From positions 186,001 to 250,000 of the forward strand of contig NZ_BCNB01000001.1 in the NCBI RefSeq assembly GCF_001485575.1: a DNA stretch of 64,000 nt, written 5' to 3'. Source of the DNA: Haloarcula sp. CBA1127 (GTDB lineage Archaea > Halobacteriota > Halobacteria > Halobacteriales > Haloarculaceae). The first letter of the stretch is position 1; the number at the start of each line of letters is the position of its first letter. The notes under the pieces were generated by a model that was given only the letters and a program-made list of their open reading frames with translations, made no database searches and was not told the origin of the DNA. The translations under genes were made by a program, and so were the position numbers. This document shows positions 1 to 64,000 of this stretch, piece by piece.

Positions 1-1354
1 ACTGCTTGGGCACTGTCGCCGAGGACGTGGCGTAGATCATCTTCTTGCCCTGTTCGAGGATACCCTCCTTCTCGACGCCTGACCCAGCCATGAACCCTGG
101 CGTATCACAGAGATACAACAGCGGGACATTGTAGGCGTCACAGGTCCAGATGAACTGAGCGGCTTTCTCCGCCGCGTCTGGGAAGATGGCCCCCGCTCGC
201 TGGGCTGGCTGATTGGCGATGACTCCAACCGGACGGCCGTCTATCCGGGCAAACGACGTGATGATCTCCTTGCCGTACTCGGGCCGGAGTTCGAGCGTCG
301 ATCCGGCATCGACGACCCGCTCGATCACGTCGAACATATCATAGCCCTTGTTGGGCTTCTCTGGGACGACGGAATCGATACCCTCCGGCGAGCGCTTCGG
401 GGCTGTCCCGCTGGTCTGTGGTGGGTCTTCGTCGGCATTGTCGGGCAGATAGCCGATGAGTTTCGCGACGAGTTCGCGGGCGTGTTCCTCGTCGTCGGCG
501 ATGAGGTCCGCACTCCCGGAGTGCTGTGCGTGTACGTCAGGGCCGCCAAGCTCTTCGAGGCTGATCTCTTCGCCGGTGACCATTTCGACCATCCGGGGGC
601 TGGCGATCGCCATTGCGCTCATATCCCGGACCATAACGGTGAAATCCGCGAAAACTGGCGTGTAGGCCGCGCCGGCGATACAGGGACCGTACAGCACACA
701 GATCTGCGGGACTCGCCCAGAGAGCATCGAGTGGTTGTAGTAGAACTTCCCGATCCCTTCGCGGTTGGCGAAAAAGCCCGTCTGCTGGTCGATACGGCCG
801 CCCGAGGAGTCCATCAGATACAGCACCGGTCGCCCGGTTTTCAGTGCCCGCTGTTGCATCCGGAGGAACTTCTCGACACCCTTTGCGGCCATGCTGCCGC
901 GTTTGACCGTGTAATCGTTGGCCATGAAATGCAGGTCACGGCCCTCGAACTCCGCGGCCCCCGTGATGAGCCCGTCGGCCGGAAGCTGGTCGTCGGCGTC
1001 GAACTCCGCAAATTTCCCGTCCTCGAACAGGAAATCGTCACCGAACCACAGGTCGATACGGTCCCGGACAAACAGCTTGCCCTCCTCAGGTAACTGCTCT
1101 TTGTACTTTTCCGGCCCACCTTCGAGAATCTCTTCAATCTCCTCGCGCAGGGTCTCTTCGCGTTCAGTCGGGCCAAGGTCGTCGTCGATCGGTTCCGTGG
1201 ATTCGTCTCGCCGATCGCCGTCATACGTGGCACTGCTGACCGATTTGCCGCTGTCGACAACGAGGGTAATGTCGTCCTCGAAGTGTGTCGCCAGCGCCTC
1301 GGCAATGGCCTGTGCTTCCGATTCGGTCGCGTCGTCTGAAATTCTGACTTGCAT
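1..1354 (-). CDS. Acyl-CoA carboxylase, carboxyltransferase subunit (3' part missing)
   Basis: This is the carboxyltransferase (beta) subunit of a biotin-dependent acyl-CoA carboxylase, which moves CO2 from carboxybiotin to an acyl-CoA in the cytoplasm. The frame is open from ATG at 1354 to the window edge, giving 451 codons of a protein family usually 510-590 residues long; the C-terminus is lost. Both crotonase-like halves are visible: the N-terminal half has the SSGGR and CIAGAAYTP segments and LGGPDVHAQHSG, and the C-terminal half has LYLCDTPGFMAGSGVEK. The start lies 2 bases after the stop of the biotin carboxylase gene, and a GGAGG in the end of that gene is well placed for ATG 1354. 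The substrate (propionyl-, methylcrotonyl- or another acyl-CoA) cannot be read from sequence; the dehydrogenase and ligase upstream suggest branched or short acyl chains. Confidence 0.9.
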   Translation of the reverse strand, partial: MQVRISDDATESEAQAIAEALATHFEDDITLVVDSGKSVSSATYDGDRRDESTEPIDDDLGPTEREETLREEIEEILEGGPEKYKEQLPEEGKLFVRDRIDLWFGDDFLFEDGKFAEFDADDQLPADGLITGAAEFEGRDLHFMANDYTVKRGSMAAKGVEKFLRMQQRALKTGRPVLYLMDSSGGRIDQQTGFFANREGIGKFYYNHSMLSGRVPQICVLYGPCIAGAAYTPVFADFTVMVRDMSAMAIASPRMVEMVTGEEISLEELGGPDVHAQHSGSADLIADDEEHARELVAKLIGYLPDNADEDPPQTSGTAPKRSPEGIDSVVPEKPNKGYDMFDVIERVVDAGSTLELRPEYGKEIITSFARIDGRPVGVIANQPAQRAGAIFPDAAEKAAQFIWTCDAYNVPLLYLCDTPGFMAGSGVEKEGILEQGKKMIYATSSATVPKQ

Positions 1355-1356
1355 AC

Positions 1357-3140
<1,784 letters not shown>

Positions 3141-3141
<1 letters not shown>

Positions 3142-4307
3142 TAGTAGGATCGTGGGAAGCCGAGGTGCTGCCCGATATGGTTGTACGCCATCTGCTGGGA
3201 AACCGGGGCCAGCCGCGTCAGGTTGATTTCACGCCACCAGCGCTCGACGTCGTACTCCTTCGCGTAGCCCCAGCCGCCAAACGCCTGCATCGATTGTTTG
3301 ACCGCTTCGATGCCAGCACTGACGGCCGTCGCCTTCGCGACGTTTGTCTCGTATCCACACTCTTCGCCCTGGTCGTAGAGCCATGACGCCTTCTCACGCA
3401 TGAGCGCCGCCGTTTCCATGCGGGCGTACGCTTTTGTAATCGGGAACGAGACCGCCTGATGGCTCCCGACAGGCGCGCCAAACACCTCCCGGTCGCTAGC
3501 GTACTCGATAGCAGTGTCGGCGGCTAGCTTCCCGATACCGGTCCCGGCGGCGGCAAAGCCGATGCGTTCCGGGTTCAGCATATCGACCAGGGTCCACCAG
3601 CCGTCGTCTTCCTCGCCCAGCAGGTTCTCCTCGGGGACCCGAACGTCCTCGATGAAGACTTCACAGGACTTCGAATAGTTGATGCCGTGTTTGGGAATCG
3701 GAGACACGTCGATGTTGGGGTCGTCCATATCGACGATGAACAGGCTTATGCCGTCAGTCCCGCGCTCGACCTCGTCACGTGGGGTCGTGCGCGTGACGAG
3801 AATCATATTGTCGGCTCGGTCGGCAAAGGTAATCCAGGCCTTGTTCCCGTTCAGCACGTACTCATCGCCGTCTTTCTCGGCACGGGTTGCGACGTTCAGC
3901 GTATTTGTCCCGGCTTCGGGCTCTGTGATACCGATAGAGAAGTTTCGCTTGCCGTTGGCGATGTCCGGCAGATAGATCCGCTTCTGCGCCTCGGTCCCGT
4001 TCTCGCTGATACCGACAGCGGCCATGCCGGCGGTGAGCACCAGATACCAGGTGCCCGCCATGCCACAGCCTTCGGCACAGAGCGTCTCCATGACCAGCCC
4101 CATTTCCTGTATGCCCATCCCGGCCCCTTCGTACTCCGGCGGGACCAGCAGGCCGTGGAAGCCAGCTGCAGCCAGTTCGTCCCAGAACTCCTCTCCGAAC
4201 TCGCCTGCTTCTTCTTTCTCGCGCCAGTACTCCGGTCCGTACTCGGCCGCCACGTCCGCTGCGGTCGACCGAATCATCGAGCGTTCCTCTGTAGCTTCGA
4301 AATTCAT
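3141..4307 (-). CDS. Acyl-CoA dehydrogenase
   Basis: This FAD-dependent enzyme of 388 residues oxidises an acyl-CoA to the 2-enoyl-CoA and passes electrons to an electron-transfer flavoprotein. The family pattern is clear: [10 protein letters not shown] near 126-135 (flavin/substrate loop), [14 protein letters not shown] (153-166), and a helical C-terminal domain with [18 protein letters not shown]. The position where medium-chain enzymes carry the catalytic Glu (EGT motif) reads LAPVSQ here. A Glu is instead found at residue 247 in [11 protein letters not shown], the position used by isovaleryl- and long-chain enzymes. I therefore infer an isovaleryl-type active site. The gene lies 45 bases after the acyl-CoA synthetase and overlaps the biotin carboxylase gene by one base, so it supplies the middle step of one operon. 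Confidence 0.92.
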
Positions 4308-4352
4308 TGTGGTTGTGTATGCGTTGGCGTTCGTACTGCTTGATACCCTGTG

Positions 4353-6035
4353 TCAGGACTCGACTTCAGCTTCTGCTTCGGCGTCGTCGTGGAGCTCGGT
4401 TCGGCGGATCTTTCCAGTCACGGTCTTGGGCAGTTCCTCACGGAACTCGATTTCGCGCGGGTACTCGTGTGCTGAGAGTTCCTCCTTCACGTAGCTCTGG
4501 ATGTCGTCTTTGAGGGGGTCAGACGGCTCCGCGTCCTCGCTCGGCACAACATAGGCCTTGACGATGTTCCCCCGCGCTTCGTGAGGTTTGGGCACGACGG
4601 CCGCCTCAGCGACCGCTTCGTGTTCCCCCAGCGAGCTCTCGACCTCGAACGGCCCGATGCGGTAGCCCGAAGAGAGGATCACGTCGTCTGCCCGTCCCTC
4701 GAACCAGAAATACCCGTCTTCGTCCTTGTGTGCCAGATCGCCCGAGAGATACCATTTCCCGTCTGGACCGTCGATGAACGCCCGCTGGGTTTTCTCGGGC
4801 TTGTTCCAGAACTCGGCGAAGAAACACGGGTACTCGCCCCGCTGTGCGATCTCGCCCGTTTCGCCGGGTTCCAAGACCTCACCGCTCTGTGGGTCAACGA
4901 TATCCGCCTCGATTCCGGGGAGTGGCCTTCCCATTGACCCGGGTCTGAGTTCCATCGTTGGGTAGTTGTTGATAATCATGTTCCCGGTCTCAGTCTGCCC
5001 GTACGTATCGAGGATCGTGACACCGAGTTCGTCCTCTCCCCACTCGACGACGCCAGCACTGAGTGGTTCGCCGATAGAGAGCGCGTGCCGTAAATCGAGG
5101 TCGACATCGGCAAGCACGTCTTCGTTTTCCCGAAGCATCCGGTACGCTGTCGGAACCGAAAACAGGACGCTGATCGGGTATTCGTCGAGCAGGGCGGCCC
5201 ATTCGTCGGTGTCGAACTCGCCCTCGTACGTGAACAGCGACGCACCCCAGAACCAGGCACCAAGTGTGTTGATTGCCCCGGTCAGCCAGCCGAGGTCGCC
5301 GGTCGACCAGTACAGGTCGCCGTCCTGAAGATCCACGGCGTATTTCTGCGTTGCCGCGACACCGGCGATCCAGCGCTGTTTGTGGAGGACGCCCTTTGCA
5401 AGCCCGGTCGTCCCCGAAGTGTAGTACAGCAGTGCATCGTCCTCCCCGCTGGTCTCGGCAACCTCGTAGGCAGTGCTCGCGCCGTCAAGCGCGGTATTGA
5501 AAACCACGTCATCGGCGGGTGCGCCGCCACCGCGGTCAACGGTAATCACGTGTTCGACCGCGGGCGCATCGTTCAGTGCGTCTTCGACCGTGTCCCGGTT
5601 GTCAGTCGTGGTGACGACGACCTTCGCGTCACAGTCGTCCAGACGGTACGAGATCCCATCGGGCCCGAACCGCTCGTTGACGCTCCCCCAGACAGCGCCG
5701 TGTTTGAGCGTTCCGACCAGCGCCACGTAGTGCTCGGGGATTCGAGGCATATACGAGAAGACCCGGTCGCCCTGCGCAACCCCGAGGTCGTCAAGGACGT
5801 TGGCAAACTGGCTTGAGCGGTCAGCAAGCTCCCAGAACGTCATTTTCGACAGCTCTCCGTCGGTCCCGACCTGATAGAGTGCGACCTGTCCCCGGTCGGT
5901 CGCGTGTCGGTCGGCAACTTCGTGCCCGATGTTCAGGTCGTTCGGTGCGTCCCAGTCCGCCGCCGCGTAGATATCGTCCCAGGAGAACTCGTTCCGCGCT
6001 GTGTCGTAATCCGGGAGGTTGTGGCTGGTGACCAT
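4353..6035 (-). CDS. Acyl-CoA synthetase (AMP-forming)
   Basis: This ANL-superfamily ligase of 560 residues activates a carboxylic acid with ATP and CoA through an acyl-adenylate. The ATP loop YYTSGTTGLAKG is at 204-215, the TYGQTETGN motif near 344, and the YLSGD motif lies in the C-terminal third. The C-terminal catalytic lysine is in TVTGKIRRTEL (Lys542). The general build resembles acetyl/propionyl-CoA synthetase-like enzymes of haloarchaea, but chain preference cannot be read from sequence. It is the first gene of the minus-strand operon with the dehydrogenase and both carboxylase subunits. Two perfect palindromes lie just upstream (6048-6064 and 6077-6094), so the operon is probably regulated at this point. 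ATG at 6035 follows a GTTATAC box by about 30 bases, consistent with a leaderless transcript. Confidence 0.92.
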   Translation of the reverse strand: MVTSHNLPDYDTARNEFSWDDIYAAADWDAPNDLNIGHEVADRHATDRGQVALYQVGTDGELSKMTFWELADRSSQFANVLDDLGVAQGDRVFSYMPRIPEHYVALVGTLKHGAVWGSVNERFGPDGISYRLDDCDAKVVVTTTDNRDTVEDALNDAPAVEHVITVDRGGGAPADDVVFNTALDGASTAYEVAETSGEDDALLYYTSGTTGLAKGVLHKQRWIAGVAATQKYAVDLQDGDLYWSTGDLGWLTGAINTLGAWFWGASLFTYEGEFDTDEWAALLDEYPISVLFSVPTAYRMLRENEDVLADVDLDLRHALSIGEPLSAGVVEWGEDELGVTILDTYGQTETGNMIINNYPTMELRPGSMGRPLPGIEADIVDPQSGEVLEPGETGEIAQRGEYPCFFAEFWNKPEKTQRAFIDGPDGKWYLSGDLAHKDEDGYFWFEGRADDVILSSGYRIGPFEVESSLGEHEAVAEAAVVPKPHEARGNIVKAYVVPSEDAEPSDPLKDDIQSYVKEELSAHEYPREIEFREELPKTVTGKIRRTELHDDAEAEAEVES

Positions 6036-6047
6036 ACACCGCTCGGA

Positions 6048-6064
6048 ATACCGGATTCCGGTAT
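6048..6064. promoter_or_regulatory. Palindromic operator candidate next to the acyl-CoA operon start
   Basis: ATACCGGATTCCGGTAT is a perfect dyad with 8-base arms and a 1-base centre. It lies 13-29 bases upstream of the acyl-CoA synthetase ATG and overlaps the likely TATA/start region (GTTATAC, about 6061-6067 on the minus strand). A dimeric repressor bound here would block transcription initiation. Confidence 0.55.
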
Positions 6065-6076
6065 AACTGTATCGGT

Positions 6077-6094
6077 TATTTTTTGCAAAAAATA
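6077..6094. promoter_or_regulatory. Second palindrome in the acyl-CoA operon promoter
   Basis: TATTTTTTGCAAAAAATA is a perfect 18-base dyad immediately upstream of the likely TATA box of the acyl-CoA synthetase operon. It lies in an AT-rich stretch of roughly 100 bases (about 6065-6165). It could be an activator site or part of an A-tract promoter. Confidence 0.45.
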
Positions 6095-6205
6095 TATTGT
6101 ATGTATTTCATTTCTGTTTCCTATGTAGGTATTATTCGGACTCAGTAAGGTGAAAACAGATCTGATTACAACATATTTGAAGATATATACATTCGAGAGA
6201 CATAT

Positions 6206-7609
6206 TCAATCAGGCGATTCGTTTTCAGTCGTCTCTCCGGGAGCGGTGGCGAGTTCGTCCCACAGGACACGAGCTACGTCGCGGACGTCGTTCGGGAACG
6301 AATTCTCGAACGTGACTCGCGGCGCGATGTAGGTTTCCTTCCAGCGTGGGTCCCACGCTGCGTTCACGTACAGGCGCGACCCGGTCGCGTTGTCTTGTCG
6401 ATAGTGAGGGCGTGTCGCTGCCGGTGCATCCGGTTCGCTGAACGTCCAGTCGCGGGCCGGGTGAGATTTCAGCCAGATATCGGCCAGAACGCGGCCGAAG
6501 TCCTGTGGCGGAACGTCTGCGTCGACGATGACGACTGTGTCGAAAAGCGACGAGAACGAAAAGAGGATATTCGCGAGTTGCCACTCGAAGCCGCCATAGA
6601 GCACGTCACTCGCCACGAAACAGATCCCGAGTTCAGCTTCTGCCGGCAACATAATCCATTCGACTGGCGAGATGCCCCAGTAGTTGTTGAGCCGATGATA
6701 GAGTGCTGCGGCGGTCGCGAGCCCCGTGAGACGGGTGTCATCCGCGAGTGGACGACCGACGGGAGAGATGGGGATGACCGGGTTTTCAGTAGTGCGGACG
6801 CGCTCTACCGACAGCGAGAGCGGGCCGCTCTCGACGACATACTCCCAGCCCTCTCGACGGTCGGAGCGGAAGTCCGGCTGGCGGTCCACGACCGTCGTCT
6901 CCATGACGACCTCCGTCGCACTCGGGACGAGTCCGCCGTTGGTCGGGACGAGCGGGATGGTTCCGGCCACCCCACAGGACTGGATCGGCGTAGCAGTTTG
7001 CTCGGTGACAGCGAGCAGGTATGCCGTCGTGATCGCCGCCGGTGGCACGCCGAGCGCTATCGCCATCGTCGTCCCTTCACCGACAAGCGACGACAGAGGG
7101 TCCGGAACACGCACTCTGAGCGTGTCGCCACCCACGACCGAGCCGTGAACCGGTGCCCAGTGTGTGCCGTCAGCGGTCGAGACCGAGGCGACGCCGAGCG
7201 TCACTGCAGGCCACGTATCGGTTTCGCCCTGCGGGAACTGCAGGTCCTGTGCGTCGATATCTGTCCCCGAGGCCGCCTGGCCCGTGTACGTCGGTTCCGG
7301 ATTCTCGCCGACCGGGCCGAGAGTGCTGATTGTCTCTAGTAGCTCAACGAGCGTGGCTTCCGGATTGAGTCCGAGCCCGAGCGACAGCCGCGACCACGGT
7401 CTAGCCTCGCGCTGCTGGGTCTGGTCCGGGCCGCTGAACACACCGCTAACTAGATCAGTGCCGGCTGATCGCTGGAATCGAAGTGCCGGCCCACTCGCAC
7501 GGAGCGCCTCCGCTGCAAGCACGTCAACCGGGACCTCGAACGGGCCGTCGAGTCGGACGAGGTCGTCGTCGCCGGCCAGTCCGCGGACGTACTGCGTGAA
7601 CGGTATCAC
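6206..7609 (-). CDS. UbiD-family decarboxylase-like protein, divergent
   Basis: This 467-residue protein is distantly related to UbiD-type (prenylated-FMN) decarboxylases. It keeps the overall order of the fold, with AIALGVPPAAITTAYL, GTIPLVPTNGGLVPSATEVVME, NNYWGISPVEWIMLP and DTVVIVDADVPPQDFGRVLADIW matching family blocks. The stretch that should hold the catalytic E-G-P-[FY]-G-[ED] motif reads REGWEYVVES, so the usual acid/base pair is not intact. It overlaps the canonical UbiD gene by 4 bases (ATGA), so the two are co-translated. It may be a non-catalytic or altered subunit of a heteromeric decarboxylase, as in phenylphosphate carboxylase with its two UbiD-like subunits; that comparison is inference. 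No UbiX (prFMN synthase) is visible in the window. Confidence 0.75.
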   Translation of the reverse strand: MIPFTQYVRGLAGDDDLVRLDGPFEVPVDVLAAEALRASGPALRFQRSAGTDLVSGVFSGPDQTQQREARPWSRLSLGLGLNPEATLVELLETISTLGPVGENPEPTYTGQAASGTDIDAQDLQFPQGETDTWPAVTLGVASVSTADGTHWAPVHGSVVGGDTLRVRVPDPLSSLVGEGTTMAIALGVPPAAITTAYLLAVTEQTATPIQSCGVAGTIPLVPTNGGLVPSATEVVMETTVVDRQPDFRSDRREGWEYVVESGPLSLSVERVRTTENPVIPISPVGRPLADDTRLTGLATAAALYHRLNNYWGISPVEWIMLPAEAELGICFVASDVLYGGFEWQLANILFSFSSLFDTVVIVDADVPPQDFGRVLADIWLKSHPARDWTFSEPDAPAATRPHYRQDNATGSRLYVNAAWDPRWKETYIAPRVTFENSFPNDVRDVARVLWDELATAPGETTENESPD

Positions 7610-9111
7610 TGTGACTGTTCCTCCCGCTCATCGAGTTGGTCGAATCGTGCGGCGTCCAGTCCCGCTTCGACCAGCCGTTCCTGCGCTTGCTTCCGTGTTT
7701 CTGTGGTCGCCGTCGTCTCCGCCGCGTCACCGTCGGTCGTTGCGTCGATGTAGGCTTTGGCCGTCTTCGCCTTCGAAGTCCCCACATCCGCACTGCCCTT
7801 TTCGTCTGGCGTCTGGTAGATGTTGAGCGGGACTTTCGGCATCCGCTCGACACCGAACTGGTGGAAGTCGGCGTCCGGATCGGCCTCAAGTGCGATGGCC
7901 GTCAACACTGCCCGCGGGTCAAGTGGGTCGACAGCAGCGTCGACAAATACGAAGAAGTCGATGTGGAGCATCCCCCACGTCGTGAAGATAAAGTTCGCCA
8001 GTTCGTGGAGATATCCCGGATACGGTCGGTCCGTCGCGATGACCCAGACGGTGCGGGAGGTGAAACGCCACGGGACCGCCATCGAAACGTCGAATCCGGC
8101 GGCTCGGAGTCCAACGGTCGCGTCGGGGCCGGCTGCGACGAGTCGGAGTGTACTCGTCGAGTTCTGTCCGTATCCGACACCGCTCCCTTCGACGCAAAAC
8201 GGTAGCCGCGGTTCGTGGCGGTGGGTGATCGCATCGACCTCGAACACCGGCATGGAGCGTCGCGGGCCGTTCATGTAGCCGAAGTAGTCGCCAAACGGTC
8301 CCTCATCAAGCCGGTCGTCGGGTCGAACGTGCCCTTCGAGAACTAGCTCGGCCGTCGCCGGGACGTACAAGTCATTGGTTTCGCACTGGACGAGGTCCAC
8401 AGGCGCGTTTTTCAGGCCGCCCGCGAAGGCCGCTTCGCTCCGCCCTGTCGGAATCCACATATCCGCGGTACACTCGACAGTGGGTTCGGCACCGATGACG
8501 ACCGCGACTGGCATCGGTTCGCCCCGGGGTTCGTAGTCGTAGTAGTAGCGGTTGGGAACCTGCTCACCGGCCAGTAACAGCAGACTGGCCTGGGAGCCGT
8601 CGTGGATCATCATGCGGTGGCTCGACCACGTCCCCCACTCCGTGTCGGGGTCCGGTGCGACGATGGTGTGGTGATTCGAGTACCGTCCCCCGTCGCCCTC
8701 GTGGATATATGGCCACGGGAACGACAGGAGGTCGACCTCGGTTCCCGTCCGCACTGTTTCTTTGCAGGGGGCCTCGTTGCTTGGGACAGTTCGGGGCGCT
8801 TTCGGCGCGTTGAGGCGATCGATCACTCGGTCGTAGTACGTACGGCCCGAAAGGCCAGTTGGGAGTCCCAGCGCGCGGGCGAAGTGATCCCAGGGGCGCG
8901 TCTGGGGGCCGCGGTACGGATCGCCAACCAGTTTCGACTCCGTCTCTAGCCCCGCGATGGACTCGAACACCGGAATCGGGCCGTCACGGATATTGGCAAG
9001 CATCGTCGCTGCACTTGCTTCGAGGTCCCACGACACCGGTTGGTCGAAGGACCGAAGCCAGCCAGTCGTGTCGAGCAAATCGAGGTACTCGCGGAGCGAA
9101 TTGACTGCCAT
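7606..9111 (-). CDS. UbiD-family decarboxylase
   Basis: This 501-residue protein resembles the UbiD family of prenylated-FMN-dependent, non-oxidative (de)carboxylases that act on aromatic or unsaturated acids. The hallmark EGPFGDYFGYM motif is at 270-280, with Glu270 and Asp275 in the positions of the catalytic acidic pair. Further family blocks are LREYLDLLDTTGWL at the N-terminus, WSSHRMMIHDG near 162-172 (candidate cofactor arginine 166), GAEPTVECTADMW near 208-219 and LVLEGHV near 257-263. A Lys/Thr/Ala-rich tail follows residue 430. It starts 3 bases after a small 164-residue gene and overlaps the divergent UbiD-like gene downstream, forming a three-gene operon. The substrate is unknown. 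Confidence 0.88.
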   Translation of the reverse strand: MAVNSLREYLDLLDTTGWLRSFDQPVSWDLEASAATMLANIRDGPIPVFESIAGLETESKLVGDPYRGPQTRPWDHFARALGLPTGLSGRTYYDRVIDRLNAPKAPRTVPSNEAPCKETVRTGTEVDLLSFPWPYIHEGDGGRYSNHHTIVAPDPDTEWGTWSSHRMMIHDGSQASLLLLAGEQVPNRYYYDYEPRGEPMPVAVVIGAEPTVECTADMWIPTGRSEAAFAGGLKNAPVDLVQCETNDLYVPATAELVLEGHVRPDDRLDEGPFGDYFGYMNGPRRSMPVFEVDAITHRHEPRLPFCVEGSGVGYGQNSTSTLRLVAAGPDATVGLRAAGFDVSMAVPWRFTSRTVWVIATDRPYPGYLHELANFIFTTWGMLHIDFFVFVDAAVDPLDPRAVLTAIALEADPDADFHQFGVERMPKVPLNIYQTPDEKGSADVGTSKAKTAKAYIDATTDGDAAETTATTETRKQAQERLVEAGLDAARFDQLDEREEQSQ

Positions 9112-9114
9112 CAG

Positions 9115-9609
9115 TCACTCCTGTTTTTCGAGGACGCGCCTCAGTGGGTCGTCGTCGAGTTCGCGGCGGACCTCCGCGTAGGCGTCAAGCAGGGCCGGTC
9201 GTTCTGTGGCGAGGTGGTCGAACGCGATCTCGCGAAGCGCATCAGACGTTGACTCGTACTCGCCAGTCTCGACGAGATACTGCAAGAGAACCTTCAGATC
9301 GTCGGACCGGGTGTTGAGGATGTTCGACGCCGTCTCCTGTTCGGCCGCCAGATGGGTCACCAGCTCCTGATCGAGACCGGTCGCATCAGTCTCGTCGAGC
9401 AATTCGACGTATCTGGTCTCGCTGACGCTCTCGTGTGGTCCAGCGACGATTGTTAGCGGTTCCGGGTCAGTGAGCGCATCGGGCTCCTTGGCAATCCGAA
9501 CGCGTGCCTCGAAAATGCGTTTCGTTTGGGCATCCGTGATCTGTAGTGTGGTTTCTGTCTGTGCTTCCTCGGGGAGATGGTCTGCTGACGTGATGTAGTG
9601 GCTCGACAT
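9115..9609 (-). CDS. Hypothetical protein, first gene of UbiD operon
   Basis: This is an acidic 164-residue protein that I do not recognise. There is no signal peptide, membrane segment or cysteine motif. The N-terminal half looks beta-rich (TTLQITDAQTKRIFEARVRIAKEP, PLTIVAGP). The C-terminal half looks helical, with ALREIAFDHLATERPALLDAYAEVRRELDDDPLRRVLEKQE. Its stop lies 3 bases before the UbiD decarboxylase start, so it is co-transcribed and plausibly a small accessory subunit, as small extra subunits occur in some multi-subunit UbiD carboxylases (inference). An ACATATATG element about 55 bases upstream of the ATG (near 9665) is the likely TATA box. Confidence 0.7.
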   Translation of the reverse strand: MSSHYITSADHLPEEAQTETTLQITDAQTKRIFEARVRIAKEPDALTDPEPLTIVAGPHESVSETRYVELLDETDATGLDQELVTHLAAEQETASNILNTRSDDLKVLLQYLVETGEYESTSDALREIAFDHLATERPALLDAYAEVRRELDDDPLRRVLEKQE

Positions 9610-9901
9610 TACCTGCCCTCAGTTGTTTTGCTGATGTTCTTAGCAAGCTCTTGTCCCAATGGCATATATGTACCGTCGTCAGTCCACCGTTTCACTGACC
9701 CGTACATCCCGGGCACAGTTTGTCGCTCGAATGGCCACCTGTGTGAACTGAAACGTACGGATCACCAGTGTCGAGAGCATATCAGGAAGTATGTGCTTAT
9801 ACAAGACAATATAATGTTTCCTTCAGTTATATATGCCACTTGATCGAAGCCAGAGTATGCACTGCCAATTGACGCGACTCAGCCGTTTTTCGCTTCGATA
9901 G

Positions 9902-11467
9902 ATGAACGGATTGTTTCGCCGGTATCTGGTTGTCGTCGTCCGGTTTCTACCCTTTGCACTGGCATTTCTCCGTGACCGTCGGCGGTTCGTCCTGTTTGGC
10001 TCGCGGAGACAGGTTCCAGACGAGAAACATCGACAGCGAGCCGAGCAGATCCGGGATACGATGCTCGAACTCGGACCGGCATTCATCAAAGTGGGGCAAG
10101 TCCTCTCGACGCGCCCCGATATCGTTCCGCCGGTGTACGCCGACGTTTTCGGAACCCTTCAGGACGAAGTTCCAGAGGGAGCAGGGGGGGATCCAAAACA
10201 CGTCGTTGCGGAAGAACTGGGCGACGAACTCGATCAGTCGACGCTCGAACCGGTCGCCGGCGGGTCGCTCGCGTACGTCTATACGGTAGACTATCGGGGT
10301 GAGCGAATCGCGCTGAAAGTTCGACGTCCCGAATTGAAACCCGTGATTACGCGTGACCTTCGGGTGGTCCGGGGGCTGATTCCGCTGATTCGCCCCTTCG
10401 CTACCGAACGCCAGCAGTATTCGATCGAAAACGCGGCTGACGATTTTGAGGACATCATCCTGAACGAGTTGGATTTCGACCGTGAAGCGACGATCATGGC
10501 CGATATCAGGGAGAACTTCGACGACGATGAGCGAGTCGTCATCCCTGCCATCTACGAAGACCTGTGCTCGGAACGTGTGTTAGCTATGGAGTATCTGACC
10601 GGTCGGAAAATAACCGACGACAGCGCCTTCGACGATGTCGACGTGACGCCACACGAGATGGCGACACGGATCATCAATGTGTACCTGGAGATGGGTCTCG
10701 TCGACGGCGTGTTCCACGCTGATCCCCACCCAGGCAACCTCGGTGTCACAGACGACGGCCGTCTGTTACTCTTCGATTTCGGGATGAGCGAACGCCTGCC
10801 ACCGACGGTTCAGGACGATATCATCGCCCTCTATCGGGCACTCGTTCGCCGTGACGTGGACGATCTGGTTGACGCGCTCATTGCGCTCGATGTTCTCGAG
10901 CCACACGTCAACCGCGCCGAAGTCGGTCGGGTGCTCGAACTCGTCATCGAGAACCTCGAAGGCCGATCGGAGATCACCTGGCGACTTATCATTACGGAGT
11001 TGACGACGAACCTCCGTGCGTTCCCGTTTCGGATTCCGCCGGACGTGATGCTACTCATTCGGGTCGGGACTGTCGGTGAGGGCGTCTGTCGACAGCTCGA
11101 TCCGGAGTTCGACTTCCTCGCCGCTGTTCGCTCGTTCCTCGTCGAACAGGGCCTCATCGAGAGTGAATTCGACGCAATCATCGAGGAAACGTGGACGGAC
11201 GTGCGCCGGTCGCTTCCTGCGCTGGCACGGGTCCCGTCCCGGTTCGAGCGAACGTTGTCGCGGCTCGAACGTGGCGAACTGGTCGTCCGCACGGACTCAG
11301 TCGATGGACGCGGAACGGGTGAGCAGAATCTCGGATACGCGGTGGTCGCCGGAGCGCTCATTGTGGCAGCAGCGGTTCTGACGTTCCACGACCGCCCGTA
11401 CGAGATTCCCGCGCTTGCCGGTGCAGCCAGCTTTCTCCTCGTCTATCTCATCAACATCGAGTCGTAA
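9902..11467 (+). CDS. ABC1/UbiB-family atypical kinase, membrane-anchored
   Basis: This 521-residue member of the ABC1/AarF/UbiB atypical kinase family carries the diagnostic KxGQ motif FIKVGQVLSTRPD (Lys63-Gln66), a modified ATP site in GGSLAYVYTVDY, the HADPHPGN catalytic segment and LLFDFGM as the DFG equivalent. Two hydrophobic segments at the C-terminus (YAVVAGALIVAAAVLTF and ALAGAASFLLVYLI) should anchor it in the membrane. Related proteins support isoprenoid quinone synthesis or lipid homeostasis; the substrate here is unknown. A TTATATAT box near 9828 suggests a short leader before ATG 9902. The upstream gene is divergent, and a MgtC-like gene follows on the same strand after about 200 bases. 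Confidence 0.88.
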   Translation: MNGLFRRYLVVVVRFLPFALAFLRDRRRFVLFGSRRQVPDEKHRQRAEQIRDTMLELGPAFIKVGQVLSTRPDIVPPVYADVFGTLQDEVPEGAGGDPKHVVAEELGDELDQSTLEPVAGGSLAYVYTVDYRGERIALKVRRPELKPVITRDLRVVRGLIPLIRPFATERQQYSIENAADDFEDIILNELDFDREATIMADIRENFDDDERVVIPAIYEDLCSERVLAMEYLTGRKITDDSAFDDVDVTPHEMATRIINVYLEMGLVDGVFHADPHPGNLGVTDDGRLLLFDFGMSERLPPTVQDDIIALYRALVRRDVDDLVDALIALDVLEPHVNRAEVGRVLELVIENLEGRSEITWRLIITELTTNLRAFPFRIPPDVMLLIRVGTVGEGVCRQLDPEFDFLAAVRSFLVEQGLIESEFDAIIEETWTDVRRSLPALARVPSRFERTLSRLERGELVVRTDSVDGRGTGEQNLGYAVVAGALIVAAAVLTFHDRPYEIPALAGAASFLLVYLINIES

Positions 11468-11670
11468 CTCCTGACTCACCGAGTCTCCAGAAGAACGGAC
11501 AGTGATCCGACCGAGGGTCGGAATGCAGGTGGCGAAACAGGTGTGGTCGGCTTATCCGGAATGGCTCGCGCAGTGCTCCGGTCATCAGGGAAAACCGAGC
11601 ACGGACCTGTAGCAACCACAGCGGACGACCGATGCCGACCCTCACACCCGAAGTTTGACAACTTGGAGAA

Positions 11671-12924
11671 GTGAAATCCCAGAAGATGGTCGAAATTATT
11701 GACTCGCTCTTCCTTCGTTTCCTCGTTGCATTCGGTATTGGCGCTCTCATCGGACTGGAACGGGAACAGGCGAAATCTGGAGGTACGTTCGCGGGCAGCC
11801 GGACGTTTCCGATGTTTGCCCTCGTCGGCGCAACCGTCCAGGCGTTCTTTCCGGCTCTCTTGCCTGTCACTGTCCTCGCTATTGTAGTCCCTCTAACCGT
11901 CGCGTATGCCGGGAAAGTTCTAACTGAAGGGGATATCGGACTCACGACGGTGACCGCTGCCTTGCTCACTGTCTTCCTCGGTGCGTTGGCAGTGTCCTCC
12001 GAACGCGGGACGCTCTTCGCGATCATTCTCGGCGGGAGCGTCACTGTCCTCCTGTCTGCAAAACCGACGATCCACAGTTTCGTCGACCAGATCGACGAGC
12101 GGGAACGACGTGCCTCACTCAAATTCATCCTCGTCGTGTTGGTCGTGCTGCCAATCTTGCCTGATCGTGAACTCGATGCCCTGTACGGTCTCAATCCGCG
12201 ATTCATCTGGCTGATGGTCGGCTTTGTCACCGGCCTGAGCTTCGTTGCCTACATCTTGAGCCGAGTTGTCGGAGCCAAACGGGGGATCGCCCTTACGGGA
12301 ATCCTCGGCGGGTTCGTCTCTTCGACTGCGACGACGGTCTCGATGGCCGAGCGAATCAGTGAAACTCCGGATCTCTACAAGATCGGGTCGTTCTCGATTG
12401 TCGTCGCATCGATCGTCATGTTCCCGCGTGCACTCGTCGAAGTCGCCGTCGTCAACCCGGCCTTACTCCCTCGCGTCGTCGTTCCGCTCGGAGTGATGAC
12501 TGGTGTCGGCGTGGGTATCGCCGGCGTCGTCTACTGGCAATCGACGACAGAGTCCGCGGTCGAGACCGATCTCAAGAACCCGTTTCGTCTCCGACCGGCA
12601 CTGTTTTTCGGCGCTGTTTTCGCGATCGTGCTCCTCGTGTCCCAGTCCGCGAATACCTGGTTCGGCGATACGGGCATCTATGCAACTGCGTTTCTCTCAG
12701 GGCTCGCTGACGTCGATGCGATCACGCTCACGCTGAGCGCGCTCGAAGCGGACGGCGAGATATCGCCCGAAGTCGCGACTACCGGCATCGTCATCGGCGC
12801 TATCGCGAATACGCTCACGAAGGCCGGACTCGCGTGGCTATTGGGGACCGTCGACCTGGGCCGGCGAGTGACGGCCGCTCTTGGAATCGTCGCCGCCGCC
12901 GGCATCGCTGTCGTCGTCCTGTGA
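11671..12924 (+). CDS. MgtC/SapB and DUF4010 membrane protein
   Basis: This polytopic membrane protein of about 410 residues has an N-terminal MgtC/SapB-type block (RFLVAFGIGALIGLEREQAK, then ASRTFPMFALVGA) and a C-terminal DUF4010-type block with roughly ten hydrophobic segments. Cytoplasmic and membrane parts alternate through ILGGFVSSTATTVSMAER and FLSGLADVDAITLTLS, both typical of the family. MgtC relatives are linked to magnesium or phosphate stress, but the transport role of this long form is unproven. The longest frame starts with GTG 11671, three bases after a GGAGAA; the in-frame ATG at 11686 is equally plausible. A paralogue of the same layout lies at 29889-31190. Confidence 0.82.
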   Translation: MKSQKMVEIIDSLFLRFLVAFGIGALIGLEREQAKSGGTFAGSRTFPMFALVGATVQAFFPALLPVTVLAIVVPLTVAYAGKVLTEGDIGLTTVTAALLTVFLGALAVSSERGTLFAIILGGSVTVLLSAKPTIHSFVDQIDERERRASLKFILVVLVVLPILPDRELDALYGLNPRFIWLMVGFVTGLSFVAYILSRVVGAKRGIALTGILGGFVSSTATTVSMAERISETPDLYKIGSFSIVVASIVMFPRALVEVAVVNPALLPRVVVPLGVMTGVGVGIAGVVYWQSTTESAVETDLKNPFRLRPALFFGAVFAIVLLVSQSANTWFGDTGIYATAFLSGLADVDAITLTLSALEADGEISPEVATTGIVIGAIANTLTKAGLAWLLGTVDLGRRVTAALGIVAAAGIAVVVL

Positions 12925-13063
12925 TTGGCTGCGCCGAAGCCACGTCGGCCCCAAGAAAATGCGTCTGAAAGCCGTGAAGAAGCAGCCTGTGAACGTGCGA
13001 GTATCGAGAAGCTCCGGGAAGCTCTCAGAATAGGCTGGGACGTGAGCGATGGACTGACGAAAC

Positions 13064-15475
13064 TCAGGCGTCGAAAAACTGGTCAGACTCGATTCGCGAC
13101 AGTCGCATCGCGTTTCCGGTGACACCGAGGCTCATCCCCATGTCGCCGACCACGACCGCGAGTGCGACACTGACAAGCCCTAGTGGGACACCCAGTGCGA
13201 GCAGGAACTTCGCACCGAGGCTCACCCAGATGTTCTGCCGGATCACGCCGTTGGCGGTGTGTGACAGCTCGTACAGGTAGGGGAGCTTCCCGATGTCGTC
13301 GCCCATCAGTGCGATGTCCGCCGTTTCCAGCGCGGTGTCGGTGCCGGCAGCGCCCATCGCGATACCGACCTCCGCGGTGGCGAGCGCGGGCGCGTCGTTG
13401 ATCCCGTCGCCGACCATCGCCACCTCGCCGTACTCCGCCTGCAACTCCTCGACTGCATCGACCTTCTCGTCCGGCAGGAGTTCGGCGCGGTACTCGTCGA
13501 CGCCGACCGCATCGGCGATAGCGCGGGCGGTGCCCTCGTTGTCACCGGTCAGCATCACGACGCGCTCGACACCGAGTTCCTGTAAGCGCTGGACGGCCTG
13601 TTGCGAGGCGGGACGTACCTCGTCGGCGATGGCGATGGCGCCCAGCAGTTTCGACTCCGTCCCGATGATAACGACCGTCTTGCCCTCCCGCTCCAGTGCG
13701 GCGAGTGCGTCCTCGGCGAACGCCCCGGCGTCGGACACAGCCGTCTCGTCCGGCACGACGCCACCGTCAGACCGATGAGCTGACGAGCCTCCGGTGGCTC
13801 CACCCCCATCTGTCTCGCACCGAGTACGCGAGAGATCGAAGCCCAACTCCTCGAAGAGCGCGGGCTTGCCCGCGTAGTACGTCTCGCCGTCGATCTCCCC
13901 GGCGATGCCCTTCCCGGTGAGGCTCTCGAAGCCCGTCAGGCCAGGCAGGTCGTCAACACCCTCCTCGTTTGCACGGGCGAGGATCGCTGTGGCGATCGGA
14001 TGCTCGCTGCGCCGCTCCAGTCCGGCGGCGTGACTGAGGAGCGTCGCCACGTCGGTGTCGCCGGCAGGAACGACGTCTGTGACGACGAGTTCGCCCTTCG
14101 TGAGCGTGCCCGTCTTGTCGACGGCGACGGCATCGACCCCGCCCATCGCTTCGAGGTAGTTGCCGCCCTTGATGAGGACGCCGTTCTTCGCGGCGCTGGT
14201 GATACCCGAGACCACCGAGACGGGCGTCGAGATAACGAACGCACAGGGACAGGCAATCACTAACAGCGTGAGCCCACGGATGAACCACGTCTGCCAGTCG
14301 CCGGTGAAGCTGATTCCGTACCCGGCCACGGTCACCGAGACTGGGTCGGCGATTACAAGTGGCGGGATGGCGGCGGTCAGAATCGCCAGCACGACGACGA
14401 CTGGCGTGTAGTAGCCCGAGAACCGGTCGACGAACTGCTCTGTTTCGGTCTTTTTCGCTTGTGCGCCCTGTACCATCTCGATGATGCGCGAGAGCGTCGA
14501 ATCGCCCGCCGTCGACGTGACTTCCACTTCGAGGTACCCCCCTTCGTTGATTGCGCCGGCGTACACTTCGTCGCCAGCGGCTTTGTCGACGGGAATACTC
14601 TCGCCGGTGATCGGTGACTGATCGACTGCGCTCTCGCCCTCAACGACGGTGCCGTCGAGCGGGATTTTGTCGCCGGGGCGGACAACCACTATCTCACCCA
14701 CCTCCACCTCGTCGGCGGGTACGGTCATTTCCTCGCCACCGCGCATGACGGTGGCCTCATCCGGTGATAGCTCCATCAGCTCGCGCAGGGAGTCCCGTGC
14801 CCTGTCCATCGCGTAGTCTTCGAGCAGTTCTGCAATGCTGAACAGGACGGCAAGCGTCGCGGCCTCAACGAAGTAGCCGATGCCAGTCGCAGCGATGATG
14901 GCCGTCCCCATCAGCAGGTCGATGTCAAGACTCAGATTCTTCGCGGAGTAGTAGCCGCTACGGACGACGGGGACACCGCTGACGGCGACAGCCCCCAGAA
15001 ACAGCACATCGGCGGCGTGCAGCGGATAGCTGAGGACACTTGCCACCGCGATGTTCTGTGCCGTCAGGAGAAATTTGAAGAAGAGACCGAGCATGACCAG
15101 CGCCGCGCCGATCCACGTCTTCTTCGCTCGCGGACTCGTCCAGACCTTCGACGGCGGTGCGATATCGGCACCGCCACCCGTCTCCGCTTGCTCGTCGGCG
15201 TCGGAGTCCGGGCCGCCGACGACCTTGTAGCCAGCAGCCTCAATCGCCGTGACCACGTCTGTCTCGCTGGTACGTCCAGAATCGTACGTGACAGTAGCCG
15301 TTCCGGTGGTCGGCTGGAGCGTGGCGTCGACAACACCGTCGACGCGTTGGAGGCTCTTATCTACCTTCTGAGCGCAGGAGGGACAATCCATCTCTGGGAC
15401 TGTGAGGCGGACAGTCAGCTCCTGTTGCTGACCGCCATCACTCGCCTGCCCCGTCGGATCCGGATTCTCTGTCAT
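13064..15475 (-). CDS. zntA: Heavy-metal P1B-type ATPase (Zn/Cd/Pb type)
   Basis: This 803-residue metal-exporting ATPase has one N-terminal heavy-metal-associated domain with MDCPSC (Cys31, Cys34), transmembrane helices, the ACPCAF metal-site motif in the sixth helix, the DKTGTLTKGE phosphorylation site, a SEHPIATAIL nucleotide-binding HP motif and GDGINDAPAL. CPC plus a single HMA domain fits the Zn2+/Cd2+/Pb2+ export subfamily rather than copper, though copper cannot be excluded. A longer frame begins at a TTG codon at 15526 and runs through a palindrome; I prefer ATG 15475 (MTENPDP). The gene follows a Bat-type regulator with about 60 bases between them, which hold the likely operator. 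It converges with the MgtC-like gene across about 140 unremarkable bases. Confidence 0.9.
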   Translation of the reverse strand: MTENPDPTGQASDGGQQQELTVRLTVPEMDCPSCAQKVDKSLQRVDGVVDATLQPTTGTATVTYDSGRTSETDVVTAIEAAGYKVVGGPDSDADEQAETGGGADIAPPSKVWTSPRAKKTWIGAALVMLGLFFKFLLTAQNIAVASVLSYPLHAADVLFLGAVAVSGVPVVRSGYYSAKNLSLDIDLLMGTAIIAATGIGYFVEAATLAVLFSIAELLEDYAMDRARDSLRELMELSPDEATVMRGGEEMTVPADEVEVGEIVVVRPGDKIPLDGTVVEGESAVDQSPITGESIPVDKAAGDEVYAGAINEGGYLEVEVTSTAGDSTLSRIIEMVQGAQAKKTETEQFVDRFSGYYTPVVVVLAILTAAIPPLVIADPVSVTVAGYGISFTGDWQTWFIRGLTLLVIACPCAFVISTPVSVVSGITSAAKNGVLIKGGNYLEAMGGVDAVAVDKTGTLTKGELVVTDVVPAGDTDVATLLSHAAGLERRSEHPIATAILARANEEGVDDLPGLTGFESLTGKGIAGEIDGETYYAGKPALFEELGFDLSRTRCETDGGGATGGSSAHRSDGGVVPDETAVSDAGAFAEDALAALEREGKTVVIIGTESKLLGAIAIADEVRPASQQAVQRLQELGVERVVMLTGDNEGTARAIADAVGVDEYRAELLPDEKVDAVEELQAEYGEVAMVGDGINDAPALATAEVGIAMGAAGTDTALETADIALMGDDIGKLPYLYELSHTANGVIRQNIWVSLGAKFLLALGVPLGLVSVALAVVVGDMGMSLGVTGNAMRLSRIESDQFFDA

Positions 15476-15512
15476 CACTTCATGATAGGCGCGTGAGTTC
15501 GATAAGGCTTTG

Positions 15513-15526
15513 TTGGAATATTCCAA
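15513..15526. promoter_or_regulatory. Palindromic operator candidate before the metal ATPase
   Basis: TTGGAATATTCCAA is a perfect 14-base dyad in the 60-base gap between the regulator stop and the ATPase start. It ends about 38 bases before ATG 15475, just upstream of where a TATA box is expected. A metal-sensing dimer or the adjacent Bat-type regulator may bind it. Confidence 0.45.
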
Positions 15527-15535
15527 TTCAGGGAA

Positions 15536-16291
15536 TCAACGTGATACCGATGATTCCTCAATCACTCGCCTGCCCGCGACGTACTGCTTCGCCAGTTGTT
15601 CCTCAGCCCGACGCAGTCGGTAGGTGAGCGTCGACCGGGGGACATCGAGGTGCTCGGCTAACTCGCCGACATCGACCTCCCGAGGAGACTCGTAGTAACC
15701 GTGCTCGACGGCGGCCCGGAGTGCGGCCTCTTGCTCCGGCGATAAGGCACCGTGTGTCCCATCGAATTCTCGCATCGACGCCGTCGTGTCCGCAGTGCGG
15801 AGTATCTCCATCTGAGCACTTTCCCCGACGGCCCCCGCGAGGTCATCAAAGAACGCGGCCACGTCGCCCTCGCCGGAGTGAATGAGCCGCCACGTGTAAT
15901 GACGGCCCTCGTGGCGCGTCTCGAACAGCACACCCTCGCCCAGGTGGTCTCGGGCGATGTGGGGAACTGAGGCACAGGCGGGGGTGCGTACCCAGTCGGA
16001 GTAGAGGACAAGCGTGTCGTCGGCGCGGTCGAGGACGCGAGTGGTCTGGGTGGCACCGCAGTCCTCGGTGGCGAGACAGTCGGCGTAGTAGTCACTGGTG
16101 AGAAAGGCGTCTTCGATGGCGTCGAGTGCCTCGGGAGTTCCGGTAGCGTGGTCGACGCGCCAGAGACGGTTAGCTGTGGCATGCAGCGACAGCGAGCGGA
16201 CACGAGCCTCGGGGTGCTCGGCGAGGGCGTCTGCAACCCTGTTGGAGCCCGGCTCGTAGTCGAGGGCGAAAACGAGTTCGCGCATACGCAT
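15536..16291 (-). CDS. Bat-type HTH transcriptional regulator
   Basis: This 251-residue regulator belongs to the haloarchaeal bacterioopsin-activator-like (HTH_10) group. The C-terminal domain carries ALRAAVEHGYYESPREVDVGELAEHLDVPRSTLTYRLRRAEEQLAKQYV, the usual HTH_10 arrangement (seen here as consecutive short blocks at about 187-240). The N-terminal part is a sensor-like region of unknown ligand. It contains clustered cysteines (DYYADCLATEDCGAT and RTPACASVP), which could bind metal, though this is only suggestive. The gene lies directly upstream of, and on the same strand as, the P-type ATPase, so control of that exporter is the simplest proposal. The start could be ATG 16291 or ATG 16285. 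Confidence 0.82.
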   Translation of the reverse strand: MRMRELVFALDYEPGSNRVADALAEHPEARVRSLSLHATANRLWRVDHATGTPEALDAIEDAFLTSDYYADCLATEDCGATQTTRVLDRADDTLVLYSDWVRTPACASVPHIARDHLGEGVLFETRHEGRHYTWRLIHSGEGDVAAFFDDLAGAVGESAQMEILRTADTTASMREFDGTHGALSPEQEAALRAAVEHGYYESPREVDVGELAEHLDVPRSTLTYRLRRAEEQLAKQYVAGRRVIEESSVSR

Positions 16292-16478
16292 CGTAAGTAC
16301 CGGTTCGATAAAACACGTCGGGACGATGCCATTCAGCGTTGACTTCGGGACGCTCCGCTCAGCGTTGACGACAGGCAGAGCACGTCATCGGTATCGGACA
16401 GGCCCCGCATTCGGTAGCTCTCAGTGGCTTGTCGCTCGCGGTCCGGAATTGCGTCGATAGTCTATTTTGCTCTCCGTC

Positions 16479-16523
16479 TAACAGCGGAACCAGTGGGGTG
16501 GCTAACAGCGGAACCAGTGGGGT
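16479..16523. repeat. Two tandem origin recognition boxes 3' of cdc6
   Basis: Two copies of TAACAGCGGAACCAGTGGGG start at 16479 and 16503, a 24-base period, both in the same orientation. The second runs into the stop codon of cdc6. They match the boxes found on the other side of the gene (17791-18398), so cdc6 is bracketed by initiator-binding sites. Confidence 0.8.
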
Positions 16524-17710
16524 TACGGGCTTTTTTTCAGGAGTTCTGACAACCCTGTTTTGATCGAGCTGATGGATTGCTCTAACTCGAATTCCTTGTA
16601 CTTGCCACCGCCTTTCCCTCGGTTGTACTCCGCTGAGGACACAATGCCGAGTTGTGTGAGTTCACCGAGATAGTCACGGACCGAACGCTCTGAAACCGGG
16701 TCCAGTCCCTCATCACGTGCTAACTCCTGATACGCGCCCAGAATATCTCGTGTCCGGGCCGGGGTGTCATCGTCTTCGGCGAGCCCGGTGAGCGCATAGA
16801 GAACGAGTTGGCCGTGATCGGAGTAGTTACGGATACCTTCAACGACTTGGTCGGTTTGAAGCCGTTGCCGAGCTTCGCGTACGTGATGTTCCGTTACGAG
16901 TTCATCGTCGTACTCCCGAGCAAGGTCTCCGGCCTCAAGGAGGAGGTCCAGCGCCTGACGGGCGTCCCCGGAGTCTTTCGCGCCGTACGCAGCACACATT
17001 TCTATGACACCGTCATCGAGGACATCATCCTGAAACGCGACGGCCTCACGCTGTTTCAGAACGAGCTGAAGCTCGTTGGCGTTGTACGCCGAGAAGGACA
17101 CTTCCTTTTCACAGAGACTCGACCGGACTTTCGAGGACAGTTGGTTGCGGAAATCGAGATCGTTTGAGATACCGATGACGCCCAGTTTCGCTTCGGAGAT
17201 ATCACCGTTCGATCTGGCACGGGGAAGCTTGTACAGCAGCGAATCGTCCTCAATGTGATCGACTTCGTCAAGAACGATGAGTACCGTGCCGCCCAGGTCA
17301 TCGAGTGCGTCGAAGAGGAATTGATACACCGAAGCCTGTGGATATCCGGTGTTTGAGATTTGGTTCGCTGGGTCACGAAGTGTGTTGACGATTGCGACCG
17401 CGGCCTGATAGCTCGAATTGAGTCCATCGCAGTTGACTTCGACCGTACTGAGGTCCAGTCCGTCGACATCTGCTGCATCGCGTTCCAGAGCGGAGAGAAG
17501 GTATCGGGTGGCAGCAGTCTTCCCGACACCGCTTTTCCCGTACAAAAAGATGTTCGACGGAGTCTCGTTGTTGATGACTGGCTGGAGAGCAGCGTGATAC
17601 TTCTGGAGCTCCTCGTCACGTCCGACGAGCTCCTCAGGAGTCCACTCTTCAAGTAGTGCCTCGCGCTGTTCGAATATTGTGGAGGTGGGCGAAAACGTAA
17701 TATCGCTCAT
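16523..17710 (-). CDS. cdc6: Orc1/Cdc6-family replication initiator
   Basis: This 395-residue AAA+ initiator recognises origin boxes and loads the MCM helicase. Walker A is GKSGVGKT (58-65). Walker B is VLIVLDEVD (142-150, with Asp147 and Glu148). Sensor 1 is GVIGISNDLDF, sensor 2 lies in DARQALDLLLEAGD, and a C-terminal winged-helix domain (RTRDILGAYQELARDEGLDPVSERSVRDYLGEL) contacts DNA. The flanking repeats at 16479-16523 and 17759-18398 are its probable binding sites. A TTAAGAC stretch about 28 bases upstream of ATG 17710 may be the TATA box and lies beside the first half box, so autoregulation is likely. The pairing of cdc6 with its own box set points to an active or recently active origin. 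Confidence 0.95.
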   Translation of the reverse strand: MSDITFSPTSTIFEQREALLEEWTPEELVGRDEELQKYHAALQPVINNETPSNIFLYGKSGVGKTAATRYLLSALERDAADVDGLDLSTVEVNCDGLNSSYQAAVAIVNTLRDPANQISNTGYPQASVYQFLFDALDDLGGTVLIVLDEVDHIEDDSLLYKLPRARSNGDISEAKLGVIGISNDLDFRNQLSSKVRSSLCEKEVSFSAYNANELQLVLKQREAVAFQDDVLDDGVIEMCAAYGAKDSGDARQALDLLLEAGDLAREYDDELVTEHHVREARQRLQTDQVVEGIRNYSDHGQLVLYALTGLAEDDDTPARTRDILGAYQELARDEGLDPVSERSVRDYLGELTQLGIVSSAEYNRGKGGGKYKEFELEQSISSIKTGLSELLKKSP

Positions 17711-17790
17711 TTGTGTGTAGTTGCAACACGGAGTGTCTTAACCTTTGGTTCCGCTGCTTCCGCTGTTCGATTGAGTATATAAATGGTCGA

Positions 17791-18211
17791 CCCCGCCACT
17801 TCCGCTGTTAGATGAGAGGAAACACCTAACTGACCACTCCCCCACCCCACCGCTTCCGCTGTTAGATGGGAAATGGGATAGCAATCCTCCTACTCCCCCA
17901 CCCCACCACTTCCGCTGTTATATGAGAAATAGGATAGCGACCCTCCTACTCCCCCACCCCACTGCTTCCGCTGTTAGCGCGGTAGCAGAGAAGTGCCCTG
18001 TTCGAGGAACGGGATCGAGTAACTGCGAGTGGTTAGACAGCAGGGTTTCGCGGGATCTGTGGGGCGACACACCCACCCCACTACTTCCGCTGTTAGCTCG
18101 ATAGAAAGGGGTGTACGGTGTAGGACCACGCTGTTTCTCCAGCCTGAATAGGTCGAGTATCTTGGGATACCTCTTTGACCTCTACCCCCACCCCACTGGT
18201 TCCGCTGTTAG
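17791..18211. repeat. Array of six direct origin recognition boxes
   Basis: Six same-direction copies lie at about 17791-17811, 17839-17865, 17894-17920, 17951-17976, 18071-18096 and 18185-18211. Each has a C-rich arm (the haloarchaeal G-string on the other strand), a variable 3-base step, then TTCCGCTGTTA. The first copy has a shortened C-tract. The intervening bases are not conserved, which separates this from a CRISPR array. Confidence 0.85.
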
Positions 18212-18330
18212 GACTGAAAGTAGGTGGTGACCCATCCAGATCACAGCCTGAATATTTCTAGAGCTAGTGAATAACTTCAAGTGCCTCGGAAAGAAACCAT
18301 AGCCGCAGGACGTTAACACAAAATAGCAAA

Positions 18331-18355
18331 GCACCCCCTCCCATGGGGGTGGTGC
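18331..18355. repeat. Imperfect GC-rich dyad in the origin
   Basis: The sequence from GCACC at 18331 to GGTGC at 18355 forms an imperfect 25-base dyad with C- and G-runs around CCATGG. It lies between the last direct box and the inverted box, and could form a stem or be a protein site. Confidence 0.4.
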
Positions 18356-18369
18356 CGTCTATTTATCTC

Positions 18370-18398
18370 CTAACAGCGGAACCAGTGGGGTGGGGGTG
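18370..18398. repeat. Inverted origin recognition box
   Basis: CTAACAGCGGAACCAGTGGG followed by GTGGGGGTG is a full-length box in the orientation opposite to the six-copy array. Together they form the paired, inward-facing arrangement common at archaeal origins. It is the copy nearest to the DUF35 gene end. Confidence 0.8.
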
Positions 18399-18466
18399 TG
18401 GATCCATTCCTGTCAAAACTGCTGGGTGGCTACCGCTACTTTCAGTTGAGTAGAGACGGTTGTCTC

Positions 18467-18931
18467 TCACCGCGGCTCGAAGACGTGAACCGGCCAGTCG
18501 GTCTCGTAGTCAAGAGCGACCTCCTGCTCTGTGGCCGTCGGCTCACGCACCGTGAGTTCGACCGGGTCCCCGATGGTGACATCGGCGTAGTCGGCGGCGA
18601 CGCGCCCAAGCAGGCGGCCACCGTCCGCGAGTTCCACGACGGCGACCGTGTAGGGCGCGTCCGCTTCGAAGGCCGGCGGCGGCGTGTGGACCGCCGTGTA
18701 CGAGAAGATCTGGCCCTCGGGGGACTGTGGTTCGACGTCGACATCGCGACTGCCACAGGCGTAGCAGGCCGGTCGTGGCGGCAATAGAACCTGTCCACAG
18801 TCCGCACAGACCCCGCCCAGGAGTTCGCCAGTGGCGAGCGCATCGAAGAAGCCCGGCAGCGTCCGCGGGTCGGTCGCATCGAGGCCGCCGTCAGTCATGC
18901 TGTCTCGGCTGGCATCGAGGTTGCCGGTCAT
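18467..18931 (-). CDS. Zn-ribbon/OB-fold (DUF35) acyl-CoA partner protein
   Basis: This 154-residue protein has a rubredoxin-like zinc ribbon (Cys42, Cys45, Cys56, Cys59 in CADCGQ and CYACGS) followed by an OB-fold with ADYADVTIGDPVELTV. DUF35 proteins bridge or donate acyl-CoA to thiolase-like partners; in archaea one holds thiolase and HMG-CoA synthase together. Its start overlaps the stop of the thiolase gene by 4 bases (ATGA), so the two proteins are almost certainly partners. The in-frame Met12 (MTDGG) is an alternative start. No HMG-CoA synthase is visible here, so the pair may serve another Claisen-type or thiolytic reaction. Confidence 0.87.
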   Translation of the reverse strand: MTGNLDASRDSMTDGGLDATDPRTLPGFFDALATGELLGGVCADCGQVLLPPRPACYACGSRDVDVEPQSPEGQIFSYTAVHTPPPAFEADAPYTVAVVELADGGRLLGRVAADYADVTIGDPVELTVREPTATEQEVALDYETDWPVHVFEPR

Positions 18932-20097
18932 GGTGCCTCCGCCGTCGTGAGCACGTGACCAACGGTAACCGCATCCCCAACGCCCCCTTCGTTGAGCAAC
19001 AGGGCCGTCTCAGCACCCTCGACGGCCCGGTCGCCCGCAACGCCCGTGAGCTGTTCGTAGGCTTCAAGCGCCTGCAGGAGCCCGGTTGCACCGATAGGGT
19101 GACCGCGGGCCTTCAGTCCCCCACTCGGGCTCAACTGCACGTCCGTCCAGCCGTCAGCTCGCTCCGCTGGTGACAGGTAGCTCTGATAGCCCGTTCCTGC
19201 GGGAGCGAAGCCGGCGGCCTCCGCGAGCAACGCCTCGCAAACGGTGAAAGCGTCGTGGACCTCCGCGATGTCGACGGCCGCGGCGTCGATGCCTGCTTCC
19301 TCGTAAGCCGTCTCGGTAGCAACGCGAGCGCCCGCGATGTCGGTCATATCCCGCTCAGCGACCGCGATGTTGTTCGCAGAAGCCCCAGTGCCCGCGACGC
19401 GCACCTGTGGTTGGTCAAGCTCGGCCGCCATCTCGGCGGTCGTCACGAGGACGGCGGCGGCACCGTCTCCGACCGGCGCACAGTCGTAGAGCTTCAGCGG
19501 CGGGGCAACGGGGTCCGATTCCAGCACGGTCGCCACGTCGATCTCCTTCGGAAACTGCGCCCGGGGGTTGCGAGCGGCGTTGGCGTGGTTCTTCACTGCA
19601 ATCTCGGCAAGGTCCCGTTCTGTGGCGTCGGTCTCGTGGAGGTAGCGCTGACCGAGCAGTGCGTACTGGCTGGGTGCGGTGATGCCGGACCGCTGCTCGA
19701 TGGCGCGGTCGAACGCCGCCGAGAGCGCGTCCGTCGCGCCGCTGGTGCCCGCGGACGTCATCTTCTCGACGCCGCACGCGAGCACTGCCTCGTGTTCGCC
19801 GTTGCGGACGTCCTTGACTGCGTGCCGCAGCGCGAGCGCGCCCGCGGCGGCACACCCCTCGACTCGCTCTGCGGGGACGTGGCGGAGGCCGGCCCACTCG
19901 GCCAGCAGCGTCCCCTGCATAATCTGGTGTTCGTAGGTCTCCGACTGGTTGCCGACGTACACCGCTTCGACGATGTCGGCAGGGTCGGGCAGGTCGTCGA
20001 ACGCCTCCGCAAGCGCGACCGAAAACAGGTCACGGCCCGGGAGGTCTGTTCGGCCGAGTGGTGAGGCACCGACCGATGCGATAACTGGCTCTGGCAT
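18928..20097 (-). CDS. Thiolase-family protein (SCP-x/archaeal type)
   Basis: This 389-residue thiolase-fold protein keeps the nucleophilic cysteine in VEGCAAAGALAL (Cys82) and the histidine in GLKARGHPIGATG. The C-terminal block where bacterial thiolases have C-x-G-G reads LLLNEGGVGD. That replacement is typical of SCP-x-like and archaeal thiolases, so it does not argue against activity. The likely reaction is acyl-CoA C-acetyl transfer or cleavage in the cytoplasm. The partner DUF35 gene overlaps downstream. No other fatty-acid gene is adjacent, so pathway assignment is open (acetoacetyl-CoA formation, beta-oxidation or side-chain thiolysis). Confidence 0.87.
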   Translation of the reverse strand: MPEPVIASVGASPLGRTDLPGRDLFSVALAEAFDDLPDPADIVEAVYVGNQSETYEHQIMQGTLLAEWAGLRHVPAERVEGCAAAGALALRHAVKDVRNGEHEAVLACGVEKMTSAGTSGATDALSAAFDRAIEQRSGITAPSQYALLGQRYLHETDATERDLAEIAVKNHANAARNPRAQFPKEIDVATVLESDPVAPPLKLYDCAPVGDGAAAVLVTTAEMAAELDQPQVRVAGTGASANNIAVAERDMTDIAGARVATETAYEEAGIDAAAVDIAEVHDAFTVCEALLAEAAGFAPAGTGYQSYLSPAERADGWTDVQLSPSGGLKARGHPIGATGLLQALEAYEQLTGVAGDRAVEGAETALLLNEGGVGDAVTVGHVLTTAEAP

Positions 20098-20467
20098 CTG
20101 TACCTCCCATATCTCTGCGGGCCTAGTTAGTCATTCCTATTTTCTCGATAGTTGAAATATTGGACCGTCGAACCCCGTACATAGCATCGCAGGTGCCACC
20201 GTGATCGCCCGTTGTGATCTAATCCACTCCCGAATCGGCCACCGGATCGGCTATCGTGTCGCGGTGTCTGGTGTCCGTGAAGTTGAGACTACAGCGGGTT
20301 TCGCGGAGCTGTGATGCGTGGTTTCGGCCGCTCCAGTGAACGGAAACTGACTCAGATTGCTCTCCAAACGCCCAATCATGTTGAACCACCAACTATACAC
20401 GCGAATTTTGACGACTTCCGGCAGCGTAGCCACTCAAAGTCGCTCAATTACGGGGAGAAGACCCTCT
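20098..20467. other. Intergenic stretch without recognisable gene
   Basis: This holds the promoter region of the thiolase gene next to 20097 and then about 300 bases in which I see no convincing gene on either strand. Short open frames here lack the acidic composition of the neighbours. Confidence 0.4.
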
Positions 20468-20786
20468 CTACCCGATTCCAGTTTCCTTCTTCAACAGCGT
20501 TAGCGTATTGTCCGCTGTCACAATTGGTGGGTGTTCATACTCACCGGTCAACTCTACCTGCACGAGCAGATCAACCGCTCGCCAAAACGATGCGGCCGAT
20601 GTGGTCCGTAATCGATCCCGTATTGTTGAGGATGGTTTGATCGTCTGTGTCTGAGTTGTCCGCTTCGTCGTCCTCTGACAGGAAGTTCCGTTCTGGTTCG
20701 CGCGGAACAGCAACACCTGCGTTCTGGGCTTTAATCAGAATTATCCGCGCAGCTGCCTCAATCGTCTCACGAAGCTCTGGATTCGT
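20468..20786 (-). pseudogene. Frameshifted remnant of a small acidic gene
   Basis: On the minus strand, one frame from 20786 reads NPELRETIEAAARIILIKAQ, continues through an acidic stretch (SEDDEADNSDTDDQ) to DHIGRIVLASG and a stop at 20571. A second frame takes over at nearly the same place with FWRAVDLLVQVELTGEYE and ends at 20468 with TLLKKETGIG. Both halves have the composition of a haloarchaeal protein, and joining them needs a single-base shift near 20580-20600. No ATG precedes the first half; an in-frame stop lies just upstream at 20787. I read this as a decayed gene of about 100 codons of unknown function. Confidence 0.35.
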
Positions 20787-20862
20787 CTAACTGGTGATAG
20801 AGAAAACACATACAGCTCTCAATATCGCTAAGCAATATGAGTGGACAGTAGTCAGTACAGGG

Positions 20863-21402
20863 TTAGCAGATACTACTGTAGAGGGGGCCATCGAACGTCC
20901 CATCGGAGCTGACCGGCACGTGAATATCACCATAACACGCATCGTTGGAAAACGTGTCACGTGCCGTCACATTTCGGGCTGTGACGATTACCTCGAAGGA
21001 CTCGATGCCATCGGTGTCAGCGCTACTGATATTGTATGCGGTCCGGCGTGACTCAGGTGACAGAGTGTAGCTCTCGTTGTGGACAGTCTCGTCCGTTGCA
21101 AGCCGGATGATACGGAGCTGTACGTCGACGCTCTGGTTCCAGTCATTTATCAGTCGCACCTCTTTGTTCTCAGCTGCGACCACACCGGTGGCAGTACCGG
21201 GAGATTGGGAAGTGGACGCTGGTGTTGAGGTGGCAGTACCGGGAGATCGGGAAGTGGGCGTTGGTGTTGAGATGTCAGTACCGCCAGATTGGGAAGTGGA
21301 CGCCGGTGTTGAGATGTCAGTACCGGCTTCCGGGGCAATACAGCCGGCCAAGAGTATCATGGCTACCAGTCCCATGACTTGCCAGTTTATTGGAGGGCGC
21401 AT
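20863..21402 (-). CDS. Predicted lipoprotein with tandem repeats
   Basis: This 179-residue exported protein has an N-terminal hydrophobic segment ending in a lipobox (MILLAGC, Cys21), so it should be lipid-anchored on the cell surface. A low-complexity linker follows with three near-perfect 14-residue repeats of the form TDISTPxxTSxSxG (DNA 21194-21319). A C-terminal domain after about residue 75 (EVRLINDWNQSVDVQLRIIR) looks beta-rich, with two cysteines near the end. The function is unknown; the layout suggests a small surface-displayed domain on a Thr/Ser-rich stalk, possibly glycosylated. No neighbour is clearly linked to it. Confidence 0.75.
   Translation of the reverse strand: MRPPINWQVMGLVAMILLAGCIAPEAGTDISTPASTSQSGGTDISTPTPTSRSPGTATSTPASTSQSPGTATGVVAAENKEVRLINDWNQSVDVQLRIIRLATDETVHNESYTLSPESRRTAYNISSADTDGIESFEVIVTARNVTARDTFSNDACYGDIHVPVSSDGTFDGPLYSSIC
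21194..21319. repeat. Three 42-base tandem repeats inside lipoprotein gene
   Basis: Units begin at 21194, 21236 and 21278 with GTACCGGGAGATTGGGAAGT or close variants. The period is 42 bases, so copy-number change would keep the frame and alter the stalk length by 14 residues per unit. Confidence 0.85.
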
Positions 21403-21910
21403 CGTCTACGATTGGCCAAGCAACACATGAAAGCTTTGGGCACGCCTTGCGGCCACTCTCTCGTTGTAGAAACATTCTGTCGATGAAATAGTCGCCCTCA
21501 CGCAAACGGATGAAAACACCGTGACAGTCGCAGAGGAACTCGGCTTCTCGGCCGGAAAAGCTACCACACGGTACAGATGACGCCGCCGCTCTAGCGGAGG
21601 TCAGGCCGACTTTGACCTCGCACTAAACAGCTGATTCAGCAGGAGAGAGCCGGAAGCAACGACGGCAATGTAATAGTGCCTCAGAGTCTTGCACGTCGAT
21701 TGTGACAGAAATTGAATAGAACAACGGTTTGTTCGATACAGAGCGCGTATCCGTCAAGCCAATCTGATTGACTCAGGTGCAGACTCTGTGCAAGATCTGC
21801 AAACCTACTGAGTAGCTGATCCGGTCAACATCTCGCTGAACGAAATTGCGGGAAAATTAGCCTGTATGCATTGAGAGCGCCAGTCTCAACTACTGGGTGT
21901 CCAGACTGCT
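21403..21910. other. Intergenic stretch with decayed sequence
   Basis: Apart from the HTH fragment described separately, I see no intact gene. CAGAGTCTTGCAC near 21684 and a diverged inverted counterpart (GTGCAAGATCTG near 21789) could be remnants of a small mobile element's ends, but the match is short and no transposase residue is recognisable. Confidence 0.35.
21467..21580 (+). pseudogene. Fragment resembling a winged-HTH regulator
   Basis: An open stretch between stop codons reads DEIVALTQTDENTVTVAEEL followed by GFSAGKATTRYR and a stop. The VTVAEELGFSAGKATTRYR part looks like helix-turn-helix helices 2 and 3 of an archaeal regulator. There is no proper start and the frame ends early, so this is at best a remnant. 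Confidence 0.3.
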
Positions 21911-23029
21911 TCAGTCGTCGGCCGAGGCACCGCCTGTCTGCAGTTCATGCTCCGAGAGTTCTGCGGACGGAGCGAGGAACTCAGCAGGGTCGAATGCAGT
22001 CAGTTCCTCACCCTCCGAGACTTTGTCAGGCCAGTCCGGATTGGCGAGTGCGCTCGTCGCCAGCGTTACGAGGTCGGCACCGGCATCGACCTTCTCGCGT
22101 GCTGCGTCAGGCGTTCCAAGCCCGCCGTTGTCGATGATGACTGTCTCATCGGCGGCGTACTCAGTTGCGGCACCGGCCAGGGTCGGTCCGTCGTCACCAA
22201 ACGCTGGCGTGGTCGCATCGGGTTCAGTAACGTGGATGTAGTCGGCACCAGCCGCCGACAGTTCATCGAAAAACACCGCTGCGGCGTCCTCGCCTTCGGG
22301 CCACCGGTGTGTCTCGTCAAGGGCGGTCGACTGTGAGACACGGATGCCAACGACGAAATCGGCAGGTGTCGCCTCGTCAATCGCGGCGACAACCTCACGC
22401 GGATAGCGCACCCGGTTTGCGGGCTTACCGCCGTACTCGTCGTCACGTTGATTGAACTCTGCCGAGAGGAATTCGTGAAGCAGGTACCCATTTGCACCGT
22501 GGATTTCGACACCATCGAACCCCGCTTCGATGGCGTTCTGTGCCGAGGTAACGAACGAGTCACGGATATCGGCTAGCTCATCGACCGTGGCTGCTTTGGG
22601 CGTAGGAAATTCACCGCTCCCGCCGTAGGCTTCGGCCTTTTGTCCCTCCGGTTGCACCGCCGACGGGGCAATCGTCTGTTCCCCGTCGATATGTGGATTC
22701 CCCTGACTCTGTGCCCCGGCGTGCATCAACTGGGCGAAGATCGGGACACCAGCGTCGTGGACTGCCTCGGTAACCTGTTTCCAGGCCGCCGCTTGCGTGT
22801 CGGTCGCCAGCCCTGGCTGGTTCAGATACCCCTGGCTGTATGCGTTGTCTGGATACGTCCCCTCTGTAATAAGGAACGAGAACCCACCGTCAGCGAACCG
22901 CTGATAGTACTGTGCCATCTCCGCCGTCGCATGGCCGTCGTCGGTGGCGCTCACCCGTGTCATCGGCGCGAGGCCAACTCGGTTGTCTAACGACAACTCG
23001 TTGAGTGTAGTTCCGTCGAACAGTGTCAC
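21911..23029 (-). CDS. Old Yellow Enzyme-family NADH:flavin oxidoreductase
   Basis: This FMN-dependent ene-reductase-like enzyme has a TIM barrel. Diagnostic segments are NRVGLAPMTRVSA at the N-terminus, FAQLMHAGAQSQG, FDGVEIHGANGYLLHEFLS, NQRDDEYGG and a late DLVTLATSALANPDWP. It probably reduces activated C=C bonds with NAD(P)H; the physiological substrate is unknown. The longest open frame begins at 23203, but its first 58 residues do not look like coding sequence and cross two palindromes. The family N-terminus starts around VTLFDGTTLNEL, so I place the start at GTG 23029; a start further upstream remains possible. The neighbours are a lipoprotein and a divergent sugar-phosphate transporter. 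Confidence 0.85.
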   Translation of the reverse strand: MTLFDGTTLNELSLDNRVGLAPMTRVSATDDGHATAEMAQYYQRFADGGFSFLITEGTYPDNAYSQGYLNQPGLATDTQAAAWKQVTEAVHDAGVPIFAQLMHAGAQSQGNPHIDGEQTIAPSAVQPEGQKAEAYGGSGEFPTPKAATVDELADIRDSFVTSAQNAIEAGFDGVEIHGANGYLLHEFLSAEFNQRDDEYGGKPANRVRYPREVVAAIDEATPADFVVGIRVSQSTALDETHRWPEGEDAAAVFFDELSAAGADYIHVTEPDATTPAFGDDGPTLAGAATEYAADETVIIDNGGLGTPDAAREKVDAGADLVTLATSALANPDWPDKVSEGEELTAFDPAEFLAPSAELSEHELQTGGASADD

Positions 23030-23061
23030 ACCATTCGGTAAGCGGATAAGACAATTAACGG

Positions 23062-23085
23062 CTGGTTCAGCATACGCCGAACCAG
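23062..23085. promoter_or_regulatory. Inverted repeat upstream of the flavin oxidoreductase
   Basis: CTGGTTC (23062-23068) and GAACCAG (23079-23085) form 7-base perfect arms about one helical turn plus apart. They lie between the AT-rich TATA-like stretch at 23101-23116 and the proposed start, so they could be a repressor site. Confidence 0.4.
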
Positions 23086-23119
23086 TCCTCTTTGAGTGAA
23101 AAGATAATAAATTTGCAAT

Positions 23120-23137
23120 TTCGAAGCACGCTTCGAA
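23120..23137. promoter_or_regulatory. Palindrome upstream of the flavin oxidoreductase
   Basis: TTCGAAGCACGCTTCGAA has perfect 8-base arms and a 2-base centre. It lies directly upstream of the AT-rich AATTTATTATCTTTT stretch on the minus strand, the expected place for an activator or operator of the oxidoreductase promoter. Confidence 0.45.
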
Positions 23138-23304
23138 TGTGGTCACTCTGGCGTGACTGGGAGAGTCACCAAACGCACGGAGTACCGGAAGCCAGCCGCT
23201 CACTTGCTACGTCTATCGTTCAGTTATGACGCCCATATACGCGTACTGTCTGCTATAGAGAGAAATTATAATCATTCATCTTTCATGCCTTGGTCGCACA
23301 GGAT

Positions 23305-24666
23305 ATGGTTCACAGTGGTGGCGGGTACGACCATGTATCGCGGCGGTCGGTTCTGAAAGCATCGGGGACTGCACTCACGGTTGGGACCGTGGGGTTGGCC
23401 GGGTGTAGCAGTAGTAGCGGTGCCAGTGTCCGGCCAGTCAACGAAGACAGTCTCACTATCTGGCATGCTATGGGTGGGACCAACGGTGAGACGCTGCAGG
23501 GGTTAGTCGACCAGTTCCAGTCCGAGACAGATATCAACGCCAACCTCGTTTTTCAGGACTCTTACGAGGGAGTGCTGACGAACACACTGAGCGCACTCGA
23601 CTCCGGCGAGGTCCCTGATGTCTTCCAGATCGACAGTCTGTTCGCCCAGCAAGTCCTCGATACGGACGCAGTCGAGCCCGTCGAGAACTTGCTCTCCGAC
23701 GACTACCCGGTCGATGACTTTCTATCAAACGTGACCTCGTTTTTCACCATCGATGATACGCTCACATCGATGCCGTTCAACAACTCCAACGCGATTCTCT
23801 ATTACAACCGGTCGGCGTTTGAGGAAGCCGGGCTCGACCCGGACAGCCCGCCGACAACGCTTGAGGAAGTGCGTAGTTACTCACAGACGCTTGTCGACGA
23901 AGGGGTCACCGAAGCTGGGCTCACCTGGCCGAACCACGTCTGGTTCGTCGAGCACTTCTACTCTGTCGACGGACAGACGCTACTCGACGCCGAGAACGGC
24001 CATGCCGGCCAGCCGACGACGATGCACACGGACAACAGCACGGCTCGGTCGCTGTATGAGTGGTGGCACGAGATGGCTGATAACGGCCTGTTCAGCAACC
24101 CCGGAATCGAGGCCTGGGGGGAAGCAACGTCCACATTCCTTACCGGGAAAGCCGCTATGTTGATGACCTCGACGGCATCGGTCACTGGTATCCGCTCCGG
24201 CGCAGAGGAAAACGGATTCGAGGTCGACAACGCATTTTACCCGACGATTGACGGCGATCGAACCGGGCCGGTTATCGGTGGTGCTTCGTGGTTCGTTCCC
24301 TCCGGACTGCCACAGGAGCGCCAGGACGACATCGGCAGCTTCCTCGAATTCATGGGACGACCGGAATCACAGATCACCTGGCACAAGGGGACTGGCTACT
24401 ACCCGATTCGACAGAGCGCTGTCGAGCAGCTCGAAAACGACGGCTGGTTTGCGGAGAACCCGATGTACCGAACCGCGTTCGACCAGTTGACACAGGCCGA
24501 GAGCACGCCGGCGACGAAACGGATGCTCATCGGTCCAGCTCGACAGGTCCAGACAACAATTCAGGATATGTCAGTCGAGCTGTTCAGTGGCGATGTCGGC
24601 GTCGACGAGGGACTCTCCGAGCTGAAATCGGCCGTCGAAGACGAACTGGACCGATACTACAGCTAA
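23305..24666 (+). CDS. ugpB: ABC transporter substrate-binding lipoprotein (glycerol-phosphate type)
   Basis: This extracellular solute-binding protein of 453 residues feeds a carbohydrate-type ABC importer. It carries a twin-arginine signal (SRRSVLKASG) followed by a lipobox in VGLAGC, so it is exported folded and lipid-anchored. The mature part has the family-1 solute-binding fold, with DSLTIWHAMGGTNGETLQGL at the start. GPVIGGASWFVPSG and GYYPIRQSAVE match UgpB-type proteins, which bind sn-glycerol-3-phosphate or its diesters. A longer frame begins at a TTG codon; ATG 23305, about 36 bases after the AATTATAA box at 23265-23272, is the better start. The stop shares one base with the permease start (TAATG). 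The nearby glycerophosphodiesterase supports the proposed substrate. Confidence 0.87.
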   Translation: MVHSGGGYDHVSRRSVLKASGTALTVGTVGLAGCSSSSGASVRPVNEDSLTIWHAMGGTNGETLQGLVDQFQSETDINANLVFQDSYEGVLTNTLSALDSGEVPDVFQIDSLFAQQVLDTDAVEPVENLLSDDYPVDDFLSNVTSFFTIDDTLTSMPFNNSNAILYYNRSAFEEAGLDPDSPPTTLEEVRSYSQTLVDEGVTEAGLTWPNHVWFVEHFYSVDGQTLLDAENGHAGQPTTMHTDNSTARSLYEWWHEMADNGLFSNPGIEAWGEATSTFLTGKAAMLMTSTASVTGIRSGAEENGFEVDNAFYPTIDGDRTGPVIGGASWFVPSGLPQERQDDIGSFLEFMGRPESQITWHKGTGYYPIRQSAVEQLENDGWFAENPMYRTAFDQLTQAESTPATKRMLIGPARQVQTTIQDMSVELFSGDVGVDEGLSELKSAVEDELDRYYS

Positions 24667-25550
24667 TGTCCACACGCGAAGTCTTTACGGACCGCCTGCA
24701 GGCCGGCGTGTTGCTGTTACCGACGATGGTCGTATCGCTGGTGTTCCTCTACTACCCGACGGTCCGTGCAGTTGGACTCAGTTTGTACCGGGCCTCGCTT
24801 GCCCGAGGTGACGTGTTCGTCGGGCTCGAGAACTACAGACGGTTAGCCAGCTCCTCGGAGTATCTCCGGAGCGTCCTGATTTCGGTGCTGTTCGCTGTGT
24901 GTGTCGTCGTCGGCGTAATGGCCGTTGCCCTGTGTGTCTCCTTCCTTATCCACGAGATTGATGTCGGAAAGGGGCTGTATCTGGTGGCGGTTATTTGGCC
25001 GTACGCACTGCCGCCGGCCGTCGCCGGGCTCGTGTTCCTGTTTATTGCACACCCGAACATCGGTATCTTCACGAGCTACATCGAGGCCCTTGGCGTCAAT
25101 GTCAACTGGTTCAGCAACGGTCCGCAGGCGTTTGTTGTCGTACTGATTGCGGCAGTCTGGAAGCAGATCGGGTACAATGTTATCTTCATGACAGCCGCGC
25201 TCGGCAACGTCCCCGAGTCGCTGACTGAGACCGCCGAGCTCGACGGCGTCTCCCGAACGCAGCGACTGCTGCGCGTGTACGTCCCGATCATCTCGCCGAC
25301 GCTCGTGTTTCTGGTCATCATGAACACGATCTACGGCTTTTTCGGGACGTTCCCGATGGTCGATCTCATGACGAAAGGTGGGCCCGCCGGTGCGACAAAT
25401 ATCCTCATTTATGACCTCTACCGGACCGCCTTCCAGTTCTACGAGTTTGGATTCGCCTCGGCGAAGTCCGTTGTGCTGTTCATCGCTGTTGGGCTGTTGA
25501 TGTACGGTCAGTTCCGGCTGAGCGACAGATATGCCTACTACGGAGGATAA
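24666..25550 (+). CDS. ugpA: ABC transporter permease (UgpA-like)
   Basis: This inner-membrane permease of 294 residues has six predicted helices, starting with LQAGVLLLPTMVVSLVFLYYP. The cytoplasmic EAA loop that contacts the ATPase is at TAELDGVSRTQRLLRVYVPIISP. The family and position match UgpA/MalF-type subunits. An open frame in the same phase extends upstream to 24288 but overlaps the binding-protein gene on the same strand; the true start is ATG 24666, which overlaps the TAA of ugpB. It pairs with the second permease directly downstream. Confidence 0.88.
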   Translation: MSTREVFTDRLQAGVLLLPTMVVSLVFLYYPTVRAVGLSLYRASLARGDVFVGLENYRRLASSSEYLRSVLISVLFAVCVVVGVMAVALCVSFLIHEIDVGKGLYLVAVIWPYALPPAVAGLVFLFIAHPNIGIFTSYIEALGVNVNWFSNGPQAFVVVLIAAVWKQIGYNVIFMTAALGNVPESLTETAELDGVSRTQRLLRVYVPIISPTLVFLVIMNTIYGFFGTFPMVDLMTKGGPAGATNILIYDLYRTAFQFYEFGFASAKSVVLFIAVGLLMYGQFRLSDRYAYYGG

Positions 25551-25551
25551 G

Positions 25552-26454
25552 ATGCTCGGCTCACTCCTTACTGCGTTGACCGCCGCTGCTGAGCGCTCCC
25601 GGTCTGCGGGACGAACTACCAGTGAACGCCTCCAGCGATTCGAGACGGAGCAGCTCACGCTGCACATGCTCGCAGCGACCGTCGTGTTCCTGATCGTACT
25701 GCCAGTGTTGATCGCGGCGCTCGTCTCCACGAAGCGGGCGGGTATCGTTACGTCTATCGGCGATCTGGCACCCGGCGGCCACGCGCTGTCGAACTACCGG
25801 CGTGCGCTCATCGGCCTCGAATTCTGGCGATTTATGCTCAATTCGTTCCTGATGTCTGTTGCCGTCGTCGTCGGGAAACTGATCGTGTCGCTGCTGGCCG
25901 CGCTGGTGATCGTCTACTACAGATTCCCGTACAAGAACGCCGTGTTCCTGTTTATCCTCTTTACTCTCTTGCTCCCGGTCCCAGTCAGGTTTGTGCCGCT
26001 GTATCGCCTGACGACGGAGCTTGGCATGAGTAACACCTTCTTCGCGATCACGGTCCCGTATCTGGCCAGCGCGACAACCGTGTTCATTCTGCGCCAGCAC
26101 TTCTTATCGATTCCAGCCTCACTCGTTGAGACGGCGAAGGTTGACGGTGTCGGTCCATTGCGGTTCCTGTGGTCTGTCCTGATTCCGATGTCCCGTGCCG
26201 TTCTCGTGGGCGTGTCGGTGATCATGTTCGTCTACACGTGGAATCAGTACCTCTGGCCGCTGGTGATCATCAACGCTGAGAGCCTGCAGGTCGCACAGGT
26301 CGGGCTGAGTCTGCTTCGCGGCCAGGCCAGCACCGGTGAAGTGGCCTGGTCCATGGTGATGACCGGGTCGATGCTGACCCTGTTGCCACCGCTGGCGCTG
26401 CTAGTGCTGTTCCGACGACAGCTGCTGGAGACGTTCACGATTCAACAAAAATGA
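25552..26454 (+). CDS. ugpE: ABC transporter permease (UgpE-like)
   Basis: This is the second permease subunit, 300 residues with six helices, and the EAA loop at ETAKVDGVGPLRFLWSVLIPMSR. A cytoplasmic N-terminal extension of about 40 residues precedes the first helix (LHMLAATVVFLIVLPVLIAALV). An earlier ATG at 25531 is in frame but lies inside ugpA; GGAGG at 25542-25546 is ideally spaced for ATG 25552, just past the ugpA stop, so I choose the latter. The family resembles UgpE/MalG. Heterodimer formation with the upstream permease is expected. Confidence 0.88.
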   Translation: MLGSLLTALTAAAERSRSAGRTTSERLQRFETEQLTLHMLAATVVFLIVLPVLIAALVSTKRAGIVTSIGDLAPGGHALSNYRRALIGLEFWRFMLNSFLMSVAVVVGKLIVSLLAALVIVYYRFPYKNAVFLFILFTLLLPVPVRFVPLYRLTTELGMSNTFFAITVPYLASATTVFILRQHFLSIPASLVETAKVDGVGPLRFLWSVLIPMSRAVLVGVSVIMFVYTWNQYLWPLVIINAESLQVAQVGLSLLRGQASTGEVAWSMVMTGSMLTLLPPLALLVLFRRQLLETFTIQQK

Positions 26455-26463
26455 GAGGAAATT

Positions 26464-27603
26464 ATGACTGACGTAACCTTACAGGACGTACGAAAGGAAT
26501 TCGATGGTGTCGTCGCCGTGAAAAATATCGACCTCCAGATCCCGGACGGGGCGTTCGTGACGGTGGTCGGGCCGAGTGGTTGTGGCAAAAGCACCACGCT
26601 CCGGCTGATCGCCGGGCTGGAGCAGGCTACTGACGGCAATATCCGGATGGGCGATCAGGACGTCACCGGCGTCGAACCGAAAAACCGGGACGTCGCGATG
26701 GTGTTCCAGAACTACGCACTGTACCCGCACATGACCGCGCGCCGGAACATCACGTTCGGCATGAAGTCGGCCGGTGACTTCAGTGACGAGGAGATCGACC
26801 GTCAGGTGGCAGAAGCCGCATCGGTGCTCGACATCGACGACCTGCTCGACCGAACGCCCGGCGAGCTATCCGGCGGTGAACGACAGCGAGTCGCACTCGG
26901 TCGCGCATTAGTCCGGGACCCGGAGGTGTTCCTCATGGACGAACCGCTGTCGAACCTCGACGCCAAACTCCGGATCAAGATGCGGGCTGAACTGGCGAAA
27001 CTCCACAGCGAATTCGGCACTACCACAATCTACGTGACCCACGACCAGACAGAGGCGCTGACGCTCGGTGACCGGGTGGTGGTGATGAACGACGGCCGCA
27101 TCCAGCAGGTCGACAGCCCACAGCGGCTGTACGACTACCCCGAGACTCGGTTCGTCGCGGAGTTCATCGGCGACCCCGCGATGAACATGCTCTCCGTGGA
27201 TCTCTCCCGTGATGGGACTGGATACGAGGCCGTCGGGCCGACGTTTCGCATCCCGTTACCCGAGGGCGACGGTTTGGAAACAGCCGCCGGAGGTCAGGCG
27301 TTGCTAGGCGTTCGGCCGGAGAGCCTTTCGGTGGCTGATTCGGCCAACCGAAGCTCGTTCGACGCTGAAGTAACCGTCACCGAACCGCTCGGTGATAGCC
27401 TCCTGCTGGAGTGTCGGACCGGCGATCAGGAGTTCAAACTACACGCCGAACCCCGAACGGCCGTCGAGCCGGGCGACCGAGTTACGTTGACAGTTGAGAC
27501 CGAGCGGCTCCACCTGTTCGACCCACAGACGGGCGAGGCCATCTATCACGCAGCGGCGGCGCAACCACCCGAAGAAACTGGTCCCATCGATAGCACTCTC
27601 TAG
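26464..27603 (+). CDS. ugpC: ABC transporter ATP-binding protein (UgpC/MalK type)
   Basis: This 379-residue ATPase energises the importer. Walker A is GPSGCGKST at about 36-44, the Q-loop is MVFQNYALYPHMTARRN, the signature is LSGGERQRVALGRAL, Walker B is VFLMDEPLSNLD, and the H-loop is VTHDQTEAL. The C-terminal third is an OB-type regulatory (TOBE) domain found in MalK and UgpC proteins. It ends the four-gene operon and begins 9 bases after ugpE. The C-terminal domain is where such transporters can be regulated, but no specific partner is visible. Confidence 0.92.
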   Translation: MTDVTLQDVRKEFDGVVAVKNIDLQIPDGAFVTVVGPSGCGKSTTLRLIAGLEQATDGNIRMGDQDVTGVEPKNRDVAMVFQNYALYPHMTARRNITFGMKSAGDFSDEEIDRQVAEAASVLDIDDLLDRTPGELSGGERQRVALGRALVRDPEVFLMDEPLSNLDAKLRIKMRAELAKLHSEFGTTTIYVTHDQTEALTLGDRVVVMNDGRIQQVDSPQRLYDYPETRFVAEFIGDPAMNMLSVDLSRDGTGYEAVGPTFRIPLPEGDGLETAAGGQALLGVRPESLSVADSANRSSFDAEVTVTEPLGDSLLLECRTGDQEFKLHAEPRTAVEPGDRVTLTVETERLHLFDPQTGEAIYHAAAAQPPEETGPIDSTL

Positions 27604-27977
27604 ATTTTCTGACTGATTCTCTATCCTCCGACTGACGCGAGGGCACCGACATCTTCGGCTCGATCCGGTGCTGCGGCCGTCTCGAACGCGACGACTGGAA
27701 TCGACCACAAGGGATAGTGGCAGAACGCTGTCTCAGAGCCGCTGCTAGCGAGAACGCTGTGCAAGCTCATTTCCGTCCGATTCGCTTGTTAAATGTAGTC
27801 TAAACACAACAAAGCCGGAGATACATCCGGTATTTGTGCTATATATGAATATATACCTCCACTCTACAACCGTTTCTACCGCTGTATAACCAAAATAAAC
27901 TCAAGAAAACGCAACGGTATATACTGATATGTGCAATCAATAGTTATATATAGATTGTGTAGGTAATAGGCCACGGA
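27604..27977. other. Intergenic region with promoter of the diesterase gene
   Basis: The first 180 bases show nothing recognisable. From about 27780 the sequence becomes strongly AT-rich. A TTATATATAG box at 27944-27953 lies about 30 bases before the diesterase ATG and is the likely TATA element. Confidence 0.5.
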
Positions 27978-28922
27978 ATGGTTCGAATACCAGACATATG
28001 CCGTCGAACCGTGCTGAAGAGTACGTCTGCTGTCGCACTCGGGTCCATCGTGGGCACTGCGGCTGGCAGGGAAAACGATCACAGCAGTACCGAACCGCCT
28101 ATCGCTTCCTCACCGATCCTCGCTGCACACCGTGGCTACCGGGGTCTATATCCGCAAAACACCATCGCCGCAGTTCAGCAGGCAGCGTACGGCGGTCCTA
28201 GCAGTCACGAGTACAATACCGATATGATGGAATGCGATCTCGTGCCTGCAGGCGGGAAACCCTGGAAGGGTGAGGACTTCGAAATCGTCGTTTTCCACGA
28301 CGATAAGCTAGACGACCTAACAGACGAATCCGGATACGTCTGGGAGAACGACGTGCAGACGGTTCTGAACGCTGAAATCCGTGACAGCGGTCAGACGATC
28401 CCTCGATTAGACGAGTTCGTCGAAGCGACGCCGGACAGTATCCCGCTCAATATCGAGTGGAAAGCTGCGGGTGTCTCTCCCGATGATGATGCGTCAGCAT
28501 CTGCCGTCGAAACTTGGGACCCGTTTACGGAACAGGCACTTGATGTCCTCTCCAATCACGAGAACGACTTTATCGTCCAGTCGTTCGAAAAGGCTGCGCT
28601 GCAGTCCGTTCGTAACTCAGACTCCGAGGTTCCGATAGCGTACTTGCTCTGGGACTCAATTGAAGAGGGTCTCTCTGTCGTCCGTGACCTGGACGCGGAG
28701 TACATCCAGCCGCCGTACAATATGATCATGAACACGCCCTTCTTCAACGAGGACTACTACCTCGAAGACCCGGATTTCGCCGAGATCGATCTGGTCGAGA
28801 CCGCTCACGAGGAAGGTCGGAAGGTAATCCCGTACACGATAACGACATGGCATCAGGCGGAGAAGCTCGTCGAGGCCGGTGTTGACGGAATCATCGCTGA
28901 CTACCCCGGCGTGCTCGACTGA
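27978..28922 (+). CDS. Tat-exported glycerophosphodiester phosphodiesterase
   Basis: This 314-residue enzyme should hydrolyse glycerophosphodiesters outside the cell into glycerol phosphate and an alcohol. A twin-arginine signal (RRTVLKSTSAVALGSIVG) precedes the GDPD TIM barrel. Catalytic His51-Arg52 lie in AAHRGYRG, the metal ligands Glu85 and Asp87 in MECDLV, His107 in VVFHDDKL, and Glu160/Lys162 in NIEWK. The normally conserved PENT motif reads PQNT (Gln60). This is unusual, because the Glu is close to invariant in the family. Position next to a Ugp-type importer and a HAD phosphatase gives a simple route for scavenging phospholipid headgroups. Confidence 0.87.
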   Translation: MVRIPDICRRTVLKSTSAVALGSIVGTAAGRENDHSSTEPPIASSPILAAHRGYRGLYPQNTIAAVQQAAYGGPSSHEYNTDMMECDLVPAGGKPWKGEDFEIVVFHDDKLDDLTDESGYVWENDVQTVLNAEIRDSGQTIPRLDEFVEATPDSIPLNIEWKAAGVSPDDDASASAVETWDPFTEQALDVLSNHENDFIVQSFEKAALQSVRNSDSEVPIAYLLWDSIEEGLSVVRDLDAEYIQPPYNMIMNTPFFNEDYYLEDPDFAEIDLVETAHEEGRKVIPYTITTWHQAEKLVEAGVDGIIADYPGVLD

Positions 28923-28975
28923 ACTTTTGGGGTATCGAGACCGCTGGAAACAGTTACTCCCTCCCTTTTCCGGAC

Positions 28976-29767
28976 CTACTGTCCGTGTTCTACGATCGCT
29001 GCCAGCTCTGAAAGGTCGGTCACAACGTGGTCAGGACTCACGTCACTTTCTTCTAACTCCGCCGTACTGGTAACGCCAGTTAGTGGCAGTACCGTTTCCA
29101 TCCCGGCCTGGTTTCCCATTCTGATGTCTGTCCCGAGGCGATCACCGATCATGAGACAGTGCTCCGGCTCACTACCGAGGCGTTCCAGCGCCATCTGAAG
29201 GATGACGTTGGACGGCTTGCCGATCAACTGGTCCAATTCCTGCCCGGTTACTCCTTCAATTGCCCCGATCATCCCCGCTGCATCGGGTATCTCACCGCCA
29301 TCCACAGGACACGTTCGATCCGGGTTAGTCGCAATGAAAAGCGCGTCGTTCTCCGTGAGTGCGATTAGCGCATCCTGTAGCGTCTGGTAATCAAAACCGA
29401 AATCAAGTGACGCGATCACAGTGCCTGCTCGCTCTGGGTCGGTCGTCGTTTTCAGCCCAGCGGCGCGCAACTCCGCAACCAAGGCGTCCTCGCCGATGAC
29501 GTAGATTTCGCGCTCCGGATACTGCGCGGATAGATAATCCGCTGATGCGGTGGCGGACGTGATGATGCCATCACTGCTGCAGTCAATGCCCAGTGCGTTC
29601 AGCTTCTCGCAATACTTTTCACGCCGATCAATCGGCTTGTTGGTGACGAACAGCGTCGAAAGCCCCGCCTTACGTACTGTCCGTACTCCCTCTGCAGCGT
29701 TTTCGACTAACGAATCTCCGCGATAGACTGTACCGTCGAGATCGATAATTGCACTGGTGTATGTCAT
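28976..29767 (-). CDS. HAD-superfamily phosphatase (NagD/IIA type)
   Basis: This 263-residue cytoplasmic phosphatase has HAD motif I IIDLDGTVYRG (nucleophile Asp9, acid/base Asp11), motif II in LFVTNK, a IIA cap domain, motif III at GKPSN and motif IV at MIGDRLGTDI. NagD-type enzymes act on small phosphates including glycerol phosphates and nucleotides. In this setting removal of phosphate from imported glycerol phosphate is an attractive role, but it is inference. The gene converges with the diesterase gene across about 50 bases and faces away from the MgtC-like gene. Confidence 0.85.
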   Translation of the reverse strand: MTYTSAIIDLDGTVYRGDSLVENAAEGVRTVRKAGLSTLFVTNKPIDRREKYCEKLNALGIDCSSDGIITSATASADYLSAQYPEREIYVIGEDALVAELRAAGLKTTTDPERAGTVIASLDFGFDYQTLQDALIALTENDALFIATNPDRTCPVDGGEIPDAAGMIGAIEGVTGQELDQLIGKPSNVILQMALERLGSEPEHCLMIGDRLGTDIRMGNQAGMETVLPLTGVTSTAELEESDVSPDHVVTDLSELAAIVEHGQ

Positions 29768-29888
29768 CTAGCGTCCTCCGTCTCAAACCGTGACGCTTCC
29801 GCAGAAGCCACTGCTGCCGAGATCACAGGCGCTTTCTTCACTGCAGGGACCGTGGCGACCCTCGAAACACGCCGATAGCTCTGTCCGT

Positions 29889-31190
29889 TCATACTAATTG
29901 GATGCTGATAACCACGCCGCCGATTCCGATCAGCGACAAGTAGAGTGACTTTCGCACCACCGGCGCTAGCAGTGAGCGGTTGATACTCGTTGCAAACCCG
30001 ATTTTCACGAGGATACTGGAGAGCGTCCCGGCCAGCACACCCTGCGCCGCTACTGCCGGCGATATTTGACCAGTCGACGTCAGCGTTACTGCGGTCGTTG
30101 TCGTCGTGCCGCTCGATACGATTCCGCTGAGGAAGCTCGTAATCAGGAAGCCGGCTGTTCCGAATATGCGCTGTGCTCCGGCGGTGAGAACCAAGACCGC
30201 GAGGAAGAGCAGTCCGAATTTCAGCGCGTTCGCGCTGCTAAACGGCGAGTCGAAATCTAGTTCCAGATCACCCTCCCAGTCGCTATCGTAATATGCGAGT
30301 CCGACGCCACTAATCGCGATCAGGCCGAGGGGCAGTCCAACACTGACTGCCGACTCGGGGACGAATGCAACGATGATTGCTAAATTACGGACTGCCATCG
30401 CCGCATCGGCGATCAGTATCGTTCCCACCGCGAGTTCTGTGATCCCAGCGTTGCCTTTTGCACGGCCCGCGATTTCGCCGATCACAGCAGTGGAGTTCAC
30501 CAGACCACCGAAGAAGCCGGTGACTGCGATCCCCTTGCTCCCGTATCGCTGCATCACGATATAGTTGACAAACCCGATCCCACTGACTGCAATCACGAGC
30601 ATCCAGACCAGTTTCGGATCAATCGCATCCCATGGCCCGTACGTTCCGCCGGGCAGGAGCGGATACACGACAAACGAGATGATCGCAAACTCACCGGCGC
30701 TGCGTACTTCTTCTCGCGATAGCTGGTTTGCAAAGTCGTGTAGCTCCCTTCGAAGGACTAGTAGGAACGATGACGTTATACCGATGATGACGCCGATCAG
30801 GACGTGATCGGCTCCAACCAAAATCCCGACCGCGTACGCGACAAGGAGTGAAGTCGACGTTGTCAGGGACAGCCCGGAGTCCAACTCACTATCCTCGCCG
30901 GTCCACTGTGCGACTATGCCCCGGATCCCAAGCAACCCTCCTTGAACGAGTACCAGTGCCCCTCCCGAAGCAAGTAGTATCGGCTCGTTGAGCGACATTG
31001 CGGCAGCGCCGACCAGGCTGGTCAGCGTAAACGTGCGGATTCCTGCCGACTTGTTGGCCCACTCTCGTTCGAGCCCAAGCAGCATACCAAGTGCACCTGC
31101 AATAAAAAGGTGTAGTATCTCAGGATCGATAGTTATCCCATCTATACCTCCGAAAACGGCCGTATTCGCGATTGCACTCATTACAGTCAT
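29889..31190 (-). CDS. MgtC/SapB and DUF4010 membrane protein (second copy)
   Basis: This 433-residue polytopic membrane protein has the same two-part layout as the protein at 11671-12924. An N-terminal MgtC/SapB block (LFIAGALGMLLGLEREWANK, then IRTFTLTSLVGAAA) is followed by a DUF4010-type region with GFFGGLVNSTAVIGEIAGRA and FLSGIVSSGTTTTTAVTL. The role is unknown; MgtC relatives respond to low magnesium and affect phosphate handling in bacteria, so location between two phosphorus-scavenging systems is noteworthy. A TATATAAA box near 31222-31229 lies about 35 bases before ATG 31190. Confidence 0.82.
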   Translation of the reverse strand: MTVMSAIANTAVFGGIDGITIDPEILHLFIAGALGMLLGLEREWANKSAGIRTFTLTSLVGAAAMSLNEPILLASGGALVLVQGGLLGIRGIVAQWTGEDSELDSGLSLTTSTSLLVAYAVGILVGADHVLIGVIIGITSSFLLVLRRELHDFANQLSREEVRSAGEFAIISFVVYPLLPGGTYGPWDAIDPKLVWMLVIAVSGIGFVNYIVMQRYGSKGIAVTGFFGGLVNSTAVIGEIAGRAKGNAGITELAVGTILIADAAMAVRNLAIIVAFVPESAVSVGLPLGLIAISGVGLAYYDSDWEGDLELDFDSPFSSANALKFGLLFLAVLVLTAGAQRIFGTAGFLITSFLSGIVSSGTTTTTAVTLTSTGQISPAVAAQGVLAGTLSSILVKIGFATSINRSLLAPVVRKSLYLSLIGIGGVVISIQLV

Positions 31191-31489
31191 CTTATCTTAC
31201 AAACGGTGGTTCCGTCATTTTTATATAGTCTATATACTACTATATTCTATATGGAGACAAATATACTGATGGGTAATAGGTGTTGGCCTTGAGGCTCGCT
31301 TGAATATTGCCGTGGCCCCTGCGGAGCTCGATGGTTGCCCTCGATCACTGCTTAGTGTCCAGTATCCTTCATATATCTAATTCTAATACTTATTTCAACT
31401 TCTATATGATGAGCGTCTAAAACTCGACATGATGGGTTTGTGGTTTTGTCAGATTTAAACATAAATACTTTTTAACCCAGGTTTCGCAC
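31191..31489. promoter_or_regulatory. Divergent promoter region between mgtC-like gene and phnD
   Basis: This AT-rich 299-base spacer contains TATATAAA on the minus strand (31222-31229) for the MgtC-like gene and ATAAATACTT at 31461-31470 on the plus strand, 20-29 bases before phnD. Shared regulation by phosphate status is possible; I recognise no defined Pho-type box. Confidence 0.6.
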
Positions 31490-32668
31490 ATGTCTGCGTC
31501 GACAATGAAACAGAACCCATTTGACCGACGATCTGTGTTGAAAATTGGCGCTACTGCGCTTGCAGCAGGCGTTGCAGGCTGTTCTCAGGAGAGTAGCCAG
31601 AACACCGACTCATCTGGTGGTGACAGCACTGATAGCAGTGACGGTTCCAGTAGCGGTGACGGTAGTTCCGGACAGAGTACCAACTATCCCGAGTTCGATC
31701 CGGCGAACCCGGAGTTCCCGCAGCTGATGCAGACGCTCATCGAGACGGGGTTCGAAACGGGGTCCCTGCAGGACCTGAAAAACATGAAGGAACGCGAGAA
31801 GCCTCGCTACGGTAACCCCGTCCAGAGTACTCCCGATAATCAAGACGACCTGATTGACCCGGACCGCATCGCGTTTGCGATGACACCGACGGAGGACCCG
31901 GCAGTCTACCGGGATACGATGCAACCGCTGATGGACAACATCGCCGAAGAGACGGGGAAATCGGTCAAGTACTTCCCCCTCAACTCGTACGCGTCCCAGA
32001 TTGAGGCGATGCGATCCGAACGCCTCCACGTCGCCGGTTTCTCTACTGGGCCAACGCCTTTCGCTGTGAATCTGGCCGGTGCTGTCCCGTTCTCGCTCCA
32101 GATCTCGAAGGAGGGTGACTTCGGATATCGGCTGTGGCTCGCCACACAGGCGGATAACGACGACATCTCGTCGCTTGAAGATATCAAGGGCAAACGTGTC
32201 GCACACGCCGAACCGTCGTCTAACTCCGGGAACCTCGCTCCGCGTGCGCTGTTCTCGAACCAGGGTGTCACTCCAGGCGAAGACTACGAAGTGAGCTATT
32301 CCGGCGGCCACGAACAGAGCATCCTCGGAGTGGCAAACGACGACTACGATGCTGCCCCTGTTTGTAGCACCTGTGTCACGCGTGTTGCGGAGGCGGACAA
32401 CATTGATCCGACGAATCTCAAAGTCGTGTGGGCCAGCAATCCGTTCCCCACAACGAGCTTCTGTTACCGCTACAACCTGAAACCAGAAATTCAGGAAGGT
32501 ATCAGGGCAGCATTCCTCGATTACGACTACTCGGACACCAAGATCGCGGAGGTATTCGGTGGTCGCGGAAAATGGACGGAGATTGATTACGCTACGACCT
32601 ACGATATCATCCTCCAGATTCAGGAGAACAACGAGATCAAGTACAACACCGATAACATCGAAGGCTAA
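31490..32668 (+). CDS. phnD: Phosphonate-type ABC transporter binding lipoprotein
   Basis: This 392-residue PhnD-family binding protein has a twin-arginine signal (DRRSVLKIGATALAAG) and lipobox (VAGC, Cys31), followed by a Ser/Gly/Asp-rich stalk at about 35-65. The body has the PhnD pattern: RIAFAMTPTEDPAVYRDTMQPL, FPLNSYASQIEAMRSERLHVAGFSTGP, GKRVAHAEPSSNSGNLAPRALF and GGHEQSILGVANDDYDA. The Ser/Asn-rich SSNSG loop is where family members hold the phosphonate group. The ligand could be a phosphonate, phosphite or a phosphate ester; sequence alone cannot decide. ATG 31490 fits a leaderless start after the ATAAATACTT box. Confidence 0.9.
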   Translation: MSASTMKQNPFDRRSVLKIGATALAAGVAGCSQESSQNTDSSGGDSTDSSDGSSSGDGSSGQSTNYPEFDPANPEFPQLMQTLIETGFETGSLQDLKNMKEREKPRYGNPVQSTPDNQDDLIDPDRIAFAMTPTEDPAVYRDTMQPLMDNIAEETGKSVKYFPLNSYASQIEAMRSERLHVAGFSTGPTPFAVNLAGAVPFSLQISKEGDFGYRLWLATQADNDDISSLEDIKGKRVAHAEPSSNSGNLAPRALFSNQGVTPGEDYEVSYSGGHEQSILGVANDDYDAAPVCSTCVTRVAEADNIDPTNLKVVWASNPFPTTSFCYRYNLKPEIQEGIRAAFLDYDYSDTKIAEVFGGRGKWTEIDYATTYDIILQIQENNEIKYNTDNIEG

Positions 32669-32683
32669 GAAGAGAACCGAATA

Positions 32684-33499
32684 ATGCTCTCTGTAGATAA
32701 TCTGGAAAAAACGTACGACTCCGGTGATAAAGCACTCAAAGGTGTCTCATTCGAAGTCAGTGGTAACGAGATCGTTGCGATCATCGGGCCAAGCGGGGCC
32801 GGAAAAAGCACGCTCGTTCGTAGTATCAACAGGCTGACCGAGCCCACTGGCGGGCGTGTCCTGCTCGATGATACAGAGGTGACTGGCTTGGACAAATCAG
32901 CCCTTCGCGATGTCCGTCGCGATATGGGCATGATCTTCCAGGAGTTCAATCTCGTCGAGCGCCTCACGGTGATGGAGAACATACTCTCCGGCCGCCTTGG
33001 CTATCTCAGTACGTGGAACGCGTTCCGTCGGAACTTCCCACCAGAGGATATCAAGCGCGCACGGGAGATCCTCAGTCGGGTGAATCTGGAGGGCGTCGAA
33101 AACAACCGTGCAGATGAACTCTCCGGTGGCCAGCGGCAGCGCGTCGGTATCGCCCGTGCCGTCATTCAGCGGCCGAAAATCCTGCTCGCTGACGAACCGA
33201 CGAGCGCGCTGGACCCCGACACCTCTCGGGAGGTCATGAGCCTCTTGACGGACATCGCTCACGAAGACGATATCCCGATCATCATCAACATCCACGAAGT
33301 CGATTTGGCGGTCGACTACGCGGACCGGATTATCGGACTCAGTGACGGTGAGATCGTCTTTAACGGCCCACCTGACGATCTAGATCAGGCAGCCAGAGAC
33401 GAAATCTATCGCGGTGGTGAATCCATTGCGGAGCGCGAAGGGCCGAGTGCTGGTAATAGCACGGACTCTGATGACGTCATTGCCGAACGAGGTGACTAA
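32684..33499 (+). CDS. phnC: Phosphonate-type ABC transporter ATPase
   Basis: This 271-residue ATPase has Walker [10 protein letters not shown] (35-43), Q-loop [19 protein letters not shown], signature [15 protein letters not shown], Walker [13 protein letters not shown] and switch His in [15 protein letters not shown]. The insert [15 protein letters not shown] after the Q-loop is typical of PhnC. A polar C-terminal tail of about 30 residues follows. It lies 15 bases after phnD and 5 bases before the first permease. Confidence 0.93.
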
Positions 33500-33504
33500 T
33501 CAAC

Positions 33505-34320
33505 ATGGCTGCTGAATCTGGATCGGCCGTTGAAGGATCTTGGGAGCGGCCCACAGTCTTCTACAACAAGAAAGTCAAGTATCTCATCTACGGACTTATC
33601 TTGTTGTTCTTCGCGTATAGCTTCTGGAACCTTCGGATCTCCCCCAGCCGATTCGTTCGAGGGATCGGAGCCGGTGTCGAACTCGTCACGAGTATGCTCC
33701 CACCAGCGTACACTCCGTCCCAGCGGGAGCTGCTCATTCAGGGCATCGTCGAGAGTATCGTGATGACGATTGTCGCCACGACAATGGGGATCATCGTCAG
33801 CGTGCCGGTTGCGATTATGGCTTCCAATAACCTCTCGCCGAAGCCAGTCTACTATATCGGTCGCAGCATCGTTGCAGTCACGCGCTCGCTCCACGAGCTC
33901 ATCGTTGCGATCATCATGGTCAAAGCGGTCGGATTCGGTCCACTCGCTGGTGTCCTTGCCCTCGCGTTCAAAACGATCGGATTCTTCGCGAAACTCCTCG
34001 CAGAGGAGATCGAAGACATCGATCGCGGGCAGATGGAAGCGATCACTGCTGCCGGCGGGACACCCGTCCAGACGTATCTCTACGGCGTTCTCCCGCAGGT
34101 AATGCCCCGGATCGTCGGGCTGTCGATTTACCGGCTCGACATCAATCTCCGTCACAGCACTGTCGTCGGGATTGTCGGAGCCGGTGGTATCGGGATCACG
34201 CTGCTGAACTCCTTCGATAAGTACGATTACCAGTTCAGCATGGCAATTATCGCTGTCATCGTCGCGATTGTCATGGTCGGTGAAGGTGTCAGCGCTCTCG
34301 CTCGGAGGCGGATCCAGTAA
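33505..34320 (+). CDS. phnE: Phosphonate-type ABC transporter permease 1
   Basis: This 271-residue permease of the PhnE family has a long N-terminal cytoplasmic and periplasm-facing part, then multiple helices and the EAA-type loop in EDIDRGQMEAITAAGGTPVQTYLYGVLPQ. It ends with a TAATG overlap into a second PhnE-like gene, so the two permeases are co-translated and likely pair as a heterodimer. Confidence 0.92.
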   Translation: MAAESGSAVEGSWERPTVFYNKKVKYLIYGLILLFFAYSFWNLRISPSRFVRGIGAGVELVTSMLPPAYTPSQRELLIQGIVESIVMTIVATTMGIIVSVPVAIMASNNLSPKPVYYIGRSIVAVTRSLHELIVAIIMVKAVGFGPLAGVLALAFKTIGFFAKLLAEEIEDIDRGQMEAITAAGGTPVQTYLYGVLPQVMPRIVGLSIYRLDINLRHSTVVGIVGAGGIGITLLNSFDKYDYQFSMAIIAVIVAIVMVGEGVSALARRRIQ

Positions 34321-35114
34321 TGTCAAACAGCACTGACTCTTGGAGCCGGTTCGACCGCCGTGAGCGCTTACTCCGGTTCTTCGGGCTGCTGGCTGGGCTC
34401 GTCATTCTCGTCGCAGCCTGGCGCGCCATGGAAGTGAACTACGGCTACGCCGTGACTGCCCCGCGTGAGCTGGCCGACCTCTTCGGTCGGATGTATCCGC
34501 CCAATGTGGGATACTCCCGGAAGATCGTCGGGCCGCTGCTCGAGACGATCAATATCTCGATCCTGGGCACGGCACTGGCCATCGTGATGGCGATCCCGGT
34601 TGCGTTCCTCGGAGCCAGCAACACGTCGCCCAACAAGCCGGCGTACCTGCTGGGTAAGTTCATCATCTCGTTTACCCGTTCGGTCAACGTCATCATCTGG
34701 GCACTGATCTTCGTGGTTATCTTCGGCCCTGGGGCCCTGGCTGGCGTGCTGGCGATCTCGATCAGATCGATCGGGTTCACTGCAAAGCTAATCGCGGAAG
34801 CCATCGAGGAGATCGACCGCGGGTCTGTCGAAGCGATCACTGCAGCTGGAGCATCGCCGATCGATGTGCTCATCTACAGTATCGTTCCACAGATCAAGCC
34901 GGCGTTCATCAGTGTCGCGACGCTTCGATGGGACATCAACGTCAGAGCGTCGACGATCATCGGATTTGTCGGCGCAGGCGGGATCGGTGTCCCGCTCCAG
35001 ACTGAGATCAATTACTTCAACTGGGAAGCAGTCCTGACGATTCTCATCTCGATTCTGGGCCTTGTGCTCATCAGTGAAGCCATCTCGGCCTATCTGCGCA
35101 AGAAAGTAATGTAG
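34320..35114 (+). CDS. phnE: Phosphonate-type ABC transporter permease 2
   Basis: This 264-residue PhnE paralogue shares the loop EEIDRGSVEAITAAGASPIDVLIYSIVPQ with the gene before it. The first helix is LLAGLVILVAAWRAM. Two different PhnE proteins with one PhnC and one PhnD are a known layout of this transporter family. No C-P lyase, phosphonatase or phosphite dehydrogenase gene follows; the next genes belong to the defence locus. Confidence 0.92.
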   Translation: MSNSTDSWSRFDRRERLLRFFGLLAGLVILVAAWRAMEVNYGYAVTAPRELADLFGRMYPPNVGYSRKIVGPLLETINISILGTALAIVMAIPVAFLGASNTSPNKPAYLLGKFIISFTRSVNVIIWALIFVVIFGPGALAGVLAISIRSIGFTAKLIAEAIEEIDRGSVEAITAAGASPIDVLIYSIVPQIKPAFISVATLRWDINVRASTIIGFVGAGGIGVPLQTEINYFNWEAVLTILISILGLVLISEAISAYLRKKVM

Positions 35115-35923
35115 GCGAGCAGTCAGCTCGTATCGCCTATTATTATCCGACCAATTAAATACATAATATTGTTGAATTACTATCAAAAAACTTATATATT
35201 TGGGGTGTATATAGCCAGTGGGGCCAACGCCAGTGTCTGCCAACCTGGTTTCCCCCTTCTCCGTCTTGCGAGTGCCTCTATCGACGGATACAGCGTCGCG
35301 AGACAAGTCATTCCGCAAGGAGGTAAGATAGCGGGGCCGCTAGTGCGAACGGATACCGAAGTGGACACCTTGTCTAACCGTGAACCCCACACCAATCTGT
35401 ATGCGTGTGATTACGATGTCTAACACTGGGGCCACGCTGATATATTCGAACCAGTCTGTGGCCGCACCGCTGCTGGAAAGACGCGGCAGTGACGGCGGAC
35501 GACTTCTGGATACGTGTCACGAGGACTACCATCTCCTCACTCAGGTCAGCAAAAGAATGGTGGGCAGCCGGGGGGAGTGGCGTGCAACGCACCATTCGGA
35601 GTCGTCATCCACGACGACAGGTTCTGGACTCGGGCCAATCGATGATCTGAATCGGATTCAAGGGGGAAATGGAGCGAGGACCAGAACCCACCTACCGGTA
35701 CACAGTTGGTAACAAAAACAGTTGTGATATCTGCTTGCAGTCTATCGGTTCTGTGATTGCTGCACGGCCACGAACACGCTCTCGGAAGGGGTCTTGTCCA
35801 GTCGACTGTCAGCGAGCACGTCGCAATTACGATATTCCTTCGGCGGAAATTCCGGAGCTTCTCCCAAACTGACTGCCACCCTGTCTGCTGTATCGGGAGC
35901 GGCACTTCTCTTCTGGGCTAGTA
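35115..35923. other. Spacer between phn operon and defence locus
   Basis: This 809-base stretch begins AT-rich (CCAATTAAATACATAATATT near 35150, a possible transcription end for the phn operon) and contains TTATATATTT near 35192. I find no gene with haloarchaeal composition on either strand. It separates an apparently metabolic region from an all-minus-strand defence block. Confidence 0.45.
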
Positions 35924-38900
35924 TCACTCAGAAACCAATTCAACCATAGAACTGAGCTCAGATTCTATCTGGGAGTATTCGGCTGGGTCCCAGTCGAATC
36001 GCTCTTCGACACCGGCATCAGTGAATCGAAGAGACGCACAGACACTGCGGCTCCGGTCGTGCTGGAGGAGCGCTAGCGCGTAGGCGAGCATCTGGGGTCG
36101 ATAGTGTTCAGCCAATCCGGCACTCGAGGCTTCTGAGAGGTCGTTCGTTTTGTAGTCGATAATACGGTAGCTGCCGGGGGTGACAAGCAATCGGTCGATA
36201 TCACCAACAATCCGCGAGTCATCAAGCCGGGCAACGACGGAATACTCATCGTAGGTCGCTTGGAGGTGTATATTGGCCTCCACGTGGTCTACAAATTCGA
36301 CTGCATCACCAGCGTGCTCGACGGCATCACGGAGGTCTGTTTCCGTCGGTTCTTCGCCGGCCATCCGGCTGAGGCGCCGGATCAGTGTCGGCCACTCGTC
36401 TCTCGGTGGGCGGAGTTCGGTGAGTCGGTGGACGATGGTTCCAAACGTCGTCGGGCTCAGGCCGGCCGACTCCTCGCCACTCGTGTGACTATGACTCTCC
36501 CCGGATGCGTCCGCTACCGCCGTTACCAGCGTCGTCGCAGCGATTCGTTTCGCCGAAGCCAGCGTCTGCGGCAAGGGAAGCGATATCTCTGGCTCCGGGT
36601 TTTCGATGTCCTCGTCAGGGCCCCAGTCGACCGGACGCGGGGGTTTGCGAACCGTATAGCTGGCCTCCCCGATCTGTCCACGCGCCTGCCCCTCTCGGCT
36701 CGCTCGACGGAGGAGGTCCTCAGTGAGAAGCGACGGTTGAAGCCAGTCTCGCCACCGAGTTGCATCGTCGAAGGCAGGGGGCTCTTCGAGTTCAATGGTC
36801 CCGGCATCGTCAACGGTGATCTCGTGAGTTCCACAGAGCAGGAGGTGGTCCCGCGTTCGTGTACACGCAACGTAGAGGAGTCGTTTCGATTCCGCTCGCT
36901 CCTGCGGACGGGACTGTCGATCGGCGTACTCGTGGACGGCCGTCTTCTCGATCGAGAACGCATCGCCCGGATTCGGCCCACCGACCGCCGGGACAGGGGG
37001 CGTGGTATCAGTACCCGAAACGAGTTGAACGTAGCCGTGGTCGTCGATAGAGCGACCGAAGTTGAGGTCACTTCCGAGGTCGGGGACGGTGACGATCGGG
37101 AACTCCAACCCCTTCGCAGAATGAATCGTCATAATGCGGACACCCTCGGCGTCACCCGGAATGTCTGCCTCCCCCTCGCGGGGATCGATTTCGGCTTGGC
37201 GGTCGATCCGGTGAAGCAACCCCGCAGCGGTATGAACCCCGTTCTCGCTCCAGGTTCGGACCTGGTCACGGAACTTTTCGACGTTTGCGACGGCCTGCTG
37301 ACCGCGTTCGTCAGCACTCACGCTCGCCAGATACCCCGTGTCGTCGATCACCCGGGACAACAGACGGTTCCACGGGAGGACGCCATCCGAGGATGGCGTC
37401 GCGCAGCCGCTGAGGGTCCGCCACGTCGAAAGGAGGTCGAACGCGTCCGACAGCTGCGGATCGTCCGTCTCGGCGAGTGCGTCCCACACTGAATCAGCCT
37501 CTGCGACCGCCGGCGCGAGGCGATCATCTGCGAATCCGAACAGCGGCGACCGAAGCACTCCGTAGAGGGAGATGTCGTCCTGTGGGTCACCGAGTACCCG
37601 AAGCAGGTTCGTGAGCGTCTGGACCTCGGGCGTATCGTAGAACCCGGCGCCACCGACGACAGTGTAGGGAATGTCGTACTCCTCGAGCGCGCGCTGATAC
37701 CGGTCGAGATGGGTTCGCCGGCGGAGGAGGATTGCCGTGTCGTCCGGCGTAGCGGCCCGATGAACACCCGTGTCGGGGTCTTGGACTTCTGGCGGGTCAT
37801 TGAACAGATGGGTCAGTCGAGCAGCGAGCGCTCGCGCCTCGGCCTCGATGGTGTGGTCAAGCGCGCCTTCGGCGACCGGGTGGTCGTCACCGAAGAGTTC
37901 TGCCGCCGTGTCGGCATCGTCGGGGACAGCGAGATACTCCACGCTGCCGCTCAGTCCCTCGATGTCTTCGACACGGTCGCGCTGCGTGGTCAACTCCTGC
38001 GGTGGCGCTTCGTACGGTTCGTGGCTATCACCTTCTGCTTGGAACAGGGACTCGAAGAGCTCGTTCAGGAACGATAGCGGCTCGTTCAGTGTCCGGAAGT
38101 TCCCGGAGAGTTCGAGCGCCGTCGGACTCTCGGCCTCGCTGTCAGGGACATCGTCGACACCACGGGCTTCGTTGACGGCCTGAAGTTCTGCTCTCGCTGT
38201 TCCGAATGTCGTCACGTCGGCCCCACGGAATCCGTAGATGCTCTGTTTCTCGTCGCCGACCAGGAAGACGTTCGACGCCGCCCCCTCCTCGACACCCGTG
38301 AGGAGCTTGACTAACTCCCACTGGCGCGGGTCCGTGTCCTGGAACTCGTCGACCATCACAGCCGCAAACTGTTCTTGAAGCCGCTCCGTGACGGCATCGT
38401 TGGTTCGCAGGAACTGGAGCGTCGTCTCGATCACATCAGGAAAGTCGAGCGTATCGCGGCGGTCCTTTTCGGCAGTGTAGACTGCGAGGATATCGTCGAA
38501 GACCCGCATCAGGGCGAGCGCGTAGTGAGCGCTATTCGCTTCCAGTTCCCCCGGCGTCGTCTCGACTGCATCCGCGTGCGGTTCGACGGCCGCGATGACC
38601 GCGTCGATAGCGTCCTTCAGGTCGTCGTAGACATCACCGTACTCATCCCAATCGTCCCGGTCACCGACGACGTACCCCGAACTGCTGTACAGGCCACCGT
38701 TCTTCTTCTCACAGGCCTCGTACAGCTCGAGGATTGCGCGCTGACAGTCGCGGGGATCGCTTCCCTCGGGGCCGTCGGGGAGTGTCGTCGCAACCTCGGT
38801 GAGGGTCCGGTAGGCCCGAAGGCCGTCCTCGTCGGCGATAGCGCCCTCGCGGTCGACGCGGCCCGCGACCGTGTGTAGCTGTTCCAGGAGCCCCTCCGCA

Positions 38901-39562
38901 TACAGCGTCTGTCGAGCGTCGGCAACGTCGAGGTCACAGACGACCTCCCAACAGACATCGACGTAGTCGTCGACGTCGGCACCACGCCATTCATCGAGGA
39001 CGGCTTCGCTCTGTGGGCGTTCGTCAAGTAGCCCTGCGAGGATGTCGACCAACTGGTCGCGACCCCAGAGCTGAGCGAGAAGGGCGACATCCTCATCGTC
39101 CTGATTGCGTTCGAGGAACTCGGTCACGACTTCGCGCTGGAGTGTCGCGGCCCCGTCTTCGTCGAGCACGTCGAAGCCGAGTGGGACCGGGGCCTCGACG
39201 GCCCGTTCTCGCAAGAGCCGCGCACAGAACGCGTGAATGGTGTGGACGTAGCCATCTTCGAGGTCGTCGAGGACGTTTCGCCAGCGGTTGTAGGCTTCTG
39301 GTGAGTCGACAGCATTGAGCCGGTCGTACACCTCCTCCCGAACGCGCTCGGTCAGTTCGGCAGCAGCCTTTCGCGTGAAGGTGATCGTGACGATGTTCTC
39401 CGGCGTGAGCGACGGGTTTTCGGCCAGTATCGTCACGTATCGCTCGGTGAGTGTTGTCGTCTTCCCCGTCCCGGCACCGGCAGTGATCGCGACGTTCCGG
39501 CCCTGGATGAGCGCGTCCTCCTGTTCCTCCGTGAGCTGAATCTCCGCGGGGTCCTCAGTCAT
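35924..39562 (-). CDS. addA: AddA-type UvrD/RecB-like helicase-nuclease
   Basis: This 1212-residue protein combines a superfamily 1 helicase with a C-terminal nuclease. Walker A is AGAGTGKTTT at about 28-37, with further SF1A motifs NIVTITFTRKAAAEL, VDEFQDTDPRQW, FLVGDEKQSIYGFRGAD and VRIMTIHSAKGLEFPIV. The C-terminal PD-(D/E)XK region shows the spaced acidic residue in GDIDRLL and DYKTN. This is the AddA/RecB layout, which unwinds and cuts DNA ends. It overlaps the upstream AddB-like gene by 8 bases, so a two-subunit enzyme is expected. It closes the minus-strand block of BREX-type genes. It could serve general recombination or the destruction of phage ends; linkage favours defence. Confidence 0.88.
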   Translation of the reverse strand: MTEDPAEIQLTEEQEDALIQGRNVAITAGAGTGKTTTLTERYVTILAENPSLTPENIVTITFTRKAAAELTERVREEVYDRLNAVDSPEAYNRWRNVLDDLEDGYVHTIHAFCARLLRERAVEAPVPLGFDVLDEDGAATLQREVVTEFLERNQDDEDVALLAQLWGRDQLVDILAGLLDERPQSEAVLDEWRGADVDDYVDVCWEVVCDLDVADARQTLYAEGLLEQLHTVAGRVDREGAIADEDGLRAYRTLTEVATTLPDGPEGSDPRDCQRAILELYEACEKKNGGLYSSSGYVVGDRDDWDEYGDVYDDLKDAIDAVIAAVEPHADAVETTPGELEANSAHYALALMRVFDDILAVYTAEKDRRDTLDFPDVIETTLQFLRTNDAVTERLQEQFAAVMVDEFQDTDPRQWELVKLLTGVEEGAASNVFLVGDEKQSIYGFRGADVTTFGTARAELQAVNEARGVDDVPDSEAESPTALELSGNFRTLNEPLSFLNELFESLFQAEGDSHEPYEAPPQELTTQRDRVEDIEGLSGSVEYLAVPDDADTAAELFGDDHPVAEGALDHTIEAEARALAARLTHLFNDPPEVQDPDTGVHRAATPDDTAILLRRRTHLDRYQRALEEYDIPYTVVGGAGFYDTPEVQTLTNLLRVLGDPQDDISLYGVLRSPLFGFADDRLAPAVAEADSVWDALAETDDPQLSDAFDLLSTWRTLSGCATPSSDGVLPWNRLLSRVIDDTGYLASVSADERGQQAVANVEKFRDQVRTWSENGVHTAAGLLHRIDRQAEIDPREGEADIPGDAEGVRIMTIHSAKGLEFPIVTVPDLGSDLNFGRSIDDHGYVQLVSGTDTTPPVPAVGGPNPGDAFSIEKTAVHEYADRQSRPQERAESKRLLYVACTRTRDHLLLCGTHEITVDDAGTIELEEPPAFDDATRWRDWLQPSLLTEDLLRRASREGQARGQIGEASYTVRKPPRPVDWGPDEDIENPEPEISLPLPQTLASAKRIAATTLVTAVADASGESHSHTSGEESAGLSPTTFGTIVHRLTELRPPRDEWPTLIRRLSRMAGEEPTETDLRDAVEHAGDAVEFVDHVEANIHLQATYDEYSVVARLDDSRIVGDIDRLLVTPGSYRIIDYKTNDLSEASSAGLAEHYRPQMLAYALALLQHDRSRSVCASLRFTDAGVEERFDWDPAEYSQIESELSSMVELVSE

Positions 39563-42500
39563 CGCTCATCACCGCCTCGATGTCCCCGTCGTCGCGAACA
39601 CGGAGTGGAACGTACGCAGCGTTGTCATCGTGAACCTCGTCGACGAACTCCCGTTTGCGGTGATGCCGGACATCGCACGCTCGTCGGTAGTCACAGTATC
39701 GGCAGTTCGCACCACGGGCCGACAGGAGCGTTGTATGGAATCGTCCGTTGGCGATCGCCTCGTCGATCTGGCCCAGCCACTCCGGAACGACATCATTCAG
39801 GAAGCGACGAAGTTCGACCTCTGAATCGAACTTCGATTCGATACCGCGTGGAACCTTGAGGTCGTTGGGAGGTCGCACTTGGTAGTACGTCGCTGAAAGC
39901 GCCCCCTGCTCGAACAGATCACCGTCGACGACTTGGGCGGCAGCGAGCAGATAGATGGGGAGCTGGAACTTCGTGCCGCCGGTCGTCTTCGTCATATACG
40001 GTGCCCGCCCAGTCTTGTAGTCGTACAGCGTAAGCCTCGGTTGCTCGCCGTCCCGACTCACGTCGACGCGGTCGATGTACCCGCGAATCGAGACAGTCGA
40101 GCCGTCCGGCCGTCCAACCGTGAACGGACCAGCGTCCGAGTCGGGAAGTCCCTCGCCGAACGGGGCTTCGAACAGGTGTGGGCGAGCGACGCCGTCCCGC
40201 GAGAGTTCGTTGTCGAGGAACGTGGCGAACAATCCTCGCTCCGGCGCGTTGTGGGGTTTGCTCCCGGCCTCGTACGGGGCGCTCCCATCGTCAGTGAGGC
40301 CCGCGAATAGCTCCGCCTTCCACCGTTCGTAGAACAGCCCGTCGTACTCGAAGTCAGCATCCCGGAGTTCCTCGACGGCAATCTCGCGAAGGTGCGTCGC
40401 TAGGTCGTTTCGATCGAACTCGGCGAGATCGACGCCATCCTCGGTCTCGCCCTGTAGATCCGCAAAGAACCGTTCGAGGACGCCGTGAACGTACGACCCG
40501 GCTTCGAGGGGAGTAGGGACGACTTCAACATCATCGGGATCATCGATTCCGAGCACTTCGTCAGCGTAGAACTTGAACCCACACTCGACGTATCGCTCGA
40601 TTCGGCTCGCGCTGTAGGGTTCCCGTTCCGACGGAGGGTAGACCGCATCGACTGTCTCGGGTTCTAAGACGCCGTCGTGTTCGGAGAGGCCAGCCGTGCT
40701 CCTATTGTCCGCACAGTGGAGTCCTCGGTCAGTGCGCTTGGTCTGCTCGGGGGAGAGGTCACCTCGGTCGCCGGCGCGGCTGACTGCCGCACGCCGGTCG
40801 GCCGTTGCAGCGACGTGCCGCTGGAGGTCTTCGCGGGAACCCACGCGGTCGTCGACGCCGTCTTCGGGGTCGATGCCGGTCACGCGCTGGAGTTCGTCGA
40901 GGACCGGCGACCGGACGACGGCGGATTCGTCGTCGCCCGTCTCCGGTGTGGTGATCGTGAGTTCGTCGACGTTCGCGAGCAGCGTCGCGAAGAGATAGCG
41001 GCCACGGAGGCGCTCGTCGCCGGTGTCGAACCGCGGATGGGCGTCGGTCATCTCCTCGAAGAAGGCCGGTCGCTCCGGCGTCACCGGGAAGTGCTCGCTC
41101 GTCAGTCCCACGAAGAACACCTTCTCGAACGACCGCATCCGGGCGTCGAGCAACCCCATCACTTCGACGTGGCCGCCAGCAGCGCGTTGCGGAACCCGGA
41201 TCGGCACGCCGTCGAACGCACGGGTGAACAGTGCCAGCGGAGAGAGATCACTATTGACCGCTGCCAGCGATTCGAACGAGGAGAGAACCTCGTCCACGAG
41301 GTCGTAGGCCCGCTGTTCGACGGCTTGCTCGGCGCCGCTGGCGTAGTCCTCCGTCGCCGCCTCCAAGTTGAAGCGGTCGTCCATCAGCCGTCGAAGCGTC
41401 TCGGTTGCGTCCTCGATGTCCTCCGTTCGAAGCGTCTCCAGCGTGGCCAGCAGATCCTCGACCAGCGCCGTCGCCTGGTCGTCGATATCGTCGAGCAGGG
41501 GCGACACAGAAACGGTGTCGCGCCGGCGAGCAGCTGCCGTGACCGCGTTGGCTTGGTGGGTGTCGACGACGTCGACCAGCGGATTCGCCAACAAGGATGT
41601 GAGGTCTTCAGCACGCGGCTCAGGTTCGGCCAGGTTCAGCAGATCGTGAACGACGCTCCCGGTAAACGTCCGGTTCAGCTGTGAGGCGGCTGTCGTGACG
41701 TGGGGAATGTCGAACGTATCGAACGTGTCCTCGACGTACCCCGAATAGGCCTCGGTCCCGGGGACGACGACGGCTAGGTCGTCGGGGTCGCGACCATTGG
41801 CCAACTCAGTCCGGAGCTCGCGAGCGACGAAGCGAATCTCGCGCTCGGGCGTCGGGAGTTCCCGCCACCGGAGACCGTCTGGAACAGGGACGGTGTCGGG
41901 ATCTGGGCGGTAGAGTGACTCGGTGATCGTACCGAAGGCCCGCCCGGACCCGCCGACGGGCTCGATATCCACTCTCTCAAAGTCGAGTGCTTCATAGACC
42001 TCTAGGGCGTCTTGCGCCACGGCATCGACTCCGTTCCGACCATCCTGGTGCAACGGCAGCAGCGCAATCACCGGGAGTTCGTCGACGATGCGTTCGATGA
42101 GGCGGCGTTCGACGGGACGGAACTCGTGATACCCCGATAAGATGACGATGTCCAGTTCCGGAGAGAGGGCCGAGAGTGACTTCTCTGTCGTCGCGACGGC
42201 GTCGAACATCTCCCCTCGGGTACAGACCCACTCGTCGACGGAGTCGGCGTGGAGATCCTGATAGTGGCGGTATGCGTCGATAGTGGCTGTCGCGATACGG
42301 TCATCGAGCACGGAGCCCTCGAACTCTGCCGCCAGTGCGTCGGCAGTCCCGATGCCGGCGTCATCGAAGAGTGAAAAACGACTGCTGAACGCATCAGCGA
42401 GGGCGGCTGAGGCGGGTTCACCAGCGAGAGCGCTATCTGTTTCGGCGGTCGTTCTGTCGAGCGCGTACTCCGCAAGCCGGCGGTTCAACTGTCCGGAGAG

Positions 42501-42743
42501 TGGTTGGACCGGACCGTGAAGGTGCTCGTACCACTCACGAACCACTGCATCGAGCGTCTCGGCGCGAAGACAGAGCGGGTCGTATGTCGTGGCCCAATTG
42601 TCCGCAACTTCACTTCTACGAGCGTCATTCCGCGTTATATACAGGACGGAGCCAAGAAGGTCAGCACCCATCTGGTCGGCCCGTTCAAAAGCAGCTTGTT
42701 CCAAACGTGAATGTTGGGGACCAGTTAGAAGCGTATTGTGCAT
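39555..42743 (-). CDS. addB: AddB-type iron-sulfur nuclease subunit
   Basis: This 1062-residue protein is the expected partner of the AddA-like helicase. The N-terminal region resembles an inactive helicase: the P-loop position reads LTGPQHSRLEQ, without a GKT. The C-terminal third is a PD-(D/E)XK nuclease with IRGYIDRVD and LTLYDYKTGRAP. A cysteine at about residue 717 (RYVECGFKF) and three in NCRYCDYRRAC (about 1014-1023) match the four-cysteine iron-sulfur staple of AddB and Cas4 nucleases. The gene starts about 100 bases after the SNF2 helicase ends. A GAATAGTATT stretch lies immediately before ATG but is too near to be its TATA box, so the operon may be read through from upstream. Confidence 0.83.
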   Translation of the reverse strand: MHNTLLTGPQHSRLEQAAFERADQMGADLLGSVLYITRNDARRSEVADNWATTYDPLCLRAETLDAVVREWYEHLHGPVQPLSGQLNRRLAEYALDRTTAETDSALAGEPASAALADAFSSRFSLFDDAGIGTADALAAEFEGSVLDDRIATATIDAYRHYQDLHADSVDEWVCTRGEMFDAVATTEKSLSALSPELDIVILSGYHEFRPVERRLIERIVDELPVIALLPLHQDGRNGVDAVAQDALEVYEALDFERVDIEPVGGSGRAFGTITESLYRPDPDTVPVPDGLRWRELPTPEREIRFVARELRTELANGRDPDDLAVVVPGTEAYSGYVEDTFDTFDIPHVTTAASQLNRTFTGSVVHDLLNLAEPEPRAEDLTSLLANPLVDVVDTHQANAVTAAARRRDTVSVSPLLDDIDDQATALVEDLLATLETLRTEDIEDATETLRRLMDDRFNLEAATEDYASGAEQAVEQRAYDLVDEVLSSFESLAAVNSDLSPLALFTRAFDGVPIRVPQRAAGGHVEVMGLLDARMRSFEKVFFVGLTSEHFPVTPERPAFFEEMTDAHPRFDTGDERLRGRYLFATLLANVDELTITTPETGDDESAVVRSPVLDELQRVTGIDPEDGVDDRVGSREDLQRHVAATADRRAAVSRAGDRGDLSPEQTKRTDRGLHCADNRSTAGLSEHDGVLEPETVDAVYPPSEREPYSASRIERYVECGFKFYADEVLGIDDPDDVEVVPTPLEAGSYVHGVLERFFADLQGETEDGVDLAEFDRNDLATHLREIAVEELRDADFEYDGLFYERWKAELFAGLTDDGSAPYEAGSKPHNAPERGLFATFLDNELSRDGVARPHLFEAPFGEGLPDSDAGPFTVGRPDGSTVSIRGYIDRVDVSRDGEQPRLTLYDYKTGRAPYMTKTTGGTKFQLPIYLLAAAQVVDGDLFEQGALSATYYQVRPPNDLKVPRGIESKFDSEVELRRFLNDVVPEWLGQIDEAIANGRFHTTLLSARGANCRYCDYRRACDVRHHRKREFVDEVHDDNAAYVPLRVRDDGDIEAVMSDD

Positions 42744-42845
42744 CGAATACTATTCAACAAGAGTTTCGGCTTACTTCACTTTTGCCGAGACAATCTCGTC
42801 AGCCGATAGGTATCTCGGCCACTTTAGCTACAGTCCCCACTCAAT

Positions 42846-45761
42846 TCAGAGTGGAAGCGTCAAACAGTAGTTCTCAACCTCGGGCGCAAGGGAGATGATC
42901 TGCTCTCGACGTCGGAGTTCTTCGCGACGGGTTTCGATTCTGTCCTCGAGCTGTTCGAGACGCTCCTGTTGGCCACGGATTGCGATATCCATGTCCGAGC
43001 CGGCGTCGGCTTTGCGCTCGTACTCCTCAATGAAGGACTCGATCCGTTCTCGTTCCGCCTGTGCGTACGCCTCGAGATTCTCCAGCTCCCGAGCGGTCTC
43101 CTCGTGACGCTTCTCCTGAAGATGGTTCTTGATCTCGTTGACCCGCACGCTCACATAGCGATCGGCAGCCGTCCGTAAGTCGGACTGAGTGTCGAGAACC
43201 GTCCGAAGGTCGTCGGCGTCGGGCTTTGCTGCTACCGAGTTGCCCTCGACCACACGCTCACCGAGCGCCTGTTGGGCGTCCTCTTGCGCAGCATCGACGA
43301 AGACGGGGATGGTCTCCTCACGAATCACGTCGCCGGTGCCGTCCTCGAACGCTACGCGATAGTTATAGGTAATTCCCGGCGTGTCGATGAACGGAAGAAG
43401 TTTGAGTCCGACTTCACCGCGCTCGTCCTCCAACACGCGTGCCATGAGCCGTTGCAGGACGTCCGTATCGGGTGCGAGATAGGTGATGTCCTCGTGATCC
43501 ATCGCGAAGTCGCGGTCGAACGTGAACGGGCCGAAGGTCGCGTCTTGGCCGGGCGAATTGATCCCGTCCGGTAGCTCGGCTTGATAGAGGTTGGTGCCGC
43601 GCTTCTCGAATTCTCCGCCGAAGGCTTCGACTGCTCGTTCGAAGAACTCGCGGATGTCTCCCTCGCTTCCGTAGACGTCCTCTGACTCGTCGACGACCTG
43701 CTGTATCTGCCGGCGGCTCTCCGCGTCGAAGGTGCTCGTATCGACGAGGCTCCGCTCGTACCACTCCTCGAGCGTTCGCTGACGCTCCTCGATCATCTCC
43801 TCGAGTTCCGCTTTGGTCGCACTCGGCGGTTCGTCGTTCTCAATGGACTCCATGATGAGTGAGTCCACGTCGATGTCGTCGAGGATGCCAAGCACGTCCG
43901 CTGTGTTTCCGAGCTGAGACCGGATCTCCTCGACCTTGGTTTGGAGCATCTCGAAGATCTCACTCTCGCGGGTGTCGTCGAAGAGGAAGTTCCAGACCTT
44001 GACCTCCTCTTCCTGTCCGTAGCGATGGATGCGTCCGATCCGCTGTTCGAGGCGGTTCGGGTTCCACGGAAGCTCGTAGTTAGCCATGATGTGACAGCTG
44101 TGCTGGAGGTCGATCCCCTCACTCGCTGCATCGGTTGCGAACAGGAGTCGTGACTGGCCGTGATTGAATTCGTCTTCGATCCGGGTCCGTTCGTCTTTGT
44201 CAACGTCGCCGTGAATCACGAGAATCTCGTCGGCCCACGGCTCGTCTTGCACGAATTCGAGAAGGTAGTCCAGCGTATCGCGGTATTCCGTGAACAACAG
44301 GAGTTTTTCCTCCGGTTGCTCCTCGAGGAGTTGGGAGATGAACCGTCTGACTTTCTGAGCCTTGGAGTCGATCGGTAAATCCTCCGCCAGCGAGACGAGG
44401 TCGCGGAGGGTATCGATCTCTTCTTGGAGCTGTTCGTCGGTGCTGGTGACGGTCAGACCGGCGATTTCGTCTTCCGCGTGCTGCTTGTCGTCCTCGTCTA
44501 GGTCCTCGCCATCGAGGTAGGCTCGTGCTTCCTCGGACAGACCGTCCGTTTCCGCCTCCTCGTCGAGGAGGTCGTCCAGTCGTCGACGGAGCGTCGCGTG
44601 AATCGCGCCGACGCTGCTCACCAGCCGTTTCTGCATGAGCGCCATCGCGAACCCGACTGCGGGTTCGTTCAGCTTCTCCGAGCGGTTGTAGACGTTTTTG
44701 ACGTAGTCGGTGACCGCCCGGTAGAACTGCCGCTCGTCGTGCGTCATCGAAACCGAGACCGAGTTGACCTCCCGGTCTGGAAAGACACGTTCACCGTCCT
44801 CGTCGTAGATGTCGGTCTTCCCGCGACGGATCATTACGCGGTCGACTGTCTCCTGTGAGAGTTCCTGGTTTTCGGCGACGAGGAACGGGTCGATGTACTC
44901 CACGAGCGAGCGGAACGCCTCGCCCTTCCCGTCGTGTGGCGTCGCGCTGAGAAGCAGCAGCGAGTCGGAGTTCCCCGTGACGGTATCAATCATCCGTGCC
45001 GTCTTGCTCGGTGACTCTCCCCGCTTTGCAGCCTTGTGTGCCTCGTCGACCACGACAACGTCCCAGAACGCGTCCCGGAGTGCAGGCCGAAACTCGTCCT
45101 GTCGCAGGAACGCCATGCTGGTGACGAGCCGTTGCTGGTCTTGGGCCCAGATGTTAGCCTCCTCGCCGAGCCGACGGCGCTCACCGTCCACCCACGCGCG
45201 GTCTGCCACGGTCAGGTCGATGTCGAAGAAGCGGTCCATATCCCGGATCCATTTCTTCTGGAGGTGGGCGGGAACGACGAACAGAACGCGGTCGGCGCGA
45301 TTCCGTGCAGCGAGTTCCTTGAGGACGAGTCCCGCCTCTATCGTTTTCCCAAGCCCGACGTCGTCACCGATAAGCGCCCGCTGCCGGAGCTTCTGCATCA
45401 CCCAGTTTACGGCGTCAAGCTGATACGGCTCCAGTCGAACGAGCGAGTTCGAGATGCTCAAGAGCTGTCCCTGTTCGTGAGCGAGTTTGAGTTTCGTCGC
45501 CTGCGTCCGGAGGTCGAACCACTGCGCTGCGACCGCATCGTGATCCGGGTGAAGGTCGTCGATTCGCTGGTTGGCCAGCTCCTCGATGCCGGACTGCTGT
45601 GGCTGAATCGCTACATCGTCGAGACAGACAGTCTTGACGCCTTCGCCGTCGATATACGCTCTCAAATATTCGATCTCGCCGACCGTCCGTGTTTTGATGA
45701 CTTCAGCCGGCGTTCCGTTGAGAAGGACTCGTTGCCCAGGCGAGAATGAAGACTCCGTCAT
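42846..45761 (-). CDS. SNF2-family helicase of the BREX locus
   Basis: This 971-residue superfamily 2 ATPase has Walker A IGDDVGLGKTIEAG (131-144), DEAH box VVDEAHKAAKRG (238-249), LLLSATPHDG, and helicase-C motifs DAASEGIDLQ and NPNRLEQRIGRIHRYGQ. An N-terminal SH3-like segment (SPGQRVLLNGTPAEVIKT) precedes the ATPase. After about residue 640 there is a long acidic, partly coiled-coil C-terminal region. It resembles both BrxHII-type helicases of BREX and DrmD of DISARM. PglX and PglZ in the same block make BREX the better fit. Motor proteins of this kind translocate on DNA and probably support phage exclusion rather than methylation. It starts 82 bases after pglX1 stops. Confidence 0.85.
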   Translation of the reverse strand: MTESSFSPGQRVLLNGTPAEVIKTRTVGEIEYLRAYIDGEGVKTVCLDDVAIQPQQSGIEELANQRIDDLHPDHDAVAAQWFDLRTQATKLKLAHEQGQLLSISNSLVRLEPYQLDAVNWVMQKLRQRALIGDDVGLGKTIEAGLVLKELAARNRADRVLFVVPAHLQKKWIRDMDRFFDIDLTVADRAWVDGERRRLGEEANIWAQDQQRLVTSMAFLRQDEFRPALRDAFWDVVVVDEAHKAAKRGESPSKTARMIDTVTGNSDSLLLLSATPHDGKGEAFRSLVEYIDPFLVAENQELSQETVDRVMIRRGKTDIYDEDGERVFPDREVNSVSVSMTHDERQFYRAVTDYVKNVYNRSEKLNEPAVGFAMALMQKRLVSSVGAIHATLRRRLDDLLDEEAETDGLSEEARAYLDGEDLDEDDKQHAEDEIAGLTVTSTDEQLQEEIDTLRDLVSLAEDLPIDSKAQKVRRFISQLLEEQPEEKLLLFTEYRDTLDYLLEFVQDEPWADEILVIHGDVDKDERTRIEDEFNHGQSRLLFATDAASEGIDLQHSCHIMANYELPWNPNRLEQRIGRIHRYGQEEEVKVWNFLFDDTRESEIFEMLQTKVEEIRSQLGNTADVLGILDDIDVDSLIMESIENDEPPSATKAELEEMIEERQRTLEEWYERSLVDTSTFDAESRRQIQQVVDESEDVYGSEGDIREFFERAVEAFGGEFEKRGTNLYQAELPDGINSPGQDATFGPFTFDRDFAMDHEDITYLAPDTDVLQRLMARVLEDERGEVGLKLLPFIDTPGITYNYRVAFEDGTGDVIREETIPVFVDAAQEDAQQALGERVVEGNSVAAKPDADDLRTVLDTQSDLRTAADRYVSVRVNEIKNHLQEKRHEETARELENLEAYAQAERERIESFIEEYERKADAGSDMDIAIRGQQERLEQLEDRIETRREELRRREQIISLAPEVENYCLTLPL

Positions 45762-45843
45762 CGAGTGCTACGTGTTCCAAAACGGCATAGACTCTTGAAC
45801 CTTGTCAGCCGGTCCCTCTGACGGCAATCGGTTCACAACTGCC

Positions 45844-48800
45844 TCAGAGTACTCTGTCTGCAACTACTTCCGGGACGATGTCTTGCTCAGCCAGCGGCGT
45901 GATGTTGATCGCGACGCCGTGTTTGTGGTTGGGCTGGTAGCCCGCAGTCACGACTTCTGAGAGCGCCCGCTCTTTCCAATCGCTGGAGATCTCGGTCGTA
46001 ACCTCGTCGCAGTTTGCGGCGATTTCGTCGGCAAGTTGCCGATACTCGTCAACGTCGGCCGCGAGTTCTGCGAGCAGTCGCTGCCGCTCGGCGACATCGC
46101 TATCTCCGATCTGTGACTGCTCGGCATCCTCGAACTGTTCGAAGTAGTACGTCATGAACAGGATCCCGTTGCTCGCGTAGTGTGTGGAGCCGACGAGATC
46201 GTCGTAGTACTCGAAGAGGTCATAGAGGTGAGCTTCGACGGGTTCGGAACCAGCCTCGGCGTATGCTTCGAAGGCAGTCTGTAGGTCGTCGAGCGCATCG
46301 ACCCACTCGTCTTTGTTCTCCTGTACGGTTTCGTAGAACGAGGGACTGAACAGATCTGCCATATCCACGTCCTTCAGATCGGCGAGGGTTTCGAGAGTGT
46401 CTAGCCGTGCTGCTGTCCGCTCACGGAACTCCGCCACGCGTTCGGCTGCCTCGGCCGCGCGTTCCTGATTCACGCTGGGCCAGTCACGCGGGTTGGTCTG
46501 CGAAAGGTCGCCAAGCCGTTCTTCGAACGCACTGAGCTGTTCGAGGCCGTTCTCACACTGGTCGTACTCCTCGGCGGCGGTGGCTCGTTCGGAAGTCGAG
46601 AGCGATTCGTCGTTACGACGGCTGTTTGCCGCCGCCTGCCGTTCGCGGAGGTGCGTCCGCCGCGGTTCGAGATACTGGTTTTGCAGACGGTCGAAGATGC
46701 TCGCGTCCAATTGATGGTAATCGACGAGGCAGCCGAAGCCCTCGTCCGTGGCGTCGGAAACGAGTCGCTCGCTCGAGAGCCGCCAGAGGATCGGCGTCCG
46801 GTCGAACTCCGTGACGTGGTACTCGAACAGGTCGTCTTCGAGCCACGCCCGAAGGTTCGGGTACGCTTCGTCACTCGCACTTCGGTTCCCGAGTACCGCG
46901 TCGGCTTCCGCGAGGCGGTCGGTTGCGTGCTCGCCCCAGACACGTTCGAACTCCGCCTCGATGTGGGTCAGAAGGTCGTCCGTGCCGTCGATTTCAGAGA
47001 GGGGGATAATGCCGTCATCGGTGTCGTTGATCGCCCGGAGCGTGAAATGGAGCAGGAGGTCTTTGACCTGTTCCGGGAAGTCGCTAGCTGGCTCTGAGAT
47101 GGCTGCTGGATCATACGCCTCCTGTTCGCGTGGATCTTCGATAGTTCGGAGCGCGATCTCCTGAAGGATCGTTTCGCGCTGCGCATCGGTAATGTCGAAA
47201 CAATCGAAGACGGCATCGTCGATGTCGTTCGCACAGGACTGGAGGCTTTGCTCGACTCGCGCCAAGTGTTTCGCGGCGGCTGTTCCGACCTGATTGAGCG
47301 AGTCTGCCGTGGACACAGTTTGTGCCGGGCTATCGAGAGAAAGCTCGTCTCGAAGTTCGCGGTGTGGATGATCGTACTGCGGTAGTGGGTCATCGACACC
47401 GAGTGCATCGAGCAGGACAGGCCCATCGTAATGCGGCGACACGAAGTCGTACTGCCGCTTCGAGATGAGGTGTCCGACGGCTTCCCGGGAGAGGGTGGCC
47501 AGTTCGTCAATGTCTTCGAGTTCTTTTCGCCACGGAACCTTCGAGACAAATCCGACCTCCCACATTCGCTCGGAGGTCTGTGCAAGCATTAAGTAAGTGA
47601 ATAGATGGCTATTCGTGTACGAGAGGGCGTTCCAGATAGCCCGGTCCGGAATCAGCACCGAGCCCTTGTGACCGAAGACGGACGAATCGTGGAGATACCC
47701 AAACCTCCGGCCGCTTCGCTTTGCGACGGTGTACGTCAATGATTCGTTGAAGTAGGCGTCTGTATTGCGGGGGTAGGATTTCGGGTATCTATCGACTTCC
47801 GTCCCGTCTTCGCCCCACAGGAGGGTGTTCTTTATTCGAGGCAACAGCCACGCATCAGCGCCCCCCTTCGCAAACGGGACCCATTCAGCGCCCCTGTCTT
47901 CCCAGAACGTATGGACGAACCGGGAATCGTCTGCGGTTGCGGTACCCTGTTTGATGTCACCCAGCGTCTCCCGTTCGTCTAAGCCCGCATTATCCGCGTC
48001 AAGAACGGTATCGGACTGATAGATACTTCGCAGGTCTCGTGACACCCAATAGGAAAGCGGCGTGCCGGGAACCATCGCAAACTCGGAAAGGTTTCGATGA
48101 TAGAGTCGTTTGACACCGGTTTCAGAACCATCGAAAGACGCGCGGATGAATTCCCCTTCCTTCTCACCCTTTGCGACATCCGGGAGGCGGATGAACGTCC
48201 CTGTTTGGCCGCTGTCTGCCTCGGAGCGAACAACAGTCCCGACAGTGCCGACGGTTGCGTTGTCGAGGATGTCGTATCCGAACTCCGAGAAGAAGTCGAA
48301 CGCACCTCTTCCACCGACGAAATCCTCCCGAAAGGTCTGGAAGGACTTGTTGAACATGAACGACCACGGGACGAGCATCCCCGTGCGTCCGTCGGCCTTC
48401 GCCAGCCGATCACACGCCTCGAAGAAGTTGATGTAGTACTCCGTCGTATATTTGTAATTCCCGTTCTCTTCGATGTATTCCTGCACGGTGTCCGGCATTC
48501 GTCCCCCCGAACCATACGGCGGGTTCATCAGCGCCACGTCGTACGCTTGGCTTAGCACTACCAGCAGATTCAGGAAACTCTTGAGGTTCTGTTCGCCGAA
48601 CGAATCTGACGACCGCTCACCAACGGCTTCTCGAAGTGCCTTCAAGAAGGAGTTCAGTGACTGGTGTGTTCCGTCACCCCAATCGGAGAGGTCCGTCTGC
48701 CCGCTCTCGAACACGTCTTCGAGTGTCCCACTCACGTCGAGCAGACTCCCAAGAGCTTCCGTGTGCTGGAACGTGTCGATGATCTCGCTCAGCGCATCGC

Positions 48801-50040
48801 GCAGGTCAGTCCCTTCGCCGGTGATCTCGTCCAGTACTTTTGCGCCTTCCTCGACCTCCGCCACGCGGGCGTCCGCACAGACGATGTCGACGTTGGGCAT
48901 TTCGAACTGGCCGTCTTCCTCTTCGGTACGTGTCCGGGCCTTCAGATACAGATTGAACGCCGAGAGCTGACACGAGCGCAGGTCGATGTCGACGCCGTAG
49001 AGATTATGTTCGAGAACCTTCGCCGGAATCTCGGCGCGGTCAAGATCGGTCTCGGCCCACCAGATGCGCTCTAGTACGTCGAACGCATACAGCAGGAAAT
49101 GGCCGCTCCCACAGGCCGGGTCGATGACCCGCAGTTCCGAGGGATGGTCGAACTCCGGCGCATCTCCGGCCTCTTCGTCCGGGATAAGGTACGTACAGAG
49201 TTCGGGAACGGTCGGGCTGTCCTCCGGCGTGACCAAGCGTTCCTTGCGCTCCTCGGGACTGAGCGACTCTGGTTCCGGTACCGCCGAGTCCTGCCCTGTG
49301 GCTTCGAGATAGAGCTTGCCGAGCGAGTTGTCGGTGAGCATTCGGACGACCCAATGGGGTGTGTAGAACTGGTTCGCCGGCCCCACGTCTTCCGGTCCGA
49401 GCGTGTTCTTCGCGTCGAGTGCTTCGACGACGGGACGGTTGTAGTACTCGTAGACCCAGCCCAGCACGTCGTCGGCCCGCCAGACCTCGTCGGGAACCTC
49501 GTCCAGCATTCCACAGAGGGCTTCATAGGTGTCGTCGTCAGGGTCGATCAGGCTGTAGGCGGTCGAGCGGTCGAAGAGAATCTCGATCTCCGCGGCCAGT
49601 TTGTCGCACGCGTCCCGATAGGCTTCGAGGACGGCCTCCTCTTCGAGCATGAACTCTTCGGTGACTAGCCGGTCGGCGGCCGGCGTGAGGCCGTCGTCGC
49701 GGAAGGCCGTCACTTCGTCGTCGATGAAGTCCCGAACCTCCATGCAGCGAAGCGCGGCTAGCCGATTGACGACCGTGTAGCCAACGCCCGTAATGTACTG
49801 CTCGTGGGCCTCCTCCCAGCTGTGGCTATCGGCAGCTTCGAGCTCGATAGCTTCCACGAGGGTTTTCTGTGCCTCGCTCAGCGACGCGTCATCAGGGCGG
49901 TCTGCCAGATCATACGCTTCGAGCTGGTAGCGAACGTTCGCCTCGATACGGTCTCGCATCTCGGTGACGACAGCTTCGAGATGTTCGCGCTCTTCCTTGT
50001 CGAGTTGCGCCTTTCGCGGGCCCAGAGCGTTCCCGTCCAT
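45844..50040 (-). CDS. pglX: BREX adenine-specific DNA methyltransferase PglX (copy 1)
   Basis: This is a 1398-residue Eco57I-like N6-adenine methyltransferase. The SAM-binding motif DPACGSGHFLLYAFD is at about 307-321, and the catalytic NPPYGSGG at 506-513. The central part (about 560-1000) should hold the target recognition domain. The C-terminal third is helical and ends PEVVADRVL. A longer frame begins at TTG 50070; ATG 50040 (MDGNALGPRK) aligns with the start of the second copy (MDGQSTHPRK), so I use it. PglX marks host DNA so that BREX spares it, and is also needed for phage exclusion. It follows pglZ by about 75 bases. It is strongly similar to the second copy at both ends but differs in the centre. 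Confidence 0.93.
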   Translation of the reverse strand: MDGNALGPRKAQLDKEEREHLEAVVTEMRDRIEANVRYQLEAYDLADRPDDASLSEAQKTLVEAIELEAADSHSWEEAHEQYITGVGYTVVNRLAALRCMEVRDFIDDEVTAFRDDGLTPAADRLVTEEFMLEEEAVLEAYRDACDKLAAEIEILFDRSTAYSLIDPDDDTYEALCGMLDEVPDEVWRADDVLGWVYEYYNRPVVEALDAKNTLGPEDVGPANQFYTPHWVVRMLTDNSLGKLYLEATGQDSAVPEPESLSPEERKERLVTPEDSPTVPELCTYLIPDEEAGDAPEFDHPSELRVIDPACGSGHFLLYAFDVLERIWWAETDLDRAEIPAKVLEHNLYGVDIDLRSCQLSAFNLYLKARTRTEEEDGQFEMPNVDIVCADARVAEVEEGAKVLDEITGEGTDLRDALSEIIDTFQHTEALGSLLDVSGTLEDVFESGQTDLSDWGDGTHQSLNSFLKALREAVGERSSDSFGEQNLKSFLNLLVVLSQAYDVALMNPPYGSGGRMPDTVQEYIEENGNYKYTTEYYINFFEACDRLAKADGRTGMLVPWSFMFNKSFQTFREDFVGGRGAFDFFSEFGYDILDNATVGTVGTVVRSEADSGQTGTFIRLPDVAKGEKEGEFIRASFDGSETGVKRLYHRNLSEFAMVPGTPLSYWVSRDLRSIYQSDTVLDADNAGLDERETLGDIKQGTATADDSRFVHTFWEDRGAEWVPFAKGGADAWLLPRIKNTLLWGEDGTEVDRYPKSYPRNTDAYFNESLTYTVAKRSGRRFGYLHDSSVFGHKGSVLIPDRAIWNALSYTNSHLFTYLMLAQTSERMWEVGFVSKVPWRKELEDIDELATLSREAVGHLISKRQYDFVSPHYDGPVLLDALGVDDPLPQYDHPHRELRDELSLDSPAQTVSTADSLNQVGTAAAKHLARVEQSLQSCANDIDDAVFDCFDITDAQRETILQEIALRTIEDPREQEAYDPAAISEPASDFPEQVKDLLLHFTLRAINDTDDGIIPLSEIDGTDDLLTHIEAEFERVWGEHATDRLAEADAVLGNRSASDEAYPNLRAWLEDDLFEYHVTEFDRTPILWRLSSERLVSDATDEGFGCLVDYHQLDASIFDRLQNQYLEPRRTHLRERQAAANSRRNDESLSTSERATAAEEYDQCENGLEQLSAFEERLGDLSQTNPRDWPSVNQERAAEAAERVAEFRERTAARLDTLETLADLKDVDMADLFSPSFYETVQENKDEWVDALDDLQTAFEAYAEAGSEPVEAHLYDLFEYYDDLVGSTHYASNGILFMTYYFEQFEDAEQSQIGDSDVAERQRLLAELAADVDEYRQLADEIAANCDEVTTEISSDWKERALSEVVTAGYQPNHKHGVAINITPLAEQDIVPEVVADRVL
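49526..49755. repeat. Near-identical direct repeat, copy in pglX1
   Basis: This stretch matches 56550-56779 in pglX2 almost base for base; for example GTGACTAGCCGGTCGGCGGC occurs in both. The two copies are in direct orientation about 7 kb apart and bracket pglZ and the membrane-protein gene. Confidence 0.8.
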
Positions 50041-50114
50041 ATGAGAGTCAGTGATATTCTCCCAGTACAACTGTGGTCTCTTGAATATTGTCCCATCGCG
50101 ATGGACCAGGACAG

Positions 50115-52307
50115 CTACCCCTGCGTGATGCTGATGAAATCGAGCACGAACTCCTGTGGGAGCAGGCCACCGTGGTAGAACCGTGCGTCCCCGAGGCCCT
50201 GCTTTTTGAACCGCTTGAGCGGGCTCGCAAGGACGCTGACGTTAGCGTCGAGATACCCCAGTCGGGTGCTGGAGTCGAGTAGCACGCCGGGTGAATCCGC
50301 GTCTACGTCCTCGCCGGCAATCCATCGCCGACCGGAGTCTGACGCCTCCATCGGCCGTGAGATCTTCTCCGGTGACGCGCTGTCTGGGAGCAGGACGAAC
50401 CCGTGATCGGTCAGCACGTATGCCTGGTCCCACTCTCCCTGTTCGAGCTTCGTACCGATGAACTCCGCGAGCGAGTCGACGCGTCGGGCCAGCATCGCCT
50501 CGAGATCGCTGAGTTCCTTCTCGCCGATGTCGTCGAGGTCGTTTTTGAAGTAGGCGACACGCGTCGACTGCCAGCCGTCCTCCGTGTCGCGAGTGACTGT
50601 CCAGCCGTCGCCGTGCAACAGCGAGTTCCGTCGATTCGTGTTTACCTTTCGGTTGTTTCGAAGGGGCTGTAACTCACCGTCGACCAGCGAGACGTCGAAC
50701 ATCTGGATCTCTCCCGGCGTGAGTGCGGCTTTCCCGAACTCAGTCTCTGAGGGCAGCGTCCCGAGCCAGACGTCTTCGTCGACGGCGAACTCGGGGGCGT
50801 CGGCCGGGAGCGTCGCCACGTAGTCGCGTAACTCGTCCGCGAGTCGGCGTGCGAGGTCGAGTCGGAGGGCGTCGATGACAAACAGTGCGACCGTCTGGCC
50901 GCTTTCGAGGCCGTCGGATTCCTTCGTGAAGAACTGATAGGAGTGGTCCTCGTCGACGAACGGAGCGCCGGCCTCGACAGTTTCGGTGACGCGGTCTCCG
51001 AGGGCTTCGAGGTACTCGACGTATTCCGACTGGAGGTGTGTCCGGAGGTCGTCGAGGGTAGCGACGGCAGGATGGTCGGCAGGGAGGTCGGACTCGGGTG
51101 CGCCGGCGACGACGAGGTTGAGCATCGCATTGTCGATCTGCCACGTTCCGTCGTCCGGGTCAGCGTACAGTGAGACAACGTCGTCGGTGGCTCTCTCGTC
51201 CCACGTCTCGAGCTGGTGTGCGAGGCGGGCGACCTCCGCGGCCTGCTCCCACGTCTGCGTCCACGGACTGTCCGGACCGTAGGCACCGCGGTAGGTGCCA
51301 CGGAAGTCCTCGCTGCCAAGGAGGGCGTCGTAGCGCTCCTCCGCGCGCGTGAGACACGCCTCGTAGTCGCCGGCGTCGAAGGATGCGTGCCACGCCTCCC
51401 AGAGACGCCGTTCGAGCGCGGCGTCGACGAGACAATCCGCGAGTTCCCACGGCTCGTCGACGTCCGCGACGATGTCGGGCCAGGTCGCTTCGCCGAGATA
51501 GCGGTCGGCGATGAGACCGGCCGAGGTGGTGTTGTTCAACAGCGACTTGAGTTCGGGGAGATCGTGATCGCCGGCCGTCTCGGCGCGGAACGCCGTCGGG
51601 AACCGTTCGGCATCGACACCAGCGTGGATCAGCCACTCGGCGACGGCCCACCGACGCGTCGCCGCGACGATCCCCGCGGGTTCGTCCTCGCTGGCGACCG
51701 CGTCGACACCCTCGCTGGTCAGCAAGTCCTGCATCTGCTCGATCGTGTCGGGGCTGTCGTCGATGTCGCCCCAGCCGTTCTCCAGCACGAACGCGACCGG
51801 ATCGGTGTAGCCGCCGGTGACGATCCGCGTGCGGAGCTGTTCGAGCGTCGGGAGCTGGCCGCCGGTGAGCTGGTCGTGGAGAATCCGCGCGATCTCGCGG
51901 CGCTTTGCGGGGTCGTCCGACCGCGTCGTGGTTTTCAGCTCCCACGCGTCGAGTTGCCCGCGCTCGAACGCGTGGATGGTGAGGTCTTCGATGCTCATCT
52001 CCACCTCGCCGCCCGTGTGCTCGACGTCGCGGAACCAGTCGAAGTCACCCTCGGTGTCTTCGGGCTCCTTGACGTGTGGGACGTACCAGACCTGTTCGCC
52101 GTCGACTGGGTCGGCACGGAGTTCCAGCGGCGTCTCCTTGGCGACTTTCAGATGCACGCCGAGTTCGTCGCAGGCTTGCTCGATGATGTCTTCGAGGTAG
52201 TTCCCGTCGTCCCACCAGAGGACGATGGGGTCTGCTGATTCGGCCCGGTCGAACTCGCTTCGGATGGTGTCTTTCGCGGCTTCAGGGAGCGTTTGTGTTG
52301 CTTGCAT
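50115..52307 (-). CDS. pglZ: BREX PglZ, alkaline-phosphatase-fold protein
   Basis: This 730-residue protein has a PglZ domain of the alkaline phosphatase superfamily in its C-terminal half. Metal-site candidates lie in ALFVIDALRLD (near 478), the segment LGTLPSETEFGKAAL, and YVLTDHGFVLLPD (near 625). The N-terminal half (IVLWWDDGNYLEDIIEQACD) is typical of long BREX PglZ proteins. PglZ is a core BREX component that works with PglX in methylation and exclusion; its enzymatic substrate is still debated. It starts 2 bases after the small membrane-protein gene and precedes pglX1. Confidence 0.92.
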   Translation of the reverse strand: MQATQTLPEAAKDTIRSEFDRAESADPIVLWWDDGNYLEDIIEQACDELGVHLKVAKETPLELRADPVDGEQVWYVPHVKEPEDTEGDFDWFRDVEHTGGEVEMSIEDLTIHAFERGQLDAWELKTTTRSDDPAKRREIARILHDQLTGGQLPTLEQLRTRIVTGGYTDPVAFVLENGWGDIDDSPDTIEQMQDLLTSEGVDAVASEDEPAGIVAATRRWAVAEWLIHAGVDAERFPTAFRAETAGDHDLPELKSLLNNTTSAGLIADRYLGEATWPDIVADVDEPWELADCLVDAALERRLWEAWHASFDAGDYEACLTRAEERYDALLGSEDFRGTYRGAYGPDSPWTQTWEQAAEVARLAHQLETWDERATDDVVSLYADPDDGTWQIDNAMLNLVVAGAPESDLPADHPAVATLDDLRTHLQSEYVEYLEALGDRVTETVEAGAPFVDEDHSYQFFTKESDGLESGQTVALFVIDALRLDLARRLADELRDYVATLPADAPEFAVDEDVWLGTLPSETEFGKAALTPGEIQMFDVSLVDGELQPLRNNRKVNTNRRNSLLHGDGWTVTRDTEDGWQSTRVAYFKNDLDDIGEKELSDLEAMLARRVDSLAEFIGTKLEQGEWDQAYVLTDHGFVLLPDSASPEKISRPMEASDSGRRWIAGEDVDADSPGVLLDSSTRLGYLDANVSVLASPLKRFKKQGLGDARFYHGGLLPQEFVLDFISITQG

Positions 52308-52309
52308 AG

Positions 52310-52741
52310 TCAGTTGGGACGGAGACCGTCGAGATACTCGTCTACCGGTGCGTTGGTGTAGTCAAGATAGGCTGCTATCGAGATAGTTGAAACAACAATG
52401 AGCAACGTTGTGCCCATGGCGTAGACATTCATACGCGACTCTGGGACGTCTGAATTGAAAAATTGCATTGTAATTATGAGTGTAATCCACCCGATGCTAG
52501 CCACGATTAGCCAGTAGCCAGTCAGCTTCTCCGCAAACCGCTCAGGGAGATCATACAGTATGACTGGGACACCGATGAAAAACATCGGGCCAAGAAATCC
52601 CCACATCGCGACGGAGTCCCAACTCAGTACCCCGAGGTACCCGAAAAAGTACGATACAGGGTAGGTAATCGGGAACAGCGATGCTCCGAAGAGCATCGCA
52701 AGAATTGCTTTCCCGACCGGGAATTCGACTTCGTTGCTCAT
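52310..52741 (-). CDS. Small four-helix membrane protein inside BREX operon
   Basis: This 143-residue protein has four predicted membrane helices: about 12-34 (ILAMLFGASLFPITYPVSYF), 44-62 (AMWGFLGPMFFIGVPVILY), 74-92 (YWLIVASIGWITLIITM) and 107-127 (AMGTTLLIVVSTISIAAYL). The last 15 residues are polar. It is tightly packed: 9 bases after the pglX2 stop, with GGAAG in that gap serving as a ribosome site, and 2 bases before pglZ. Membrane proteins are not part of the BREX core, so it may be an accessory effector or a passenger. I do not recognise a family. Confidence 0.72.
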   Translation of the reverse strand: MSNEVEFPVGKAILAMLFGASLFPITYPVSYFFGYLGVLSWDSVAMWGFLGPMFFIGVPVILYDLPERFAEKLTGYWLIVASIGWITLIITMQFFNSDVPESRMNVYAMGTTLLIVVSTISIAAYLDYTNAPVDEYLDGLRPN

Positions 52742-52750
52742 CGTTCTTCC

Positions 52751-55700
52751 TTACAGTACTTTGTCCTCGACAATTTCGGGGACGATACGCTGCTCAGCGA
52801 GCGGCGTAATGTTGATCGTGACGCCGTGCTTGTGATTGGGTTGGTAGCCAGCGGTCGTGACTTCGGAAAGGGCACGATCCTCCCAATCTGAAGGAATCTG
52901 CTTGTAGACCGACTGGCAACGATCGTCGATCTCTTCGGCGAGCGCCTTGAACTCCGCTAACGGTGGCAGTTCGTCCACTTCGTCGACATCTTCATCGTCC
53001 GCAATCTGTTGGAGGTACTCTTCGTCGAGGACGGATGCGTCGTCGATGCCCGTTGCGAGAGAGGCGAGCAGTTTCTCGTCCTCGGTGAGGGTGTCGAATG
53101 GCTCGCCGTCCTCATCGAGAAGGTCGCTCCCTTCACGCTCGAAGTAGTAGGTCATGAAGAGGATGCCCGTACTGGAGTAATGATCTGAGCCTTTGAGCCG
53201 CCAGTTGAAGTAGTCGAAGAGGTCCGCGAGATGGGCTTCGACAGGTTCGTCGCTGGGCTTGGCGTACTCCTCGCAGGCGTGTTCCAGTTCCCCAAGAGCG
53301 TCCACCCACTCATCACGCCACTCGTCGACCTTGTCCCAGAAGCCATCGGAGAAGGTGTCTTGGAACCACTCTTCGCCGTTCATCTCTCGGAGTTGTTCGA
53401 GGGTTTCGATGCGCTCCGCAGTCTCCTCGCGGAAGGCGGCGACTTTGGGGGCCAGCTTGTTGAGGCGTTCTCGGTCATCGTCGTCGAATTCGCGCTCGCT
53501 GGTGGAACCGAGTTCCTGCATCACTTCTTCGAGTTCGGCGATCTGTTCGAGTGCGCTCGAACAGAACTCGAATTCATCAGTTGCCTCAGCACGTTCGCTC
53601 GTAGAGAGCGACTCGTCGTTCCGACGCTGATTCGCCGCCGCTTGGCGGTCGCGGAGGGAAGATTTCCGTGGTTCGAGATAGGTGTTGCTGAGGCGGTCGA
53701 ATAGGCTGGCATCGAGTTGGTGGTAGTCGACGAAGCACGCGAAGCCTTCACCTTTCGCGTCGGCCAGCAGCCGCGCCGTACTGAGCTTCCAGATGATGGG
53801 CGTGTTCTCCATCGTGTCGACGTGGTAGGCGAAGAGGTCGTCCTCAATGAACGACCGGAGGTTGGGGTACGCCTCGTCGGCGGCGGACTTGGCCCCGAGA
53901 ATATCGTCGACCTCGACGAGGCGGTCTTCGGCGTGCTCGCCGTACGCGTCCTCGAATCGCTCGACAATGCGGTCGAGAATGTCGTCCTGTTCATCTGTGC
54001 CTTCAAGTGGGATGATACCGTCCGATTCCTCCCGGACAGCTTCCATTGCGAAGTGGTGGACGAGATCTTTTACCTGTTCGCCGAGATTTTCGGGGACTTC
54101 GGGAACGGACTCGGGGTCGGGGACTTCGCGATGAGCACTCTCTGGGGTTCGTAATGAAATCTCAGTATCAATCTCGTTGCGAGTTTTTTTGGATATATCT
54201 AGCTCATCGAATATCAAAGAGTCGATCTTTTGTGATATATTCTCTATTCGATTTTCACATCGGATCTTTTGCTTCTCGTGGCTCTGAGCTACAGTCGGAA
54301 TAGACTCACTTGCCTCACCCACAGATCTGCTTATGTTCATCTCTTCAGCCATGGCGTCTGTGAACGGGTGTTGATAGAAATAATCAGAATCGTCATCTCC
54401 GGGTAAAAGCGGCGGACAAATATAATATGGGCTAGTGGGCTCGTGAATTCGCAAATTCATCATTATCTCATACTGCTTTTTTGCTAATTCGTCAATTTGG
54501 TCTATTTGTTCTAAAGACTCTAGCCAAGGACTTCCACCAACCACATTGATATTCCATTGCCTTTCAGTTGTTCTAGATAAGAACAGTGCATGGTATAATT
54601 TTGAATTAAGTATCGACATCAATTCAAAATTCGATATGTCAACTTCTGGGAAAAGCATGAAGCTTGCAGTACTGAAGAGGCTACCAGGAGAATATCCAAA
54701 CCGTCTCCCAGTTCTCTTGATGTGGTTCCAATTTAGACCTGATTCCCCATAGAATTCTTGATTTGGTGTTCTTACAGAATCACTAGAACGCTTCAACTCT
54801 GTGCCACGGTCACCCCAAATTACGGTTTCGATAATTTTTGGAGAAATCCATGCATCTGATCCACCGTAGGAGAAAGGCTCAAAAACCGAATAGTCGGTTA
54901 CTGTCCACTGAGGGCGTGTAAATCTAGAATAATTTGCAGTCACTGCACCTGTAACGGCTTTACAGGCTGATCTTCCATCAATATCTGCCCCTTCTGCATC
55001 AATCTTTATTTCTGAGTTGTGAAGATCTCGAACCACAGATGGAACTGAGTAACAGATTGGTGTCCTTGGGATTTTACCGAACTCTGTCAACGGAACTTCA
55101 TAATATCGCTTCACAGCCTCCTCAATCCCACAAATAGTTTGTGTAAATGCCTTCTCCTTCTTTGATTTCTCAAGGTCATGGAATCTAAGAAATGTGCCTT
55201 CTACTCCTTGCTCTGACTCAGAACGAACTACGGTACCAACTGTCGGAACTGTTGCATTATCTAAAATTCCATATCCAAATTCAGAAAGGAATTCAAAATT
55301 ACCTCGCTCACCTATGAAGTCCTCTCGGAAAGTGGTAAACCGTCGTTTATTCATAAAAGAACCGGGTATAAGCATTCCAACAAGACCGTTATGTTTCGTG
55401 ATTTTATCACACACCTCAAAGAAATTCACATAGTATTCCGATGGGTATCGATAATTTGACTCAACGTAATTTTGAACCACCTCTGGCATTCTATTTCTCG
55501 TCCCATATGGAGGATTCATTAATGCTACGTCGTATTCTTGAGCCAAAAGATCTATTAGGCGGATGAAACTCCGTAAATCCTGAGCCAGGAACGAATCCTC
55601 ATCTCGGTGCTGGTCTACCGCTTCACGGAGACTGTGGAGAATCTGCCCAAGTGTATGATCCTCACGAGGATCGTCTTCTAGCGTGATCTGGACGCTTTCC

Positions 55701-57121
55701 TCATCAACTTCGTCCTCAAATAGGTCACCGAGCGTCCCGCGCACGTCCAGTAGACTCCCGAGTCCGTGAACTTCCTCGAATGCGTTAAGTATTCGCCGCA
55801 ATGCATCTTCCACGTCGGACTGACCGTTAGCTACCTCGTCGAAAACTTCTTCAACGCCTTCAACATGAGCGATTTTTGCGTCGGCACAAACGATACCGAG
55901 TTCGGGCATGTCGAACCCTCTCGAGCCCTCGGCCTCAGCACGTGTACGACCCTTCAGGTAGAGATTGAACGCGGCGAGCTGACAGGCCCGCATGTCCAGA
56001 TCGACCCCGTACAGGTTGTTCCGCAGAATCTCATGAGGGATTTCGGCAGGGGCGAGTTCGGTTTCTGCTCGCCAGATTCGCTCCAGCACGTCGAACGCAT
56101 ACAATAGGAAGTGCCCACTCCCGCAAGCTGGGTCGATGACGCGGATGTCCTCCGGGCCGTCGAATGCCGGTGGTTCGCCTTCTTCCTCGGAAGGAACGAG
56201 ATAGGTGCAGAAGTCCGCGATGTCCGGCGACTGGTCTGGTGAAAGTGGGCGGTTCTTGCGTTCGTCAGGAGAAAGTGAATCTTGTCGCTCGACTGCATCC
56301 TGTAGCTCACCCTGGTCTTCGAGATAGAGCTTCCCCAGCGAATTGTCGGTGAGCATCCGAACGACCCAATGGGGTGTGTAGAACTGGTTCGCCGGAGGCA
56401 CATCTTCAGCGGCTAACCCATGGTTTTTTCCTTTTTCTCTGAGATCATCCAATAGCTTGACGTTGTAGTACTCGTAAACCCATCCCAGCACGTCGTCGGC
56501 CCGCCAGACTTCATCTGGCACCTTATCAAGCAGACTGCAGAGGTCTTCGTAGGTGTCGTCGTCAGGGTCGATCAGGCTGTAGGCGGTCGAGCGGTCGAAG
56601 AGAATCTCTATTTCATCAGCGAGGTCGTCGCACGCGTTCCGATAGGCTTCGAGGACGGCTTCCTCTTCGAGCATGAACTCCTCGGTGACTAGCCGGTCGG
56701 CGGCCGGCGTGAGGCCGTCATCGCGGAAGGCCGTGACCTCGTCGTCGATGAAGTCCCGGACTTCCATGCAACGGAGCGCCGCCAGACGGTTGACAATGGT
56801 GTAGCCGACGCCAGTGATATACTGCTCGTGAGCGTCCTCCCAATCGTGACCATCGGCGGCTTCGAGTTCGATTGCCTCGACCAGGTTTTCCTGCGCCTCG
56901 CTCAGGGACGCGTTGTCGTCCTCGCGAGCGTCAGCAAGGGAGGGCTCGTCGGAGCTTGCTCCGACGGTGTCGGGTTTTTCGTTGAGGCCGTACTCGTCTT
57001 CGAGCTGATACCGAACGTTCGCCTCGACGCGGTCGCGCATCTCGGTAACGACGTCTTCGAGATGCTCGCGTTCTTCCTTGTCGAGTTGCGCCTTGCGGGG
57101 GTGGGTAGATTGTCCGTCCAT
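52751..57121 (-). CDS. pglX: BREX adenine-specific DNA methyltransferase PglX (copy 2)
   Basis: This 1456-residue paralogue of PglX1 has DPACGSGHFLLYAFD at about 330-344 and the catalytic NPPYGTRNR at 536-544. Residues up to about 480 and from about 1030 on closely match PglX1, with long identical runs such as VRDFIDDEVTAFRDDGLTPA. An extra insert lies near residues 45-70. The middle (residues about 490-1000, DNA about 54130-55650) is much more AT-rich than the flanks and diverges in sequence. It covers the expected target recognition domain. This points to replacement of the specificity region from a lower-GC donor while the ends are kept alike by gene conversion. The two copies would therefore methylate different sites. 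Confidence 0.93.
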   Translation of the reverse strand: MDGQSTHPRKAQLDKEEREHLEDVVTEMRDRVEANVRYQLEDEYGLNEKPDTVGASSDEPSLADAREDDNASLSEAQENLVEAIELEAADGHDWEDAHEQYITGVGYTIVNRLAALRCMEVRDFIDDEVTAFRDDGLTPAADRLVTEEFMLEEEAVLEAYRNACDDLADEIEILFDRSTAYSLIDPDDDTYEDLCSLLDKVPDEVWRADDVLGWVYEYYNVKLLDDLREKGKNHGLAAEDVPPANQFYTPHWVVRMLTDNSLGKLYLEDQGELQDAVERQDSLSPDERKNRPLSPDQSPDIADFCTYLVPSEEEGEPPAFDGPEDIRVIDPACGSGHFLLYAFDVLERIWRAETELAPAEIPHEILRNNLYGVDLDMRACQLAAFNLYLKGRTRAEAEGSRGFDMPELGIVCADAKIAHVEGVEEVFDEVANGQSDVEDALRRILNAFEEVHGLGSLLDVRGTLGDLFEDEVDEESVQITLEDDPREDHTLGQILHSLREAVDQHRDEDSFLAQDLRSFIRLIDLLAQEYDVALMNPPYGTRNRMPEVVQNYVESNYRYPSEYYVNFFEVCDKITKHNGLVGMLIPGSFMNKRRFTTFREDFIGERGNFEFLSEFGYGILDNATVPTVGTVVRSESEQGVEGTFLRFHDLEKSKKEKAFTQTICGIEEAVKRYYEVPLTEFGKIPRTPICYSVPSVVRDLHNSEIKIDAEGADIDGRSACKAVTGAVTANYSRFTRPQWTVTDYSVFEPFSYGGSDAWISPKIIETVIWGDRGTELKRSSDSVRTPNQEFYGESGLNWNHIKRTGRRFGYSPGSLFSTASFMLFPEVDISNFELMSILNSKLYHALFLSRTTERQWNINVVGGSPWLESLEQIDQIDELAKKQYEIMMNLRIHEPTSPYYICPPLLPGDDDSDYFYQHPFTDAMAEEMNISRSVGEASESIPTVAQSHEKQKIRCENRIENISQKIDSLIFDELDISKKTRNEIDTEISLRTPESAHREVPDPESVPEVPENLGEQVKDLVHHFAMEAVREESDGIIPLEGTDEQDDILDRIVERFEDAYGEHAEDRLVEVDDILGAKSAADEAYPNLRSFIEDDLFAYHVDTMENTPIIWKLSTARLLADAKGEGFACFVDYHQLDASLFDRLSNTYLEPRKSSLRDRQAAANQRRNDESLSTSERAEATDEFEFCSSALEQIAELEEVMQELGSTSEREFDDDDRERLNKLAPKVAAFREETAERIETLEQLREMNGEEWFQDTFSDGFWDKVDEWRDEWVDALGELEHACEEYAKPSDEPVEAHLADLFDYFNWRLKGSDHYSSTGILFMTYYFEREGSDLLDEDGEPFDTLTEDEKLLASLATGIDDASVLDEEYLQQIADDEDVDEVDELPPLAEFKALAEEIDDRCQSVYKQIPSDWEDRALSEVTTAGYQPNHKHGVTINITPLAEQRIVPEIVEDKVL
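54130..55650. other. AT-rich foreign-looking segment within pglX2
   Basis: Base composition shifts abruptly from GC-rich haloarchaeal codon use to AT-rich, with many A/T third positions and AAA, TTT and ATA runs, and returns to GC-rich outside. The reading frame stays intact. The boundaries are approximate, judged by eye. The segment encodes the divergent central region of PglX2. Confidence 0.7.
56550..56779. repeat. Near-identical direct repeat, copy in pglX2
   Basis: This is the counterpart of 49526-49755 at an offset of about 7024 bases, in the same orientation. Recombination between the copies would delete pglZ and leave one hybrid pglX; gene conversion would exchange sequence without loss. 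Confidence 0.8.
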
Positions 57122-57257
57122 ACGAGAATCCGTGATGTTTCAAGCAGAGCCATTGCGATGTCTTGAAGATTGTCCATATCGGCTACCCCGCTTGCGGAGA
57201 GAACATCTCCCACAATACTAGGTATGCGAAACAGGTCCATGTTGAGGTGTGAGACTC

Positions 57258-58979
57258 TTAGGCCAGATCCTCGGCACGTTCATTCAGATCAACGAGCCTA
57301 CGCACTAGCTCTCGAACCGGAAACAGCTCTCCGTGGTTAGCATCTATCGCCCAGAACTCGACCTCGTTCTGGAACATATTTCCGAACTTCTCGTTGGTCT
57401 TCCTGTTGATCGTCTTTAGATTTCGGAGACAGGTCAGATTCGGAATGATGATATTGATCCTTTTGACGTTCACTCCCTCGTACTTCTCTATTGTCCGATT
57501 TATCGTCCGATGGTCAGAACCAAAGAGTGTCTCGATTTCATAGACTTCCTTTGTCTTTGAATTGTACACGTCTGGTCGGATCTCAGAGTGAGCCCAAGGC
57601 TCAGTTTCTGTCTGGACTCGCTCACGCATATCGTCCCAAGGGTGATCTCCCGCTGGATCCAGATTCTCCTGTCTGAGGAGGAAATCGACGACGAAGCACT
57701 TCAACAAATAATGGAGGTGTGATTCTTCCCCCTGATTGTGACTGGTGATCTCCTCAATTACACCCTGATCTGGCTCAATTGCCTGCTTGAATTTCTCTTC
57801 ACCGGCGTGGAATAGCGTATCGAGATCACGCTGATCAGTTTCCAGATAGACATCGCCCCACGCTAGCCGGACGAGTTCCCGCTTAACATCGTCAGGAAGG
57901 TCGCGTACCCGGAGCGGTCGAATATTGACCGATTCGCGAACGTCTTTTGTTGAACGCAAGTGCTCATACAGAGCACCAGCAAATTGTTCATCGACAAAGA
58001 GCAGGAGATAGCCGAGTGTCTGTGTGAAGAACTCGTCGATACGGGAGTGGAGACGCTCCAGGTCGGCATCTCCTTTCTCTTCGATCAATTCTCGTGTGAT
58101 ACCCCCTTCTTCTTCAAGTCTACTGACGAACCCGAAGTAGTCACTATCCGAGTCGTCTAGTGATGAAATTCGATTCTGAACCCGAGTGTCCTCCACTGAT
58201 TCCGCCTCTCCGGGAGTGAACAGATCCGCGAGTGGACGCCCCCCTACGATTTGCCGAAACTGTTCTCGGCAGAGTGTTTCCAGTGTTTGTCTATATCGCT
58301 CGCTCTTTCTCGTCCCTGCCACGATGCAGACCGGTGCACCCATGCCGATAGAGCCCGCCGGCATTTTGAAAAGAAGGTCATAGAGATCTGGTGGAGTTTG
58401 CAAGCCAGCATCTCCAGCGCCCTCATCAGAACCTTCTACAGACGTGTCGGCTTCCTTCCTACTATCCGTTTGTTTCTCTTCAGTCTCCGATACACTCTCG
58501 GCCGGTGTATCTACTTCAGTCGACGTTATATCGCGATCATCTTCGAGAGGCTCGACTTGCATGAGGTTTCGAGGAGGGAGGCCGACCTCGACGCTTTCGA
58601 GGGAGCTGTGAAGCGGTGTGACTGGTTGGATCCGTGCTGACTCCCAGATTCGCAGACGGGGTACGGCAGGGTCAATCTCAGGGTGAGTTTCGTCCGAAAA
58701 GCTCCCGCCGGTCTCAATCGTAATGGGGGGGATATTTAGAGTCTCACGGAGTCCCGGCTTGTGCCGAACTACCGGGAGAGGTTCTGAGGTGATGACGTGT
58801 GGCTGAATTTCGAAGGGGAAGCGTTGCGGTTTCTGCGCATTATCGATCGCTTCTGCAGTGGTCTTCTTGACCCCGACCGAATAGCTTGGCTCAGGAATTG
58901 GGTCTGTTACCCCTTCGCGCTGAATTCCATCCTTTCTCTTCTCGGTACGTTTCGTTCGTTTCGCCGATCTCTTAGTCAT
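57258..58979 (-). CDS. Unrecognised protein with nuclease-like C-terminus
   Basis: I do not recognise this 573-residue protein. The first 200 residues are basic, then low-complexity and acidic (a SETEEKQTDSRKEADTSVEG linker around 165-185). The middle begins with MPAGSIGMGAPVCIVAGTRK and looks like a globular alpha/beta domain without a P-loop. The C-terminal part has SEIRPDVYNSKTKEVYEIET at about 465-484. The spacing of Glu466, Asp470, Glu481 and Glu483 recalls a PD-(D/E)XK nuclease core, but with E-I-E in place of E-x-K. The gene overlaps the 226-residue gene upstream by 8 bases and lies about 135 bases before pglX2. It may be a BREX accessory nuclease or a divergent core protein. Confidence 0.65.
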   Translation of the reverse strand: MTKRSAKRTKRTEKRKDGIQREGVTDPIPEPSYSVGVKKTTAEAIDNAQKPQRFPFEIQPHVITSEPLPVVRHKPGLRETLNIPPITIETGGSFSDETHPEIDPAVPRLRIWESARIQPVTPLHSSLESVEVGLPPRNLMQVEPLEDDRDITSTEVDTPAESVSETEEKQTDSRKEADTSVEGSDEGAGDAGLQTPPDLYDLLFKMPAGSIGMGAPVCIVAGTRKSERYRQTLETLCREQFRQIVGGRPLADLFTPGEAESVEDTRVQNRISSLDDSDSDYFGFVSRLEEEGGITRELIEEKGDADLERLHSRIDEFFTQTLGYLLLFVDEQFAGALYEHLRSTKDVRESVNIRPLRVRDLPDDVKRELVRLAWGDVYLETDQRDLDTLFHAGEEKFKQAIEPDQGVIEEITSHNQGEESHLHYLLKCFVVDFLLRQENLDPAGDHPWDDMRERVQTETEPWAHSEIRPDVYNSKTKEVYEIETLFGSDHRTINRTIEKYEGVNVKRINIIIPNLTCLRNLKTINRKTNEKFGNMFQNEVEFWAIDANHGELFPVRELVRRLVDLNERAEDLA

Positions 58980-59652
58980 CGCTGGGAAGGTTCGAGTCTA
59001 CCACACCCGGATAATCCATTATAACACTCTCAAACCGAAACTCGCCGTTGCTATCCCGCAAAACATCCAGCTCGGATACCAAGAACCGCTTGATATCCCG
59101 TATTCGGCCCTCCTCAATATCGGTGAGTTCCTCAATACGCTCCGTGTTGAGTCGGTAGCCGTTCTGTTGGTCGCCGTACTTCCGCATTACGTTGAAGATT
59201 GAACGGATTTCTTCACCATAATTTGGCTCGCTAACGGCCATCTTCAACTTGTGATCGATCCATTCACGCCGGGGATTCGGAATCTCTTCATCAAGGTATT
59301 CACCTAGAAGCCGCCGCCTTTCCTCATCATCGAAGAACTCCATAACGTCGTTAATCAAGGAGGACAGGTCGCTACTCGGGCCTCGGTGGTCCGTTGAAAC
59401 CTCCTCTTCACTAATCTCCAGCCCAAAACCTTCCGTGAGGAACTCTTGCGTTTCCATTCGCTCAAAGAGTTCAGGGTACGCGTACCGCATCTGTCGGCGT
59501 TCTTCGGGCAACAAATGAACCATTTGACTCACATAGTTCCGCGTGGGTGAGATTGCTACCATCGCCTCAAACAGGTGTGAAAGGTGCTCTTTGAACTCCT
59601 CTTCAGAAACCGGAGTTTGCTCGGGTTCTTCTCGGGATTCGGTCTCACTCAT
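58972..59652 (-). CDS. Unrecognised acidic protein with possible winged helix
   Basis: This acidic 226-residue protein has no membrane segment or cysteine motif. The sequence is mostly helical (EEFKEHLSHLFEAMVAISPT, LLPEERRQMRYAYPELFERM, DDEERRRLLGEYLDEEIPNP). The C-terminal part (LNTERIEELTDIEEGRIRDI, then KRFLVSELDVLRDSNGEFRF) could be a winged helix. It overlaps the 573-residue gene by 8 bases, so the two products probably act together. A CTATATGC box at 59674-59681 on the minus strand lies about 25 bases before ATG, suggesting its own promoter. BrxA- or BrxB-like identity cannot be excluded, but I see no clear match. Confidence 0.65.
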   Translation of the reverse strand: MSETESREEPEQTPVSEEEFKEHLSHLFEAMVAISPTRNYVSQMVHLLPEERRQMRYAYPELFERMETQEFLTEGFGLEISEEEVSTDHRGPSSDLSSLINDVMEFFDDEERRRLLGEYLDEEIPNPRREWIDHKLKMAVSEPNYGEEIRSIFNVMRKYGDQQNGYRLNTERIEELTDIEEGRIRDIKRFLVSELDVLRDSNGEFRFESVIMDYPGVVDSNLPSDD

Positions 59653-59737
59653 ATGCTATATTATCTTCCACTCGCATATAGAACCCCAGAACAAATAAGC
59701 ACATGTAAGGCCGTCTAACGTCCCATCGATCCGACGC

Positions 59738-60550
59738 TCACAGGGTCGTCGACTGCTTCACGATCTCACCCTCGTCGACGATTACGACCTCTTTCTCTTC
59801 CAGACTTCGTACCGCTTCATCGATCTCCTCGTCCGGGTGGTCGAGCCGGCTCCGGAGTTCGGACAGCGCAATCGACTCGTTGAAGGCCTGCAACACTTCC
59901 AGTTCCCGGTACACGCGTTCGGTGATTTCGGAGACCCGCTCGGCCAACGGCGTCGAGATGTTGTGTTGCTCTTCGAGTTGCAGTAATGCCTCGTTCGCGT
60001 GGGTGACGAACAGCTCCTGTCCCAGCAAGTCGCTCTGCTGCTCCAACTCGTCCTCGATAACGTCGAAATCGAGGTCGGTCTGTACGAGCGAAACCATGTC
60101 CTCTATGTCGTCCGTTCGCCCGGCGACCGACTTGAACAGGAAGATGTCCTCGGCACTGACCAGCGCAACCGACAGTCTCCCGGCGTCGAGATAGGTTTCG
60201 CTCCGCCGGCGCATCCCCTCCGAGAGAACGAGCTTGTCGATCACCTGTTGGTTGAAAATGTCGATACGACACCTGTCGTCGTTCTCGAGAATCCGCTGCG
60301 CTCCGAGGTCGTCGTACTCCTCTCCGGGCTCTTTGACGATGTCGTATCCGTTGTCCAGCAAGACCGCCTGCAGTACTCGAAGCTCGTCGCCGTCGCTAAC
60401 GATGAGGTCGATGTCCTTGGTCGTCTCCTTGAGATCACGGAACGACATCGCACCGCCGCCGATCAGAAAGACAGTCAGTTCAGTTTCGAGTTGCCTGCCG
60501 ACCCGTCGCAGTTCAGACTCGATGTACTCGCTGTCGAACCGCCGCCTCAT
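59738..60550 (-). CDS. Nucleotidyltransferase-fold protein, probable TA partner
   Basis: This 270-residue protein has a polymerase-beta-type nucleotidyltransferase signature: FLIGGGAMSFRDLKETTKDI then DL, i.e. GGGAMS at 31-36 and Asp46-x-Asp48, with the spacing of the AbiEii/DUF6036 group. The N-terminal half also has LFKSVAGRTDDIEDM, a conserved segment of such proteins. The C-terminal 80 residues (ALSELRSRLDHPDEEIDEAV and SLEEKEVVIVDEG) look like a winged helix. The gene overlaps the HTH gene upstream by 4 bases (ATGA). AbiEii-type proteins are nucleotidyltransferase toxins controlled by an HTH antitoxin. The pair fits that plan but could also be a regulator. Confidence 0.8.
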   Translation of the reverse strand: MRRRFDSEYIESELRRVGRQLETELTVFLIGGGAMSFRDLKETTKDIDLIVSDGDELRVLQAVLLDNGYDIVKEPGEEYDDLGAQRILENDDRCRIDIFNQQVIDKLVLSEGMRRRSETYLDAGRLSVALVSAEDIFLFKSVAGRTDDIEDMVSLVQTDLDFDVIEDELEQQSDLLGQELFVTHANEALLQLEEQHNISTPLAERVSEITERVYRELEVLQAFNESIALSELRSRLDHPDEEIDEAVRSLEEKEVVIVDEGEIVKQSTTL

Positions 60551-61467
60551 ACTGCCACCCCGTATTCGTCGGCGAGCTCACGGAACTCCTCCCACCGCGG
60601 AAGGCGTCCCGACCGACTTTCCCCCTCAGTATCGAGGTATTCGAGGAGGTTCGACACCTGTTCGTCGACCTCGTGCTTTTGCGCGGCTTGGAGTACCTCG
60701 TCGCGGTCGATTGCCGTCTCGCTGAGCAAGAGGAGGCAGTAGGACTGCGAGCGCGTTCCGTCATCGATTACGAGCATATGACAACACAGCTCCGCCGGCG
60801 ATACCTGTTCAACTGTCTCCGAGTACAGGTAGTACCGACGCTGACGAGCCATCAACGGGAGGTCGTACGCTTGGAACAATTCCGGCCCCGTCAGGTGGAA
60901 CGCATCTTCCTCGATATCGGTGCGGGTCTGGACGAGAAACTCGTCCAGCGATTCCCAGAGAATTGTGAACGACTCCGTGTGGTCTTCGATGCGGTGTCTG
61001 TGCCGCAAATGCGCAAACTCACGGGCCACGGTAGATAGCCCCTCGAAGTCGTCGTTGAGCCTGTACTTTCCGTCCGACTTGTATATCATCCCGCGGTTCT
61101 CCAGCGGGGACACCGACCGATGTACCGTGCTTCGATGAACGCCGGCTTGTTCCGCGAGTTGGGTGACACTCGCCGGCGACTGCAGGCAGTACAGAATACG
61201 TAGCGTTGCGCCGCCGAGCAATTCGGGAAACGGGATGTGGGTGTACTGTTGGACGAAGCTGTCGAATAGTTCTATGGCTCGGGCGTCTGACCGATTGATC
61301 TGCTTTTGCTTTCCCTCACGGCTGGTGTGAACCAACCCCTTCGCCTCCATTCGGGTAACGAGTTCGGACACGTAACTACGACTCCGGTTTAGTTCCTCGG
61401 CGAGTCCCGAAACTGTCGACTTTCCTTGCAGGGCTTCCAGCGCCCGAAGCTCTGCCTCAGTGTACAC
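60547..61467 (-). CDS. Two-HTH regulator, probable antitoxin of the nucleotidyltransferase
   Basis: This 306-residue protein has two predicted winged HTH domains: residues 5-50 (RALEALQGKSTVSGLAEELN, RSRSYVSELVTRMEAKGLV) and about 86-140 (LRILYCLQSPASVTQLAEQA, GVHRSTVHRSVSPLENRGMI). The C-terminal half (ESFTILWESLDEFLVQTR, YYLYSETVEQVSPAELCCHM) is an unrecognised domain. It begins with GTG at 61467. A GAATATAAATAA box lies about 27 bases upstream, and an inverted repeat flanks that promoter, so autoregulation is likely. It overlaps the nucleotidyltransferase gene by 4 bases. The layout resembles AbiEi (antitoxin) and AbiEii (toxin), inserted between brxC and the rest of the BREX genes. Confidence 0.77.
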   Translation of the reverse strand: MYTEAELRALEALQGKSTVSGLAEELNRSRSYVSELVTRMEAKGLVHTSREGKQKQINRSDARAIELFDSFVQQYTHIPFPELLGGATLRILYCLQSPASVTQLAEQAGVHRSTVHRSVSPLENRGMIYKSDGKYRLNDDFEGLSTVAREFAHLRHRHRIEDHTESFTILWESLDEFLVQTRTDIEEDAFHLTGPELFQAYDLPLMARQRRYYLYSETVEQVSPAELCCHMLVIDDGTRSQSYCLLLLSETAIDRDEVLQAAQKHEVDEQVSNLLEYLDTEGESRSGRLPRWEEFRELADEYGVAV

Positions 61468-61468
61468 T

Positions 61469-61519
61469 GTGTTGCATATTTACGAAGTGAATATAAATAA
61501 ATTCGGTGTTTTGCAACAC
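61469..61519 (-). promoter_or_regulatory. Autoregulated promoter of the TA-like cassette
   Basis: GTGTTGCA (61469-61476) and TGCAACAC (61512-61519) are perfect inverted 8-base arms 35 bases apart. Between them, on the minus strand, is the TATA-like box at 61489-61500. The proximal arm ends 2 bases before the GTG start. Two sites around the promoter suit cooperative repression by the two-HTH product. Confidence 0.6.
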
Positions 61520-61526
61520 TAGAGCG

Positions 61527-64000
61527 TCAATCGAGCGACTCGATCAGCACGACAGCGCCATCCGGTAGGTCATCCATCGTCTCCTGAATCCGCCGTAACT
61601 GTTCGTCCACGCCCGCAAGCACTTGTTCAGCTTCTTCGATCAATTCACCCACTCGTTCCTCACTCGGTGAGCGGGTCCCCTCTACTGCACCGACGATCTC
61701 GTCGGTGATGTCGTGGTCGGGATGCTCAGACTGCAGTTCCTCGGCGAGTTCCGCAAGCCGCTCGTCGATCTTGAATGGGTTCTCCGCCGCATTGAGGAGT
61801 TGTTCTACATCGTCGACACTCGGCGGCTGCGACCGGGTGAGCATCTCGTTCACGTCGGCCGTGACTGGGTGATTCGGATGGTCCTCCGCGAGTCGTTCCG
61901 ATGCTTTCCGAAGCTGCGACCAGAGCGAGGCCTCGCTACCGGAGGCTTCGAGGAGCCGCCGTGCCCGTTCGTACCGTCTGGCCTGCTGGACGACCGTCGG
62001 GTCGACGAGGGCTTCCTCCGAGAACGAGTCACCACGCCACGCCGTCTCGAAGAGATCGTAGAGGTCGTCGATGGTGACGCCGTCGAATTCGACGGCGACG
62101 CGGTCTGCGGTTTCCTTGCTGCTCCCGTCGTGAGCGTAGAGCCACGTGGCGAGACTGGAAACCATGCTCTCTGGCTCCTCGTCCGTCGGCGGTTCGCCCG
62201 TGATGCGTTCGTACTGCGCACGGACGACGGTACGCCTGTGCGTGTCAGCGTCTTCGAGTAGTGTTCGCAGCCGGTCGGCAGCTGGCACTTCGTCTCCGCC
62301 GACGACTGCTTGCATCTCCCCCGTAATGTCCGGACCGGGGTAGCGCCGCTTCATCTCTACTGTCCGCTGGCTGAACTGCTCCCAGAGGGACTGGCCGTCT
62401 TCGCTCGGCTGGAAGAGCCCGCTGGCCCGAGCGAACCGTTCGGACTGCTGTTCGACCGTCTCGGACGCGAAAGCATCCGTTTCGAGAGATTCGCCCTCGA
62501 GTGCGGGCTGGAGCGCTGTTTCGAGTTCGTCCAGCGAAACGCCGTCGCCGAACTCCCTGCTGACGCCTCGAATGACGCGTTTCACCAGCACGCTGTTCTC
62601 GTCAACCCACTCGGCTAACACAGAGAGCCACGCGTCGGGGTCGGTCCCGTCCGGCTCCTCGCCGATCAGCGTCTTGACGGTTTCCCGAATCCGCTCTGGA
62701 TCGATATTGCCTATCGACTCGAAGCGGATCTGTACCTCGGTCAGGTTCGTCTTGTTTCTGACCGCCCGTCCGATCTCCTCCGGTTCGGTAATGTACTCGT
62801 CGTCCCGACGGAGTGCGATCTCGTTGGCTGTTGCAAGCGTGATCAGCAGTGCCGAGATCGACTCCTGGGGCGTTCCGCGATACGCGCCGCCACGCTGAAC
62901 AGTCTGGGTAAGCACGTCCTCAGCCCGAAGGGACTGGGTGTCCGCGTACTCGTCGAGAAATTCCTGACACCAGCCGTCGGCGAGTTCGGCGCGGTCGGTA
63001 TCTACCCCAAGCGTGACAGCGTCCTCGCTCGTGAGCGGCCAGTCGGCGACACCACGGAAGAACTGTGCCATCCGCTTGGCATCGTCGACTTCCGTGATGC
63101 CGTTCGTCAGGACGAACCGCGTTCCGCTGAACACGGACTGGACTTCCGTTTGCACGACCTGATCGAACGCGTCCTCGTATCGCCCTCTCGTCCCGCCCGT
63201 CCGGACGTAGACGTCTGCTTCTTCGAGCTTTTCGCGAATCGCCGCTTCGAGTGCCCGCTGTTCGTCGCGGTGATCGGACTCCAGATCCGGATAGGTGTCC
63301 GTCTCTTCCGAGAGCACTTCCTGCATACCCATCACGTCCCGCAGGCGATCGATCGTCGATTGCTGTAAACTGACGGCGACGAGGATATGCTCACCACCGT
63401 CCCGGCCCTCGTTCGTTGCCTGCCACGCAGCAACCTGATCGCTGACCTCGGCGTCACGGTTCGCGACCAGTCGCACACGAACGGCGTCGAACGCCGGCGT
63501 CGGTGCTTGCTCGATCGGATCGAGGACGGAGTAGCCGAACCGGAGCGGGACTTTGCGCTCTCCCTCGAAATCCACCTCGTGTCGACTGCCAGCAGAGAGC
63601 AGGCGATCGCTGCCCTCGCGAATGGAATTCTCCAACTTGGCCGACAGCCGGTGCGATGGAATCTGTTGTGCGCGGGTCTTCGCCCGCGTCAGGATATCCT
63701 CCTGTTCCTCGGAGACCAGCAGGTACTCCTCGTCGCCACGGTCGTTTGTCTCCGTCAGCACCTTCCGATCCTTGAGGAGAGCAGACAGTGCCGATTCGAC
63801 GTCGTCTCGGACGGACTCGAACGACTCGTTAGTCGACGTGACCATCAGTCGGGCGAGGTTTGCCGGTGTCGATGGCACCGAGGACCGAACCTGATTCAGC
63901 AGGTACAGCGCCTTCGCTACCCGAACTGAGAACGCGTTCTCGTCGCCGCCGGCCGATGGGACGAGTTTGTTCTCGACCATCTCCTGTACCCAGAGCGGGA
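61527..64000 (-). CDS. brxC: BREX BrxC/PglY-like protein (5' end beyond window)
   Basis: This is the C-terminal part (at least 823 codons) of a large protein. The frame stays open past the Met at 63980 to the window edge, with PLWVQE encoded directly before it, so the true start and the P-loop ATPase domain lie outside. The visible part includes LVRSSVPSTPANL-like helical text, a domain with ILVAVSLQQSTIDRLRDVMG, then repeated helical stretches (DLYDLFETAWRGDSFSEEAL and similar EELETALQPALEGESLETDA). The end is an acidic coiled coil finishing VVLIESLD. Position with PglX, PglZ and a SNF2 helicase supports BrxC/PglY, the large ATPase of BREX; sequence identity needs confirmation. Confidence 0.72.
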   Translation of the reverse strand, partial: PLWVQEMVENKLVPSAGGDENAFSVRVAKALYLLNQVRSSVPSTPANLARLMVTSTNESFESVRDDVESALSALLKDRKVLTETNDRGDEEYLLVSEEQEDILTRAKTRAQQIPSHRLSAKLENSIREGSDRLLSAGSRHEVDFEGERKVPLRFGYSVLDPIEQAPTPAFDAVRVRLVANRDAEVSDQVAAWQATNEGRDGGEHILVAVSLQQSTIDRLRDVMGMQEVLSEETDTYPDLESDHRDEQRALEAAIREKLEEADVYVRTGGTRGRYEDAFDQVVQTEVQSVFSGTRFVLTNGITEVDDAKRMAQFFRGVADWPLTSEDAVTLGVDTDRAELADGWCQEFLDEYADTQSLRAEDVLTQTVQRGGAYRGTPQESISALLITLATANEIALRRDDEYITEPEEIGRAVRNKTNLTEVQIRFESIGNIDPERIRETVKTLIGEEPDGTDPDAWLSVLAEWVDENSVLVKRVIRGVSREFGDGVSLDELETALQPALEGESLETDAFASETVEQQSERFARASGLFQPSEDGQSLWEQFSQRTVEMKRRYPGPDITGEMQAVVGGDEVPAADRLRTLLEDADTHRRTVVRAQYERITGEPPTDEEPESMVSSLATWLYAHDGSSKETADRVAVEFDGVTIDDLYDLFETAWRGDSFSEEALVDPTVVQQARRYERARRLLEASGSEASLWSQLRKASERLAEDHPNHPVTADVNEMLTRSQPPSVDDVEQLLNAAENPFKIDERLAELAEELQSEHPDHDITDEIVGAVEGTRSPSEERVGELIEEAEQVLAGVDEQLRRIQETMDDLPDGAVVLIESLD

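Follow-up and report, generated by a model that had tools for sequence, protein, structure and literature searches.

How might a UbiD-family protein that is encoded together with a divergent UbiD-like partner and a small protein function in a haloarchaeon, and does such an arrangement specify a heteromeric carboxylase? The question is raised by a locus of Haloarcula sp. CBA1127 that lies within a 64,000-nucleotide stretch of contig NZ_BCNB01000001.1 (referred to here, at its full length, as the window). The original prediction for this locus was of a three-gene unit in which a small gene comes first and a UbiD protein with the motif EGPFGD overlaps a UbiD-like protein with the motif REGWEYV. 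This layout is borne out by the DNA: all three ORFs are present on the minus strand (Table 1), with the gene for P0003, the small protein, ahead of those for P0002 (here called alpha) and P0001 (here called beta). An intergenic region (9610–9901) precedes the small gene. The end of the small gene and the start of the alpha gene are separated by 3 nt, the alpha and beta genes share a 4-nt overlap, the beta gene has a GTG start codon, and both motifs are found, with REGWEYV forming residues 252–258 of beta.

Table 1 Positions in the window of the trio, of residues discussed in the text and of the genes downstream
Feature	Position	Strand	Match or conservation
Small subunit P0003, 164 aa	9115..9609	-	no Pfam/NCBIfam match above cut-off
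RHH-like stretch of P0003, residues 95-146	9172..9327	-	VIA matches and profile matches
UbiD-family putative catalytic (alpha) subunit P0002, 501 aa	7606..9111	-	PF01977 1.6e-65
T161 of alpha, Fdc1 N168 position	8629..8631	-	D29 R16 T12 S4 H4 N2, n=67
R166 of alpha (=Fdc1 R173)	8614..8616	-	67/67; gap-free there in alignment to Fdc1-type chains
E183-Q184 of alpha (=Fdc1 Q190-H191)	8560..8565	-	E and Q 67/67
W219 of alpha (=Fdc1 P226)	8455..8457	-	W in 67/67
EGPFGD motif of alpha, residues 270-275; E270 (=Fdc1 E277), D275 (=E282)	8287..8304	-	both 67/67 readable members
Divergent UbiD-fold (beta) subunit without acid triad P0001, 467 aa	6206..7609	-	UbiD_C 3.8e-13
W255-E256 of beta, invariant, beside degenerate EGPFGE site	6842..6847	-	68/68
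AMP-forming acyl-CoA ligase, next gene downstream of trio	4353..6035	-	PF00501 8e-73
Acyl-CoA dehydrogenase	3141..4307	-	PF00441 1.5e-29
Biotin carboxylase/carrier subunit of acyl-CoA carboxylase	1357..3141	-	PF02786 1.2e-74

Co-occurrence of the three genes in relatives had been set beforehand as one of two points on which the prediction could fall, the other being an intact active site elsewhere in the divergent protein. The trio is found in 66 of the 292 genomes of the class, at 68 loci, and is held together at 67 of these, the other (L096) having no small gene; two genomes (G217 and G285) were removed from an initial count of 68, their matches to P0001 (E values of 6e-7 and 2e-8) being ordinary UbiDs with neither beta nor small gene. 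In the 65 fetched loci with three readable genes, the genes are always co-stranded, and the spacing between alpha and beta is -4 nt in 59. ORF-based clustering of the neighbors, which used a rough gene caller with over-long starts and from which only presence counts were taken, revealed no gene besides the trio that was common to most loci of both genomic contexts. Related alpha/beta pairs occur in two archaeal genomes from outside the haloarchaea, where the betas lack both E282 (Fdc1 numbering) and the W255-E256 motif and the loci are flanked by small genes whose homology to the haloarchaeal ones is weak (E of 0.0059 in a tiny search). In a tree of 50 sequences, the haloarchaeal alphas group with the alphas of these two archaea (UFBoot 100) and the betas likewise (99), and the tree puts the split between alpha and beta before the haloarchaea. 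This retention, together with a dN/dS for beta of 0.10–0.20 in six comparisons, goes beyond chance, and it marks the trio as ancient and subject to purifying selection.

Alpha scores 220.6 bits against PF01977 (cut-off 23.3), and its profile matches Fdc1-type PDB chains with E values of about 1e-62. As stated in an excerpt of the published work on Fdc1 (PMC5818171), that enzyme requires an acid at position 277 and at position 282, and E282D is still active; the prFMN iminium has an MH+ of 525.16 in the same work. The alpha family keeps R173, E233 and E277 together with an acid at 282 (Fdc1 numbering) in 67 of 67 members, the alpha of one further locus (L056) being interrupted by a contig end; this retention of the residues needed by prFMN chemistry argues for a prFMN-like cofactor. 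Fdc1 N168, which we take to be a metal ligand, is another matter: Asn occupies this position in 2 of 67 alphas versus 19 of 20 non-beta comparison UbiDs, a pattern of conservation that suggests it may be a family-defining residue. The invariant Glu of the alphas at Fdc1 position 190 was found in none of the 20 comparison UbiDs, and the invariant Trp at position 226 in none of the 20 non-beta ones, both columns being variable there; the change H191Q by itself was rejected as a special feature because that column varies in ordinary UbiDs. The description of alpha as a canonical UbiD thus stands for the acid triad, but not for the cofactor/metal site, which is altered and has lost the Asn in 65 of 67 members.

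Beta, which is 23% identical to alpha, passes the cut-off for Pfam UbiD_C (50 bits; cut-off 24.2) and falls below those for UbiD_N (20.5 versus 24.3 bits) and for the central UbiD model (17.1 versus 23.3 bits). Its profile matches Fdc1 at 6e-23. Structure prediction gives beta a UbiD-like fold, with UbiD structures at Z of about 35 (7abo_B: VIA Z of 34.9, 366 residues, 3.2 A), and on this model it has the three-domain UbiD fold. Both acids of the E277/E282 pair are lost, and a search of beta for an intact pair found none, the aligned columns being unconserved across the 68 members; a different pair, W255-E256, is invariant, as are many C-terminal positions in 68 of 68 members at a mean column identity of only 45%. 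This agrees with the catalytically altered UbiD-like partner that had been proposed.

The small gene had been called unknown, but its product, although it has no Pfam/NCBIfam match above cut-off (Table 1), is not featureless. P0003, examined through a family alignment of 30 members and an AlphaFold2 model (pLDDT of 79.4), has an N-terminal beta domain (residues 1–78) and an RHH-like C-terminal domain. In structure, the C-terminal part pairs with SegB 7duv_A (VIA Z of 6.5, 73 aligned, 3.2 A), with a second SegB match (Z of 6.0) and with the ParD RHH protein 7ycw_A (Z of 4.3, 52 aligned, 4.2 A), all of these values lying below 8. Profile A2 matches two stand-alone RHH_1 proteins over residues 92–158 and 105–158 (1.2e-4 and 7.9e-4). 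No RHH model was among the Pfam matches listed for P0003 or for its last 73 residues at E values up to 1, and phmmer and profile searches of PDB sequences with P0003 returned nothing significant. Unlike SegB and ParD, to which its C-terminal part appears similar, P0003 adds the N-terminal beta domain, for which Foldseek/VIA gave no clear match (LOV-type rows, with Z of 2.0–2.5, are at noise level), and adjoins a UbiD pair.

UbiX is a flavin prenyltransferase and, to our knowledge, the sole source of prFMN, the cofactor that UbiD enzymes are assumed to need. It is absent from all 66 trio genomes and present in 23 of the 23 other UbiD genomes of the class (24 before the removal of G228, whose match was below cut-off and of CoaBC size). 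TIGR00421 had no match in the genome of the window or in any of the 66, and PF02441 has exactly one match in each trio genome; the single match, a 388-aa CoaBC-type protein in the genome of the window, was rejected as UbiX. The two outside alpha/beta relatives sit in genomes with UbiX, and the UbiX-less lineage alone shows the loss of the Asn at the N168 position, the Glu at 190 and the Trp at 226. Because UbiX is missing and this Asn is lost, the complex probably does without UbiX-made prFMN, or else a prenyltransferase of a new type exists. The absence of UbiX also bears on the decarboxylation assay with supplied prFMN that had been proposed as a check, since its outcome would not count as the natural reaction.

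The trio had further been likened to aromatic carboxylases. For "aromatic" we find no support, as the downstream genes belong to acyl-CoA catabolism and point to no aromatic substrate. The ligase, which reaches 2.8e-128 against the MbcS model and is below the cut-off of that model, occurs in 31 of the 35 fetched loci that share the context of the window, and all 35 fetched loci of clade A have the dehydrogenase near the trio. The co-directional run extends past the trio through ligase, dehydrogenase and biotin carboxylase to window position 1357 and continues beyond the window with a carboxyltransferase and a MaoC hydratase. Among the 292 genomes, 62 have the dehydrogenase, 26 of them without adjacency to the trio and 23 of these without any trio. 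The acyl-CoA genes thus need not be the pathway of the trio, and the idea that they exist solely for it is unsupported.

The remainder of the likeness, to heteromeric carboxylases with active and inactive UbiD-type subunits and a small subunit, is sustained by the conservation of these genes together and has published analogues in the phenylphosphate and naphthalene carboxylases. In phenylphosphate carboxylase of Thauera aromatica (PpcABCD), as excerpted from PMC6114531, UbiD-like subunits of 54 and 53 kDa and a 10-kDa subunit make up the exchange-active core; the trio also has two UbiD-like subunits and a small subunit gene. Both UbiD-like proteins are nonetheless far below the cut-offs of the Ppc alpha model (564.6 bits; P0002 151, P0001 28.8) and beta model (468.95 bits; P0002 104.5, P0001 18.4), and, unlike in that system, P0003 has no match above cut-off and the genome lacks UbiX. 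P0003 as a PpcC-type subunit is accordingly unsupported by NCBIfam, a library that may lack a gamma-subunit model. The naphthalene carboxylase of N47 and the anaerobic benzene carboxylase AbcDA combine, in excerpts of PMC10570749 and PMC12016498, several UbiD-like subunits and small "linker" proteins, followed by a CoA ligase. Here the likeness is one of described gene content, and these systems belong to anaerobes with prFMN as the proposed cofactor, unlike the hosts of the trio. A ParA/NUBPL ATPase adjoins the outside relative L184, as in the excerpted N47/AbcDA systems; no ParA/MinD-type ATPase was seen among the scanned subset of genes near the window trio. For phenylphosphoamidate carboxylase of Desulfatiglans anilini, the excerpted account (PMC7500099) has two UbiD-like subunits jointly needed and FMN reported as sufficient; it differs from the trio in that the subunits are 52% identical and encoded in separate clusters, with a UbiX-like gene in the genome. 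VdcBCD and LpdD provide examples, in portions of PMC8379154 and PMC10865409, of small partners with which UbiD enzymes associate or by which they are activated. VdcD is a four-Cys zinc ribbon, an identity rejected for P0003, which contains no Cys; alpha fails the VdcC model (181.5 bits; cut-off 650), and the Pba3/4-like fold of LpdD is absent among the Foldseek/VIA matches listed for P0003. The trio is best read as resembling the phenylphosphate and naphthalene carboxylases and as at most a candidate member of either.

We consider it somewhat probable that the trio specifies a heteromeric UbiD-type (de)carboxylase, with a catalytic alpha, an inactive beta and a small protein, that is UbiX-independent in haloarchaea and whose acid is linked to CoA-thioester catabolism. 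The genes, their order and co-occurrence, the fold of beta, the lost residues and the lack of UbiX homologues are what the data show; complex formation, direction, cofactor, substrate and DNA binding are what we infer for it. In such an enzyme, alpha would be the catalytic chain, its Arg166-Glu270-Asp275 network acting on a flavin-type cofactor, and beta would be a UbiD-fold partner without activity, whose part is to give the complex its shape or to complete it; the strongly conserved C-terminal domain of beta probably serves this role. Since P0003 appears to combine a subunit domain of beta strands with an RHH-like one, it may also dimerize the complex or allow it to act on its own promoter. 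The haloarchaeal complex would work without UbiX, so that its cofactor is probably other than UbiX-made prFMN, and its acid, whether product or substrate, would enter CoA-thioester catabolism, here starting at the neighboring ligase. More tentatively, and as a proposal that could well prove wrong, the trio may represent a lineage of heteromeric UbiD-family carboxylases that has become free of UbiX. Loss of the metal-site Asn and a change of the pocket (E 190, Q 191, W 226) would have preceded a turn to another cofactor, be it plain FMN, the deazaflavin F420 or a flavin altered by a new enzyme; the partner would be a pseudo-UbiD, and the subunit with the RHH domain would perhaps couple assembly of the enzyme to transcription.

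The chief rival, which we regard as rather unlikely, is that true prFMN is used and is made by an as-yet-unrecognized flavin prenyltransferase unrelated to UbiX. Full retention in alpha of the R-E-D network and E233 is what prFMN chemistry expects, and the genomes of the closest outside relatives encode UbiX; the confinement of the Asn loss, E190 and W226 to the UbiX-less lineage speaks against it, however, as does the finding that the trio alone is common to most loci of both contexts, which leaves no linked prenyltransferase candidate, and we know of no flavin prenyltransferase other than UbiX. A sensor, with UbiD-fold proteins that recognize a ligand but decarboxylate nothing and with P0003 controlling neighboring catabolic genes as an RHH regulator, would accord with the RHH-like domain, the first position of P0003 in the operon and the lost Asn of alpha, but the full retention of the catalytic Arg, Glu and Asp by all 67 alphas is hard to explain without catalysis, and we judge this reading very improbable. 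Just as improbable, in our view, is an independent and different activity of beta, centered on Trp255-Glu256 and the conserved C-terminal domain. The invariance noted above for these positions would favor such an activity, yet beta is always encoded with alpha, overlapping it by 4 nt in most loci, and the two outside betas lack the motif along with E282. Divergence of beta from alpha is the one feature expected if an ordinary UbiD sat beside a decaying duplicate; the dN/dS values, conservation across 68 loci and a split placed before the haloarchaea contradict this, rule out beta as a decaying copy and leave the idea with almost no credibility.

What is at issue beyond the locus is a strict split within one archaeal class, in which 66 UbiD genomes are without UbiX and 23 have it, and which implies either UbiD chemistry on another cofactor or a second route to prFMN. 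If either is true, UbiD enzymes would be opened to hosts and conditions in which prFMN is limiting. The haloarchaeal complex, in hosts that are cultivable and partly genetically tractable, with Haloferax denitrificans and Haloarcula among the tractable trio strains, would also offer a practical system in which to study what an inactive UbiD-like partner does and to model the heteromeric aromatic carboxylases found in anaerobes.

The original prediction of a small gene followed by a UbiD gene that overlaps a divergent partner holds at the level of the genes: all three open reading frames of this trio are real and lie on the same strand (see table), and the overlap between the second and third genes is 4 nt. 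P0001 (beta) scored above the Pfam cut-off for the C-terminal UbiD domain only, and it is 23% identical to P0002 (alpha) over 399 columns; profiles of the two proteins align over 444 columns with a probability of 99.4. The AlphaFold2 model of beta (pLDDT 79.1; poor at residues 378–438 and 453–467) matched UbiD enzymes over most of the chain (best Foldseek E 2.2e-22), and comparison with 7abo_B gave a VIA Z of 34.9 over 366 residues at 3.2 Å.

Features of the trio, its surroundings and selected loci of relatives (positions without a prefix are those of the window; L-numbers are fetched loci)
Feature	Position	Strand	Description
P0003	9115-9609	-	small protein, 164 aa; first gene of trio
P0002 (alpha)	7606-9111	-	501 aa; second gene; UbiD by Pfam PF01977, 1.6e-65
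P0001 (beta)	6206-7609	-	467 aa, GTG start; third gene
Kinase	9902-11467	+	UbiB/ABC1-type (PF03109 3.9e-53), divergent from trio
Metal ATPase and regulator	13064-15526 and 15536-16291	-	heavy-metal P-type ATPase (HMA domain) adjoining HVO_2928-type HTH_10 regulator
Orc1/Cdc6	16523-17710	-	replication initiator (Cdc6_C, Cdc6_lid)
Thiolase pair	18467-19962	-	thiolase and ChsH2-type zinc-ribbon/OB-fold protein
RHH_1 protein	L205:324-557		stand-alone
RHH_1 protein	L206:328-570		stand-alone
PaaB and PaaC	L114:2536-3896		phenylacetyl-CoA epoxidase genes, about 7.5-9 kb downstream of biotin carboxylase gene
MBL-fold hydrolase	L061:4881-5942		near trio in clade-B locus

A search of 292 genomes of the class with P0001 gave 68 hits, of which 66 were kept as true trio genomes; G217 and G285 were left out as weak matches to ordinary UbiDs. 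In the neighbourhoods that we fetched for 67 loci besides the window, alpha and beta were always present (alpha is truncated at a contig end in L056), and BLAST found the small gene in 65; in the L056 genome it lies at the opposite end of the same contig, and in the fetched neighbourhood of L096 it was missing. The search in other haloarchaea that had been proposed thus found the genes together, the whole trio occurring in 67 of 68 loci in 66 genomes, window counted. All three genes were co-directional in each of the 65 fetched loci in which all were read, and the alpha–beta spacing was −4 nt in 59 of 65, with starts picked by our own rule (the start nearest that of the window protein). The named relatives (66 loci) are haloarchaea only, including Haloarcula, Natrinema, Natrialba, Halorubrum, Haloferax, Halobellus and Haladaptatus, and plasmid records annotate the alpha/beta pair as 'UbiD family decarboxylase'. 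A separate draw of 98 relatives contained the full-length small protein in 23 genomes, 21 of them known trio genomes and two more then found to have the trio too. Because dN/dS stayed at 0.05–0.20 against six relatives (P0001 0.10–0.20, P0002 0.07–0.16, P0003 0.05–0.17), purifying selection acts on all three genes.

Around the active site alpha aligns without gaps to the Fdc1-type PDB chain 7nf0, and its R166, E226, E270 and D275, equivalent to R173, E233, E277 and E282 of the reference UbiD enzyme Fdc1, are kept in 67/67 readable alphas. Since Fdc1 needs an acid at both 277 and 282 and stays active as E282D, according to one report (PMC5818171), alpha looks catalytically able. As predicted for the divergent protein, the catalytic motif is lost from beta: across 68 betas the E277 and E282 columns are variable and hold no conserved acid. 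Beside these degenerate columns W255 and E256 are invariant, the R173 position is occupied by H in 32 betas and by R in 30, and the C-terminal domain is the most conserved part.

We read the trio as a heteromeric UbiD-type (de)carboxylase in which alpha would be the catalytic chain, beta an inactive partner and P0003 a small subunit extended by an RHH-like domain. The suggested likeness to known heteromeric carboxylases stands in part. The trio shares its pattern of two UbiD-like chains and a small chain with the phenylphosphate carboxylase core, whose small chain is of 10 kDa (PMC6114531), but its model scores fall far below the cut-offs of that system, so we do not assign it there.

In the AlphaFold2 model of P0003 (pLDDT 79.4, pTM 0.50), the N-terminal part is a beta domain for which no clear match emerged, and the C-terminal part is helical. 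The helices align in structure with SegB (7duv_A, VIA Z 6.5, 73 residues, 3.2 Å; DNA complex 7dv2_A, 6.0, 76 residues, 3.7 Å) and the RHH domain of ParD (7ycw_A, 4.3, 52 residues, 4.2 Å). All of these Z values are below 8, yet they stand out above the rest, and they are supported by sequence: a profile of the small protein (A2) picks, by way of its residues 92–158 and 105–158, two stand-alone proteins that are RHH_1 by Pfam (5.6e-9 and 2.1e-10). Pfam did not call RHH in P0003 itself. We hypothesize that P0003 may bind DNA. The stand-alone RHH_1 proteins of L205 and L206 resemble the small subunit in its C-terminal part and are a possible source of its fused domain.

PF01977 matched 89 of the 292 genomes, namely the 66 with the trio and 23 without it. 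The model for UbiX, the flavin prenyltransferase that makes prFMN (TIGR00421), was above cut-off in exactly those 23 and in 0/66 trio genomes, a split with a chance of 9e-22 if genomes were independent, which they are not. The trio genomes come from 21 genera and the UbiX genomes from 12, and the split also holds within the two genera that contain both kinds. The wider family PF02441 has exactly one match per trio genome and two or three per UbiX genome; the sole match in the window's own genome (99.97% complete) is a 388-aa CoaBC-type protein, which was rejected as a UbiX.

The cofactor site of alpha is altered as well. Fdc1 N168, which we take to coordinate the Mn ion that anchors the phosphate of prFMN, is N in 19/20 non-beta comparison UbiDs; the 67 haloarchaeal alphas have D (29), R (16), T (12), S (4) or H (4) here, and N in only 2. 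D could still bind metal and R could not. The alphas are also uniform at 190 (E), 191 (Q) and 226 (W) (67/67), and E190 and W226 occur in 0/20 comparison UbiDs; these columns vary among the latter, so they weigh less than the Asn loss. Mn and K ions mediate prFMN binding, according to one study (PMC7976604). The lack of UbiX and the loss of the Asn both point to a cofactor other than UbiX-made prFMN. A precedent is reported in PMC7500099, where a pair of UbiD-like subunits is active with plain FMN, although a UbiX-like gene is present in that genome. That prFMN is instead made by a flavin prenyltransferase of an unrecognised kind would fit the intact acid network of alpha, and we consider it less likely. 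In open-licence PubMed Central we found no paper dealing with this trio or with haloarchaeal UbiDs that lack UbiX.

The trio occurs in two gene contexts, clade A (36 loci, window included) and clade B (the other 32). In 35/35 fetched clade-A loci it is followed by an acyl-CoA dehydrogenase and a biotin carboxylase (two of the latter genes run off the end of the stretch). In 31/35 a ligase gene separates trio and dehydrogenase; its position next to the trio suggests that a free acid is passed on. Past the window end lie a carboxyltransferase and a RipB-like MaoC hydratase, and further on a RipC-like CitE lyase and PaaB/PaaC. A further 26 genomes have the dehydrogenase but not next to a trio, and 23 of these are trio-less, so the acyl-CoA pathway does not need the trio. 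An MBL-fold metallo-hydrolase lies near the trio in 26/32 clade-B loci and 0/35 fetched clade-A loci; in the one clade-B example inspected, it comes immediately after beta. Near clade-B trios, a ChsH2-type domain is fused to an HMG-CoA-synthase-like protein. Two genomes, G212 (L038, L096) and G290 (L065, L089), have two trios each, one per context; in G212 the small gene is absent from the clade-A copy, and that of the other copy is divergent and shorter. The UbiB/ABC1-type kinase adjoins the trio in some Haloarcula loci and is further away or absent in others, so it is probably not part of the trio. Given the Orc1/Cdc6 gene on the same 272-kb contig and 17 matching records in a plasmid collection, the trio may in many cases be carried by secondary replicons.

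A beta-profile search of 392 genomes of the phylum found two betas outside the haloarchaea, one clear (G493, E 6e-49) and one fragmentary (G465), both adjoining UbiD alpha and small genes. One locus (L182) encodes alpha, an 80-aa ORF, beta (motif EGPFTG, E282 lost), a 112-aa ORF and a PaaK-type ligase; the other (L184) encodes a ParA/NUBPL ATPase, a 118-aa ORF, alpha, a 93-aa ORF and a beta (EGPYLN) truncated at the contig end. ParA-type ATPases are also reported, together with 'linker' proteins, from the naphthalene carboxylase cluster (PMC10570749). The outside small genes resemble the haloarchaeal ones weakly (lowest E 0.0059, against a very small database). In an IQ-TREE analysis of 50 sequences, haloarchaeal alphas group with the two outside alphas (UFBoot 100) and a split supported at 99 separates the betas from the rest. 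These groupings and the outside pairs indicate that the alpha/beta pair predates the haloarchaea. Both outside genomes have UbiX and both outside alphas keep N168 and Q190; judged by this comparison, it is in the haloarchaeal branch that UbiX and the N168 Asn are missing.

Follow-up and report, generated by a model that had tools for sequence, protein, structure and literature searches.

Two overlapping genes, here termed A and B, lie in a type-5 BREX locus of Haloarcula on the minus strand of the window (i.e. the whole stretch of 64,000 nucleotides that was analysed), between brxC and pglX2. A and B form a conserved two-gene pair and are cargo of the BREX locus, not part of its core. Our preferred reading, held with moderate confidence, is that the pair is an accessory nuclease defence module carried by type-5 BREX, in which B would be the effector nuclease while A and the middle domain of B would provide control or recognition.

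The gene pair and its relatives

The pair has the following features, and these ORF coordinates agree with the 8-base overlap of a 226- and a 573-residue gene described in a sequence-only reading of this DNA.

58972..59652, minus strand: gene A, helical partner of 226 aa (ORF; family and domain sharing; dN/dS; no library match); residues ~15-150 are the domain in common with long A forms
57258..58979, minus strand: gene B, predicted nuclease of 573 aa (ORF, relatives, alignments)
58972..58979, minus strand: 8-bp overlap of the A stop and B start (ORF coordinates)
58386..58979, minus strand: B residues 1-198, variable N-terminus (weakly conserved; dN/dS 0.40)
57771..58385, minus strand: B residues 199-403, conserved middle domain with the pattern P..i...CR..yRe..GG.P (alignments; dN/dS 0.15)
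57258..57770, minus strand: B residues 404-573, CoiA_nuc-like PD-(D/E)XK domain (HHalign to CoiA_nuc, 74-84%)
59653..59692, minus strand: stretch upstream of A that moves together with the pair and contains a TATA-like element (H. persicum homology breakpoint; sequence)

Comparison of the window with Halorubrum persicum gave dN/dS values of 0.06 (A) and 0.20 (B), the latter falling from 0.40 in residues 1-198 to 0.15 in the middle domain and 0.09 in the C-terminal domain. These low values, and the retention of relatives across a phylum, indicate that A and B are genuine genes under purifying selection. The N-terminus of B is probably disordered and the C-terminus of A is possibly a winged helix. 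The ~40 bp upstream of A move with the pair, homology to H. persicum beginning at 59692, and contain a TATA-like CTATAT ~26 nt 5' of the A start codon, where H. persicum has CTATGT. Judged from these bases, a promoter belonging to the pair itself is plausible. A and B are probably co-transcribed, with possible translational coupling through the 8-bp overlap; in most relatives the two genes likewise overlap or are only a few bases apart.

Neither gene has a family match in Pfam, NCBIfam or PADLOC. The only signals for B, BrxA and AbiEi, were at E ~0.05, and the earlier statement that the pair belongs to no BREX family that can be named stands. The profile search suggested at that time produced B homologues of ~600 aa beyond the haloarchaeal order but within the same archaeal phylum, and the C-terminus of B was found in further haloarchaea by direct protein search. 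Relatives of B occur in 9 of the 50 genomes around G557. Full or nearly full B genes with upstream sequence were available from 21 loci besides that of the window, some of them haloarchaeal and some from beyond that order; they are not all independent, as several come from close relatives. A same-strand gene lies directly upstream of B in all 21, and in 19 this is a member of the A family. A jackhmmer search from gene A over 632 neighbourhood ORFs recovered only genes adjoining a B gene. Weak gene A matches in ~40 genomes (E 0.003-0.09) look like chance and were discarded.

Members of the A family are either short (179-257 aa, as in the window) or long (317-482 aa), at times as two paralogues in tandem, and the short and long forms have a common domain of ~120 residues (HHalign 96%, E 4e-9). 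Variants of the arrangement were also observed. In L010, L076 and L077 (genomes G003, G392 and G296) a 1071-aa protein shares one operon with two A-family paralogues and B; it has N-terminal membrane segments, no Pfam match and a weak PADLOC PD_DExK stretch (E 0.011). Remote B genes of 606-620 aa in L156 (G090) and L157 (G036) overlap by 8 bp with a partner of a different family; the two partners, of 360-373 aa, share 33% identity and are unrelated to A by HHalign. These loci also carry a third gene of 545-557 aa. For the 1403-aa B of G248 no A was found. No relatives of the pair were detected in viral contigs (three scans) or in phage records, and plasmid records gave a single match, in Halorussus pelagicus.

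Overlapping genes with a small helical product encoded first and a nuclease second, together with a patchy distribution, would also suit a toxin-antitoxin system, i.e. an addiction or abortive-infection module with B as toxic nuclease and A as antitoxin. This is an unlikely reading: A and B are both large for such pairs, A also exists as 317-482 aa forms and tandem paralogues, and in the near relative Haloarcula argentinensis (G031, L011) a frameshift splits gene A and leaves B intact, a state that should not be survivable unless B were inactive or unexpressed. One pglX copy of the same locus has an in-frame stop, and owing to these two lesions the L011 BREX locus may be decaying.

The predicted active site of B

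Conservation was counted in an alignment of 22 divergent B sequences, some <20% identical to B of the window. The conserved set is ESxxHxxxK (residues 419-427), E458, D470, E481 and E483, located as follows.

57699..57725, minus strand: ESHLHYLLK motif, B residues 419-427, including H423 and K427 (each kept in 20 of 21 sequences)
57606..57608, minus strand: E458, conserved acidic residue of a TE motif (21 of 22 sequences)
57570..57575, minus strand: P469-D470, PD motif (D470 in 22 of 22, P469 in 13 of 22)
57531..57539, minus strand: E481-I482-E483, (D/E)XE motif with Glu at the Lys position (both Glu in 22 of 22)

RPDVY and YEIET correspond to residues 468-472 and 480-484, respectively, and T484 is kept in 21 of the 22 sequences. 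The proposal in the sequence-only reading of a PD-(D/E)XK-like core with Glu replacing Lys is borne out by D470, E481 and E483, which are invariant among these relatives. Its inclusion of Glu466 among the residues to be checked for conservation is not borne out: E466 is kept in only 2 of 22 relatives and is thereby ruled out as a catalytic residue, the further acidic residue being E458. D470, E481 and E483 match the motif of the PD-(D/E)XK superfamily with an accepted Glu-for-Lys variant, an acidic residue being able to take the place of the Lys in this superfamily (Kosinski et al., PMC1189080).

Remote homology was assessed with HHalign. The C-terminal profile of B matched haloarchaeal CoiA_nuc (PF06054) at 74% (E 2.7e-5) and a slightly different CoiA set at 84% (E 8e-6), a thin comparison with three CoiA sequences per test, whilst eight unrelated control families gave ≤0.4% and Mrr_cat and HSDR_N 0.1-0.2%. 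The motifs of a haloarchaeal CoiA_nuc protein (GESPLHLRMK...VEFVT...RRADV...VEVQ...TTASY) follow the order seen in B. Neither B nor its relatives reached the Pfam cut-off for CoiA_nuc, and B is best described as a putative PD-ExE relative of this family below the level of Pfam membership. PDB profile searches gave nothing credible, and weak matches of B residues 396-461 to proteins of ~700 aa were rejected as chance matches to NFACT proteins. AlphaFold models of the B C-terminus (pLDDT 44; input alignment of three near-identical rows) and of gene A (pLDDT 46; two near-identical rows) had no significant fold match, and the predicted order of elements in the former only loosely fits the alpha-beta-beta-beta-alpha-beta core. 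Motif and remote homology support the prediction that B is a nuclease.

An E-x-E in place of E-x-K could instead signify lost catalysis, the CoiA-like domain of B having become a nucleic-acid sensor that no longer cuts; inactive REase domains are proposed as sensors for BrxHII (PMC12839542). We regard this as improbable, as invariance of D470, E481 and E483 in 22 sequences is unexpected for a dead site, acidic replacement of the Lys has been noted for the superfamily (PMC1189080) and the conserved K427 could stand in for it.

The brxC-pglX slot of type-5 BREX

Genes of the BREX-5 locus run in the order brxB, brxC, HTH, DUF6036 nucleotidyltransferase, A, B, pglX2, small protein, pglZ, pglX1 and brxHII, with brxB in the continuation beyond the window (L009). 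The gap between brxC and pglX in type-5 BREX is a cargo slot, with the following borders and content in the window.

61527..63998, minus strand: 3' part of brxC, one border of the slot (PADLOC PDLC02473, E 0)
52751..57121, minus strand: pglX2, the other border (NF033454 BREX_5_MTaseX, 2237 bits)
57180..59692, minus strand: extent of the A-B cassette, the unit common to H. persicum and missing in G005 (breakpoints 59692 and 57175-57180)

Genome G005 has the same BREX with the HTH and nucleotidyltransferase genes and without A-B, and H. persicum has A-B without the HTH and nucleotidyltransferase genes; homology of all compared loci picks up again at window position 57175-57180, just before pglX. 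The gap in other type-5 loci holds an SMODS (CBASS-type) cyclase, an HEPN protein or, just above cut-off, a NucS-like protein.

Several further observations were made on the slot and its surroundings. An overlapping HTH regulator (HVO_2833 C-terminal family) and DUF6036 nucleotidyltransferase at 59738-61467 constitute another cargo pair in the same slot, which is found in relatives with or without A-B. The SMODS cyclase gene of G287 is located at L093:11622-12698. An ORF of 347 aa recurs in the slot of L086, L089, L096, L099 and L100; the NucS_C match just above cut-off is to the L089 copy, and the remaining copies were recognised solely by their length. A stretch of ~55 bp 5' of the pglX start (window 57122-57180) is common to type-5 loci and recurs ahead of the second copy of pglX that L085 and L086 carry; it is a possible common promoter or leader. 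Between pglX2 and pglZ (52310-52741) lies a hydrophobic small protein of 143 aa with no PADLOC match; some of the other type-5 loci encode it at >90% identity, and others lack it.

Type-5 PglX was detected above cut-off in 60 of 391 genomes, and A-B adjoins BREX-5 in three. The independence of the module, which is also present without BREX, identifies A-B as cargo. A proposal that B is a BREX core protein was rejected on the grounds that it matches no BREX profile and is missing from most type-5 loci compared. It is likewise quite unlikely that A and B are dedicated BREX components working only with PglX and PglZ, for example as the nuclease arm of type-5 BREX. Such a role would agree with the position of the pair inside the type-5 operon in three genomes and of a remote A-B adjoining the type-1-like BREX of G429; however, most type-5 loci compared lack A-B, and the pair occurs with no adjoining BREX in G383, G191 and other archaea.

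Defence context, proposed function and known systems

Remote relatives of the pair were found near defence genes in other archaea. In G429 the pair lies just upstream of, and on the same strand as, a type-1-like BREX operon (brxA, brxB, brxC, pglX, pglZ and a 678-aa gene where brxL usually sits), and the G560 copy is flanked by DISARM-like genes (DrmD, DrmMI) on one side and a Druantia DruE3-like gene on the other. The B-like gene with the other partner in G036 (L157) adjoins a TmtA-like gene (2008 aa), G386 has a B fragment in the vicinity of an OLD/GajA-like gene accompanied by HerA and NurA, and the long B of G248 comes after a gene with a ZacB-like stretch. Large neighbours in six loci of other archaea (L141, L146, L147, L148, L149 and L152) had no credible PADLOC match. 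The association with defence genes is suggestive only. Given that the pair lies in or beside BREX in two distant lineages, A-B is probably a movable defence cassette.

CoiA is thought to process DNA in competence. The similarity of B to CoiA_nuc, the patchy distribution and the several loci whose tested neighbours include no known defence gene might accordingly be read as DNA handling for uptake, recombination or mobility, with A-B placed in defence islands only because these gather mobile genes. This is decidedly improbable: unrelated archaea have the pair inside or adjoining BREX and other defence genes, and no conserved transposase or recombinase partner was seen beside it.

An accessory defence module is favoured because A directly precedes B in 19 of 21 loci, D470, E481 and E483 are invariant and the C-terminus matches CoiA_nuc. 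It is favoured also by purifying selection, by the comparison of empty and filled slots and the other defence-type genes in the slot, by the G429 and G560 neighbourhoods, and by the precedents in PMC9519451 and PMC12839542. Counted against it were the AlphaFold models without a significant fold match, the six loci without credible PADLOC neighbours and the frameshifted A beside an intact B in H. argentinensis. Under this preferred reading, A and B would most likely form a complex that keeps B inactive until foreign DNA or a BREX-blocking virus is detected. A and the middle domain of B would act as the control or recognition part, sensing the trigger and licensing the nuclease. The CoiA_nuc-like PD-(D/E)XK domain would then cut nucleic acid, most likely DNA, with D470, E481 and E483 holding the metal and E458 and K427 assisting. 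We infer the complex, the cleavage, its trigger and the anti-viral effect alike. Location inside BREX would fit a back-up role, by analogy with the other auxiliary nucleases of BREX loci described in PMC12839542.

A bolder reading, which we put forward tentatively, is that of a stand-alone archaeal two-gene defence system, in which a CoiA-like PD-ExE nuclease is under the control and guidance of its own helical partner and has been recruited to type-5 and type-1-like BREX as a back-up for when a virus disables BREX. If so, the long form, in which a 1071-aa membrane protein joins B and two A paralogues, would represent a larger, membrane-linked version. PADLOC, Pfam and NCBIfam profiles miss A-B, and archaeal defence is poorly catalogued; the type-5 brxC-pglX slot is a good place to seek more unknown defence genes. 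The pair is testable in genetically tractable haloarchaea and has a clear predicted active site.

Of the known systems, CoiA is itself a predicted PD-EXQ nuclease (Kosinski et al., PMC1189080), and an E. coli protein with a CoiA domain acts against phage (PMC9519451). CoiA_nuc (PF06054) and B have the same motif order, i.e. (G)ES..H...K, E, D-V, E-x-E or E-x-Q, and T..Y. The CoiA_nuc site is E-x-Q, whereas B has E-x-E-T, with E-x-E in all 22 sequences; unlike CoiA_nuc, the nuclease domain of B is C-terminal, behind an unrelated middle domain, and has the partner A. BamHI-type active sites follow the order Glu - Asp - Glu-x-Glu, most PD-(D/E)XK enzymes having Lys at the last position. B resembles them in this order and in the Glu at the usual Lys position, but in PDB profile searches lacks sequence similarity to any solved restriction enzyme.

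Auxiliary or back-up PD-(D/E)XK nucleases are known within BREX loci from Rakesh and Krishnan 2026 (PMC12839542). They and B are alike as predicted PD-(D/E)XK nucleases inside a BREX operon and adjoining core genes. The set described there consists of standalone REases, REase fusions and Shedu-type genes, whereas the window has a two-gene pair with a CoiA-like member; neither CoiA nor any two-gene pair is mentioned in the main text of that paper, and B may appear nameless in the supplement. As a general kind, auxiliary PD-(D/E)XK nucleases of BREX loci are already known. A-B is apparently an undescribed two-gene module of one archaeal phylum that is used as BREX cargo and, with the defence role that we infer for it, probably a previously undescribed defence component.
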